44,152 bases of DNA from Candidatus Zambryskiibacteriota bacterium. Lineage in GTDB: Bacteria; Patescibacteriota; Minisyncoccia; Phycocordibacterales; WO2-35-19. The stretch spans positions 1 through 44,152 of the forward strand of contig QILQ01000048.1 in the NCBI GenBank assembly GCA_003233455.1. Direction: 5' to 3'. Position numbers and translations under genes: made by a program. Each line of letters begins with the position of its first letter. The stretch's first letter is position 1. The notes beneath the pieces were generated by a model. That model did not search any database, was not told the origin of the DNA, and saw only the letters and a list, made by a program, of their open reading frames with translations. Of this stretch, positions 1 through 44,152 are shown piece by piece.

Positions 1-778
1 TTATATGATTATTTAAAGATTTATAAGATTTAAATTTATTTACATTATTCGCAATTTTATTTATTTGATATACGACCGGTTTATTTATAATAGGAGAAAA
101 TAATACACGTCCTTGTTTAATTTGTCTATGAATCCATACTCTTACAGTTTTGATTGATGTTGTTGAAGAGGTTGGCGATGTTGAAATTAAATTTCCTTTT
201 AAAGAAACATCATCAAGCCAAACTTTATCATTACTAGAATCAAAATTACCAACAAATTTTATAGCAAAATTTGAATCATTATTTATTTCAGATGGAAAAT
301 TCGTATAATCAAAATTATGCCATTTATTATCGTCTTTAGTATTATCAATTTGAGCGGGAGTGATTTCGGTCCAAGCAGCACCATTTATAGTGTAAAAAAG
401 TTTAACTTTATCATCGTTTCTAATATCAAGACTATATGCTTTATACCAAAAACTCAAATCAATATTTTCGTATCCAACCGTTGAAATATTTTTAGATAAA
501 GTCTGACTATTTTCCCCTCCAACCAAACGAGCCGATCTACTACCGGTATGCGCGGAATAACCGGAATTCCAACCATCCCCCATCCAATTGCTCAAATAGG
601 CGGGTGCTTCAAAACTATCGCCAAAAATTTCTACAGAAGTCTTTGCGGATACAGATAAACTAATCGCAAGCTGTATAAAAAAAATAAAAAACAAAAATAC
701 TAAAAAAGTTTTAGAGAAAACAGTTTTGGAATATAAATTTTTTATATTATCCGAATTATTTATTTTATTTTTTTTCAT
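1..778 (-). CDS. Exported jelly-roll-like protein, C-terminus cut by window edge
   Basis: Reading the minus strand from the ATG at 776-778 gives 259 open codons that run off the left edge without a stop, so the gene is partial at its 3' end. Residues 1-45 are a lysine/asparagine-rich start followed by a strongly hydrophobic stretch (FLVFLFFIFFIQLAISL), which looks like a signal peptide or membrane anchor. The next ~150 residues (GDSFEAPAYLSNWMGDGW ... DDKVWLDDVSLKG) have the pattern of MAM/concanavalin-like jelly-roll domains in surface proteins, including the closing W-L-D-D-V motif. A Ser/Thr/Pro linker follows. Likely extracytoplasmic binding or adhesion; the ligand is unknown and the remaining C-terminal part could hold other domains. 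Confidence 0.6.
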   Translation of the reverse strand, partial: MKKNKINNSDNIKNLYSKTVFSKTFLVFLFFIFFIQLAISLSVSAKTSVEIFGDSFEAPAYLSNWMGDGWNSGYSAHTGSRSARLVGGENSQTLSKNISTVGYENIDLSFWYKAYSLDIRNDDKVKLFYTINGAAWTEITPAQIDNTKDDNKWHNFDYTNFPSEINNDSNFAIKFVGNFDSSNDKVWLDDVSLKGNLISTSPTSSTTSIKTVRVWIHRQIKQGRVLFSPIINKPVVYQINKIANNVNKFKSYKSLNNHI

Positions 779-790
779 ACAAAAATTGTA

Positions 791-1141
791 TCATATTTTT
801 GTTAAATTATTTTCAGAATTTTTATGGTTGTATTTTTCAAAAATTTCTTTTTTAACAAAATTAAACGCTTCTTCAATATTAACATCAAGTTGATTTGCAA
901 GACGACAGGTTCCAAAAAACAAATCACCTATACCATCAACAAAAATTTCTTTATTTTCTTCAACAAATTTTTTGCGTTCTTCCTCAGATTTATATCGTAA
1001 ATGTTGAGACATTTCAATAAGTTCTTCATGTAAATGATCAAACTTATCAACATTTGGAACATCTTTCCAATTATTACGCTCAGCAAAAAATTTGAGTAAT
1101 TTTTGAGCATCTTTCATTGTTGTGATTTGTTTTTCTTCCAT
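791..1141 (-). CDS. MazG-like nucleotide pyrophosphohydrolase
   Basis: A 116-residue all-helical protein of the MazG/dCTPase fold class. The metal-binding pattern is visible: HEELIE (E-E-x-x-E) near residues 38-43, and DGIGDLFF near residues 69-76, where the family has an acidic residue three positions before the second metal-binding aspartate. Such single-domain enzymes hydrolyse NTPs or dNTPs to the monophosphate plus pyrophosphate, usually to clean non-canonical nucleotides from the pool. It lies next to a Nudix hydrolase on the same strand, a second enzyme type for pool sanitation, but 200 bp separate them, so they are not a tight operon. Substrate cannot be read from sequence. Confidence 0.7.
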   Translation of the reverse strand: MEEKQITTMKDAQKLLKFFAERNNWKDVPNVDKFDHLHEELIEMSQHLRYKSEEERKKFVEENKEIFVDGIGDLFFGTCRLANQLDVNIEEAFNFVKKEIFEKYNHKNSENNLTKI

Positions 1142-1346
1142 AATTTTATTAGTTAATTATTTATAATATTTACAATTAAATTGTATCATAAATTATGTTC
1201 AACCTGAAATAAATTGCTAAAATATTTTAAGAATGATTTTTTAAAATTGCGTATAATGTCAGGAATATGCGAAATTAAAATCTAAAACGCAAATTTCTTA
1301 AACCTTATATACTTTGTTATTGGATGTAATTTTAAAATCTTGTTTT

Positions 1347-1751
1347 TCACAGCAGAGCGAAAAGTTTCTTAATGCTATTATGCCCAACCTCGTAATCATC
1401 ACCAAGAAATTCATCTTTTGTTACCCAGCGATACTCCGTAATATTCTCGTCAGCAGGATTTTTTGATAAATTAATATTATAATTATCAGCGGTACACAAA
1501 AATGTAGTACAAACAACCTGATCTTTATCTTGCCTAAAAAACCAAAAAAATCCGATGGGCTTTATAATATTGACAGAAAGATGAATTTCTTCCTTAACCT
1601 CACGCACTAATGTATCATATGGTGATTCGCCATAATCAACTTTACCACCCGGCAAATCCCAAACTATTTTGTTCAGTAATTCTTGTTTAATTATAAGAAA
1701 CTTTTCGCCTCGTTGGATTATTGCTTTAACTGCTGGATATACTTTGTTCAT
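1347..1751 (-). CDS. Nudix hydrolase
   Basis: 134 residues with an almost perfect Nudix box at about residues 35-57: G-G-K-V-D-Y-G-E followed by seven residues and R-E-V-K-E-E-I-H-L, matching GX5EX7REUXEEXGU except for His at the final Gly. The N-terminal AVKAIIQRGEKFLIIKQ strand and LPGGK are typical of the MutT/ADP-ribose pyrophosphatase families. It should cleave a nucleoside diphosphate linked to another moiety with Mg2+; the substrate is not predictable. The start at 1751 gives the expected family length. About 110 bp of AT-rich DNA separates it from tRNA-Val. Confidence 0.85.
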   Translation of the reverse strand: MNKVYPAVKAIIQRGEKFLIIKQELLNKIVWDLPGGKVDYGESPYDTLVREVKEEIHLSVNIIKPIGFFWFFRQDKDQVVCTTFLCTADNYNINLSKNPADENITEYRWVTKDEFLGDDYEVGHNSIKKLFALL

Positions 1752-1860
1752 ATTTTTGTAAAAGATTTTAAAATTATTTCTTATAACTCTTTTTTATCTA
1801 TACCTTATGACTAGATTATAACAATATCTTGTGTGCTATACAAATTTTTGATATATAAGC

Positions 1861-1936
1861 TGGTGCGCGGTAGAGGACTTGAACCTCTGACATCGTCAAC
1901 GTCAATGACGCGCTCTACCAACTGAGCTAACCGCGC
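1861..1936 (-). tRNA. tRNA-Val (anticodon GAC)
   Basis: The minus strand folds into a full cloverleaf: acceptor GCGCGGT/ACCGCGC, D-arm GCTC...GAGC, anticodon arm CGTCA-TTGACGT-TGACG with GAC at the anticodon, and T-arm with TTCAAGT loop. The 3' CCA is encoded, unlike most other tRNA genes in the window. Confidence 0.95.
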
Positions 1937-1980
1937 TTTATTTTAAATTATTAAACAACTATTTGATTTATTTCCACAAA

Positions 1981-4377
1981 TTAAGAATGGTGCATTAATT
2001 TTATTTGTAAATCTTTCATCAACTCGGTAATTTGCATCCAAAGGAAAGTCCAAAGCCATACGAATGCCGCTGTTTTTAAAGATATGCCCGCTGGCATTAA
2101 GAATCCGGTTATGGCCAATATAGTCGCGATAATTTGAGTAGTGGTGGTAGCTATAATTACCGCCCTGCTTGGCAAAAATTTAAACCATCGTTCTTTGGTA
2201 TGAGCCACATAAATCAACATATGTCCAGATATGGTAAGCTTGAGGAAAAACATAGTTTGGATAATAGGCAAAGACAAATGCAGGAAGTTTTTCATCAATA
2301 AAAAGAATATAATACTGTTTAATATTCCAACAGAACCAAACAACAAACTTATGCCAAGCCTTCTTTTAGCTTTTATTTCCAAAGGTTTGGTAGAAATTTT
2401 TACTCTATCAACAGCTAAAGAAATAATCGGAATATCATTTAAAAAAGCTAAAAGAATAATCTGGATAGGCACTAATGGATAAGAACCGTACCACAAACCA
2501 AGCACTAAAATAGTAATAACTAATCTGAAACTTTCTGAAATTCTATAAACCGAATAATTGTAAAGTCGGATAAATATTTTCCGCGATTCCAAAATAGCGT
2601 CTTTTATAACGGAAATACCTTGACCAAGAAGGACAATATCAGCCATACTTTTTAAAGCGCTAACAGCGCCAGCGACAGCGATGCCAACATTGGCGATTTT
2701 AAGAGCCGGCAAATCATTGATACCATCGCCGGTTACAGCCACCACATAATTAGCTTTAAAAGTTTTGACAATTTCATATTTATCTTTAGGTAAAATTTCC
2801 GCAAAAGTGGCAATATCATTAAACCTGCTTTTTATAGCCTCTTTATTTTCAAAAAACTTTTTGGTTTCTTCCGCGGAAAGCACTTCGCCCGAAAGCGCTA
2901 CTTCTCTAGATATTCTTTCAGCAATTATTTTATTATCACCAGTAAGAATCTTCACATTAATTCCATTTTCTTGCATAAAATGTATCGTTTCTTTTGAACT
3001 TTCATCAAGTGGGTCAGTTAATAAAATTAAACCAACCATATCCATATCTTTCTCTTCATCATTATCTTTTTTTATAGCAACAGCTAAAACTCTAAATCCT
3101 TGAGAAGCTGCTTCATTGATATCTTTTTCAAATTGAGCTGCTTTTTCTTCAGAGTTGAATTTATTAAAGGTTCGTATTATTTGAGGAGCGCCCAAACTCA
3201 CTAACATTTTTTCTTGACCTTTTTGGATAAAAGCGGTGGATCTTTTTCTGTCTGAATCATAAGGAGTGAGATTTAAAATTTCCACTCTAGCTGAAAGGTT
3301 ACTATTTTTTTTAAATCTTTCAGTAATCGCCAGATCAATGGTATCTGGAGTATTTGAAGAAGCGGCGTAACTTGCCAATTCAATAATATCGTCGGCTTTT
3401 AAATTATCTTGATACGAAATAATATTAGTAACACTAATTTTATTTTTGGTTAAAGTTCCGGTCTTGTCGGTTAAAAGCAGATTAACATTGGCTAAGTCTT
3501 GCAAAGCGGAAAGCCTTCTGACTATCACCATTTTTTTAGCAAGTCCCGCGGCACCAATGCTGAGAATAATGGCCATCACTGCCGGTAGAGCAATTGGAAC
3601 TCCAGCAATTATAAGACTTAAATCAAGAGTCAAAAGTTCTTCAATTGAAAATCCCTTAAGAAAGAGAACAGTCGTTAAAATCAAAACTGACACAATGCTT
3701 ATAATCATCAAAAACCGAGTAATGCTCAAAATATCTTTTTCTAAAATACTTTTTTCGGTCGGTTGCTCTATTGAAAAAATTGTTTTGCCGAAATTGGTAT
3801 TTTTGCCAGTCGCGCTAATTTCAGCTTCAACATTACCGGTAGTGATAAACGAGCCTGAATAAATTTTATCCCCTACTTTTTTATCTTTTGGCATTGATTC
3901 GCCAGTCAACACCGCTTCATTTATTGATAAATTTTTTGAATCTATAACAGTGGCATCAGCCGGAATAATACTTCCTAAACCTAATCTGATATTATCACCC
4001 AGCACCAATTGTTTGGTATTGATAAAAATCCACTTTCCATCTCGTAAGGTTTGAACATTAAATGAGAGTTTATTTTGAAGTTCTTTAATGGCTTTATCCG
4101 CTTTGAATTCTTGCCATTTTTGAATTGAATAATTAACGAAATAAAGCGCTAAAATAAAATAAAAATCAAAAACCCTACCATTCAAAAGCGACAAAATCGC
4201 CGCACCCAAAAGCATAAGCGAGATAGGAGAATAAAGCGGTGCCAAAAGTTTTTTGATAAGTCCACTTTTTTGCTCAACAACATCATTCAAGCCATATTTT
4301 TTTAATCTTTTTTCAGCCTCAGTTGTTGATAATCCCGACTGGTTTTGATTTGTTATTTTTGTTAATGCTTCAACCAT
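1981..4377 (-). CDS. P-type ATPase, plasma-membrane H+-ATPase-like (P3A)
   Basis: A 798-residue ion pump with the complete P-type layout: actuator loop with LTGES near residue 160, phosphorylation site DKTGTLT near 303, the KILTGDNKIIAERI nucleotide-domain motif, and GDGINDLPAL near 545-550, with about ten membrane segments. Two features point to the H+-ATPase subgroup: the PIALPAVMA sequence before the phosphorylation domain with ALQDLANVNLLLTDKTGT, and the LNDIPIISLAVDRV segment, which holds the aspartate used for protons in fungal and plant pumps. It probably exports H+ at the expense of ATP. A different type of P-ATPase lies just upstream across tRNA-Ser, so the two may together set ion gradients. 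Ion specificity is inferred from motifs only. Confidence 0.85.
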   Translation of the reverse strand: MVEALTKITNQNQSGLSTTEAEKRLKKYGLNDVVEQKSGLIKKLLAPLYSPISLMLLGAAILSLLNGRVFDFYFILALYFVNYSIQKWQEFKADKAIKELQNKLSFNVQTLRDGKWIFINTKQLVLGDNIRLGLGSIIPADATVIDSKNLSINEAVLTGESMPKDKKVGDKIYSGSFITTGNVEAEISATGKNTNFGKTIFSIEQPTEKSILEKDILSITRFLMIISIVSVLILTTVLFLKGFSIEELLTLDLSLIIAGVPIALPAVMAIILSIGAAGLAKKMVIVRRLSALQDLANVNLLLTDKTGTLTKNKISVTNIISYQDNLKADDIIELASYAASSNTPDTIDLAITERFKKNSNLSARVEILNLTPYDSDRKRSTAFIQKGQEKMLVSLGAPQIIRTFNKFNSEEKAAQFEKDINEAASQGFRVLAVAIKKDNDEEKDMDMVGLILLTDPLDESSKETIHFMQENGINVKILTGDNKIIAERISREVALSGEVLSAEETKKFFENKEAIKSRFNDIATFAEILPKDKYEIVKTFKANYVVAVTGDGINDLPALKIANVGIAVAGAVSALKSMADIVLLGQGISVIKDAILESRKIFIRLYNYSVYRISESFRLVITILVLGLWYGSYPLVPIQIILLAFLNDIPIISLAVDRVKISTKPLEIKAKRRLGISLLFGSVGILNSIIFFLLMKNFLHLSLPIIQTMFFLKLTISGHMLIYVAHTKERWFKFLPSRAVIIATTTTQIIATILAITGFLMPAGISLKTAAFVWLWTFLWMQITELMKDLQIKLMHHS

Positions 4378-4445
4378 AAAGTTACTTTTATAATATCACT
4401 CGCTATTTCATCAAGCAATGTCCATATCCCCATCCCCTCCATTTT

Positions 4446-4540
4446 TAGCCCAATGTTGGATATTGGGCTAGGGAATTAAGGTACCGCCAATTTACCATTT
4501 CGGCATTTTTAGCCGAAAAAGACAAAATCGCAAATTTGCG
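4446..4540. repeat. Three consecutive short palindromes next to tRNA-Ser
   Basis: The 160-bp gap between the proton pump and tRNA-Ser holds three perfect dyads: TAGCCCAAT/ATTGGGCTA with a 7-base loop (4446-4470), TTTCGGC/GCCGAAA with a 7-base loop (4498-4518), and CGCAAATTTGCG (4529-4540), whose last base is the end of the tRNA acceptor stem. None is followed by a good T-run on either strand, so ordinary intrinsic termination is not clear. The third may serve tRNA 3' processing or transcription stop. Confidence 0.5.
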
Positions 4541-4623
4541 GAGGAGACAGGATTTGAACCTGCGGTGAGTTGCCCCACACTCGCTTTCCAAGCGAGCACC
4601 TTAAACCGCTCAGCCACTCCTCC
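4539..4623 (-). tRNA. tRNA-Ser (anticodon GGA)
   Basis: Minus-strand cloverleaf with acceptor GGAGGAG/CTCCTCC, long variable arm, anticodon loop TTGGAAA (GGA) and T-loop TTCAAAT. Class II size (85 nt) fits tRNA-Ser. CCA is not encoded: the discriminator G is followed by CAA. Confidence 0.93.
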
Positions 4624-4678
4624 ATAAACACTAAACAATCTAACATTTATCAGTAGTTTTGAAAAATAGATATTAAAT

Positions 4679-7378
4679 TTAAACCGCTATTTTCAATTTT
4701 ACCGCTTTTGATTTTTTCCACCTGACAAATATTTTACGAGCTTCTTCGGCAAATATTATAAGCAATGCCACTGGTGCGATAGCCAACCAATCAGAAACTC
4801 CCAAAGGAACAGTTTGCAAAAGATTTTGCATTACGGGTGCGTAAATAGCCAAAAGCTGGAGCAAAATAACAATGACAGTAGAACCGACTAAATATTTATT
4901 GGAAAAAGGATTGGCACCGAAAATTGATTTATCTTCCGACCGACAATTCCAAACATTAAACCATTGAAACATCGCTAAAACGGTGAGCGACATTGTCCAA
5001 GCTTTAGCCAGATTAGCTTCATAATAGTTGCTAAATAAATACAAAGCACCAACAGCCATTACTAAAGACATAAGCAACATTCTTTTTGTCATCAATTTAT
5101 CAATCAAATATTTTTTAGGTTTTTCAAATTTACCGTTAAGTAAATGTTTTTCTTTAGGTTCCATCGCTAAAGAAACATCAAGAAAACCGTCGGTAACAAA
5201 GTTTAGCCAAATAATCTGAGCCGGCAGGATTGGCAGAGGAAAACCCAAAACCATCGCTCCTATAATAACAAAAACTTCACCCATACTGGTGGAAGAAAGA
5301 TATAAGATAACTTTTTTAATGGTCTTATAAATACTGCGACCTTCTTCAATAGCGGAAACAATACTCTCTAAATTATCATCTAAAAGAATAATATCGGCCG
5401 CCTCCTTCGCCACTTCGGTGCCAATATTGCCCATAGCCACTCCTAAATCGGCAGCCACCAAAGAAGGAGCGTCATTTACTCCATCGCCGGTCATAGCCAC
5501 TATTTCACCGCGTGCTCTGTAAGCGTCAATAATTCTCATTTTATGTTCAGGGTTTACTCGGGCAAAAACAGAAACCGTATTTAACTTTTTAGAAAGTTCT
5601 ATATCAGAGAATTCATCAATCTCATTTCCAGTGAGTATTTCATCATTTTTACGCCAAATACCGACTTCCTCGGCAATAGTTTGAGCTGTTATTTTATGGT
5701 CGCCGGTTATCATCACTATTCTGACTCCGGCAGACATAGCTTTTTTTATAGCCAAAGCCGCTTCGGGTCTGGTAGTATCTTTCATTCCTAAAAAACCGAC
5801 AAAAGTAAGATTTTTTATTTTTTTTAAATCAAGAGTTTTGCCAGCATCCATATCAACAGCCAAAGCCACCACTCGCAACCCTTTTCGCGACATTTGATAA
5901 AAAACAGATTTAAAGTTTTCTCTATCAGTGGTAGCAAGTTTTTTATGTTTGCCATCAGACTGAAATGTTTCTGATAATTTCAAAATAATTTCCGGAGCAC
6001 CAACCACAGTCAAAAGATTTTTTTGGTCAATTTGGTGGAGGACAGCGTGATATTTTATTTTGTAATCAAAAGGGATTTCTCCAATAATGGGAGATTCTCT
6101 TTCAAGTTCTTCTTTATGAAAACCGAGTTTTTGAGAGAAAACCAACATAGCCGCTTCAGTTGGATCTCCGGCAACTTGCCAATGCTTGCTTTTTTCTAAA
6201 TATGTAACCCGAGCGGAAGCACAAAAGGCGGTTATCTTGCCGGCAAATAAAAGTTCCGGATGATTGGAAGCGTCAATAACTAAATCATTTAAACGAATAT
6301 CGCCTTTCGGCTCATAACCAACTCCACCAATATTAAACATTTTATTTGCTACATAAATTTTTTGCACTATGAGCTCGTTTTTAGTAATAGTGCCTGTTTT
6401 ATCAACTGCTATAATTTTGGCTTGCCCAAGAGCTTCAACAGCTTGCAATTTTTTTACCAACGCATTGCGTTTACTCATATTCCACACCCCCACCGCTAAA
6501 ATAAGAGTAACCACAATAGGCAATCCTTCCGGCACAATTGAGACTAATAAAGAAACAATAATGGCAAACATTTCTTTAATCGGCTGTCCAATCATCACCC
6601 CAAGTATAAAAACCAGTAGCGAAACAGCTGCCGCCACCGCAATAATTAAACGCGAAAGATAACGAATATTATTTTTAAGTGGTATTTCTGTATCAACAGT
6701 CGCCACTTTGCCAGCAATTGAACCCACAACTGTTTTTGAACCGGTAGCCACAACAATAGCCCGTCCATTACCAGCGACTATATTGGTTCCTTTATATACT
6801 ATATTTTTATATTGATTAATTTTATGACTAATAGCGATTTGAGGTTCGCTTATTTTATGTTTTGGTTCCGATTCCCCTGTTAAAGCGGCTTCATCCACTT
6901 TAAGATTATGAGATAAAATAACCCGTGCGTCGGCCGGAATTTTTTCTCCTTCTTGAAGAATTAGAATATCTCCGAGCGCAATTTCCGTATCCGGAATAAT
7001 AATTTCTTTATCCTCTCGTAGAACTGTCGCTTTGGTTTTAATAAATTTTTTAAGTGCCAATAAAGTATTTTGAGCTTTACCTTCCTGAATGGAACCAACC
7101 AAAGCGTTAAAAAGAAGAATAGCTAAAATAATTGAGCCGTCCACCACTTCGCCCATAATAAAAACCGCAACAGTGGCAGCTATTAAAATATAAATAAGCG
7201 GACTTTTAAATTGATTTAAAAAAATAGTAAAAAGACTATCTGTTTTTACTTCTGGCAATTTATTCAGTCCGTATTGTTTTAGTCTCAATACAGCTTCTTT
7301 ATCGCTTAAACCATGTTCGCTGGAATTTAACTCTTCAATGACAGCCACTTCGGATTTTGTATGCCAGAATTTATCCAT
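4679..7378 (-). CDS. Cation-transporting P-type ATPase, Ca2+-ATPase-like (P2)
   Basis: An 899-residue pump with an N-terminal cation-ATPase domain (KSEVAVIEELNSSEHGLSDKEA), LTGES near residue 165, the membrane motif PEGLP typical of P2 pumps, DKTGTIT near 326, MITGDHKITA, GDGVNDAPSL near 629 and a C-terminal six-helix domain with NFVTDG. PEGLP plus N-x-x-T-D resemble the Ca2+-binding helices M4 and M6 of SERCA/PMR1-type pumps, so Ca2+ (or Mn2+) export is the best guess. It shares its strand with a diguanylate cyclase 11 bp upstream, so the two are probably co-transcribed. Specificity is inferred from motifs; Na+ or Mg2+ relatives cannot be excluded. Confidence 0.87.
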   Translation of the reverse strand: MDKFWHTKSEVAVIEELNSSEHGLSDKEAVLRLKQYGLNKLPEVKTDSLFTIFLNQFKSPLIYILIAATVAVFIMGEVVDGSIILAILLFNALVGSIQEGKAQNTLLALKKFIKTKATVLREDKEIIIPDTEIALGDILILQEGEKIPADARVILSHNLKVDEAALTGESEPKHKISEPQIAISHKINQYKNIVYKGTNIVAGNGRAIVVATGSKTVVGSIAGKVATVDTEIPLKNNIRYLSRLIIAVAAAVSLLVFILGVMIGQPIKEMFAIIVSLLVSIVPEGLPIVVTLILAVGVWNMSKRNALVKKLQAVEALGQAKIIAVDKTGTITKNELIVQKIYVANKMFNIGGVGYEPKGDIRLNDLVIDASNHPELLFAGKITAFCASARVTYLEKSKHWQVAGDPTEAAMLVFSQKLGFHKEELERESPIIGEIPFDYKIKYHAVLHQIDQKNLLTVVGAPEIILKLSETFQSDGKHKKLATTDRENFKSVFYQMSRKGLRVVALAVDMDAGKTLDLKKIKNLTFVGFLGMKDTTRPEAALAIKKAMSAGVRIVMITGDHKITAQTIAEEVGIWRKNDEILTGNEIDEFSDIELSKKLNTVSVFARVNPEHKMRIIDAYRARGEIVAMTGDGVNDAPSLVAADLGVAMGNIGTEVAKEAADIILLDDNLESIVSAIEEGRSIYKTIKKVILYLSSTSMGEVFVIIGAMVLGFPLPILPAQIIWLNFVTDGFLDVSLAMEPKEKHLLNGKFEKPKKYLIDKLMTKRMLLMSLVMAVGALYLFSNYYEANLAKAWTMSLTVLAMFQWFNVWNCRSEDKSIFGANPFSNKYLVGSTVIVILLQLLAIYAPVMQNLLQTVPLGVSDWLAIAPVALLIIFAEEARKIFVRWKKSKAVKLKIAV

Positions 7379-7389
7379 AATTTTTGAAA

Positions 7390-8043
7390 TTAATATAAAA
7401 AAGTAGTTACTTTATTACGACCATTATTTTTAGATTTATATAAAGCTCTGTCTGCCGCATCTAATAACGCTTCAAAATTTTTAAATTTTTGAGAAGCAGC
7501 CACTCCGGCACTAATTGTAACTTTAAGTTCGGAATATTTTTCAAATTGTATTTCACTTACTTTTTCTCTTATCCCCTCGGCTTTTTTTGTCGCTTCTTGT
7601 ATATTCATTTCTTCAAGAACCAAAACAATCTCTTCTCCTCCCCACCTAACAGCAATATCCGTATCTCTAACAGAATCTTGAATAGTCTGAGCTACAATTT
7701 TTAAAACTTTATCACCAACTAAATGTCCAAAAGAATCATTAACATTTTTAAATTTGTCTATATCAAAAAGAACGACACACACATTTCTATCATTTTCATC
7801 TGATTCTCGTTTTTTTTCCGACAAATTTTTTTTGAAAGAATTATGAAATAAATGTTGCATCTCTTCCTCAAAAAAAGCTCTGCTTTTAAGACCTGTTAAC
7901 TTATCATAAAAAGCGTTTTTGCTTAATTCTTCAATTTGTTGAAGCAATTCTTCATAAGCAATTCTTAATTTTTCATTTTCTTCCTCCAAAAGTTTTATCC
8001 TTTCTTCCGGTAGTAACATTGTTTCTTCCTTAAAATTTTCCAT
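7390..8043 (-). CDS. GGDEF-domain diguanylate cyclase
   Basis: 217 residues: an N-terminal coiled coil (about residues 10-45, LLEEENEKLRIAYEELLQQIEEL) followed by a complete GGDEF domain starting at YDKLTGLKSR. The signature is GGEEI near residue 135, a form found in active cyclases, and FDIDKFKNVND supplies the metal-binding aspartate. RDTD sits five residues before GGEE, which matches the RxxD product-inhibition site. It should make cyclic di-GMP in the cytoplasm, with the coiled coil giving dimerisation. No sensor domain or transmembrane segment is present. c-di-GMP enzymes are uncommon in very reduced genomes, so a receptor should exist elsewhere; none is visible here. Confidence 0.9.
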   Translation of the reverse strand: MENFKEETMLLPEERIKLLEEENEKLRIAYEELLQQIEELSKNAFYDKLTGLKSRAFFEEEMQHLFHNSFKKNLSEKKRESDENDRNVCVVLFDIDKFKNVNDSFGHLVGDKVLKIVAQTIQDSVRDTDIAVRWGGEEIVLVLEEMNIQEATKKAEGIREKVSEIQFEKYSELKVTISAGVAASQKFKNFEALLDAADRALYKSKNNGRNKVTTFLY

Positions 8044-8064
8044 AATTTTAAAATTAAATATTAA

Positions 8065-8976
8065 CTAACTAACCATAGCACGCAAAGCCTTAACTCTTTC
8101 TTCTATTGGTGGGTGAGTTCTAAAAAGATTTGAAATTAAACTTTTTTTATTCTTAAAAGCTTGTCCATTAACAGGCAAAGGATTAGCGATAAAAAGATGG
8201 GCGGTGGCAGTGCTGGTTGTTTTCATTGGCATATTATAATTGGAAATTTTAAGGAGAGCATTAGCCAAACCCTCCGGATAACGAGTAAGAAGTGCTCCGG
8301 AAGCGTCGGCTAAAAACTCTCGACGGCGAGAAATAGCAAGCTTTATTAAAGTGGCGATAATTGGAGAAAGTATTATAAGAATAATGCCGATAATAGCTAA
8401 AAATCCGCCACCCCCTCTATCACTGTCTCGTCCCCCGCCAAAAATCATTCCCCTTAAAAATATATCAGAAATTATAGCCACAAAACCGACCAATACTACC
8501 ACCGCACTCATTAACAAAATATCTCGGTTGCCAATATGAGAAAGTTCATGAGCAATTACTCCTTCCAATTCCGGTCTTTCAAGTTTAGACAAAAGTCCAG
8601 TGGTAACCGCGACTACCGCATGTTTTTTATCGCGACCGGTGGCAAAAGCGTTTGGAGACGGATCATTAATAACATAAATTTTAGGCATTGGCAGACCGGC
8701 TGTAATAGCCAGATTTTCGGTTACTGTATAAAGGTCAAAAAATTCCTTTTTGTTGGCGGGACGGGCTTTGGAAATCTTAAGCACTATTTTATCAGAAAAC
8801 CAAAAACCGGCCACATTCATCAATAAACTAAAAATAATGGCGATATAAAGTATCGCTGAAGAATTATAATAGAGAGAAACAAGATAACCAAGTCCCACCA
8901 CTACCGCCAAAAATAATCCCATTAAAAGATATGTTTTGGCGACATTTGAACTTTGTTGGGTATAAACTGAAGCCAT
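8065..8976 (-). CDS. htpX: HtpX-like membrane metalloprotease (M48)
   Basis: 303 residues with two N-terminal membrane helices, the zinc-protease motif HELSH near residue 143 (IAHELSHIGNRD), two further helices, and the third zinc ligand in EFLADASGALLTR. This is the layout of HtpX, which degrades damaged or misfolded membrane proteins from the cytoplasmic side. The glycine-rich GGGRDSDRGGGG loop between helices 3 and 4 is typical of bacterial members. The start at 8976 sits 6 nt after a TATAAT box, suggesting leaderless translation. Confidence 0.9.
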   Translation of the reverse strand: MASVYTQQSSNVAKTYLLMGLFLAVVVGLGYLVSLYYNSSAILYIAIIFSLLMNVAGFWFSDKIVLKISKARPANKKEFFDLYTVTENLAITAGLPMPKIYVINDPSPNAFATGRDKKHAVVAVTTGLLSKLERPELEGVIAHELSHIGNRDILLMSAVVVLVGFVAIISDIFLRGMIFGGGRDSDRGGGGFLAIIGIILIILSPIIATLIKLAISRRREFLADASGALLTRYPEGLANALLKISNYNMPMKTTSTATAHLFIANPLPVNGQAFKNKKSLISNLFRTHPPIEERVKALRAMVS

Positions 8977-8982
8977 ATTCGC

Positions 8983-9009
8983 ATTATATCATACATATAA
9001 TAATCACAA
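8983..9009 (-). promoter_or_regulatory. Predicted promoter of htpX, leaderless
   Basis: On the minus strand a perfect TATAAT occupies 8988-8983, with TTGTGA 15 bp upstream (9009-9004). Transcription would begin about 7 nt after the -10 box, which is at the ATG (8976), so little or no leader is expected. The spacer is shorter than ideal. Confidence 0.5.
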
Positions 9010-9130
9010 TATTTTTGTATTTCCTAAATGGACGATAGTTTGTTTAGGTAATAAAGTTATCCCCTTTTTACTCACATCTTTTTATTAGTTAAAATTTGGA
9101 GGAAAATAAATATTAGGATATTATTTAAGT

Positions 9131-10510
9131 ATGAATCCAAAAACAAAAAATTATCTAAGAGTGCCTCCAAATAATACCGAAGCGGAAAAAGCTTTGCTTG
9201 GTTCGGTAATGCTCCGACCGGAAGTGATGTATGAAATCACCGATTTAGTTTATGCTATTTCTTTTTATTCTGAAAAACATCGCTTGATATTTGAAACTAT
9301 GGTAGAGCTTTTTTCCAAACGCAACCCGACAGATTTGTTGACAGTTTCCGCTAGATTAAAAGAAAAAAATATTTTAGAGGAAATTGGTGGTAATAGTTAT
9401 TTGGGCGAATTGGTTAATTCGGTTCCATCGGCCTCAAACGCCTCTTATTACGCCGGCATAGTTCAAAAAAAACACATCGCCAGAAACTTAATTGGCGCGG
9501 CTGATTTTATTTCCGCATTGGGTTACGACGAAGCGGAAGAAATAGAAACTCTTTTAGATCAAGCTCAAAAAAAGATTTATGATGTGACCAATATATCAAG
9601 CATTCATAAATTTGTGGAACTAAAAGAAGAATTGGCGGAGGCTTGGGAAAGATTGGATAGACTTCAAAATTCCGGAGATGGTTTACGCGGAGTGCCAACG
9701 GGTTTTAAAGAACTTGATGAGAAACTTTCTGGTTTTCAAAAATCAGATTTGATAATTTTAGCGGCCAGACCTTCGGTGGGAAAAACCGCTTTAGCTTTGG
9801 ATATCGCTCGGCAGGCGGCTGTTTATCATAAAGTGCCGGTTGGCATCTTTTCTTTGGAAATGAGTTCCCAACAATTAGTAGACAGAATGCTCGCTTCCCA
9901 ATCAAATGTGGACGCCTGGAAACTTAGAACCGGCAAATTAAGCAAGGAAGATGATTTTGCCGCTATCCGCCAATCATTAGATGTTCTTTCCAAAGCTCCT
10001 ATTTTTATAGATGATCAACCGGGTAATAATATTTTAAAAATGCGTTCCGTTGCCAGAAGATTAAAAAAAGAAAAAGGTTTAGGTTTGATTATAGTGGATT
10101 ATCTCCAATTAATGATGACTAGTAAAAATTATGATTCTATGGTAAACCAAGTGACGGAAATTTCCCGCTCGCTGAAAAATTTGGCGAGAGAATTGGAAGT
10201 GCCAGTTTTGGCGCTTTCTCAACTTTCCCGAGCTATAGAGCAAAGAGGGGGTAAACCAAAACTCTCCGACTTGCGAGATTCCGGTTCTATTGAACAAGAT
10301 GCCGATTTGGTAATGTTTATTCATCGTGAAGATAAAGCTAAAAATACAGAGGAGTCGGAAAAAACAAATATTGCCGAGATTTTAATTGAAAAACATAGAA
10401 ACGGTGCCACTGGCAAAGTAGAATTATTCTTTAATGAAAAGAAAGCCACTTTTTTGCCTCTTGAAAAAGCTCAATTTAGCGGTGCTGAAAGTGAATTTAG
10501 AGAATTTTAA
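9131..10510 (+). CDS. dnaB: Replicative DNA helicase DnaB
   Basis: 459 residues. The N-terminal primase-interaction domain begins VPPNNTEAEKALLGSVM, and the RecA-like helicase domain carries Walker A ARPSVGKTALAL near 212-222, LGLIIVDYLQLM as Walker B, ALSQLSRAIEQR and DLRDSGSIEQDADLVMFIHR. Length and motifs are those of normal intein-free DnaB. It forms the hexameric ring that unwinds DNA at the fork. There is no well-spaced Shine-Dalgarno: the nearest GGAGG is 28 nt upstream. It is divergent from htpX, and recR follows after an inserted GxxExxY gene. Confidence 0.96.
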   Translation: MNPKTKNYLRVPPNNTEAEKALLGSVMLRPEVMYEITDLVYAISFYSEKHRLIFETMVELFSKRNPTDLLTVSARLKEKNILEEIGGNSYLGELVNSVPSASNASYYAGIVQKKHIARNLIGAADFISALGYDEAEEIETLLDQAQKKIYDVTNISSIHKFVELKEELAEAWERLDRLQNSGDGLRGVPTGFKELDEKLSGFQKSDLIILAARPSVGKTALALDIARQAAVYHKVPVGIFSLEMSSQQLVDRMLASQSNVDAWKLRTGKLSKEDDFAAIRQSLDVLSKAPIFIDDQPGNNILKMRSVARRLKKEKGLGLIIVDYLQLMMTSKNYDSMVNQVTEISRSLKNLARELEVPVLALSQLSRAIEQRGGKPKLSDLRDSGSIEQDADLVMFIHREDKAKNTEESEKTNIAEILIEKHRNGATGKVELFFNEKKATFLPLEKAQFSGAESEFREF

Positions 10511-10513
10511 GAT

Positions 10514-10533
10514 AAACATACTAATCTACAAAT
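10514..10533 (+). repeat. Left arm of inverted repeat flanking the GxxExxY gene
   Basis: AAACATACTAATCTACAAAT here matches the reverse complement of 10950-10969 (AAATATACTAATATACAAAT) at 18 of 20 positions. The two arms sit just outside the GxxExxY open reading frame. Confidence 0.6.
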
Positions 10534-10548
10534 TATACAAATCAACAA

Positions 10549-10929
10549 ATGGATACAAATAAAAAAATAAATAAGAAAGTCATTTATCCAAAATTATCAT
10601 ATGTTATAACAGGCATATTGTTTGAAGCTCAAAATGAGCTCGGAAATTTTTCAAGAGAAAAGCAATATGGGGATTTAATAGAGACAAAATTAAAAGAAAA
10701 AGGTATTTTATACAAAAGAGAATTACCAATTTCTAATACAGGAAATATTCTTGATTTTGTAATTGAAGATAAAATTGTAATTGAGTTAAAAGCAGCAAAA
10801 TCTCTCACAAGAGAAAACTATAGACAAATACAAAATTATCTCCAAAGTACAGGTTATAAACTTGGTATGTTGGTTAATTTTAGAAGCAAATATTTAAAAC
10901 CAGAAAGAGTTATCAGAATTGATTCGTAG
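10549..10929 (+). CDS. GxxExxY family protein
   Basis: 126 residues of the GxxExxY family: IYPKLSYVITGILFEAQNELGNFSREKQYGDLI holds the naming region, followed by ILDFVIEDKIVIELKAAKSL and RQIQNYLQSTGYKLGMLVNF, the conserved core. The D ... E-L-K arrangement in that core resembles PD-(D/E)XK nucleases, which is an inference; the biological role of the family is not established. It is a passenger between dnaB and recR, bounded by imperfect inverted repeats at 10514-10533 and 10950-10969, which suggests insertion as a small mobile cassette. No transposase is present. Confidence 0.82.
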   Translation: MDTNKKINKKVIYPKLSYVITGILFEAQNELGNFSREKQYGDLIETKLKEKGILYKRELPISNTGNILDFVIEDKIVIELKAAKSLTRENYRQIQNYLQSTGYKLGMLVNFRSKYLKPERVIRIDS

Positions 10930-10949
10930 TAATTTGTATTATTAGTAAC

Positions 10950-10969
10950 ATTTGTATATTAGTATATTT
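10950..10969 (-). repeat. Right arm of inverted repeat flanking the GxxExxY gene
   Basis: Inverted partner of 10514-10533 (18/20). It lies immediately before recR and is followed by a stretch of similar ATTAGTA/ATTTGTA words, so the arm may be part of a short degenerate tandem array. Confidence 0.6.
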
Positions 10970-10974
10970 ATTTT

Positions 10975-11601
10975 ATGAACTCTATAGAAAAACTAATACA
11001 AATATTTTCCAATTTTCCGGGTATCGGACCGCGACAAGCTCGGCGATTTGTTTATTATTTGCTGACCAGAGCAAATGGAACTTTAGAAGAACTTTCTCAA
11101 AATATAAAAGATTTAAAAAATGATGTAATAATGTGTGCTGATTGTCAAAGATTTTTTGAGCACAAAAATAACAATTACAATGGTGCCCATTGTAAACATT
11201 GTAAAATATGTTCTGACAAAACTAGAGATGACTCTATTTTGATGTTAGTCCAAAGAGACGCAGACTTGGAATCAATAGAAAAAAACGGTGAATTTAAAGG
11301 TCTTTATTTTGTACTCGGAGGTTCGGTTCCGATATTAGAAAAAGAACCGGAAAAAAGAATTCGCATTAAAGAATTGAAAAAATTCCTTGAAAGAAAAGAA
11401 AATTTGAAAGAAATAATATTGGGAGTAAATTGGAATCCGGAAGGAGAAAATACCGGAGATTTTGTAGAAAAATTTATAAAACCGATTACAGAAAAAAATA
11501 AAATAAAAATTTCTCGTTTAGGTAAAGGACTTTCTATGGGTACCGAATTAGAGTATGCTGATAGTGAGACAATGAAAAATGCTTTGAAAAATAGGAGCTA
11601 A
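10975..11601 (+). CDS. recR: Recombination protein RecR
   Basis: 208 residues with the RecR order: N-terminal helix-hairpin-helix (FPGIGPRQARRFVYYLL), a C4 zinc finger with CADC and CKHCKIC near residues 53-77, then a Toprim domain (VQRDADLESIEKNGEFKGLYFVLGGSVPI) and C-terminal SRLGKGLSMGTELEYAD. RecR works with RecO and RecF to load RecA on gapped DNA. The zinc finger has a small insertion (HKNNNYNGAH) relative to the usual spacing. The VKOR gene starts 6 bp downstream, so the two are probably co-transcribed. Confidence 0.95.
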   Translation: MNSIEKLIQIFSNFPGIGPRQARRFVYYLLTRANGTLEELSQNIKDLKNDVIMCADCQRFFEHKNNNYNGAHCKHCKICSDKTRDDSILMLVQRDADLESIEKNGEFKGLYFVLGGSVPILEKEPEKRIRIKELKKFLERKENLKEIILGVNWNPEGENTGDFVEKFIKPITEKNKIKISRLGKGLSMGTELEYADSETMKNALKNRS

Positions 11602-11607
11602 AAAATT

Positions 11608-12189
11608 ATGAGCATCCAAAAATCTTATTTATATATTTTAATAACCGGCAGTATTATTGGTTTTGGAGCTTCTTTTTTGTTAATGATAGATACTTTAAAA
11701 CTTATAAAAAATCCGACCGCAATTCTTCCTTGCAATATTAATCCGTTTGTTAGCTGTGCTTCGGTTGCTGGTGCGTGGCAAAGCGAGATTTTTGGCTTCC
11801 CAAATCCCCTTTTAGGAATTGTATTTTTCAGTATGCTTTTAGTTATCGGTTTGATGCTTTATTTTAGAGGCAAAGTCGGTAGATTATTTTGGCTTTTGGT
11901 AAATCTAGGCACCCTAACCGCAATGTCTTTTGTTGTTTGGTTTTTCTACCAAAGTGTTTACAACATCGGCTCACTCTGTATCTACTGTATGGTAGTATGG
12001 ACAGTCACTTGGCCTATTTTTCTCTACACCACTATATGGAATTTCAAAGAAGAACATTTTAATGTTAAACACCGAGTGTTCAACATTTTAAATTTTGTTT
12101 CTCGTTATCATTTTCAAATTTTAATAGGATGGTATTTGATTATAGTTTTTCTAATATTATTTCATTTCCGCGATTTCTTTTTTGCTTAA
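11608..12189 (+). CDS. VKOR-family membrane thiol oxidoreductase
   Basis: 193 residues with about five membrane helices. The vitamin K epoxide reductase pattern is clear: a loop cysteine pair in LPCNINPFVSCASV, W-Q-S-E-I-F-G-F-P-N-P-L-L-G-I, and the quinone-site CIYC in SLCIYCMVVW. Bacterial VKOR proteins re-oxidise a DsbA-like thiol oxidase and pass electrons to quinone, replacing DsbB. No DsbA-like domain is fused here, so the partner must be elsewhere. The CcdA/DUF1573 operon at 20749 may belong to the same redox network. RecR is immediately upstream, with no functional link apparent. Confidence 0.9.
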   Translation: MSIQKSYLYILITGSIIGFGASFLLMIDTLKLIKNPTAILPCNINPFVSCASVAGAWQSEIFGFPNPLLGIVFFSMLLVIGLMLYFRGKVGRLFWLLVNLGTLTAMSFVVWFFYQSVYNIGSLCIYCMVVWTVTWPIFLYTTIWNFKEEHFNVKHRVFNILNFVSRYHFQILIGWYLIIVFLILFHFRDFFFA

Positions 12190-12200
12190 AAAAATTAAAT

Positions 12201-12617
12201 TTATACTATCTTATCTATTTTTACTTTGAAATATGGTTGACGATGACCGTTCTTTTTTAGATAACGGCTTTTGGCTTTATATTTGAGAACAATCACTTTT
12301 TTATTTCTACCTATTTCAATAAGAGTGCCGACTACTTTAGCCCCAGCAACATACGGTGTACCAATATCAGTCACATCTTTTCCATTATCCACTAGAAGCA
12401 CTTTATCAAACGTTATTTTATCCCCTTCTTTATGTTCCCCTTTGATTATCTCTATTTTTATGGTATCCCCAACAGCTAAACGGTATTGTTTTCCTCCCGT
12501 TTCTATTATGGCAAAACCGTTATTTTTTGTTGAAATTTCAGCCTTTTTTACCTTTTGGTCAATCTCTTTTTTCTCGGTTTTTTTTATGATTTTTGCGTCT
12601 TTTTTTGCTATTGACAT
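12201..12617 (-). CDS. rplU: 50S ribosomal protein L21
   Basis: The conserved L21 domain begins at FAIIETGGKQYRLAVGD (about residue 34) and runs to RQPYFKVKIDKIV. It is preceded by a lysine-rich extension of about 32 residues that is absent from ordinary L21 (about 103 residues). The extension could contact rRNA, or the real start may be internal, but no suitable internal Met exists before the domain. L21 binds 23S rRNA during large-subunit assembly. The usual partner rpmA (L27) does not follow. The 5' region contains GTATTTT/AAAATAC dyad symmetry of unknown role. Confidence 0.95.
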   Translation of the reverse strand: MSIAKKDAKIIKKTEKKEIDQKVKKAEISTKNNGFAIIETGGKQYRLAVGDTIKIEIIKGEHKEGDKITFDKVLLVDNGKDVTDIGTPYVAGAKVVGTLIEIGRNKKVIVLKYKAKSRYLKKNGHRQPYFKVKIDKIV

Positions 12618-12694
12618 AACGGATACTACTTTACAGTATTTTTATAAAATACGCAAATTTCAACTTTCATTTCTATCAATAAAATAAAATTAAG

Positions 12695-13732
12695 TTAATT
12701 ATTGATATCCGGTTTTTCAATAGACTCTACTTCAAATTTAGGAGATTCACCAGTAATTCGCATAACATCTTTATCAATTAATTTAAAAGATTGATTGGTT
12801 TTATTGTAATGATTGACAGTAGTGCTAAGAGCATTGCCTAGTTTACTGTGATATTCCTCATAACTTTTTAAATGTTTACCAAGCTCTTCCACTCTTTTAT
12901 GGATTTCTTTTGCTTTCTCTTCAATCTTCAAAGCATTCAATCCCTGCAAAACAGTTTGCAAATAAGCCAAGAAAGAAGTTGGAGAAACAATCATTACATG
13001 ATATTTACCAGCCGCTCGTTGAATTAAATTTTCAGAATTGTCAGACGCACCAACAGTATTTACCAAAAGATCATAATAAATTGCTTCATGGGGGATAAAC
13101 ATAAAAGCAAAATCCATAGTTCCTTCTTCTGGTTGTATGTATTTACTGGTTTCTACAATTCGTTTTTTTAAATCATCTTCAAATATCTTTCCAAACCTTT
13201 TCTTTTCTGCAGGATCATTTGTTTCAGCCATACGGTTGTAGTTTTCAAGAGAAAATTTTGAATCAATAGGGATGATTTTTTCTTTAACAAAAACCGCCGC
13301 GTCTACTATAGTGCCGTTTGGAAAAGGATATTGCATTTGAAAACTCCCTGGTGGCAGAACATTTTTTAAAAGAGTTTCTAGATAATATTCGCCTAAAACC
13401 CCTCTTTGTTTAGGATTTTTTAAAATATCCTGCAAAGATTTTAGTTGCTCTGCAAAACCTTCTACTCTTCTTCCAGTATCTTTAACATGAGTAAGCTCTT
13501 CTGTAATTTCTTTTATAAGTTTTTGAGATTCTCCGAATTGTTTGTGTAATGAATCGCGCACAACTTTTGAAGATTCACCTAGTTTTTGGTCAACAGTATG
13601 AGAAAGATTATTCATCTGTTCAAGGAGAAGTTTTAGACCAATATCATCTGATTTAGCTTCTTTTTTGCGAAGCAATAGAAAAACAACGATAGCTAGTCCC
13701 GCGATAATTATTCCAAATAAAGCATTTTGCAT
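12695..13732 (-). CDS. rmuC: RmuC-family DNA recombination protein
   Basis: From the start chosen here the protein is 345 residues: one N-terminal membrane helix (ALFGIIIAGLAIVVFLLLRK), a coiled coil, then the RmuC domain with LGEYYLETLLKNVLPPG, IPIDSKFSLENYNRM and AFMFIPHEAIYYDLL, which matches the PD-(D/E)XK-like core. RmuC limits certain DNA rearrangements; its biochemical activity is not well defined. An upstream ATG at 13771 would add 13 residues and overlap truB. I prefer 13732 because the membrane helix then starts at residue 3 and a TATAAT lies 7 nt upstream. Confidence 0.9.
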   Translation of the reverse strand: MQNALFGIIIAGLAIVVFLLLRKKEAKSDDIGLKLLLEQMNNLSHTVDQKLGESSKVVRDSLHKQFGESQKLIKEITEELTHVKDTGRRVEGFAEQLKSLQDILKNPKQRGVLGEYYLETLLKNVLPPGSFQMQYPFPNGTIVDAAVFVKEKIIPIDSKFSLENYNRMAETNDPAEKKRFGKIFEDDLKKRIVETSKYIQPEEGTMDFAFMFIPHEAIYYDLLVNTVGASDNSENLIQRAAGKYHVMIVSPTSFLAYLQTVLQGLNALKIEEKAKEIHKRVEELGKHLKSYEEYHSKLGNALSTTVNHYNKTNQSFKLIDKDVMRITGESPKFEVESIEKPDINN

Positions 13733-13739
13733 ATTATAT

Positions 13740-13745
13740 ATTATA
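13740..13745 (-). promoter_or_regulatory. TATAAT box just upstream of rmuC
   Basis: Minus-strand TATAAT at 13745-13740, 7 nt before the rmuC ATG. No convincing -35 hexamer is seen at normal spacing. It fits the leaderless promoter pattern repeated in this window. Confidence 0.4.
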
Positions 13746-13751
13746 ACAAAT

Positions 13752-14597
13752 TTATTTAATACTATCTTCAATTTTATAATCTCCCACTTTGTTTCTCTTA
13801 ATAGAAAGAATAGTCGCTCCGCAACCTAAAGTTTTACCTATATCATTTACCAAACTGCGAATATAAGTGCCAGAGGAAACATAAGCACTAAATCTGCCTA
13901 AAAAAAATTGTTCTTGAGAGTCTTTGAAAAGTATCTTTTTCCATAATGTTAAAATTTCGTGTTGTCTAAAATCTCCTTTTACTTTTGAAATATCCATTAA
14001 GAGTCTACCGAAAAGTTCTTTAGTATTTAAACTATCAAGTTTATGAAATTGAATTTTGTAGATAATAATTTTTTTCACCTCACCCCCTCTCCTTACAGGA
14101 TCTGTCCACTCATTGGATTTTTCTTCAAAAAATCTCAATGAGTCTTGCGAAGCTCCAAGTGTTCGCTTCTCACCCTTCTCCTTGCTAAGGCGAAGGGGGA
14201 CAGCTTTTTTATTATTATTACTAATAACTTTAGAAGAATAAGGTGGATATTTTTGCTTTCTTTTTCCTTTATAAATCATTGCTACTTTTCTCACTTCATT
14301 TTCTGAAAGATTTTTTATTTTTTTTACTTTTATTATTTTTCCCAAAATATCGTAAGTATCTGTGGTAAATCCAAAAAGAGAAACAAAATCATATTCTTTA
14401 TCAAGTCCAAAAAATTCTTCACGCCTACTCTGTGTCGTATCTTCTCCACTACCGACAAGCAAAACTCCTTCCGCCAAAGGATCCAATCTACCCAGATAAG
14501 TCATTTTTTCTTTTTTTAAACTGGGATTTTCCTTAATAAATCTTTGAATACACTCTAGCGGAGTTTCTCCTTTTTGTTTATATACATTAAATATCAT
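13752..14597 (-). CDS. truB: tRNA pseudouridine(55) synthase TruB with an in-frame insertion
   Basis: 281 residues. GRLDPLAEGVLLVGSG near residue 36 holds the catalytic aspartate, and KRKQKYPPYSSKVI and VSSGTYIRSLVNDIG are the other TruB motifs. TruB makes pseudouridine 55 in the T-loop of tRNAs. Between AVPLRLSKEKGE and EVKKIIIYKI, where other TruB proteins have a short loop, about 39 residues are encoded by a hairpin-rich 117-bp element (14083-14199) that keeps the frame. This loop lies away from the catalytic motifs, so activity is plausible. Loss of the typical C-terminal PUA domain is common in short TruB forms. Confidence 0.93.
   Translation of the reverse strand: MIFNVYKQKGETPLECIQRFIKENPSLKKEKMTYLGRLDPLAEGVLLVGSGEDTTQSRREEFFGLDKEYDFVSLFGFTTDTYDILGKIIKVKKIKNLSENEVRKVAMIYKGKRKQKYPPYSSKVISNNNKKAVPLRLSKEKGEKRTLGASQDSLRFFEEKSNEWTDPVRRGGEVKKIIIYKIQFHKLDSLNTKELFGRLLMDISKVKGDFRQHEILTLWKKILFKDSQEQFFLGRFSAYVSSGTYIRSLVNDIGKTLGCGATILSIKRNKVGDYKIEDSIK
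14083..14199. repeat. 117-bp hairpin-rich element inserted in truB
   Basis: Outer ends are roughly inverted (CCCCCTCTCCTTA against TAAGGCGAAGGGGG). Inside are nested hairpins: CTCATTG...CAATGAG around ATTTTT/AAAAAAT, GCGAA...TTCGC, and CCCTTC...GAAGGG. The length is a multiple of three and the reading frame is kept. GC content is clearly higher than in the surrounding gene. Boundaries are estimated from the dyads and from where TruB homology breaks. Confidence 0.6.
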
Positions 14598-14706
14598 AGT
14601 CTCCAGCTTATCCTAATTCAATCCAGAAATAAAGAATCCTAATTTCCACCGTAATATTTGACAAAATTAATTAAACGACTAGAGTGATATATAGATGGAT
14701 TAGTAT

Positions 14707-14808
14707 GGGTGGTTTTTTTAAATGGGAGAAGTGGTAAGAGTGTTTTAGACACAGCCCTCCTCGATCGCCGGTAAGTTCGAGGACAGTAAGCATTTAAAAA
14801 AACCACCC
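14707..14808. repeat. Perfect 18-bp inverted repeat with a 66-nt structured loop
   Basis: GGGTGGTTTTTTTAAATG (14707-14724) is exactly repeated in inverse at 14791-14808. The 66-nt interior contains a CCTCGA/TCGAGG hairpin and a GTGT/ACAC one. This fills most of the 250-bp gap between tgt and truB, which has no credible gene. Weaker outer arms (AATAAAGAATCC near 14630, GGATTCTTTTTTATT near 14837) extend the symmetry. It could be a structured RNA in the tgt-truB transcript or a small non-autonomous mobile element. Confidence 0.65.
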
Positions 14809-14849
14809 CACCTCCCACCAGTGTCACAGCCGGCGGGATTCTTTTTTAT

Positions 14850-16058
14850 TTAATTAGCTTTATAAATCCTCAAAAACTCTTCTTTAAATTCAAAGAAATT
14901 ATTTTCTAAAATAGACTTCCTAATCTGAGACATTAAATTATTCAAAAAATAAATATTGTGAATACTAGCTAAACTGGCAGCCAACATTTCTTTAGCGCGA
15001 AAAAGATGTGAGAGATAGGCGGTAGTATAATTTTGACAAGTATAACAACCGCAATTTTTTTCAATTGGTTTTAAAAGATTTTTATATTTTGCATTTGTAA
15101 TATTTATTTTGCCGTGTTTGGTATAAAGAGAGCCATTGCGAGCCATTCGAGTAACCGCCACGCAATCAAAAGTATCGCAACCATTTTCCACTCCTAAAAT
15201 GAGATCAATCGGCTCACCTATTCCTAAAAGATGTCTCGGTTTTTCTTCCGGAAGGATTTGATTAACCCATCTAACCGCCGTCGCCATATCTTCTTTAACA
15301 AACGAACCACCAATACCAAAACCGTCAAAATCCATTTTTCCTATTATTTTAGCGCTTTTTTTTCTTAAATCTTCATAACGCCCACCTTGCACAATTCCAA
15401 AAAGTGCTTGAGGAAAATGTTTTTTCTTCTGACTTAAATCTCTGTGTTCTTTTAAACATCTTTCCGCCCAACAATGAGTTCTTTTCATAGATTCTTGTAA
15501 ATATTTTTTAGAAACGAGAGGAGAAGCACATTCATCAAAAGCAAATATAATATCAGCTCCAAGATTGTTTTGAATTTGGATTGATTTTTCCGGTGTAAAA
15601 AAATGTTTGCTTCCATCTATAACTGACTTAAATTCAACCCCATCTTCAGTAATTTTAGCCTTTTTTTCTTCATTTTTCTTGCTATAAACTTTTTTTATTT
15701 CTTCTAAAGTGAGAGGTTTTGTTCCAATAAATTTGCTCAAATTATTACCATAAGCCGCTCCTAAAGAAAAAACTTGAAAACCACCGGAGTCAGTCATTAT
15801 AGGTCCTTGCCAATTCATAAATTTATGTAAACCTCCAGCTTTTTTAATTATTTTTTCACCCGGTTCCAGATAAAGATGGTAAGTATTCGCTAAAACTACC
15901 TGAGAACCGGCACTTGCGACTTGCTCCGGAGATAGAGATTTCACAGTAGCTTTAGTGCCAACGGCTACAAAGGCCGGTGTTTGTATTTGACCATGAGAAG
16001 TGATTAAAACACCAGCTCGACCTAATGATTTCGAAATCTTTTTATTTATTTTAAACAT
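14850..16058 (-). CDS. tgt: Queuine tRNA-ribosyltransferase
   Basis: 402 residues. Active-site motifs are MTDSGGFQVFSLG (first catalytic Asp), IIFAFDECASPL, and GCDTFDCVAVTRMARNGSLYTKHGKINI (nucleophilic Asp region and tRNA contacts). The zinc site is C-G-C-Y-T-C followed by LSHLFRAKE. The enzyme swaps guanine 34 for a queuine precursor in GUN-anticodon tRNAs; tRNA-Tyr(GUA) in this window is a substrate type. A charged insert of about 15 residues (YSKKNEEKKAKITEDG) follows LTLEEIKK. Its ATG shares one base with the FKBP stop codon (TAATG), so translation is coupled to that gene. Confidence 0.96.
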   Translation of the reverse strand: MFKINKKISKSLGRAGVLITSHGQIQTPAFVAVGTKATVKSLSPEQVASAGSQVVLANTYHLYLEPGEKIIKKAGGLHKFMNWQGPIMTDSGGFQVFSLGAAYGNNLSKFIGTKPLTLEEIKKVYSKKNEEKKAKITEDGVEFKSVIDGSKHFFTPEKSIQIQNNLGADIIFAFDECASPLVSKKYLQESMKRTHCWAERCLKEHRDLSQKKKHFPQALFGIVQGGRYEDLRKKSAKIIGKMDFDGFGIGGSFVKEDMATAVRWVNQILPEEKPRHLLGIGEPIDLILGVENGCDTFDCVAVTRMARNGSLYTKHGKINITNAKYKNLLKPIEKNCGCYTCQNYTTAYLSHLFRAKEMLAASLASIHNIYFLNNLMSQIRKSILENNFFEFKEEFLRIYKAN

Positions 16059-16555
16059 TATTGCACCAACTGAGGAGTGGTCTCTGTAGCATTTAATAAT
16101 TCAATAGTAAATATTAAAGTTGAATTTGGAGGTATCGGTCCGGCTTGTTTAGAACCGTAAGCGAGTTCCGGAGGAATAATAATAGTGCGCACACCACCAA
16201 CTTTCATATTAACAAAACCTCGCTCCCAACCCGGTATAACTTGACCAGCTCCGAGAGTAAATTTAAAAGGTGCTCCAAAATCTTTAGAATTTTGAATAAC
16301 AGTTCCATCGGAAAGAGAGAGAATATAATTAACAGAAAGTAATTGTCCTTTTTTAACTTCAACTCCTTTACCAACCACTATATCTTTTATAATTACCCCG
16401 TTGACAGGTTTTGAATCAGCTTTAAAAATTGAGGCGGAATTATTCATAATATTTTTTTGAAATAAACTTGTAATATTGCCACCAAATAAAGTATAACTAA
16501 CAAAGATAACAGCTATCGCCACCGCAATCCATTCTTTTTTAGATAATTTTTTCAT
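16058..16555 (-). CDS. Membrane-anchored FKBP-type peptidyl-prolyl isomerase
   Basis: 165 residues: a cytoplasmic KKLSKKEW start, one membrane helix (IAVAIAVIFVSYTLFGG, residues 10-26), a linker, then a complete FKBP domain (DIVVGKGVEVKKGQLLSVNYILSL ... GAGQVIPGWERGFVNMKVGG ... PPELAYGSKQAG-PIPPNSTLIFTIELL). It should catalyse proline isomerisation outside the membrane, helping exported proteins fold. It is the first gene of a coupled pair with tgt. Its leader carries a GGAGG sequence buried in a small hairpin (16566-16582). Confidence 0.93.
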   Translation of the reverse strand: MKKLSKKEWIAVAIAVIFVSYTLFGGNITSLFQKNIMNNSASIFKADSKPVNGVIIKDIVVGKGVEVKKGQLLSVNYILSLSDGTVIQNSKDFGAPFKFTLGAGQVIPGWERGFVNMKVGGVRTIIIPPELAYGSKQAGPIPPNSTLIFTIELLNATETTPQLVQ

Positions 16556-16565
16556 ACACTTATTT

Positions 16566-16582
16566 ACTCCTCCAAGAGGAGT
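16566..16582 (-). promoter_or_regulatory. Hairpin covering the FKBP Shine-Dalgarno-like sequence
   Basis: In the mRNA sense the leader reads ACTCCTC-TTG-GAGGAGT, a perfect 7-bp stem. The 3' arm contains GGAGG, the only ribosome-binding-like sequence before the FKBP ATG at 16555. Spacing to the ATG (about 13 nt) is longer than usual. It may gate translation or be coincidental. Confidence 0.35.
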
Positions 16583-16626
16583 GAAGTATTAAAATTTATA
16601 ATTAGAACTATTTTAAATATACCATA

Positions 16627-16654
16627 TTGCCTTTTTATTTAAAACTATTAGAAT
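16627..16654 (+). promoter_or_regulatory. Predicted promoter of the LOG-family gene
   Basis: TTGCCT (16627-16632), a 16-bp AT-rich spacer and TAGAAT (16649-16654). The start codon at 16662 is only 7 nt beyond the -10 box, so the transcript would be leaderless. Confidence 0.55.
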
Positions 16655-16661
16655 AGATTAT

Positions 16662-17426
16662 ATGAAATATAAAAATAAACCTTTAACTTTATTTGAAATA
16701 AACGAAGCTCTTAAAAAAAGAGTGGCTCTTATTACCAAGGAATTTACCGATGGATTTGAATTTATAAAAAATTATCCTCGTTCAGTCACTTTTTTTGGTT
16801 CCGCCCGAACTAAAGAAGATGACCCTTATTATAAAAAGAGTAGAAACTTAGCTGGCAGAATAGTAAAAGAACTTCATTATTCGGTAGCCACCGGAGGCGG
16901 TCCGGGCATTATGGAAGCCGCTAACCGAGGAGCATTTGAAGCCGATGGTAATTCTTTAGGATTAACTATTGAATTACCTCATGAACAATTGAATAATAAA
17001 TATTTAACCGATAAAGAAGATTTCCATTATTTTTTTAGTAGAAAAGTTTGTCTCTCATTTTCAGCTGAAGCTTACATTTTTTTTCCGGGCGGTTTTGGCA
17101 CTCTTGATGAATTTTTAGAAATTCTGACTTTGATTCAAACAAATAAAATACCAAAAGCACCGATGATATTGGTAGGAGACTTTTTTTGGCGACCATTGGA
17201 ACAATTTTTTAAAGAAATACTTTTGGCAAACCAAAAAATAAAAGAAGAAGACCTTTCTTTATACACTATTACAGAGAATGAAAATCAAATAATAAAAATT
17301 ATAAAAGCGGCGCCAATACGCTTAGGTCTTAGGTATGATGAAAATTCAGAAAAATTAAAAAAGAATAATCATCAAATGAATGGACACGAACCATTAAGCG
17401 GACTCTTTGAAAAAGTTGATGATTGA
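16662..17426 (+). CDS. LOG-family Rossmann-fold protein
   Basis: 254 residues with the LOG (lysine-decarboxylase-like) motifs VTFFGSART, VATGGGPGIMEAANRGAFEADG and the active-site FFPGGFGTLDEFLEILTLIQ. Family members hydrolyse nucleoside 5'-monophosphates such as AMP or cytokinin nucleotides to free base and ribose phosphate. Members named as lysine decarboxylase do not have that activity. About 30 residues precede the core and about 40 follow it, ending in a poorly conserved charged tail. It stands alone, converging with the VirD4-like gene over a shared terminator region. Confidence 0.88.
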   Translation: MKYKNKPLTLFEINEALKKRVALITKEFTDGFEFIKNYPRSVTFFGSARTKEDDPYYKKSRNLAGRIVKELHYSVATGGGPGIMEAANRGAFEADGNSLGLTIELPHEQLNNKYLTDKEDFHYFFSRKVCLSFSAEAYIFFPGGFGTLDEFLEILTLIQTNKIPKAPMILVGDFFWRPLEQFFKEILLANQKIKEEDLSLYTITENENQIIKIIKAAPIRLGLRYDENSEKLKKNNHQMNGHEPLSGLFEKVDD

Positions 17427-17463
17427 TGATAATTAGTTTTTAATTACACAACATCTAATTCCA

Positions 17464-17504
17464 AAAATCTATACTAAACGCTCGGCGTCTAATATAGATT
17501 TTTT
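17464..17504 (-). terminator. Terminator downstream of the VirD4-like gene, containing a dispersed palindrome
   Basis: AAATCTATA/TATAGATTT closes a stem around an ACGC/GCGT inner stem. On the minus strand it follows the stop at 17516 by about a dozen bases and ends in a T-run, as an intrinsic terminator should. On the plus strand it could also stop the LOG transcript. The inner 29 nt (17469-17497) recur in inverse at 43619-43647 with one difference. Confidence 0.7.
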
Positions 17505-17515
17505 AGAAACTTGTG

Positions 17516-20281
17516 TTATAAAATATTATATTTTTGCATAATCAACTTCTCCACTTCCTCGCGAGGCCTGCCATATTTTTGATAAGAAATTTCTTTTAAC
17601 TTTTCTATTTGTTCTTTATTACCCAAAAGTGGTGGTGGCACTTCAATATTAAAAGGTTTGGCCGGTTTACCATTTACTAAAAGTCGCAAATAAGCGTTAT
17701 AATTGTCTATATTCATTAAATCACTAGCGATAAAAGTGGGAGTAAATTGTTTTTCCAAATATTCCGCATCTTCAGCGCCAACTCTAAAAGAACAAAGCGA
17801 GCCAACATTACCAAATACAGCATCACGAATATTATCTTCCAATTGAGCAATAAATTGATGAGCAATAGTTAAAGAAAGTTTATATTTTCTGGCTTCGGAT
17901 AAAATAGTGGCAATAGAATCAGTAGTAATATTTTGAAATTCATCAATATAAAGATAAAACGGAGGCAATTTGTTTGACGAAGGATTGAAAGTGTCTGCTC
18001 TAGAAAGAGCCGCCATCAAAATTTTGCCTACTAAAATAAGCCCGATTAAGTTTGCGTTTATGTCCCCCAATCTTCCTTTAGAAAGATTGACCAAAAGGAT
18101 TTTTTTATTATCCATAATATCGCGAAAGTTGAAAGAAGATTTTTCTTGAGCAATTACCGGTCGCATAATATCATTGGATAAAAAGACATCAAATTTATTG
18201 GTAACATATTGAACATAATTAGCTAGACCTTGCTCGCCGGTGGTTTTCTCGGCATTAATCCAAAATTGTTTAACTAAAGGATTTTTACATTTGGATATTT
18301 TAAGGTCCCGATAAGTTTTATCCGAAAGAGCTCGCGACATATCAACCAAAGTATTGCCGGAAGCCGGATCATCCATCACAAGAAGTGCGGAATTTCTGAA
18401 ATATTGTTCAAAAGCGGGACCCATTGATTCCGGCACATTACCGTAAAGTTTACGAAAAATACTGAAAAGTTCGTTAACTACAAAAGTTTTTTGCTCTGGA
18501 AATTTCTCGTCGTATTCAAGCATATTAAGAGCCATTGGTCGTGCCGTGTAAGCCGGGTCAAAATAAATAAGGTCGTTATATCGCTCAGCTGGCACATTAG
18601 AAAGAACATCTTGAACATCGGAGCCGTGCGGGTCAATCATACAAACACCATTACCCATTTTTATATCTTGAATAATCATCTCTTTTAATAAAGTGGATTT
18701 GCCGGTGCCAGTCTGACCTATGCAGTAAAAATGCCGTAATCTGTCATCTTCCGTCATTTTTATATCAGTTGAAATATTGCGATGTTTGTTAATACCGAGA
18801 AGTAAGCCTTTTTTACTTATGTCAAGAGCAGCCGGAGCCGTAGCCGATCTTGATTGACGCAAACCTTCGGAAGCACTCAAGGCTTTAGTTTGAAAATGAA
18901 TCAGAGAAGTTGCTTCTCTTAAATTTAGAGGTAAAGAGACGCTGTCATCAAAAATACGGAAGCTAAAATTTTTAACTAATTTCCGCAAATTGCCTTTTTC
19001 CGCTTTTTTCCATTCTAAAGAATTACCTAAAGTATCGTCAAATTGGTTAAAACTTGATTTAAGACTATCCAATATTTCCAAAGCTTCTTCTTTGCTGTTA
19101 GAAGAAGCCAAAAGTCGCAAATTACATCTTACTATCGGCGAATTTATTTTACGATTTATTTCTTCTACCGCCTTTTGGTCAATAGATTCCGGTTTTTCTT
19201 CTTTTTCATCTGTCTCTTTTTTAGATTTTGGAGAAGAAAATAAATCTTTAAAAGTATGAATAATCTCGCTGGAAATATTATCCGGAATATCTATCGCTTC
19301 TTTAAGAGGAACGCCATTTTGAATTTTGTTTAAAGCGTTTTTATATTTCTTAACATATTTATCTCCCGCTGGCGACCAGATAAGTTGAATAGCCGCTCCT
19401 TCACCATCTCTATCCACTTTTGAAAAACTTGAAAGAATAACATTAAGGGGATCATGAACGAAACTTTCATAAGTTTTTAGAGGAAAAATAGGATTTTTAG
19501 TGAAAGAAGCTGAAACGCCGGCGGTATATCCAGTTTGATTAAAAATATTATAATCATCCGGTTTTTCGGTAATTTTAGCATTATGAAATATGGAAAGTAT
19601 TTGTTTTTCAAAAAGACTTTTTCTATTGGTCGGCACTGCCACGTAAAAAATTATTTCTTGAGAAAAATTAGCGTTGGCAATCTCTAAAGCCATCCAACTT
19701 TCAGTTTGTTTACCTGAAGCTGAATTTGAAATAGAAAGCATACCAGCGTAAAATTGTTCCATTCCGGAAATAATTTCTTCCAGATTAAATTTGCTCTCGT
19801 CTTTCTTTTCTTCTGGAATTAAAATTTCATAAAGAGACATATGGAGACCTTTGAAAATTTTTTCCTTATCACTCAGTCCGGAAATAGTAAAACCTTCTTT
19901 TAAATATTCTGATATAAATCTATGAAAATCATCAGTGATATGAAAGTCGTGCATTTTTTCAACTACTGAGAGAGCGTTTTTAATACCTTTTTCTTTGGCC
20001 AGCGAAACTAACTCATTTATTTGTCGGTCATGTTCTTCCGGAGAAAGTTTTAAGGCTATTTTTTCTATTTCCTCTTTTTTTATTTCATATTCAGGATGAA
20101 GAACAGCAGTAGCCGGCATTGTTTTATACTCGGCTAAAGTTTCTCTGGCTGGAGTTAAAGATTCTTTTTTTAATAAGCCCAGCTCCTCTAGATTTTTTTC
20201 TTTTTCAGCGATTAGTTTACGTAAATGAGAGATCTCATCTTCGGAGTTTTCAAAAGGAGTTTTTGGTATTGGAAATTCCAT
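17516..20281 (-). CDS. VirD4/TraG-like DNA-translocating ATPase
   Basis: 921 residues from the ATG at 20281. The N-terminal half is a charged helical region (EEIEKIALKLSPEEHDRQINEL) plus alpha/beta segments. The C-terminal half is a RecA-like motor: Walker A GQTGTGKSTLLKEM near 525, DPHGSDVQDVL, Walker B FYLYIDEFQN near 770, and IAHQFIAQLEDNIRDAVFGN. It resembles type IV coupling ATPases and the DUF87/TraG proteins common in Patescibacteria; those handle DNA or protein export or pilus-linked uptake. No other conjugation gene is nearby and no membrane helix is obvious. An upstream start at 20311 adds ten unlikely residues; 20281 lies 9 nt after a TATAAT. Confidence 0.8.
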   Translation of the reverse strand: MEFPIPKTPFENSEDEISHLRKLIAEKEKNLEELGLLKKESLTPARETLAEYKTMPATAVLHPEYEIKKEEIEKIALKLSPEEHDRQINELVSLAKEKGIKNALSVVEKMHDFHITDDFHRFISEYLKEGFTISGLSDKEKIFKGLHMSLYEILIPEEKKDESKFNLEEIISGMEQFYAGMLSISNSASGKQTESWMALEIANANFSQEIIFYVAVPTNRKSLFEKQILSIFHNAKITEKPDDYNIFNQTGYTAGVSASFTKNPIFPLKTYESFVHDPLNVILSSFSKVDRDGEGAAIQLIWSPAGDKYVKKYKNALNKIQNGVPLKEAIDIPDNISSEIIHTFKDLFSSPKSKKETDEKEEKPESIDQKAVEEINRKINSPIVRCNLRLLASSNSKEEALEILDSLKSSFNQFDDTLGNSLEWKKAEKGNLRKLVKNFSFRIFDDSVSLPLNLREATSLIHFQTKALSASEGLRQSRSATAPAALDISKKGLLLGINKHRNISTDIKMTEDDRLRHFYCIGQTGTGKSTLLKEMIIQDIKMGNGVCMIDPHGSDVQDVLSNVPAERYNDLIYFDPAYTARPMALNMLEYDEKFPEQKTFVVNELFSIFRKLYGNVPESMGPAFEQYFRNSALLVMDDPASGNTLVDMSRALSDKTYRDLKISKCKNPLVKQFWINAEKTTGEQGLANYVQYVTNKFDVFLSNDIMRPVIAQEKSSFNFRDIMDNKKILLVNLSKGRLGDINANLIGLILVGKILMAALSRADTFNPSSNKLPPFYLYIDEFQNITTDSIATILSEARKYKLSLTIAHQFIAQLEDNIRDAVFGNVGSLCSFRVGAEDAEYLEKQFTPTFIASDLMNIDNYNAYLRLLVNGKPAKPFNIEVPPPLLGNKEQIEKLKEISYQKYGRPREEVEKLIMQKYNIL

Positions 20282-20290
20282 TATATTTTT

Positions 20291-20296
20291 ATTATA
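20291..20296 (-). promoter_or_regulatory. TATAAT box of the VirD4-like gene
   Basis: Minus-strand TATAAT at 20296-20291, 9 nt before the preferred ATG (20281). The -35 region is T-rich with no good match. It supports the shorter start and a leaderless mRNA. Confidence 0.4.
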
Positions 20297-20362
20297 ACAA
20301 AACAACAGCACCTAAAAAAGGCGCCACTGTTTATAAAGCCAAAATTAAAACCGAAACTTATA

Positions 20363-20680
20363 TTACATTTGTTGAGGAGTAGTCGGAGCAACGGGAGTAG
20401 CGGAAGACTTTGGTTTCAAAGCCACTAAAGCAGCAAGACCAATAAGGATATAGATAATCCTTGAAATAATAGCCCCTTGTCCACCAAACAATTGTCCTAT
20501 GTCCCAACCTGAAATACCAAGTAAAAGCAGATCCAAACCTCCGATAACTAGGAACCAATGCGCTGTTTTTTGCATAAAATTTTTATTAATTTTTAACTTC
20601 TTATAAAACGACCATAAACTTACTTCATTATATAATACCATCATTAATAATGGAATAAAAAATGTGTATAGCGAAATCAT
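20363..20680 (-). CDS. DUF378-family small membrane protein with N-terminal extension
   Basis: About 105 residues. WFLVIGGLDLLLLGISGWDIGQLFGG...SRIIYILIGLAALVAL matches the two-helix DUF378 family, whose function is unknown. Before it lies an extra hydrophobic segment (SLYTFFIPLLMMVLY) and a basic stretch, making the protein longer than the usual ~70 residues. The start is uncertain: TTG at 20689, ATG at 20680 (chosen), or the ATG at 20575 that begins the domain itself. The C-terminus is a short Ser/Pro/Thr tail. It lies upstream of the VirD4-like gene, which has its own TATAAT. Confidence 0.7.
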   Translation of the reverse strand: MISLYTFFIPLLMMVLYNEVSLWSFYKKLKINKNFMQKTAHWFLVIGGLDLLLLGISGWDIGQLFGGQGAIISRIIYILIGLAALVALKPKSSATPVAPTTPQQM

Positions 20681-20699
20681 CCCTTTCAACCATTATTTC

Positions 20700-20727
20700 T
20701 TGATAAAAATAATATTATTGGTAGAAT
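20700..20727 (+). promoter_or_regulatory. Predicted promoter of the thiol-redox operon
   Basis: TTGATA (20700-20705), 16-bp spacer, TAGAAT (20722-20727). The first start codon of the operon is at 20749, giving a leader of about 15 nt. Confidence 0.55.
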
Positions 20728-20748
20728 AGCATTTATAAATTAAATATT

Positions 20749-21162
20749 ATGCGGTCTTCATTAAAAAAAATTACCGTTTGGTTCGTTTTAATACCATTTT
20801 TAATGGTAGTCTTTTTCAGTCTCCCTCTTATGATACACGGGTCAAACGACAAGATAAATGATAATTGTCTATTTTCTATTATGGAATTAAATCCCTGTCC
20901 TCAAGATAATATAGCGTCAATTGCTCATCATTTCTCATTTTACGAATCATTTTTAAATGTCCCAATTAATTTTGGCGTAATGGTTTTAATTATTTCTCTG
21001 TTGTTTGTTACTTATATTATCTCTATATTTTCAACAAATCTGCTATTTTTAAAACTGCCTATATATTCAAGCAATTCAAACAGTCCTCCACCAAATATTT
21101 TACATAAAATAAAAATAATGCGTTGGTTTTCTCTTTTTGAAAATAGTCCGAATTTTGAATAA
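20749..21162 (+). CDS. Small membrane protein with a two-cysteine loop
   Basis: 137 residues, no family recognised. Two hydrophobic segments (about 9-29 and 75-97) enclose a loop containing NDNCLFSIMELNPCPQDN, so two cysteines probably face outside. The C-terminal 40 residues are polar and Ser/Pro rich. It heads the operon with DUF1573 and CcdA-like genes (37 and 8 bp gaps), so a role in thiol-disulfide chemistry or metal handling outside the membrane is plausible but only by context. Confidence 0.6.
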   Translation: MRSSLKKITVWFVLIPFLMVVFFSLPLMIHGSNDKINDNCLFSIMELNPCPQDNIASIAHHFSFYESFLNVPINFGVMVLIISLLFVTYIISIFSTNLLFLKLPIYSSNSNSPPPNILHKIKIMRWFSLFENSPNFE

Positions 21163-21198
21163 TCGTTTCCATTTATTCAAATTAAATTTTTAAACTTT

Positions 21199-21705
21199 AT
21201 GAAAACAAAAACAATTATTATTCTCATTGTTATCGCAATTGTAGGTCTGTTTGTTTGGGGTTATTTCTCAAAAGGAGGAACAGCGGCTTCTGTTCAGGGA
21301 GTTTCATTAAATACTTCTCAAAATTTTCTCACCGCTCCGAAAGTTTTTTACAACTTCGGCGTAATCTCAATGAAGGATGGCGATGTGAGCAAAGAATTCA
21401 AAGTAACCAATCCCAGTGATAAGGATATTACCATAAGCAAAGTTTTAACTTCTTGTATGTGCACCAGTGCCTTTATTGTAAAACCGAGTGGCAAGCTTAA
21501 AGGACCTTTTGGTATGGGTGGTATGGGTTATGTTCCTCCGGCTAACGAAATTATTAAGGCGGGAGAAAGTCGTATTATTCGTGTAGTCTTTAATCCAAAC
21601 GCTCACGGTCCAGCTGGCATCGGCAGAATAGACAGATTTGTTACCTTGACTGGTTCTTCTGGTAATACATTTCAGCTTGAGATAAAAGCTATCGTAACCC
21701 CTTAA
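21199..21705 (+). CDS. DUF1573 domain protein, exported
   Basis: 168 residues: an N-terminal anchor (TIIILIVIAIVGLFVWGYF), then an immunoglobulin-like DUF1573 domain, NFGVISMKDGDVSKEFKVTNPSDKDITISKVLTSCMCT, where C-x-C replaces the usual S-C-G-C-T, and AGESRIIRVVFNPNAHG. The C-terminus FVTLTGSSGNTFQLEIKAIVTP is typical. The family function is not defined, but it often sits near redox genes. Here it is followed 7 bp later by a CcdA-like electron carrier, suggesting the Cys pair receives electrons from it. A glycine/methionine-rich insert (GPFGMGGMGYVPP) is unusual and could be a flexible loop. Confidence 0.88.
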   Translation: MKTKTIIILIVIAIVGLFVWGYFSKGGTAASVQGVSLNTSQNFLTAPKVFYNFGVISMKDGDVSKEFKVTNPSDKDITISKVLTSCMCTSAFIVKPSGKLKGPFGMGGMGYVPPANEIIKAGESRIIRVVFNPNAHGPAGIGRIDRFVTLTGSSGNTFQLEIKAIVTP

Positions 21706-21712
21706 TACAATA

Positions 21713-22492
21713 ATGAAAAAATCAGTTATCAGTATAGGGATATTGCTCTTAGCTATTATAGGAATCGTAGCACTTAAATACAGTCCTAATTTTTCCGCTT
21801 TCTTGTGGAATACAAGTCAAGGAGGAGCTTGGCTCTTCCCGCTTGTAATATTTTCAGCTCTGCTTGATAGTGTCCACCCTTGTTCATTCTCCATTCTCCT
21901 TATCACCATTGCATTCTTATTCGGTTTGCAGATGACCAGAAAGAAAATTTTACAGATTGGAGGTATGTATATCGCCGGTATATTCGTCGCTTATTTCACC
22001 ATAGGTATCGGTATTTTAAAAATAATTCATATTTTTAATGTGCCACATTTTATGGGTAAACTTGGTGCTTCACTCTTAATTATTTTCGGACTTCTTAATC
22101 TTATTAAAGCAATCTTCCCCAAATTTCCCATTAAACTTAAAATTCCGGAAGTGGCACATCGCTCAATGGGAAAATTTATGAGCAAAGCCTCTATTCCGGC
22201 GGCTTTTATTTTAGGTTTATTGGTTGGTCTTTGTCAATTTCCATGTATGGGAGGTCCTTACCTTATGGTGATAGGTCTCTTGCATGACCATGTCACATAT
22301 CTTAAAGGTTTTAGTTATCTCTGGCTTTATAACATTATCTTAATAATTCCACTTGTTGTAACTCTTTGGATAGCCGCTAACCCCGTTCTTATTGAGAAAG
22401 TTAAGAAATGGAAGAAAACCCAAATGAGAGACGCTCATTTTTGGATAGGGATAGCTATGATTATTATCGGTATTTTAGTTTTATTCATCTAG
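21713..22492 (+). CDS. CcdA/DsbD-type membrane electron carrier
   Basis: 259 residues with about seven membrane helices. The two pseudo-symmetric cysteines are in SVHPCSFSILLIT and CQFPCMGGPYLMVIG, matching the CcdA/DsbD transmembrane domain. Such proteins carry reducing electrons from cytoplasmic thioredoxin across the membrane to external thiol proteins. Together with the VKOR oxidase gene at 11608, the cell appears to have both an oxidising and a reducing thiol route. There is no fused thioredoxin domain. The DUF1573 protein is the likely local partner. Confidence 0.88.
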   Translation: MKKSVISIGILLLAIIGIVALKYSPNFSAFLWNTSQGGAWLFPLVIFSALLDSVHPCSFSILLITIAFLFGLQMTRKKILQIGGMYIAGIFVAYFTIGIGILKIIHIFNVPHFMGKLGASLLIIFGLLNLIKAIFPKFPIKLKIPEVAHRSMGKFMSKASIPAAFILGLLVGLCQFPCMGGPYLMVIGLLHDHVTYLKGFSYLWLYNIILIIPLVVTLWIAANPVLIEKVKKWKKTQMRDAHFWIGIAMIIIGILVLFI

Positions 22493-22539
22493 CTTTCTGA
22501 TAAGTTTAGAGTTATGCTAAATTGCGTAAAAAATAAAAA

Positions 22540-23043
22540 ATGAAAACCCAAAATATAAAGCAAATTTCTTTGGAAGAATTTTTAGCAAAAATTGAACAAG
22601 CCAAAAAAGGTGGCGGAGTGGATCTTTCAACCACCGAAGATTTAAGTTTGGCGGTAATGAATTTAATCAGTCTAGAAGAACATTTCTTTTTCACCGCAAT
22701 GAAAACCGGCAAAGATGAATACTTGGATACTTCCGCGGAAATTAGAAATATACGTAAAGAATTATTGGCAGAACTGATGCCAAATCACGAAGGTGAAAGT
22801 TGGTGTGCTTCAAAACACCTTCTATCCACCACTATGAGATTGATTGAGGTTGGCAATAAATTACAATCGGAAAATAAAAAAGAAGAAGCTCTTAAAATAT
22901 TCAAAAAAGCTTATAAGACATATTCAATTTTTTGGGCACTTAAGTTAAAACTTATAAATCTTGAAAAAATCGTCAAAGCTTCAAAAGAAAGTTCTCAATT
23001 GGAAGATCTGGTCGCTAAGCTCGCAGATTGTTGCCAAGAATAA
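22540..23043 (+). CDS. Uncharacterised helical protein
   Basis: 167 residues, no family recognised. It is predicted almost fully alpha-helical, soluble, with charged amphipathic repeats (KKGGGVDLSTTEDLSLAVMNLISLEEHFFFTAMK and EEALKIFKKAYKTYSIFWALKLKLINLEKI), the latter tetratricopeptide-like in spacing. Three cysteines occur (SWCASKH, ADCCQE). It is the last gene of the redox operon, 47 bp after the CcdA-like gene, and ends at the border of the accessory island. Function unknown. Confidence 0.7.
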   Translation: MKTQNIKQISLEEFLAKIEQAKKGGGVDLSTTEDLSLAVMNLISLEEHFFFTAMKTGKDEYLDTSAEIRNIRKELLAELMPNHEGESWCASKHLLSTTMRLIEVGNKLQSENKKEEALKIFKKAYKTYSIFWALKLKLINLEKIVKASKESSQLEDLVAKLADCCQE

Positions 23044-23105
23044 TTCCATTTAAATCTTGAGAAATGACTAAATTCAGGCATAATAGCCAAAATATCTTGC
23101 TCGTA

Positions 23106-23135
23106 TCACCAAATTATTTGTAAATAATTTGGTGA
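23106..23135. repeat. Left boundary palindrome of the accessory island
   Basis: A perfect palindrome with 14-bp arms TCACCAAATTATTT/AAATAATTTGGTGA around GT. A near copy (one mismatch in the 26-nt core) sits at 28780-28805 touching tRNA-Glu. The two enclose the five accessory genes. Confidence 0.75.
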
Positions 23136-23314
23136 AGAATTACTAAACAAGTTTTACTTCTTACGAAGTATCGTTTGTTGTTTTTCTATTTCTTTGCGAA
23201 CTGTGTGACGCTCTTACCTTCAGTAAAAGGATTGTACTATCACACAACGATAGCACAAGCAAATCATATTGCACTTGCCCCAACCCACCCTATGCGTGCA
23301 CAAGCAAAGCTCCC
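23136..23314. other. Gene-free spacer with small dyads
   Basis: No credible gene between the palindrome and the KAP NTPase stop. Small dyads are present (ACTTC/GAAGT near 23157; CTATC/GATAG near 23239-23255; GTGTGA/TCACAC), and two copies of GCACAAGCAAA (near 23260 and 23299). One of these could terminate the island operon, but no clear T-run hairpin is seen. Confidence 0.4.
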
Positions 23315-24748
23315 TTACTCTTTACCTATACTTTCATACAATAAAGAATAAAATAACTTAACTTCCCAGGCATTGAGATGACTATTTAATGAAATAATAT
23401 CACTCTCTTTACCGTCTATTGTAATAGGATCCTTAATTGAAAAATCTTGAAATGGAATGTCTTTATTTTTGTATTTATTAATATATGCATGAATATCCCC
23501 CTCAAAATCTCTTAATATCTGAGTAGAAAAAGTTAAATAAGTTCTTTCTGGATTATTCTGTATAAGATCTTGTTTTGTACCATTCAAATTATCCTTTATT
23601 TCTTTAACTACTTCTTTAAATAAAGTCTTATCATCGAAAATTATCTTTAGTAATTCTATTCCTATTTTAATTGTCTCAAGCATTCCATTATTCCTACTAT
23701 TTGTATTTAAATTATATTCATCAAAAACGGGTAATTTATGCCTAACAATTTTCATTAACTGTCTTAAATCTAACTTCTTAAGATCTAACGATCTAATTAA
23801 AATATCTTCCAAAAAAATCTTTATATAATATGATCTGCCGACAAGACTTTTTTTAAGCTTTTCATTATCTGTTTTTATTTCTTTAAAAAAATTACTTAAA
23901 AATAATTTTACTACTTTGGAATTATCAAAATCAAAAATATTTATACTATAAAATTTATTAAAATATCCTTTTTCGCAAGTTTTTTCACCATATCTATGAT
24001 GAAAAATACTTTTAAGATTGTCATAGTCAGCAACTAAAATAATTTTATCAAATCCAAATTTATTCCTCCCATCTCTATCAAAAAATGCAGAGAATACATT
24101 TAGCACTCTAAATATATGTTCTGGATCTAGTCTGTCTAAGTCATCTAGTACCAAAACACTTTCTCTATTTTTTCCTCTCAGTTTCTTAATTGTATTATTT
24201 AATATGTAACTCAAATAGTCAGTTTCTGTTATGTTTTCTTCTTCAATTTTGGATATAAAATTTTTAACAAATTCCTCTTCGCTATTTTTATATTCCTTGT
24301 ATTTTTTATAAAACTCTGACATGTCTTTCAAAGGTCTCCCGAGTATTTTACCAAGCTCGTTAACTTCTAAATATGAAATGCTTTTCTTAAGAGCTGAGTT
24401 TAAAGAGAAATTTTGCTTTATATATTCAAATATACCAATGTCGTTTGTTTCAAATAATTCTTCTTTTCTATTTTTGTTTTTATTTAATAATGCTACCAAA
24501 ATGTCATACTTGAGAATATCAAAAATATCCTTGTTAGACGAAATTTGATAATTTACTGGAAATAAGTGAAAAACTTCATATTTTGTTTTATTTCTTTCAA
24601 AAAAATCTTTTAAAAAGAATGTTTTACCAATACCAAATTTTCCAGAAAATAAAATTCTTTCATTTCCTTTAATATCTAAATGCTCCTTAAAAGAGTCAAT
24701 AAAAGTATTATCAGGTAGCATATTTACTTCTTTTTGTTCTTTTTCCAT
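23315..24748 (-). CDS. KAP-family P-loop NTPase
   Basis: 477 residues from the ATG at 24748. Walker A SGKFGIGKTFFLKDF is near residue 36-50; Walker B VLVLDDLDRLDPEHIFRVLNVFSAFF near 200 is the KAP signature, followed by KIILVADYDNLKSIF and a long helical C-terminus. KAP NTPases include PifA of plasmid F, which causes phage T7 exclusion, and several occur in defence loci. No membrane helices are seen between the Walker motifs, unlike animal KAP proteins. An upstream start at 24799 would overlap the DUF262-HNH gene and add a cysteine/arginine-rich stretch; the 24748 start leaves a 4-bp gap and begins MEKEQKEVNM. AT content appears higher than in its neighbours. Confidence 0.87.
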   Translation of the reverse strand: MEKEQKEVNMLPDNTFIDSFKEHLDIKGNERILFSGKFGIGKTFFLKDFFERNKTKYEVFHLFPVNYQISSNKDIFDILKYDILVALLNKNKNRKEELFETNDIGIFEYIKQNFSLNSALKKSISYLEVNELGKILGRPLKDMSEFYKKYKEYKNSEEEFVKNFISKIEEENITETDYLSYILNNTIKKLRGKNRESVLVLDDLDRLDPEHIFRVLNVFSAFFDRDGRNKFGFDKIILVADYDNLKSIFHHRYGEKTCEKGYFNKFYSINIFDFDNSKVVKLFLSNFFKEIKTDNEKLKKSLVGRSYYIKIFLEDILIRSLDLKKLDLRQLMKIVRHKLPVFDEYNLNTNSRNNGMLETIKIGIELLKIIFDDKTLFKEVVKEIKDNLNGTKQDLIQNNPERTYLTFSTQILRDFEGDIHAYINKYKNKDIPFQDFSIKDPITIDGKESDIISLNSHLNAWEVKLFYSLLYESIGKE

Positions 24749-24752
24749 AATT

Positions 24753-25919
24753 TTATCTATTACCCTTCGCACGATTATGTGTCTTACACAACATCTCACA
24801 ATTTTTTATATTTGTTGCACCGCCCTTGCTCCAAGCAGTTACATGATCCGCATCCATATCAGAAAATCCCCAAATTTTTTCTTTGTTAGAATCGTGTCCA
24901 ATTGTACAGTGAGAACAATTTGATTTATTTTTCTTTTTTGCAACTTCTATTTGCTTTGCGTAAACTGATTTTTTGGTTGCCTCATCAAAGACTCGTATAT
25001 TTAATAATTTTGTATCTGTTGAGCCACCGAGAATAAATTCAAAAACACCTTTGCGATTCTTTACATACGGATCAGAATATAATTTGTGAACTTCTTCTGA
25101 TACTTTCTTTGGATCGTAAGCGTTTTTATGGTATTCCTCGTACATTCGCCCCCATTCCAAACCACGCATTTCACTCTCAACATCTATAAATACACTAGAG
25201 ACCCAATCAATCACGCTATTGAAGTAATTTTTTAGCTCTGTGATACTTGTATCTTTGCGATGACGACTCATATAATTATCAATATCGCCCTTACTTACCC
25301 AATCAAGCGCCCTCTCCAAAAAATCCTGACGATTTACAGCGCCTGTGATGTACGCGCTCCATTTTTGTGTATTAGCATTTTGACTGTTACTAAACTCTTC
25401 TTTTGCAAGTGTAACAAATGGTCCAGAATAAATAGCATTTAGCAATTCCTGTGGCTTAAGTGGAACACCAGCGATATTAATTGTCTTAAACCATTCTTTA
25501 ATCTGACTCTCAGTACCCTCACATTCATAAATGAGTAGTTTTGTTTCCAAAATCTTTGCTTTCTTGTCTTCTGCCATAGTGCCAAAATATTGCATTCCAT
25601 TTTCATCTTTGATAGCAAATTTATCAGTCACAAATCGTCCAATACTGGTGATACGCTGTTGTCCATCTAAAACCTCAAAATTCTTGTCATTTACTTTATT
25701 AAAATAAATCAATCCAATCGGGTAACCTTTCAAGATTGAGTCAATAACGGCAATTTCTCTTTTTCCGCCGTCAGAAGCATAGATATAGTTGCGTTGATAC
25801 TCCGGCTGAATAGTGAGTGTTCCAGACAAACCAAATAGCCCCTTGCCCTCCAGTTCGTTATATACAAAACCTTCGCAGATTTCTTTAACTGCAATATTGG
25901 TTTTTAGTGTTGTTTCCAT
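24753..25919 (-). CDS. DUF262 protein with C-terminal HNH nuclease (GmrSD-like)
   Basis: 388 residues. The N-terminal DUF262 domain has [32 protein letters not shown] and DGQQR at residues 85-89, a ParB-like NTP-binding motif. The C-terminal domain (about 335-388) is HNH: C-x-x-C, then [38 protein letters not shown]262-HNH/DUF1524 proteins such as GmrSD and SspE cut modified DNA or phage DNA with nucleotide control. It overlaps the Fic gene by 16 bp and is followed 4 bp later by the KAP NTPase, so all three are one translation-coupled operon. The DNA target is unknown. Confidence 0.9.
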
Positions 25920-27103
25920 ATTATTTTTTTCTTTTTTCGCGCTTCTTCGAAAGAATCATCGAAGATTTCGTAATAATCAGCATAAATATATTTTTGATCA
26001 TAATCAGCATCACCAAGAGGCTCAAGAATTCCCAAATTCTTGAGTCGTTCAATGACATTATATGCACCGGGTGCGGTAAACTTTGTCCATTTCATTATCT
26101 CTGCTACCCCAACGATTGGTTGACTAAACAAATTACGGACAATTTCTAATGTTGAAGCGGCGGATTTCTTGCCCAGTTTTTGCATTTTAGCAAAATCTCG
26201 ATCACGCAACGCGGTAATTTTTGTACATGTTTCTATTCCTGAATTTGCAATTTCAACTATGCCTTCAAGAAAAAAATTAAGCCATCCATCTATATCTAAT
26301 TCTTCATCGTGATAGGCCTGCAATTTTTGATAGTAAAGTTTTTGATACTTTTTGAAATAACTGGATAGATAAAGTACTGGCAATTCCAAAAGCTTTGCAT
26401 AGTGTATGTACATTACAATTAACATTCGACCTGTCCGGCCGTTCCCATCAGTAAATGGGTGAATTGTTTCAAATTGAGCATGTAAAAGACCGACCTTAAC
26501 CAACGAAGGATAGTCATCTTTCGCGTGTATAAATTTTTCTAAATCATTAAGAGATTTGTGCATATCGGACACCGCTGGGGGAACAAAAGAAGCATCTGTG
26601 GGTGTCTTCCCGCCAATCCAATTTTGAGATCGACGAAATTCACCTGGATAAGCATGTTGAGTAGAGCGAGCACTAGTCATCAATTTCTCATGAAGTTCTC
26701 TTATAAACCTTAGGGAAATGGGAAAATCTTTTGTTCTTTTTACACCATAATTTGCCGCCTCAATATAGTGCTCAATATCATCAACATCAGAAGTTTTACG
26801 ATTTTTTTCTTCTGTTACAGGAGCAGCAACGGCGTCTTGCATGGTAGCCTTTGTTCCTTCAATTTGACTCGAATAGGTTGCGTCTTTCACTATAAACATA
26901 GAGATGAAAAAATCTTTGTCGGGCAAAAGACGTGTGATTCCATCAAGCTTGCCGACCAACCTAATGGCTTCTTCGTGTTTCTTGTATAATTTAGCACTAA
27001 TGTCAAAACCACCTTTTGGAGGAAAATCAAAAGGAGTGAAGGCCTTAAAACCCTCTTTTTGCTCTACATATCTACCTATTTTTGGTTTGTTTATATTGGA
27101 CAT
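25904..27103 (-). CDS. Fic-family AMPylase-like protein with winged helix
   Basis: 399 residues. An N-terminal Fic_N region holds SSQIEGT, matching the S/T-x-x-x-E-G inhibitory helix motif. The catalytic Fic loop [14 protein letters not shown] is near 211-224, complete with the active His and the nucleotide-binding N-G-R. The C-terminal 100 residues are a winged-helix-like domain ([43 protein letters not shown]), plausibly DNA binding. Such proteins transfer AMP to targets and are held inactive by the Glu of the inhibitory motif. It is the first gene of the fic/DUF262-HNH/KAP operon, and its promoter has inverted half-sites that its own winged helix could recognise. Confidence 0.92.
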
Positions 27104-27107
27104 AGTA

Positions 27108-27157
27108 ATGTAAACATATTATACTATTTTGTTTACATTAGCAAGCGAGATGTAAAC
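27108..27157 (-). promoter_or_regulatory. Operator-promoter of the Fic operon
   Basis: Three half-sites lie in alternating orientation: ATGTAAACA (27108-27116), TGTTTACAT (27130-27138) and ATGTAAAC (27150-27157). The first two form a perfect inverted repeat enclosing the minus-strand TATAAT at 27123-27118, so a bound dimer would cover the -10 box. The Fic ATG is at 27103, giving a very short leader. The regulator could be the Fic winged helix or the Xre protein encoded upstream. Confidence 0.7.
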
Positions 27158-27179
27158 TAAACGTATTTCAATTATCATA

Positions 27180-28343
27180 TTATTTTTTCTTATGCTTGAT
27201 AATTATTCTCATATAAGGAATAGTAGCCTTACCGTCCTCATTATAATAACCAAGAATTGGATGGTTCTCACTAATTGATCCTGTCCCTCCATTTTGATAA
27301 TAATTATCTACAAATTCTTTATTTAAACCCTTTGGTGTAAGCTCTCTATATAAGTTACCTTGACCTAATCCAATAATTTCAAATTGCTTAGGACTATATT
27401 TACTAAAAAAACTAATTGGCACTCCCATTGCTCCCTTGTAATCACTTGGAATATTTTTAACTTTCGAGACTTCTATGGCATTGTAATTATCGTATTTTTG
27501 AAATGGTTTTTTTGTTACAAATTTAACTACTTCTGCCTTAGTCATTAGTGGCAACGGTTGATGACGTCGCCCATGATCTATATTAGTAAACCAGATTGTT
27601 CCTGCAACAAATGCATATTTTTTGCCATTCTCCTTTTTATGAAAATTTTTATAACTATTGGGCACTTGATACCACACATTTCGTCCATCATTTTTGCCAG
27701 CTCCAAGCCAAATTTTGTTATTCTTCATTAGGGGAAATATTTTTGCATATTTTAAAGCATTCATACCGCCGATAATAATAAATTTTTTATCATAGTCGAC
27801 AAGTTGTTTTAGATACTCTCGAAATAAGCTGAATGGCGGATTTGTTATCACAATATCGGATTGTTTAAGTAGGTTTATACATTCATTACTTTGAAAATCA
27901 CCATCGCCATCAAGCGGTGCCCACTCGTTATTTTTATTTTTCTTTAATTGCAACGCAACATCCTTCAAGTTGAACTGACCGTCGCCGTCTATGTCGTGAA
28001 CTTCGTTGATAATAAATTTGTTCGCAGTAACTTTCGGACGACCTTTTGATTTGGCGAGAGTTTTATCATCGCCAAACAATCCGAGTTGTGTGTTGGCTAC
28101 TGGCGAGGACTTGTAGCTAGTGGTGATAAGTTGTTTCAATCCAAGCTTGTTGAAATTGAGCACGAAGTAGCGAAAGAAATTACTCTCAAACGGATCGTCG
28201 CAGTTGCAATATACCACCTTGCCTCGAAATACCTTAGGATTGTATTCCAAATACGCTTCAATCTCTTTTTGAATATCGCCGTACTGAGTATAAAACTCAT
28301 CGTTCTTTGCCTGTTTTGCGTTTGTAAGATTATTATTTGCCAT
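27180..28343 (-). CDS. EcoRI-type adenine-specific DNA methyltransferase
   Basis: 387 residues. The start NAKQAKNDEFYTQYGDIQKEIEAYLEYNPKVFRGKVVYCNCDDPFESNFFRYF and the catalytic SDIVITNPPFSLFREYL (NPPF near 166) are the EcoRI methylase family pattern, which makes N6-methyladenine. Residues about 114-126 contain DIDGDGQFNLKD, formally a D-x-D-x-D-G calcium-loop pattern; I am unsure whether this is normal for the family. No EcoRI-like endonuclease is present. An Xre protein starts 2 bp upstream. This methyltransferase either protects host DNA from the DUF262-HNH nuclease or is an orphan. Confidence 0.9.
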   Translation of the reverse strand: MANNNLTNAKQAKNDEFYTQYGDIQKEIEAYLEYNPKVFRGKVVYCNCDDPFESNFFRYFVLNFNKLGLKQLITTSYKSSPVANTQLGLFGDDKTLAKSKGRPKVTANKFIINEVHDIDGDGQFNLKDVALQLKKNKNNEWAPLDGDGDFQSNECINLLKQSDIVITNPPFSLFREYLKQLVDYDKKFIIIGGMNALKYAKIFPLMKNNKIWLGAGKNDGRNVWYQVPNSYKNFHKKENGKKYAFVAGTIWFTNIDHGRRHQPLPLMTKAEVVKFVTKKPFQKYDNYNAIEVSKVKNIPSDYKGAMGVPISFFSKYSPKQFEIIGLGQGNLYRELTPKGLNKEFVDNYYQNGGTGSISENHPILGYYNEDGKATIPYMRIIIKHKKK

Positions 28344-28345
28344 AA

Positions 28346-28543
28346 TTATTTTATTAAATTATCAACACTCATTTCAAGTGCCTTGGATATTTTTTGCAAA
28401 GTATCAAGTGTTGGGTTTTGGTTTTTACCTGCTTCAATCTTGATTATGGTATTGTTAGCAACATCCGCCAATCTCGCTAATCGCTCTTGCGACAACCCTT
28501 TTTTCTCTCTCGCTTTTCGTAAATTTTTTGAAATGTTGGACAT
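28346..28543 (-). CDS. Xre/Cro-CI family regulator (controller-like)
   Basis: 65 residues forming just one helix-turn-helix: NLRKAREKKGLSQERLARLADVANNTIIKIEAGKNQNPTLDTLQKISKALEMSVDNLI, with the S-Q-x-x-L-A-x-x-A ... I-x-x-I-E core. Size and position directly before a methyltransferase (2-bp gap) are those of restriction-modification controller proteins that time expression. A dyad in its promoter region (28576-28591) may be its own site. It could instead act on the Fic operator. Confidence 0.9.
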   Translation of the reverse strand: MSNISKNLRKAREKKGLSQERLARLADVANNTIIKIEAGKNQNPTLDTLQKISKALEMSVDNLIK

Positions 28544-28575
28544 AAATATTTTAGATAAAAGATATATTCTCTTTC

Positions 28576-28591
28576 TACTACTCTAATAGTA
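28576..28591 (-). promoter_or_regulatory. Dyad upstream of the Xre gene, possible autoregulatory operator
   Basis: TACTA-CTCTAA-TAGTA, 5-bp arms with a 6-bp spacer, lies about 33 bp before the Xre start and overlaps a TATACT-like -10 on the minus strand. It is the only symmetric sequence in this short promoter region. Binding is inferred from position. Confidence 0.4.
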
Positions 28592-28779
28592 TATCATATT
28601 TCTAAATTTATAGCGAACCCACAAAAACAAAAATTTCGCCTTTGCGTTTTTATCCTTTTTTTTGCCCCCAATTTTTTTTGAAAAAGGAAAAGGCAAAAGC
28701 GAAGCGTTTCGCTTTGTTACTTGCAATCGCTCTGCGATTGTTTGTCAAAGAAAATTCACGCAAAGGTTGCTATACCGTT
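28592..28779. other. Gene-free spacer with two hairpins
   Basis: No credible gene. Two GC-containing hairpins stand out: AAAGCGAA/TTTCGCTTT around 28696-28716 and CAATCGC-TCT-GCGATTG (28725-28741). Long T-runs and A-runs surround them. Transcription stop signals or remnants of a mobile segment are possible. Confidence 0.4.
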
Positions 28780-28805
28780 ACCAAATTATTTACAAATAAT
28801 TTTGT
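28780..28805. repeat. Right boundary palindrome of the accessory island, touching tRNA-Glu
   Basis: ACCAAATTATTT/AAATAATTTTGT around AC, one mismatch from the inverse of the left copy (23108-23133). It directly abuts the 3' end of tRNA-Glu, a classical insertion point for islands. It could also act as a weak hairpin after the tRNA. Confidence 0.7.
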
Positions 28806-28876
28806 GACCCTACCGGGAGTTGAACCCGGATTACCGCCTTGAGAAGGCGATGTCCTAACCATTAGACGATAGGGCC
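28805..28876 (-). tRNA. tRNA-Glu (anticodon CTC)
   Basis: Minus-strand cloverleaf GGCCCTA/TAGGGTC acceptor with a G-T pair, anticodon loop TTCTCAA (CTC) and T-loop TTCAACT with GGGTTCAACTCCC arm. CCA is not encoded. Its 3' end adjoins the island palindrome. Confidence 0.93.
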
Positions 28877-28913
28877 TTTATTAAAACGATTATAACAACT
28901 TTTAAACTAAAAT

Positions 28914-28955
28914 AAACTAAAAGCGTCCTGACATTCGTCAGGAAGCTTTTAGTTT
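28914..28955 (-). terminator. Strong intrinsic terminator after the acidic mini-protein
   Basis: AAACTAAAAGC-x-TCCTGAC-ATTC-GTCAGGA-x-GCTTTTAGTTT: an 18-bp stem with a single mismatch. On the minus strand it follows the mini-protein stop by 17 nt and is T-rich downstream. Its symmetry would also stop plus-strand transcripts. Confidence 0.8.
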
Positions 28956-28972
28956 CTAGACTGCTAAATTTC

Positions 28973-29149
28973 TTACTCAGCAGCGGGAGTATCAGTAGCG
29001 GGAGTTGTTGACTCTTCCGCTGGAGTATCGGTAGCGGGAGTAACAGGAACTGTTGACTCTTCTGTAGAAGTAGTAGCAACAGGAGTATCAGTAGCGGGAG
29101 CTGTTGACTCATCTATAGGAGTTGCTCCATCATTGTTTTGATCATCCAT
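28973..29149 (-). CDS. Thr/Pro/Ala/Glu-rich acidic mini-protein
   Basis: 58 residues from the ATG at 29149 to TAA at 28973, ending MDDQ...PAAE. It consists of imperfect repeats of about 10-14 residues built on EST-x-PATDTP. There is no signal peptide, cysteine or lysine, so it should be highly acidic and disordered. The clean terminator just after the stop supports real expression. Patescibacteria often have short acidic repeat proteins of this style near division or envelope genes; function unknown. A longer frame on the same strand (28855-29112) is rejected because it runs over tRNA-Glu. Confidence 0.6.
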   Translation of the reverse strand: MDDQNNDGATPIDESTAPATDTPVATTSTEESTVPVTPATDTPAEESTTPATDTPAAE

Positions 29150-29276
29150 AATATTTATTATTAAATATAATAATCATACTAGTAATATCGACACCGACTT
29201 TGCCAATGCTATCAAATTATTATAAACAAATCAAGCTTCACCTCTGGATAATGCGTGGAAAAGCATTTTGTATAAT

Positions 29277-30977
29277 TTATTCTGGGCGATCAGGGGGAAT
29301 TTGATAATAATTTATAAGAAATTTAGTAATATCAAGAAAAGGATCGGTTAAAGTTTGAGAAGCGTAAAGAGCTCCTTTAGGGTCGGTATGATAAAGAAAA
29401 ACTAAAAATCTGGGATTATAAGACGGGAAATATCCAAAGAAAGAGTGTAGATATTTACCTTTTACATAACCGGCTTTGCCTTCATCTGTCATTTGAGCAG
29501 TGCCGGTTTTACTGGTTACCGAATAACCTGGAATCTTAACCGTACCGCCACGTAAAGCTTTATCAAATACCTCAGTTAACATTCTGCTTATTTCTTCAGA
29601 AGTTGATTTTTTAATTACTCGTTTACCGGGTGCGAAAGAGATTTTTTTAGTAAGACCATTTTGATATTTTATTTCTTTAACTATATGAGGAGTAATAAGA
29701 GTTCCTCCGTTTGCCAAAACAGAAAGAGCTCGGACAGTAGCAATAGGAGTAAAAGCGACACCTTGACCGTAGGCAGCAGTGGCCATTTCTATTTTTCTCT
29801 TACTATCTAAATTTTTAATAAGACCCCTGCCTTCATTTGGCAGGTCAATACCAGTTTCAGTGCCAACACCAAAACTTTTCATATATTTTGAAAACTTTTT
29901 ATTGCCCATTTTTAAAGCCACATAAGCAGCTCCAGTATTTAGAGATTGACTTAAGACTTGTTGCATATCAATCAATCCCCGACCTCTATTATCATAGTTT
30001 GCGATGCGTCTACCGTTTAAATATAAAAAACCAGCGTCAAAATAAGTGCTGGTAGCGGAAACGGTATTTGAATCAATACCCGAAGCCATAGTTATAGATT
30101 TTACAATAGAACCCATTTCATAAGCATCTTCCACTATTGGATTAGCAAAAAGTCTAACATTACCATCCCTAAAATTATTTAAATTAAATGAAGGACTAGA
30201 AGCCATAGCTACAATTTCTCCATTTATCGGATTTATTATTATGCCACCAGCTTCATTACTTTTCCATTTTTTTCTAATATTTTTTAATTTATTTTCAAGA
30301 AAAGATTGAACAGTCGGTTCAATAGTAGTGATAATATCACCCTCCCCTTTTGGATATTCACTCAGAGAATCTTTAACATTTGAGAAAAATTCGGCAAAAA
30401 AATTATTATAAATTCTTGAAGGATCTCTTTTGAGCACATCTTCGTAATATCTTTCCAATCCATAACGACCCGCTAATTTATTTTTCTTAAAAGCGACAAA
30501 ACCGATAACATTAGCGGCTAATTGTCCCCCCGGATAAAAACGCCATTTGTCGGTAGAAAGAGTTACTCCATAAATATTGAGAGCTTTTATTTTATCAGCA
30601 GTTTCTGAATTTAAATGTTTTGCGATTTCTTCATAAGGATCGTTCTTTTTAGTGGCTTGAGTTAAAAATTTTTCTTTGTTTAAATCTAAAAATTTTTCCA
30701 AATTTTTATAAACTTTCTCAGGGTTTTTAATAATTTTAGGATTTATGGCGACAGTAAAACCGGACCTTGAAATAGCGGCTGGAATAATTTCTCCAGTTCG
30801 GCTTTGAAAATAAATATTTCCCCTATTATAAGGAATGGTATTCTCATTTATATTTTGTCTTTTAGACACTTCAGAGAAAGATTTTCCGTAAACTACCTGT
30901 AAAAAATACAAGCGAACAAATATAACCAAAGCTGCTAAAATTATAAAAACAGAGATGAAACGAATCCTTCCTATCAT
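29277..30977 (-). CDS. ftsI: Peptidoglycan transpeptidase (PBP2/FtsI type)
   Basis: 566 residues: membrane anchor (ISVFIILAALVIFVRLYFLQVV), a dimerisation domain with YNRGNIYFQSRTGE and GRYGLERYYEDVL, then the transpeptidase with all three active-site motifs: S-I-V-K (in EMGSIVKSITMAS), S-L-N (SQSLNTGAAYV) and K-T-G (SKTGTAQM). It cross-links septal wall peptides during division. It ends the mraZ-rsmH-ftsL-ftsI cluster; later dcw genes do not follow here. The M-G-S in place of P-G-S before the active serine is a minor variation. Confidence 0.94.
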   Translation of the reverse strand: MIGRIRFISVFIILAALVIFVRLYFLQVVYGKSFSEVSKRQNINENTIPYNRGNIYFQSRTGEIIPAAISRSGFTVAINPKIIKNPEKVYKNLEKFLDLNKEKFLTQATKKNDPYEEIAKHLNSETADKIKALNIYGVTLSTDKWRFYPGGQLAANVIGFVAFKKNKLAGRYGLERYYEDVLKRDPSRIYNNFFAEFFSNVKDSLSEYPKGEGDIITTIEPTVQSFLENKLKNIRKKWKSNEAGGIIINPINGEIVAMASSPSFNLNNFRDGNVRLFANPIVEDAYEMGSIVKSITMASGIDSNTVSATSTYFDAGFLYLNGRRIANYDNRGRGLIDMQQVLSQSLNTGAAYVALKMGNKKFSKYMKSFGVGTETGIDLPNEGRGLIKNLDSKRKIEMATAAYGQGVAFTPIATVRALSVLANGGTLITPHIVKEIKYQNGLTKKISFAPGKRVIKKSTSEEISRMLTEVFDKALRGGTVKIPGYSVTSKTGTAQMTDEGKAGYVKGKYLHSFFGYFPSYNPRFLVFLYHTDPKGALYASQTLTDPFLDITKFLINYYQIPPDRPE

Positions 30978-30986
30978 TTTTTTATT

Positions 30987-31313
30987 TTAATCTGTTTTAA
31001 GAGAAAGAGCGGTTTTTCTAGAACCTTTTATTATAAAAATCGGATGCTTAATTTCCACAAAACCCAAACTTAAAGCTTTTTCCGCACCAACGCTATTTTC
31101 AGCAAATAGACGTTTTGATTCCATTTCACTTACTTTTATATTTAAGGATTGTATCTGTATTTTGGTTTTTTCCAAAACGGTAAGATTACGCACCGTTACA
31201 TTCGCAAAATACATATAAAAAAGCGCTGACATTCCAATCAAAACAATAAGACTATAATTGGTAAATTTATTTATTGATAGAGTTTTTGTTTTTTGTTTTA
31301 TTAAATTAGTCAT
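30987..31313 (-). CDS. ftsL: FtsL-like septum protein
   Basis: 108 residues: a basic cytoplasmic start, one membrane helix (YSLIVLIGMSALFYMYFANVTV, about 21-42) and a coiled coil (TVLEKTKIQIQSLNIKVSEMESKRL), the architecture of FtsL/DivIC. Sequence identity is always low in this family, so the call rests on architecture and position between rsmH and ftsI. Its ATG overlaps the rsmH stop (ATGA), giving coupled translation. FtsL recruits FtsI and FtsW to the divisome with FtsB. Confidence 0.75.
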   Translation of the reverse strand: MTNLIKQKTKTLSINKFTNYSLIVLIGMSALFYMYFANVTVRNLTVLEKTKIQIQSLNIKVSEMESKRLFAENSVGAEKALSLGFVEIKHPIFIIKGSRKTALSLKTD

Positions 31314-32215
31314 ATTTTTTTTATTATTCTCAACTTAGCACTTCTTGACCTTGGATTTTTATTTATTTCATCAATAGTTGGGATGATTGGTTTTTTGTTT
31401 ATAAATTTCGCTTTCTTTTGATTTACTTGTTCTCTAAAAAAATTTTTTACTATTCTATCTTCTAAACTATGGAATGAAATTATAGCCATCCTGCCTTCTT
31501 TTGCTAAAATAGCAAAACCTTTTTCAATACCTTCCTCCAGAGCTTTTAATTCATCATTAACCGCTATTCTAATGGCTTGAAAAGTTCTGGTGGCTGGATG
31601 AATTCGACCAAAACGGTAAGATATCGGCACCGCGTTTTTTATAATCTCTGCCAGTTGAACCGAAGATTTGATTGGCTCTTTCTTCCTATTCTCCACGATA
31701 GCTTTGGCAATCCTTCTGGAATATCTTTCTTCGCCATATCCATAAATTACATCGGCAAGATTTTCCTCAGTCCATTGATTAACAACATCGTAAGCGGTGG
31801 TATCTTCATCTTTAATTTTCCGCTTAAAAGTCATCAATAATGGTTCATCTTTTTGAAAACTAAAACCTCTGCCACTTTTACCGACTGGTGATTCAAGTTG
31901 ATCAGAACTCCAACCAAGATCAAACAGTATTTTAGTCGGATTTTTGATATTAAGCACTTCCGGAACTTTATTAATGTTTCTAAAATTAAATACCGCTAAT
32001 TTTGGTTTGGCTCCAATAAGCTCAAGTCTTTCTTTGCCTATATTTATAGACATTTCATCCGCATCAATGCCGGCGATAGTTACTTTATTTTTCATTTTCC
32101 GCCAAACCTCTTCCATATGACCACCAGAACCTAAAGTAGCGTCCAAATAAATATCTCCATTTTTGAAAGCGAACCCCTCTATTATTTCTTTTAAAAGAAC
32201 ACTTTGGTGAATCAT
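31310..32215 (-). CDS. rsmH: 16S rRNA (cytosine1402-N4)-methyltransferase RsmH
   Basis: 301 residues. HQSVLLKEIIEGFAFKNGDIYLDATLGSGGHMEEV is the SAM-binding motif I region, then DLGWSSDQLESPVGKSGRGFSFQKDEPLLMTF, THPATRTFQAIRIAVNDEL-type motif (RIHPATRTFQAIRIAVNDELKALE) and SFHSLEDRIVKNFF. It methylates N4 of C1402 in the ribosomal decoding centre. The start directly follows the mraZ stop with no gap, and the end overlaps ftsL by four bases. Confidence 0.96.
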   Translation of the reverse strand: MIHQSVLLKEIIEGFAFKNGDIYLDATLGSGGHMEEVWRKMKNKVTIAGIDADEMSINIGKERLELIGAKPKLAVFNFRNINKVPEVLNIKNPTKILFDLGWSSDQLESPVGKSGRGFSFQKDEPLLMTFKRKIKDEDTTAYDVVNQWTEENLADVIYGYGEERYSRRIAKAIVENRKKEPIKSSVQLAEIIKNAVPISYRFGRIHPATRTFQAIRIAVNDELKALEEGIEKGFAILAKEGRMAIISFHSLEDRIVKNFFREQVNQKKAKFINKKPIIPTIDEINKNPRSRSAKLRIIKKI

Positions 32216-32653
32216 TTACATTATGCCCAAACCTGATAATTTTTCCGCCAAGCCCAGAGCTTCTTTTTCTACTTGCTTTTTGTAATCAATCCACGACTTC
32301 TCATTCCATATTTCCAATCTATTTTGCACTCCAATTAAAACTACTTTGGTTTTAAGATTAGCGCGATTTCGCAAGAAATCCGGAACCAGAACTCGCCCTA
32401 TGTTATCCACTGTTACTTCACTAGCTCCTCCAAACATATATCTGGTGAAGCTTCGCATATCAGAAGAAAGCATTGATGAATTTTCTGAGAGTTTTTCCGC
32501 TATCTTCTGCCACTCTTTAAGAGTAAAGACGAATAAACATTGATCCAAACCCGGAGCGATAACAATTTTTTTGCCCATAAGAGACCTGATTTTAGATGGC
32601 AGAGAAACTCTGTTTTTATCATCTATCGTGTGTGTATATTCTCCTATAAGCAT
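32216..32653 (-). CDS. mraZ: Transcriptional regulator MraZ
   Basis: 145 residues made of two SpoVT/AbrB-like halves, each with the D-x-x-x-R motif: TIDDKNRVSLPSKIRSLMG and TVDNIGRVLVPDFLRNRANL. MraZ binds its own promoter as a large ring and represses the division cluster. Four TGG boxes with exact 10-bp spacing lie upstream (32667-32699), so the whole feedback circuit is visible. Confidence 0.95.
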   Translation of the reverse strand: MLIGEYTHTIDDKNRVSLPSKIRSLMGKKIVIAPGLDQCLFVFTLKEWQKIAEKLSENSSMLSSDMRSFTRYMFGGASEVTVDNIGRVLVPDFLRNRANLKTKVVLIGVQNRLEIWNEKSWIDYKKQVEKEALGLAEKLSGLGIM

Positions 32654-32666
32654 AATAATTGGTTAT

Positions 32667-32709
32667 CCACTTCTTCCCACTTAGTTCCATCTTATACCAC
32701 CTCATTATA
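32667..32709 (-). promoter_or_regulatory. MraZ operator and -10 box of the division cluster
   Basis: On the minus strand TGG occurs four times at exactly 10-bp intervals (complement of CCA at 32697, 32687, 32677 and 32667), as in known MraZ boxes. TATAAT is at 32709-32704, just upstream, so the boxes cover the start of transcription. The leader is about 45 nt. Confidence 0.8.
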
Positions 32710-32746
32710 TTCGTCTACCACTTTAACCTGTGGATAAGTGGATAAC

Positions 32747-32777
32747 TTAAAATTGCCTTAAATTAAGGCAATTTTAA
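32747..32777 (-). terminator. Perfect 15-bp palindrome, likely lysS terminator
   Basis: TTAAAATTGCCTTAA/TTAAGGCAATTTTAA around one A. It lies 22 bp beyond the lysS stop on the minus strand and before the mraZ promoter. The downstream T-run is short on the minus strand. Confidence 0.6.
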
Positions 32778-32799
32778 AATTTTTTATTTTTAATCTAAT

Positions 32800-34278
32800 T
32801 TATTCCTTTGGTTTCATCAGTGGAAAAGTTTGGAGTTCACGGAGAGGTTTACCAGCTAAAACCGCAAATAGACGCTCACCAAAACCATAACCGCAAGTCG
32901 GTGGCATTCCATACTCCAACATTTCTATAAATTCAAAATCTGGCATCATCGCTTCTTCATCTCCTTCATCAATCAATTTTTGTTGAATCTCAAATCGTTC
33001 TTTTTGGTCTATCGGATCATTCAATTCAGAATAACCTCTACCCACTTCACTGCCAGCGATAATCGGTTGGAACATTTGAGTTACATTTTTTCCTAAAACT
33101 TTTTTAGCTAATGGTGCCACTAAAGAAGGATGATTGATAAGAAAAGCCGGACCGGAAATATTTTTGCGACAATGTTTCCAAAGAGTATCTATCAAACGTT
33201 CTCTATTTGTTCCTTGATAAGAAACTTTAAATTCATCTAATTTATTTTTCATTTCTTCTTCACTCGCTTTTTCAATATTTATGCCGGTTTGTTTTTTAAT
33301 CTCACTCACATAATCAATCTCTCGCCACTCATTATTTAAATCAAAAGTATGTCCATTATATTCAAACTTGGTTTTACCAAAAATTTTTTTGGCGATAATT
33401 TTGTAAAGTTCTTCTACTAATTTCATCCCATCTCGGTAATCAGCATAACCCCAATAAAATTCCATATTTGTAAATTCCTGTAAATGTTCCGGACTAGTGC
33501 CTTCGTTTCTATAAATCCTGCCTATTTCAAAAGTTTTAGGAAAACCAGCCGCCATCAATCTTTTTTGCCATAATTCTCCAACCGAAATCCGTAAATACAT
33601 ATCCAAATCAAAATCATTATGATGAGTTTTAAAAGGTCTGGCCTCGGCACCGCCGGTGGTTAATTCTAAAGTTGGAGTTTCCACTTCCAAAAATTCTCTT
33701 TCTTTAAAAAAGGCTCTGATAACATCCCAAAACTTTGATTTTTTTATTATTAATTTTTTTAATTCACCATTCATTAACAAATCTAAATATCGTTTGCGAT
33801 AACGTTCTTCTGTGTCTTGTAAACCATGCCATTTTTCCGGCAAAGGTCGCAGACTCTTACTTAATATTTTCCAATCGGAAACTTGCATAGTTTTTTCTTT
33901 TCTTTTAGTTATAAAAAGAGTTCCTTTAACTTCTATAAAATCTCCAATATCTATTGTTTCAGTGAATAAATTAAAATCTTTATCGTTTATATTTTCTCTT
34001 TTTTTGAGCAATATTTGAAATTTTCCGGCCTGCCTGCCGTCAAGAGAGGTGCCATCAAAAAGATCTGCGAAAACAATCGCTCCTTGAGCTCGCAAAGCCA
34101 TTATCCTGCCGGCAATAGTTATTGGTTTATTTTCTTTCCGTAGTTTTTCAAATTCTTTTGTTAATTTCCCAATTTCAAAATTTCTATCTGTTTTTGCAGG
34201 ATAAGGATTAACACCCGCTTTTTGCAGTTTTTGCAATTTTTTTAATCTTGCTATCCGAATTTCTTCTAAAGAAGCCAT
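32800..34278 (-). CDS. lysS: Lysyl-tRNA synthetase, class II
   Basis: 492 residues: N-terminal OB-fold anticodon-binding domain (ITIAGRIMALRAQGAIVFADLFDG), then class II motif 1 (FLEVETPTLELTTGGAEARPF), motif 2 (FEIGRIYRNEGTSPEHLQEFTNMEFYWGYADY) and motif 3 (GYGFGERLFAVLAGKPLRELQTFPLMKP). It charges tRNA-Lys, whose CTT gene is at 43205. It starts 4 bp after greA, so the two share a transcript, a common arrangement. Confidence 0.97.
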   Translation of the reverse strand: MASLEEIRIARLKKLQKLQKAGVNPYPAKTDRNFEIGKLTKEFEKLRKENKPITIAGRIMALRAQGAIVFADLFDGTSLDGRQAGKFQILLKKRENINDKDFNLFTETIDIGDFIEVKGTLFITKRKEKTMQVSDWKILSKSLRPLPEKWHGLQDTEERYRKRYLDLLMNGELKKLIIKKSKFWDVIRAFFKEREFLEVETPTLELTTGGAEARPFKTHHNDFDLDMYLRISVGELWQKRLMAAGFPKTFEIGRIYRNEGTSPEHLQEFTNMEFYWGYADYRDGMKLVEELYKIIAKKIFGKTKFEYNGHTFDLNNEWREIDYVSEIKKQTGINIEKASEEEMKNKLDEFKVSYQGTNRERLIDTLWKHCRKNISGPAFLINHPSLVAPLAKKVLGKNVTQMFQPIIAGSEVGRGYSELNDPIDQKERFEIQQKLIDEGDEEAMMPDFEFIEMLEYGMPPTCGYGFGERLFAVLAGKPLRELQTFPLMKPKE

Positions 34279-34282
34279 GCTT

Positions 34283-34750
34283 CTATTTTATACCAATTAT
34301 CTTATAAGTAACAGGACCGGAAGGAGTATCAAATGAAAATTCTTCTTTTTTCTTTTTACCCATAACAGCTTTACCAAAAGGAGAACTCATGGAAACTTTA
34401 CCGGAAGAGAGATCAGATTCTTCATTGCCAACTATGGTATAAATGCTTTCATCTTTATTATCATCAGCTTTAACCACTGTTACTGTAGAACCGATTTCCA
34501 CTGATTCAATATTATGAGAGGATACAATAACCGCATTTTTTAGAATAGATTCTAATTTTCGGATTCTGTCTTCCACTACTCCTTGCATATCGCGAGCTTC
34601 GTGATATTCAGCATTTTCAGAAAGGTCACCTAAAGATTTGGCATATTCTAATTTTTCAACCACTTCTTTACGTCTTGTTTTTTTTAAATATTGAAGTTCC
34701 TCGGAAAGAGTTTTATGACTTTCTTTTGTTAAATATTCTTTGTCATTCAT
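34283..34750 (-). CDS. greA: Transcription elongation factor GreA
   Basis: 155 residues: an N-terminal coiled coil (LTKESHKTLSEELQYLKKTRRKEVVEKLEYAKSLGDLSENAEYHEARDMQGVVEDRI) whose tip D-L-S-E-N-A-E-Y carries the acidic residues that enter the RNA polymerase channel, then the C-terminal FKBP-like domain ending SPFGKAVMGKKKKEEFSFDTPSGPVTYKIIGI. It rescues backtracked polymerase. The promoter upstream is one of the clearest in the window. Confidence 0.96.
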   Translation of the reverse strand: MNDKEYLTKESHKTLSEELQYLKKTRRKEVVEKLEYAKSLGDLSENAEYHEARDMQGVVEDRIRKLESILKNAVIVSSHNIESVEIGSTVTVVKADDNKDESIYTIVGNEESDLSSGKVSMSSPFGKAVMGKKKKEEFSFDTPSGPVTYKIIGIK

Positions 34751-34776
34751 ATTTTTAAATTTGAGATAATTTGAAT

Positions 34777-34810
34777 TTTAAATAATAAACAGCTTTAAAT
34801 AATAAACAAC
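34777..34810. repeat. 17-bp tandem duplication in the greA leader
   Basis: TTTAAATAATAAACAGC is followed directly by TTTAAATAATAAACAAC (16 of 17 identical). It lies between the greA promoter and start codon and may be a recent slippage event. Confidence 0.65.
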
Positions 34811-34838
34811 ATTGTATTTAATTTCAGCCAAAAGTCAA
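34811..34838 (-). promoter_or_regulatory. greA-lysS promoter
   Basis: Minus-strand TTGACT (34838-34833), 16-bp spacer, TACAAT (34816-34811). Transcription should start near 34804, giving a leader of about 54 nt that contains the 17-bp tandem duplication. Confidence 0.7.
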
Positions 34839-34947
34839 CCTTAAAAAATTCAGTTCCGCGACAAACTAAGATAGAGATAATTCTGTAGATAATGTGCCTT
34901 TTAAACTTCGCTAAAAAAGTGTCTAGTTTTTGAAGAACAGTTCACAG

Positions 34948-35030
34948 TGCGCCGGGTTGGATTCGAACCAACGTAGCCCGAAGGCGATGGTTTTACAGAC
35001 CATTGCGATTGACCGCTCCGCCACCGACGC
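34948..35030 (-). tRNA. tRNA-Tyr (anticodon GTA)
   Basis: Minus-strand class II tRNA: acceptor GCGTCGG/CCGGCGC with one T-G pair, anticodon arm ATGGT-CTGTAAA-ACCAT (GTA), long variable arm CGCCTTCGGGCTACG and T-loop TTCGAAT. CCA is not encoded. It has a G at position 34, so it is a queuosine target of the Tgt enzyme. Confidence 0.95.
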
Positions 35031-35107
35031 ATATTTACCAAAAAAGTTTACCAGAAATTACTCCCCTTTACCAGTATTTACTCATAAATTAACTCTAGAA
35101 TCTATTT

Positions 35108-37801
35108 TTAAACTCCTACTCCAGTAGGAAAAGTTTTAAGTATTGAGGCTTCAATAATAGCACCACGACGACCTTTTTTTATATCAAACACTAATTCACC
35201 CTCTTTAACAGAGATAGAGACAACCCCTCCTTTCAAAATCTTTTTAGAAATTATTAAAGAAGCTACTTGATTTAGTATTTTATTTTGAATTACTCGTTTC
35301 AAAGGTCTGGCTCCATACTGAGGATTATAACCTTCTTTGGCTAAATATTCATAAGCTTCATCTGTCAGTTCCAAAGAAATTTCTTTAATAGAAAGTCTTT
35401 CTCTAACTAAATTAATTTGAATTTTAACAATTTCCCTAATAGCTTCCATTGATAAAATATCAAAGATAACAGTATCATCTACCCTATTCAAAAATTCTGG
35501 ACGGAAGAAATCTTTCATCGCTTCCATTACTTTTTCTTTGACATTGGTATATTCTCCACCTTCTATATTCCTATCACCAAACCCCATCTTTTCCATTTTA
35601 TCTATATAGTTGGCTCCAATGTTTGAAGTCATAATAATGATTGTATTTTTGAAGTTAACCGTCCTTCCTTTTGAATCAGTAAGTCTACCGTTGTCCAAAA
35701 CCTGTAAAAGCACATTAAAAACTTCCGGATGAGCTTTTTCAATTTCATCAAACAAAACTATAGAATAAGGTCGGTGTCGCACCATTTCAGTCAAACCTCC
35801 CCCATCATCAAAACCAACATATCCCGGAGGAGCCCCAATAAGTTTAGAGACAGAGTGTTTTTCCATAAATTCTGACATATCCACCCTAATAAGAGCTTTT
35901 TCGTCATCAAACATAAATTTTGCTAAAGCTTTAGTTAACTCTGTTTTTCCAACACCTGTTGGACCTAAGAATATAAATGAACCAATTGGTCTGTTTGGAT
36001 CAGCAACACCAGCCCGACTTCGCCTAATAGTATCACCAATTTTTTTAACTGCTTCATCTTGACCAACTATGCGTTTTTTCAATTCATCTTCCATTCTAGA
36101 AAGTTTTTCAGCTTCTTCTTCAAGCATTCTAGAAACTGGAATACCGGTCCACTTTGCCACAATATTCGCAATATCATTTTCAGTAATTTCTTCTTTCAAA
36201 ATTCTACGAGAACTTTGAAGTTTTTTAAGTTTTTTGAGATTAACATCAAGATCTTTCTTTAAAACGGGAATTTTACCGTAACGAACTTCCGCTGCTTTAC
36301 TAAGATCCACCTGAGACTCGGCTGTCTCAGCTTCCAAGCGAGCAAGTTCAAGTTCTTTTTTAATCCTTTTTATCTCTCCCATACTTTCTTTTTCATTTTT
36401 CCATTTCAAATCAATTTCATATGTTCTTTCTTTAAGATCAGCTATTTCCTTTTCAATATCGTGCAGACGATTTTTAATTTTATCGTTTTTACCTTTAGCT
36501 TCTTTTTTGAGAGCTTCTTTTTCAATTTCAAGTTTTATTACTTTTGAATTGGTTTCTTGCAATATAGGTGGCATATTCTCAAGCGAAATTTTCAGATGAC
36601 TGGAGGCTTCATCAATCAAGTCAACCGCTTTGTCCGGCAAAAATCTGTCAGCGATATATCTAGCGGAAAGATTAACCGCCGCTTTAATAGCATCATCAGT
36701 GATATGAACACCATGATAAAGTTCATATTTTTCTTTTAATCCTCGCAATATTGTTATTGCATCATCAACAGAAGGTTCATTCACATATACAGGTTGAAAA
36801 CGACGAGTAAGAGCTGGGTCTTTTTCTATATGTTTTTGATATTCTTTTATGGTGGTGGCTCCAATAGCTCTAAGATCGCCTCTAGATAAAGGAGGTTTAA
36901 GCATATTAGAAGCGTCAAGTGAACCTTCAGCAGATCCAGCACCAACGATGGTATGAATTTCATCAATAAACAAAATTGTTTTACCTTCTAATTTTTCTAT
37001 TTCTTTTATTATATTTTTAAGTCTTTCTTCAAATTCACCTCTATATTTGGTTCCCGCTACCAGAAGACCTAAATCAAGCGAGACTATATCTTTATCTTTT
37101 AAAGATTCTGGTGCATTATTAGAAGCTACTCTTATAGCCAAACCTTCAACAATAGCTGTTTTACCCACCCCAGCTTCTCCTATAAGTATCGGATTATTTT
37201 TAGTGCGACGAGAAAGAATTTGAATGATACGGGAAATTTCTTCATCTCTGCCTATCACTGGGTCAAGTTTATTTTCTTGAGCAAGTTTGGTGAGAGAACG
37301 AGTATATTTTATGATATTTCTATTTTTGCGGGATGATTTAATATCAGGCATCCGACCTTGTTTTATTTCTTGAATTAAAAATAACACTTTTTCCTTCTCA
37401 ATTTTGAAACGAGAAAGGGTATTTTTGGCTTGGCTGGGAATATCAAGACAAGCTATAAAAAGATGTTCAGTGGAGACAAATTCATCATTCATTAAAGAAG
37501 CCACTTTTGAAGAATGTTCAATAATCTGAGCTAATTCCGGAGTAAGAAAAATTTGATAAGCCGGCGAAATAGTATCGCTGGAAGTAGTTCCTTCCATTGC
37601 TTCAAAAATTGTGTCAGTCAAAAGAATAGTGTCCACTTCCATTTTATCCAAAATAGAAATAACCATACTTTCTTCTTGTAAAATAAGAGCCGCTAAAAGA
37701 TGCAACGGTCCTACATAATTTTGACCACGCTCAATAACCAATTCGTGAGCTTTTCTAATAACATCCTTAGCTTTAGTTGTAAAATGATTAAATGGTGTCA
37801 T
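35108..37801 (-). CDS. clpB: AAA+ disaggregase ClpB
   Basis: 897 residues: Clp_N domain ([33 protein letters not shown]), first AAA+ module with Walker [16 protein letters not shown] and [15 protein letters not shown], a long coiled-coil middle domain (about 410-525, [29 protein letters not shown]...), second AAA+ module with [15 protein letters not shown] and [16 protein letters not shown], and the C-terminal D2 domain. The long middle domain favours ClpB over ClpC, and I see no ClpP-binding I-G-F/L loop. ClpB works with DnaK to dissolve aggregates. A TATAAT lies 10 nt before the start; no CIRCE or HAIR heat-shock operator is seen. Confidence 0.9.
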
Positions 37802-37811
37802 AACGCATAAT

Positions 37812-37845
37812 ATTATAACAAATTTATAGCAAAAAGCTATAAATT
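37812..37845 (-). promoter_or_regulatory. clpB -10 box and preceding hairpin
   Basis: Minus-strand TATAAT at 37817-37812, 10 nt before the ATG. Immediately upstream a perfect 10-bp stem (AATTTATAGC/GCTATAAATT, 37821-37845) with a T5 loop lies 28 bp after the stop of the neighbouring gene. The hairpin could end that transcript or take part in heat-shock control. Confidence 0.45.
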
Positions 37846-37873
37846 ACATAAAGTCACCTATTTTTGATAACTT

Positions 37874-38695
37874 CTATTTACTTAATTCTTTTAAAGCATT
37901 AAGGGTTGCTTCTTTTACGATATTTATCGGAATATAAGAATATCTAATACTTGATTCATTAAATGGTGCTTCTATACCCACTACTTCGCCAGAGAGATTA
38001 AGAGCCGGACTACCAAAATGACTTTTTGAAATTTTTATATCGGAAATAATACTTTCCACTGTTTTCTTATTATTATTGTCAAAAATAAGTTGAAATATTC
38101 TACCAACAGAAGCGGCATTTGAATTTCGACCGCTGATAGCTATTAAAGTCTGACCTATTTTAAGTTTATTAGAATTACCAAATATGACCGGATAGAAAGT
38201 ATATTTAGGATTCTCATTCTTGGGAATAGCTGTTTTTATAAAGATTAGTTTATCTTCTTTATCAATTAAGACTTTTCCAGCGGAATATTTTTTACCATCA
38301 TAAAATGAAATATTGTAAATAGAAGAATTATTATAACTTCTTAAATCAGAAACAATTATTCCACTAGCAGAAACAACCAAACCAAGTCCAGAAACTATTT
38401 CTGAACCGTCGGCTCCGGTAGTTTTTAGTCGTACTATAGATTTTTCATTTTTAGCGATAGAGTCAAGTATTTTATTTTCTTCATTCACAATCACCGTAGT
38501 GATTATTTTTTCGGATTTACCCTTTTCCGGTGCCACTTGTTGAATAGTTCTTTCCACCACCCGATTGATAGTTTGGGTTACTTCCACTGGAGCTTCCGAA
38601 AGTAAAGTAAAGGTAATAATACCGGTGGCAATAGAAGTCACAAAAGTAATTAGTAAAACAATAAGTATAAGTTGATGTTTAGTTAAATCTTCCAT
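37874..38695 (-). CDS. Membrane-anchored HtrA-like protein lacking the catalytic triad
   Basis: 273 residues: one membrane helix (LILIVLLITFVTSIATGIITFTLL, about 9-32), a linker, then a trypsin-like (S1C) fold. Aligned by eye with HtrA, V-S-A-S-G-I-I-V-S-D-L-R-S-Y matches the V-T-N-A-H-V-V strand with Arg for the catalytic His. D-K-E-D-K-L-I-F-I-K has Lys for the Asp, and S-K-S-H-F-G-S-P-A-L has Phe for the Ser of G-N-S-G-G-P. The fold-determining residues around them are kept. It therefore looks like a pseudoprotease, perhaps a binding protein outside the membrane. No PDZ domain follows. Confidence 0.8.
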   Translation of the reverse strand: MEDLTKHQLILIVLLITFVTSIATGIITFTLLSEAPVEVTQTINRVVERTIQQVAPEKGKSEKIITTVIVNEENKILDSIAKNEKSIVRLKTTGADGSEIVSGLGLVVSASGIIVSDLRSYNNSSIYNISFYDGKKYSAGKVLIDKEDKLIFIKTAIPKNENPKYTFYPVIFGNSNKLKIGQTLIAISGRNSNAASVGRIFQLIFDNNNKKTVESIISDIKISKSHFGSPALNLSGEVVGIEAPFNESSIRYSYIPINIVKEATLNALKELSK

Positions 38696-38834
38696 CCCGT
38701 AGTGAGAAATGGCATTGCTTTTTTGGAAAGCGCCACTTTATTAATTAAAATTAAATTTATAATATTTCTATATATGAATAATACCATATCATTATCAATA
38801 ACAAAAGCTTTCCGATGCCATTTTCTACTACGGG
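38696..38834. mobile_element. MITE-like element at the 5' end of the HtrA-like gene
   Basis: A 139-bp segment with terminal inverted repeats of about 28 bp: CCCGTAGTGAGAAATGGCAT...GGAAAGC at the left and the inverse of CCCGTAGTAGAAAATGGCAT-CGGAAAGC at the right, with a 9-bp extra stretch in the left arm. The middle is AT-rich and carries no gene. It begins on the base next to the ATG of the HtrA-like gene, so it supplies that gene's whole 5' region. Target duplications are not obvious. Confidence 0.65.
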
Positions 38835-38853
38835 ATCCATCTGTTTATTTCAA

Positions 38854-39120
38854 TTATACTTTATTTTCTTTACTAAAGAATTCCTTTAATCTTTTTCCTA
38901 CTAATCTTCTACCTTGAGTAGTTTTTAAATATCCTTCCCTTCTTTTACTATCATTTTTATTCAAACAGGCTTCATAATAAATAAGCTTCCAGGGCTTATA
39001 TCTTTTAGTAGAAGGAGTTACACCTTTATTATGTTCTACTAATCTACGTTTTAAATCATTAGTTCGTCCAGTATAAATTTCCCCATTTTTTTCACTTTGT
39101 AAAATATAATTATAAAACAT
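38854..39120 (-). CDS. GIY-YIG domain endonuclease-like protein
   Basis: 88 residues, a single GIY-YIG domain: YNYILQSEKNGEIYTGRTNDLKRRLVEHNKG carries the Y-x-L/Y ... I-Y-T-G pair and the catalytic Arg. The distal Glu is probably in KRREGYLKTTQGRRLVGK. The UPF0213-type single-domain proteins of this size are common in Patescibacteria and their role is unknown; DNA repair or mobility are both possible. It lies next to the MITE-like element, which may or may not be meaningful. Confidence 0.87.
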   Translation of the reverse strand: MFYNYILQSEKNGEIYTGRTNDLKRRLVEHNKGVTPSTKRYKPWKLIYYEACLNKNDSKRREGYLKTTQGRRLVGKRLKEFFSKENKV

Positions 39121-39149
39121 ATTGAAATAAATATTATTTTTATGGGTAA

Positions 39150-40592
39150 TTACTTAATTATTTTTTTCAGAGCTATAATCAGTTTATCTAAGTCAGTTTT
39201 TTTAGTATCACGACCGAGAGTAAAGCGAAGAGAAGATGAGGCGCATTCCGGTTTACCTAAACTTTCAATAACATAAGAGCTATTTTCCAACGAGAGAGTA
39301 TGACAGGCCGAAGCGGCCGAAACAGCAAAACCAAGAGTATCTAATTTAATAACAAGAAATTCCGAATTTAAAGGGTCACCCTTTGGGGCAAAATTCTTCA
39401 AGGGTGACCCTTGGGAACCAAAAGCCAAAGGCAGTTCTCTCGAGGTAGGAATCTTCAAGAGTAACTCTTGGGATTGGGAACCAAAAGCCAAGGGCAACCC
39501 TTGAACTGCCCCTGCCCCAAAGGGTTGCCTTTGGCTTTTTCCAAAACAAATATTTATATTATTCGGCAATCTGTTTTCTAAATCACCATTAAGTGAAGAA
39601 TTCGGAATTTCTTTTAAAATTTTAGAGATAGCGTAGTCGCGTAATTTCGTTAAACGCAACGACTCTTTCTCTCTCATTTTAACGGTTATTTCTAAAGCCT
39701 TAGCCAAACCGACCGCGCCAACCACATTTTCTGTCCCCGGTTTTAAACCTCTTTCTTGTCCTCCGCCAAAAATAATAGGAGAAATGTTTGTTCCATTTTT
39801 AACTACCAAAATTCCCATCCCTTTTGGTCCATATATTTTAATACCGTCAAAAATAAGCAAGTCAGCTCCTAATCTTTCCAGAGAAACTTTTTCATAAGCG
39901 ATACTTTGACCAGCATCAACCAAAAAATATGGTTCCACCAAAGGCTTATTTTGTACAAGGTTTAACCTTGTATTTTTTTTGTATTCTTTGATTATTTTTG
40001 AGATTTTTTGAATTGGTTGTATTGTCCCGATTTCACTGTTTGCATGTTGAACTATCACCAAAACAGTATTTTCTTTTATTTCTTTTTTTATTGATTCTGG
40101 ACTAATAATTCCTTTTTTATTCGGAGCAACAAAAGAAACTTCTATTTTTTTTTCTTTGAGTAAATATTTTATTGGTTCCAAAACAGCCGAATGCTCTATT
40201 AAAGAAACTATTATATGAGAAATTAAAGGGTCACCCTTTGGGGCAAAATTCTTCAAGGGTGATCCTTGGGAACCAAAAGCCAAGGGCAACCCTTGAACTG
40301 CCCCTGCCCCAAAGGGTTGTCCTTGATTTCTGATAACACCTAAAATGGCAATATTTAATGACTCAGTGCCACCACTGGTAAAAAATATCTCACTGGCGCG
40401 ACAACGCAACAAGCGAGCTATTTTTATTCTAGCTTTCTCTAATGTTTCTTTGGTTATCTCTCCTTCTGTATGCAAAGAAGAAGGATTAGCCCAAAATTTT
40501 TTTTGGGTTTTTTCCATTTCTTTCGCCACTTTATAATCAATCGGTGTAGCCGCAGCGTAGTCTAAAAATATTCTTTGAGTTATTTTTTTCAT
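39150..40592 (-). CDS. Cysteine desulfurase with two in-frame palindromic-repeat insertions
   Basis: 480 residues; NifS/IscS-type enzymes are about 385-400. The start YLDYAAATPI-like (FLDYAAATPIDYKVAKEM), FTSGGTESLNIAILGV, IEHSAVLEPIKYL, the PLP-lysine segment DGIKIYGPKGMGIL (Lys near 250, with Ile for the usual His), GGGQERGLKPGTENV and the catalytic-cysteine segment SAASACHTLS (near 428) are all present, so it should release sulfur from cysteine for Fe-S or thio-tRNA synthesis. Two extra segments, after LGVIRNQ and after NICFGKSQR, repeat the same peptide theme (PFGAGAVQGLPLAFGSQ, GSPLKNFAPKGDPL) and are encoded by hairpin repeats. They add about 34 and 54 residues. Confidence 0.9.
   Translation of the reverse strand: MKKITQRIFLDYAAATPIDYKVAKEMEKTQKKFWANPSSLHTEGEITKETLEKARIKIARLLRCRASEIFFTSGGTESLNIAILGVIRNQGQPFGAGAVQGLPLAFGSQGSPLKNFAPKGDPLISHIIVSLIEHSAVLEPIKYLLKEKKIEVSFVAPNKKGIISPESIKKEIKENTVLVIVQHANSEIGTIQPIQKISKIIKEYKKNTRLNLVQNKPLVEPYFLVDAGQSIAYEKVSLERLGADLLIFDGIKIYGPKGMGILVVKNGTNISPIIFGGGQERGLKPGTENVVGAVGLAKALEITVKMREKESLRLTKLRDYAISKILKEIPNSSLNGDLENRLPNNINICFGKSQRQPFGAGAVQGLPLAFGSQSQELLLKIPTSRELPLAFGSQGSPLKNFAPKGDPLNSEFLVIKLDTLGFAVSAASACHTLSLENSSYVIESLGKPECASSSLRFTLGRDTKKTDLDKLIIALKKIIK
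39370..39532. repeat. In-frame palindromic repeat insertion B in the desulfurase gene
   Basis: About 163 bp made of linked small palindromes such as AAGGGTCACCCTT, CAAGGGTGACCCTTG and CAAGGGCAACCCTTG. It contains all of copy A plus a 63-bp extra block that ends in the repeated GGGAACCAAAAGCCAA. The reading frame is the same as in copy A. Confidence 0.85.
40225..40325. repeat. In-frame palindromic repeat insertion A in the desulfurase gene
   Basis: About 101 bp nearly identical to the outer parts of copy B (differences include T for C in AAGGGTGATCCTT). It begins and ends with the AAGGGT..ACCCTT type palindromes. GC-richness contrasts with the surrounding AT-rich gene. Confidence 0.85.
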
Positions 40593-40601
40593 TTTGATAT
40601 T

Positions 40602-40629
40602 TTGAATAATATCATAATTAATGTATAAT
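40602..40629 (+). promoter_or_regulatory. Promoter of the DUF4446-infB-rbfA operon
   Basis: TTGAAT (40602-40607), a 16-bp spacer and a perfect TATAAT (40624-40629). The ATG is at 40638, just 8 nt after the -10 box, so transcription should start almost at the start codon. Confidence 0.7.
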
Positions 40630-40637
40630 GCTTAATT

Positions 40638-41129
40638 ATGATAATAGATTGGAATTCAGCTGTTTTTTTTACGCCTTTTATCGCCTTAGCGATTTCTTTA
40701 ATCGCTCTTATTTTTTCAGTAGCGATGCATATCAGAGTCTCTAAAATATTCAGAAGTGCCAACACTCCTGATATAGAAAGACTTTTAAAACTTCATACTA
40801 AAACTTTAGAAAACCTTATAAAATTTCAAACAGAGTCAACCTCTTATATGAAATTATTAAGTGACAGAATAAAAGAAAAAATGAGAAGCGCCCCTACTTT
40901 AAGATTTAATCCATTCAAAGGAGGTAAGTTTGGCGGTAATCAAAGTTTTTCTTCAATTTTTGCGGACGAAGAAGGAAATGGGGTGATAATAACCAGTATG
41001 CACACAAGGGAAAGAACCAATGTCTTTGCTAAACCATTAAAAAATTGGAAGAGTGAACACGAATTAACGGTTGAAGAAAAAGAAGTAATAAAAAATTCAG
41101 TCAGTCAATTAAAGCAAAAAGAAAAATAA
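40638..41129 (+). CDS. DUF4446 membrane protein
   Basis: 163 residues: one membrane helix (FFTPFIALAISLIALIFSVAMHI, about 10-32), a helical linker and the conserved DUF4446 core LRFNPFKGGKFGGNQSFSSIFADEEGNGVIITSMHTRERTNVFAKPL, ending LTVEEKEVI. The family is found in Firmicutes and Patescibacteria and has no known function. It is first in an operon with infB: the infB ATG follows its stop directly. Confidence 0.85.
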   Translation: MIIDWNSAVFFTPFIALAISLIALIFSVAMHIRVSKIFRSANTPDIERLLKLHTKTLENLIKFQTESTSYMKLLSDRIKEKMRSAPTLRFNPFKGGKFGGNQSFSSIFADEEGNGVIITSMHTRERTNVFAKPLKNWKSEHELTVEEKEVIKNSVSQLKQKEK

Positions 41130-42635
41130 ATGGAACAAGAAAATAAAAAAGAAAAAATAAGTGAAGTTGTTCGCCCACCGGTAGTGGTGGTAATGGGTCA
41201 TATTGACCATGGCAAATCTACTCTGCTTGATTACATAAGAAAAACAAATACTACCGAAAAAGAGAGTGGCGGTATTACTCAACATATATCAGCTTATGAA
41301 GTGGAAAAAGAAATTGGCGGTCAGAAAAGAAAAATCACTTTTTTAGACACTCCCGGACATGAAGCTTTTTGTTCCATTAGAGAGCGTAGCGTGGAGGTGG
41401 CAGACATAGCCATTTTAGTGGTATCAATAGAAGATGGGGTAAAAAATCAAACTATGGAAGCCTCAAACTGTATCTGCAAAAATATAATTCCCTTTATTGT
41501 GGCTTTAAATAAAATTGATAAAATAGGAACCAGTGTAGATAAAGCGAAACAAAACTTGACAGAAAATGGAATTCTGGTGGAAGGTTGGGGTGGTACCGTA
41601 CCAGTGGTATCTATTTCGGCCAAAACCGGAAAAGGTATAACTGAACTTTTAGAAATGATAATTCTTCAATCAGATATTGAAGAATTGAAAGGCGATTCTG
41701 CTATTCCGGCGGAAGGTTTTGTTATAGAAAGTAACCTGAACCCAAAGCGAGGTATTTCAGCCATCTTGATAATAAAAAACGGGTCTCTTAAAACAGGTCA
41801 GTTTATCGCCACCCAAAATGCTTATACTCCCGTCCGAATGATAGAAAATTATAAAGGGGAAAATATTAAAGAAGCGAGTTTTTCCAGTCCGGTTAGAATA
41901 ATAGGTTGGAATACTCAACCAAAAGTAGGTAGCCAATTTAAAACTTTTTTTAAAAAAGAAGAAGCTGTAAAATTTGCTTGTCAAAAAGTAGAAGTTAAAA
42001 TAAAAGGAACACAAAATACTTCAAGCGGAAAAATTATCTTGGGAGTAGTTATAAAAACAGATACTTTTGGTTCTTTAGACGCGATAGAATATGAACTTCA
42101 AAAATTAACCAATGAAAAAATAGTGGTTAAAATAATTTCAAAAGGAATCGGGGCTATCACAGAAAGAGATTTAAAAACGGCAAATATAAAAAATAGTTTG
42201 ATTTTAGGCTTCAATGTAAAAGTAAATAAAAACGCCGAGGTGCTCGCTCTCCGAGACGATATAAGAATAAAAACACATCAAATAATATATGAATTGGTTG
42301 ATTATGTAAAAGAAAAAATAAAAGAAGCCACTCCAACCGAAACGGTTGAAGTAATAACCGGTGAAATTAAATTGCTTAGAATTTTTAATAAGAATAAAGA
42401 CAAACAAGTGGTCGGCGGACGAGTGAATAAGGGAGAGATAAAAAAAGAATCAACAGTTAAAATATTTAGAAGAGAAACCTTAATTGGTGAAGGGAAAATA
42501 AAAGAACTCCAAATGCAAAAAATAAAAACTGATGTAATTCAAGAAGGTCAAGAATTTGGGATGATGATAGAATCAAAAATAGAATTAGCTCAAGGAGATA
42601 TTTTAAAAGCTATTTCTCTTATTAAACAAAAATGA
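41130..42635 (+). CDS. infB: Translation initiation factor IF-2, short form
   Basis: 501 residues. The G domain starts almost at once: PPVVVVMGHIDHGKSTLLDYIR (G1), ESGGITQHISAY (G2), FLDTPGHEAF (G3), ALNKIDKI (G4) and SISAKTGKG (G5). Domains II, III and the C-terminal fMet-tRNA binding domain follow (GEIKLLRIFNKNKDKQVVGGRVNKGEIKK). The long N-terminal domains of most IF-2 are absent, as is usual in reduced genomes. The stop overlaps the rbfA start by four bases (ATGA). Confidence 0.97.
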   Translation: MEQENKKEKISEVVRPPVVVVMGHIDHGKSTLLDYIRKTNTTEKESGGITQHISAYEVEKEIGGQKRKITFLDTPGHEAFCSIRERSVEVADIAILVVSIEDGVKNQTMEASNCICKNIIPFIVALNKIDKIGTSVDKAKQNLTENGILVEGWGGTVPVVSISAKTGKGITELLEMIILQSDIEELKGDSAIPAEGFVIESNLNPKRGISAILIIKNGSLKTGQFIATQNAYTPVRMIENYKGENIKEASFSSPVRIIGWNTQPKVGSQFKTFFKKEEAVKFACQKVEVKIKGTQNTSSGKIILGVVIKTDTFGSLDAIEYELQKLTNEKIVVKIISKGIGAITERDLKTANIKNSLILGFNVKVNKNAEVLALRDDIRIKTHQIIYELVDYVKEKIKEATPTETVEVITGEIKLLRIFNKNKDKQVVGGRVNKGEIKKESTVKIFRRETLIGEGKIKELQMQKIKTDVIQEGQEFGMMIESKIELAQGDILKAISLIKQK

Positions 42636-42982
42636 AACCAGTAAATAAATTTAAAGACCAAAAATCCATCTCTCTTATTTCCAGATTTGCAGCTGAATAT
42701 TTTAGTATGGAATCAAATCAAGATTCTTTGATAACTGTCACCAAAACAGAAATATTTAATCGTGGCAGAAGAGCCACAATATTTTTTACCGCCTTGCCGA
42801 TAGAAAAAGAAGGCGCCGCTTTGGAGTTTGCCAAACGACGGCGGCAAGATTTTCGCCAATTTGTAATGTCTAAAAAATCTTTTGGTTTTACTCCAAAAAT
42901 AGATTTCTGCCTAGATGAAGGCGAACATAATCGCCAAAGAATAGATGAATTATCAAACGAATCCGTCGTTGAAAATTTATAA
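42632..42982 (+). CDS. rbfA: Ribosome-binding factor A
   Basis: 116 residues with the KH-like RbfA fold: ISRFAAEYFSMESNQDSLITVTKTEIFNRGRRATIFFTAL, and the C-terminal KIDFCLDEGEHNRQRIDELSNES segment matching the family's P-x-L-x-F-x-x-D...I-x-x-L end. It helps mature 16S rRNA in the small subunit. Its translation is coupled to infB, the common order in bacteria. The N-terminus is slightly short. Confidence 0.9.
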   Translation: MKPVNKFKDQKSISLISRFAAEYFSMESNQDSLITVTKTEIFNRGRRATIFFTALPIEKEGAALEFAKRRRQDFRQFVMSKKSFGFTPKIDFCLDEGEHNRQRIDELSNESVVENL

Positions 42983-43010
42983 AATAAAAGCTAAAATGCA
43001 TCTCATATAC

Positions 43011-43082
43011 GGCCACGTAGCCAAGGAGTAAGGCATTCCTCTGCAAAAGGAATATACGCGAGTGCAATTCTCGCCGTGGCCT
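43011..43082 (+). tRNA. tRNA-Cys (anticodon GCA) with an unusual T-loop
   Basis: Acceptor GGCCACG/CGTGGCC, D-arm GCC...GGC, anticodon arm TTCCT-CTGCAAA-AGGAA (GCA), T-arm GCGAG/CTCGC. The T-loop is TGCAATT, with G in place of the nearly universal T at position 55. CCA is not encoded (CCC follows). Confidence 0.88.
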
Positions 43083-43116
43083 CCCTAATTTATTAAAGTT
43101 AGGATTGTAAATTGTT

Positions 43117-43203
43117 GCTCGGGTGGTGGAATTGGTATACACGAGGGACTTAAAATCCCTTGGTCGCAAGACCTTGCGGGTTCAACTCCCGCCCCGAGCA
43201 CCA
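43117..43203 (+). tRNA. tRNA-Leu (anticodon TAA)
   Basis: Class II tRNA with acceptor GCTCGGG/CCCGAGC, anticodon arm AGGGA-CTTAAAA-TCCCT (TAA), long variable arm and T-loop TTCAACT. CCA is encoded, and the next tRNA begins one base later. Confidence 0.95.
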
Positions 43204-43204
43204 T

Positions 43205-43277
43205 CCGCTCATAGCTCAGTTGGTAGAGCAGCTCCCTCTTAAGGAGATGGTCCTAGGTTCAAATCCTAGTGAGCGGA
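43205..43277 (+). tRNA. tRNA-Lys (anticodon CTT)
   Basis: Cloverleaf with acceptor CCGCTCA/TGAGCGG, D-arm AGCTC...GAGC, anticodon loop CTCTTAA (CTT) and T-loop TTCAAAT. Position 1 is C, unlike the usual G, and the first anticodon-stem pair is G-A. CCA is not encoded. Just one base separates it from tRNA-Leu, so both are cut from one precursor. Confidence 0.93.
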
Positions 43278-43281
43278 CAAG

Positions 43282-43313
43282 ACAAAAAATCTGCGACGAT
43301 AGATATTTTTTGT
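43282..43313 (+). terminator. AT-rich hairpin after tRNA-Lys
   Basis: ACAAAAAAT/ATTTTTTGT stem (with one bulge) around a CT...AG inner pair, directly downstream of tRNA-Lys and ending in a T-run. Fits a terminator of the first tRNA group. Confidence 0.6.
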
Positions 43314-43330
43314 GTTATATTATTTCAGTC

Positions 43331-43411
43331 GGGCAAGTGGTGGAATGGTAGACACGCTAGCCTTAGGAGCTAGTGCCGCAAGGCGTGGAGGTTCAAGTCC
43401 TCTCTTGCCCA
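43331..43411 (+). tRNA. tRNA-Leu (anticodon TAG)
   Basis: Class II tRNA with acceptor GGGCAAG/CTTGCCC, anticodon arm CTAGC-CTTAGGA-GCTAG (TAG), variable arm TGCCGCAAGGCG and T-loop TTCAAGT. CCA is not encoded. Its 3' 17 nt (43398-43414) recur exactly at 43575-43591. Confidence 0.95.
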
Positions 43412-43459
43412 CAATAGAAAATATCCCCCTTGTGGGGGATATTTCATTGTGGGCAAGAG
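43402..43459 (+). terminator. Long hairpin that begins inside the tRNA-Leu 3' end
   Basis: CTCTTGCCCACAAT (43402-43415) pairs perfectly with 43446-43459, continuing into GAAAATATCCCCC/GGGGGATATTTC around TTGT. The stem is about 26 bp with small bulges. The inner 11-bp part with the C5/G5 run looks like a terminator, but the outer part uses the tRNA acceptor strand. Confidence 0.75.
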
Positions 43460-43591
43460 GTCTAGGATTTTGTAATCAAAATCCGTAAGACGGACTTGAA
43501 AACCTTTGATAGTTTTTTGTAAGTTCGCGAAACAAAAAACAGAAAAGGTGTACAGATTCTGTAAGAATCAAGATTCCTCTCTTGCCCACAA
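43451..43591 (+). ncRNA. Candidate structured RNA with tRNA-Leu-like ends
   Basis: About 140 nt closed by GGGCAAGAG/CTCTTGCCC, like the tRNA-Leu acceptor. Inside are at least four perfect hairpins: GGATTTTG/CAAAATCC, CCGT/ACGG, GTTTTTTGT/ACAAAAAAC and GATTCT/AGAATC, plus the enclosing ACCTTT/AAAGGT. Each hairpin carries GTAA at or near the loop. It does not fit a canonical cloverleaf, and I recognise no RNA family. It may be a degenerate tRNA with an insertion, an integration remnant or a new RNA. Confidence 0.5.
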
Positions 43592-43618
43592 AATAACACC
43601 ATATTTTTTAAGTAATTT

Positions 43619-43647
43619 CTATATTAGACGCTGAGCGTTTAGTATAG
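43619..43647 (+). repeat. Dispersed 29-bp palindrome, second copy
   Basis: 13-bp arms with two G-U pairs around TGA. It is the inverse of 17469-17497 with one base difference. Here no T-run follows, so it is not an ordinary terminator; it sits about 35 bp before RNase P RNA. Confidence 0.7.
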
Positions 43648-43680
43648 TAATTATGATAATTAAGTGATATAATATAAACA

Positions 43681-44001
43681 AGTTTTCATTTCGACAGCTA
43701 CTCTATAAAATAGATTATAAATTATCTTATAGAGAGGAAAGTCCGAACGCTTACTCATCTTTATGATGATTAAAACGGTAGCGGGTAACACCCGTCGTGC
43801 GTGAGCATAGAGTTGCGAACAGAAACGATCCGGTTAAGTCCGGCTGAAACGGCAAAATACTTACTGGGGCGCAAGGCCGTGTCCGCCTTTGGCGGAAGTG
43901 CCGCTTGAGCTTTAGAGTAATCTAAAGCCTAGATAAATTGCTGTTACCTGCCCGCAAAAAACAGGTGGGGAAACAGAATTCGGCTTATGAAAATGAAAAC
44001 C
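43681..44001 (+). ncRNA. rnpB: RNase P RNA
   Basis: Conserved region I GAGGAAAGTCCGAAC (near 43733), the CR-II/III-like segments, GGTAACACCCG-type stems, and conserved region V ACAGAATTCGGCTTAT near 43974 are all present. The ends pair as P1 (GTTTTCATTTC with GAAAATGAAAAC). Its ribozyme trims the 5' ends of pre-tRNAs such as those directly upstream. The exact 5' end is estimated from the P1 pairing. Confidence 0.95.
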
Positions 44002-44008
44002 AACATAT

Positions 44009-44040
44009 GCAAAAACCGTCCGCAAGGTCGGTTTTTGCTT
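44009..44040 (+). terminator. RNase P RNA terminator
   Basis: GCAAAAACCG/CGGTTTTTGC, a perfect 10-bp stem with an inner CC/GG pair, 8 nt after the rnpB end and followed by a T-rich stretch. Confidence 0.8.
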
Positions 44041-44088
44041 TATTCTCTCAAAAATAAAATTTGTTTTAGACACAGACATCTGTCGGTT

Positions 44089-44152
44089 TTAGTTAACTAA
44101 TAATAACACTTGATTTGGCGATTTTCCATTTAAACCACAGTGAGCTAAATCA
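44089..44152 (-). CDS. C-terminal end of a possible transposase, cut by window edge
   Basis: The minus strand has 20 open codons ending at TAA (44091-44089): DLAHCGLNGKSPNQVLLLVN. The L-N-G-K-S-P-N-Q segment resembles the last conserved turn of integrase-core (DDE) transposases of IS3/IS481 type (L-N-G-x-T/S-P). Too little is present for certainty; it might also be open by chance. Confidence 0.35.
   Translation of the reverse strand, partial: DLAHCGLNGKSPNQVLLLVN

Follow-up and report, generated by a model that had tools for sequence, protein, structure and literature searches.

We found that the two long insertions in the cysteine desulfurase gene of Ca. Zambryskibacteria, a tiny uncultured groundwater bacterium, probably (at roughly 0.8) represent a REPIN/RAYT-type mobile system with repeats that proteins tolerate as inserts. 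The gene lies in a contig stretch of 44,152 nucleotides, referred to as the window. For comparison we used the 736-kb home genome (G000), seven congeners (G001-G007) and one genome of the same family (G008).

The 480-residue open reading frame was identified by a PF00266 match (class-V aminotransferase/cysteine desulfurase, E 8e-51); its best relatives in the PDB were IscS, and a structure search returned IscS and Nfs1 as best matches (E 1e-38). Relative to solved IscS and the seven congeneric orthologues, the protein has extra residues at about 89-124 and 353-408, and a smaller set at about 206-222. The first-pass annotation had described two in-frame inserts of about 34 and 54 residues made of near-identical palindromic DNA. 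Both are indeed in frame, with lengths closer to 36 and 56 residues, and they have 70-nt and 60-nt blocks in common with a DNA identity of 96-97%. In the AlphaFold model, pLDDT was mostly above 90 and fell below 50 within the inserts (residues 96-111 and 358-404), and the inserts are thus predicted to form disordered loops on an intact fold, as the protein modelling proposed earlier was meant to reveal. Downstream of the desulfurase, a short open reading frame on the minus strand (window 38880-39120) reads like a GIY-YIG endonuclease-type protein. The features of the gene are given below, where R1 denotes a covariance model built from dispersed copies of the element.

39150..40592, minus strand: cysteine desulfurase (NifS/IscS-like), 480 aa, host of the elements; from PF00266, IscS relatives and fold
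40221..40328, minus strand: insert 1, residues ~89-124, two opposed hairpin doublets; from orthologue alignment and pLDDT
40274..40332, plus strand: doublet 1a, type-I loop (GAACTGCCCCTGCCCCA); R1 match, 73.5 bits, E 7e-18
40218..40275, minus strand: doublet 1b, loop GAAGAATTTTGCCCCA; R1 match, 58.6 bits, E 1.8e-13
39954..39972, strandless: 19-nt palindrome TACAAGGTTTAACCTTGTA, third short insert (residues ~206-222); from sequence and alignment
39369..39536, minus strand: insert 2, residues ~353-408, two doublets flanking a decayed palindrome; from orthologue alignment and pLDDT
39482..39540, plus strand: doublet 2a, type-I loop, 20-nt arms with 1 mismatch; R1 match, 79.7 bits, E 1.1e-19, and hairpin
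39456..39470, strandless: decayed palindrome CAAGAGTAACTCTTG between doublets 2a and 2b; from sequence, repeat family D1
39363..39420, minus strand: doublet 2b, loop GAAGAATTTTGCCCCA; R1 match, 61.9 bits, E 1.9e-14
Inserted peptide segment, example: AVQGLPLAFGSQ; from sequence

The inserts are thus palindromic, as first described, but their composition had to be revised to two opposed units in insert 1 and two units plus a decayed palindrome in insert 2, and the third small insert was added. With up to one mismatch, AAGGGTNACCCTT occurred at 6 sites in the window, all in the desulfurase, against 0.10 expected, and no shuffle reached 6; the exact motif occurred at 12 sites in the whole genome, versus 0 for the reversed control. 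The segment 39483-39539 was the sole strong intragenic hairpin found in the window. As anticipated, alignment with close homologues revealed clean empty sites. The insert-1 site was empty in four congeners (G001, G002, G004 and G006) and held one unit in G003 and two in G005, while the insert-2 site was empty in G002 and G006, held a single unit in G003, and another short sequence in G001, G004, G005 and G007.

The element is a 45-59-nt hairpin in which each arm is itself palindromic (CAARGN5CYTTG). Aligned copies run from a foot through one such arm and a loop of 12-17 nt to the complementary second arm. The core pairs vary between copies (GTCAC/GTGAC, GCAAC/GTTGC, ACTGT/ACAGT), yet match within any one copy. 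In the long hairpin, 11 of 19 pairs showed changes on both sides, with a covariation of 0.332 against 0.149 in shuffled alignments and at most 0.094 when slid, and energies reached -40 kcal/mol. A main fold of two small hairpins was rejected; it pairs well, but its covariation is below that of the long hairpin. Single 29-nt units (GTCAAGGGGAACCCTTGAC) exist beside the doublets. The covariance-model search suggested by the first-pass annotation yielded, for the home genome, about 30 doublets together with about 10 single units; in the congeners it gave at least 20 matches in each of G003, G005 and G007, one each in G001 and G004, and none in G002 or G006. G008 gave 22 matches with other loops, and 287 sampled genomes of the phylum gave weaker matches only, many with identical CAAGG/CCTTG arms. 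Hence, the genome holds many other copies, and the close homologues do not all carry the same segments. The element had no match in Rfam, and the exact type-I core was not found in IMG/VR, where we looked for a viral carrier. An assembly artefact is unlikely because metagenome-assembled genomes from different projects have the same sites occupied.

We then considered where the copies lie. Among the 87 copies examined, 54 sit within an open frame 110 or more codons long. The hosts, named from sequence, are some twenty conserved enzymes, including LepA, DusB, TopA (three sites), LigA, ValS, RecO, RecG, Fpg, TsaD, RsmA (two sites), PriA, GatB, MiaA, CysS, ArgS, MnmA and the desulfurase; UvrA and UvrB were added in relatives. 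Intragenic copies occurred in either orientation and in several reading frames, and all those examined kept the frame and were free of stops. No gene-breaking copy was found; among the copies scored as intergenic two were flagged, and both turned out to be junctions between different genes. Flush empty sites were present in genus orthologues of the desulfurase, RecO, TsaD, RecG, Fpg, GatB, DusB, TopA and others, with a net gain of about 9-20 residues per unit. These many copies, in-frame sites in core genes, empty orthologous sites and disordered inserts bear out the earlier proposal of a protein-tolerated palindromic family analogous to the palindromic elements (RPEs) of Rickettsia.

Some sites may have been used repeatedly or had their element replaced. 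PriA, LigA, ValS and DusB each have one site that carries different or oppositely oriented elements across species (loci L082, L105 and L131 in PriA; L015, L104, L128 and L138 in LigA; L012, L127 and L130 in ValS); therefore, tolerated sites are scarce, or else a resident element draws in another. We did not accept paired changes at orthologous sites as proof of selection, because several sites have replaced or reversed elements, so that co-evolution and replacement are inseparable there. In distant members of the order, in-frame CAAGG/CCTTG palindromes were seen in genes that read as TopA (L340, G236) and ArgS (L071, G051), the TopA copy falling in a region where the home genome has one of its own TopA sites.

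The candidate movers are encoded in the same genomes. Y1 transposase genes (PF01797) were present in all 8 genomes of the genus, ten of them in the home genome, and, across the phylum, in 68 of the 143 genomes sampled. Most of the genus proteins are 205-235 residues long and have an H-I-Y-N-R-G motif and an HUH motif, with the tyrosine helix visible in the alignment. Their sole NCBIfam match was REP_Tyr_transpos (E 4e-20 to 3e-12), at 46-72 bits, which is below the curated cut-off of 80; a search of the RAYT protein against PDB sequences gave no match at E 0.01. Most of these genes have a palindrome 18-75 nt upstream, often with a matching one at or just past the stop codon. Under a strict test requiring paired palindromes with a common 10-mer, 10 of 26 RAYT genes were flanked, compared with 1 of 310 other genes (Fisher p 1.3e-11). 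Some RAYT genes had no paired palindrome by this test, and it missed several more pairs because the downstream palindrome overlaps the gene end. Some clade-B genes (L251, L254, L248, L242) end inside the downstream palindrome, and their C-termini (VSKGAFDI.., VSKTVFDI.., MSRLNLDI) are therefore element-encoded.

In the RAYT tree each clade had its own palindrome, and two clades had the same cores as the dispersed copies: clade A with CCAAGGN5CCTTGG or ACAAGG..CCTTGT, and clade B with GTCAARGN5CYTTGAC. The same foot types recur among the dispersed copies, GTC-footed copies making up 20 of 70 in genomes with a clade-B RAYT versus 0 of 17 in those without (p 0.009). The core of the 19-nt palindrome TACAAGGTTTAACCTTGTA in the desulfurase is that of the repeats bracketing a clade-A RAYT gene (G000:C8:1843-2490), and R1 found a doublet outside its training set 23 nt upstream of the home-genome RAYT gene G000:C8 (E 2.5e-9). 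Among the 14 R1 matches listed for other families of the order, in the non-genus genomes searched for RAYTs, 6 had a RAYT gene no more than about 200 nt away. A further RAYT clade (MRYENFAP..) was seen in 6 of 8 genomes, several times at a seemingly fixed position; a conserved TACTAAACGCTCAGCGTC-type hairpin lies on its upstream side only (L241, L250, L261, L265, L266, L267), and the clade looks domesticated.

We propose that the inserts are short, non-autonomous REPIN-type elements, in which two inverted palindromes surround a 12-17-nt spacer and could fold as one long hairpin or as two small ones. They would most likely be moved in trans by the RAYT-like Y1 (HUH) single-strand transposases of the same genome. 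The step can be pictured from REPINs: a RAYT that recognises the palindromes on single-stranded DNA would cut out or copy the doublet and place it at a new site. Insertions into genes would survive only if their length and frame keep the protein readable, which would explain why the surviving copies are in frame, stop-free and in loops. Presence and absence between species, read from the genomes, suggest transposition, which may be recent or ongoing and for which we infer that RAYTs are responsible. The open frames suggest that the inserted segments are translated, and they are presumably neutral. What speaks against this reading is that there are tens of copies rather than hundreds, that the GTAG tag of classical REPs is missing, that some RAYT genes are without a strictly paired palindrome, and that the RAYT scores stay below the NCBIfam cut-off.

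An unlikely alternative is that replication errors, by template switching at quasi-palindromes, together with spread by recombination, produced the hairpins and kept them perfect with no dedicated transposase, RAYT proximity being secondary. The better match of arms within a copy than from copy to copy is in its favour, as are orthologous sites whose elements differ by paired changes (RecG in G003 and G007, desulfurase site 2). However, it leaves unexplained both the common loop and core at about 30 unrelated loci and the clade-wise matching palindromes around RAYT genes. We consider a regulatory RNA role, in which selection in mRNAs conserves the hairpins as attenuators or stability elements, highly unlikely. 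Their energies down to -40 kcal/mol, strong arm covariation and numerous intergenic copies would fit such a role, but they are missing from most orthologous genes of the same genus, occur in both orientations and several frames, and have no Rfam match.

Translational bypass, in which the ribosome skips the segments as with the byp elements of Magnusiomyces mitochondria, would agree with hairpins within conserved genes of many functions. It is very improbable here, since all examined intragenic copies are in frame and stop-free, and bypassing would require neither. Least probable of all is a role as signals for DNA uptake or chromosome organisation, with point selection rather than insertion spreading the repeats; they are palindromic and genome-wide, but the copies are net insertions relative to orthologues, and their cores vary.

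The REPIN/RAYT-type reading also places the family among known systems. In REPINs, two inverted REPs with compensatory changes form a doublet that accompanies RAYT genes (Bertels and Rainey, 2011; PMC3116915). Like them, the present element is an inverted palindrome doublet with a spacer, a long-hairpin or two-hairpin fold and compensatory changes, with a different repeat type beside each RAYT and singlets as well as doublets. Unlike them, it has no GTAG tag, its unit is nearly fully palindromic, and it numbers tens of copies; moreover, REPINs were described as extragenic (PMC3116915), whereas more than half of the copies examined here are intragenic. A classical GTAG REP was rejected, with GTAG at one foot in only 4 of 87 copies, as was a CGTC REP of the RPE-4 and RPE-6 kind, with CGTC at one foot in only 3 of 87; the extragenic position of classical REPs likewise did not apply. 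A dispersed inverted-palindrome hairpin doublet, a genome-encoded RAYT and a RAYT-flanking repeat were all found. We therefore concluded that the family works like REPIN/RAYT and is RPE-like at the protein level.

TIRtrons, whose tyrosine transposases (TIRYTs) have long inverted repeats on both sides (Di Nocera et al., 2013; PMC3733652), are similar in that a RAYT-like gene is bracketed by inverted repeats other than GTAG REPs, some of them self-complementary, and in forming small dispersed families, in dimers. They come from other phyla, however, and the intragenic elements of that study are GTAG and CGTC REPs, whereas RAYT clades A and B here have dispersed intragenic copies. Those intragenic REPs, often dimers of 20-30 residues, lie in frame in UvrA, DNA ligase, tRNA synthetases and others (PMC3733652); ours resemble them as in-frame copies in core genes and differ in sequence, tags and phyla. 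Rickettsia RPE-4 and RPE-6 are CGTC REPs without a dedicated transposase (PMC3733652). The likeness to RPEs, compared by description only, lies in in-frame palindromes in protein genes of a reduced genome with the host protein predicted to stay intact; here, unlike in RPE-4/6, a RAYT carries the same palindrome. The first-pass analogy with RPEs therefore stands, but REPINs and their RAYT transposases come closest, given the matching palindromes on either side of RAYT-like genes. Its suggestion of an undescribed family holds for the family, which appears new, and not for the kind, as intragenic REPs in conserved genes are known (PMC3733652). Candidate-phyla bacteria go unmentioned in a later survey of the transposase superfamily (PMC6006769). 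Our literature search, in which subscription journals were thinly covered, found nothing on RAYT, REPIN or in-frame palindromes in these bacteria, and neither the lineage, nor the untagged palindrome type, nor a transposase link for protein-inserted palindromes appears to have been described.

Protein-inserted palindromes such as RPEs and intragenic REPs have so far had no clear mover; as the same palindromes bracket transposase genes here, the mover becomes testable. A streamlined genome, expected to purge insertions, thus tolerates mobile DNA in genes of replication, repair and translation, and this DNA adds disordered segments to conserved enzymes. The odds seem about even that Patescibacteria have many RAYT clades, each with its own palindrome, that in-frame entry of REPIN-like copies into core genes is routine, and that copies of other types or orientations later take their place at the same tolerated sites. 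If so, a transposase would have given rise to protein-inserted palindromes such as RPEs, and transposition of palindromes would be a route by which the proteins of minimal genomes acquire disordered segments. For annotators, some unexplained protein insertions in candidate-phyla bacteria would be accounted for.

Two minor observations concern other repeats. Other GC-rich palindromes lie in frame in core genes, such as a perfect TTTTCCGCCAGAGGCGGATCCGCCTCTGGCGGAAAA in RecG of G007 (L133, ARGGSASGG) and, in the home genome, those in RsmA (L097, LPAGGQ), LigA (L015, LPTGGQ) and ValS (L012, PPAGGG); they probably form a second, unrelated protein-tolerated family. At four intergenic loci of the home genome (L005, L006, L011, L016), a subtype with asymmetric feet (CCAGAGGGTGACCC.. 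/ CCCCAAAGGGCAACC..) adjoins another repeat, CTCTCCTTAYTAAGGAGAGG.
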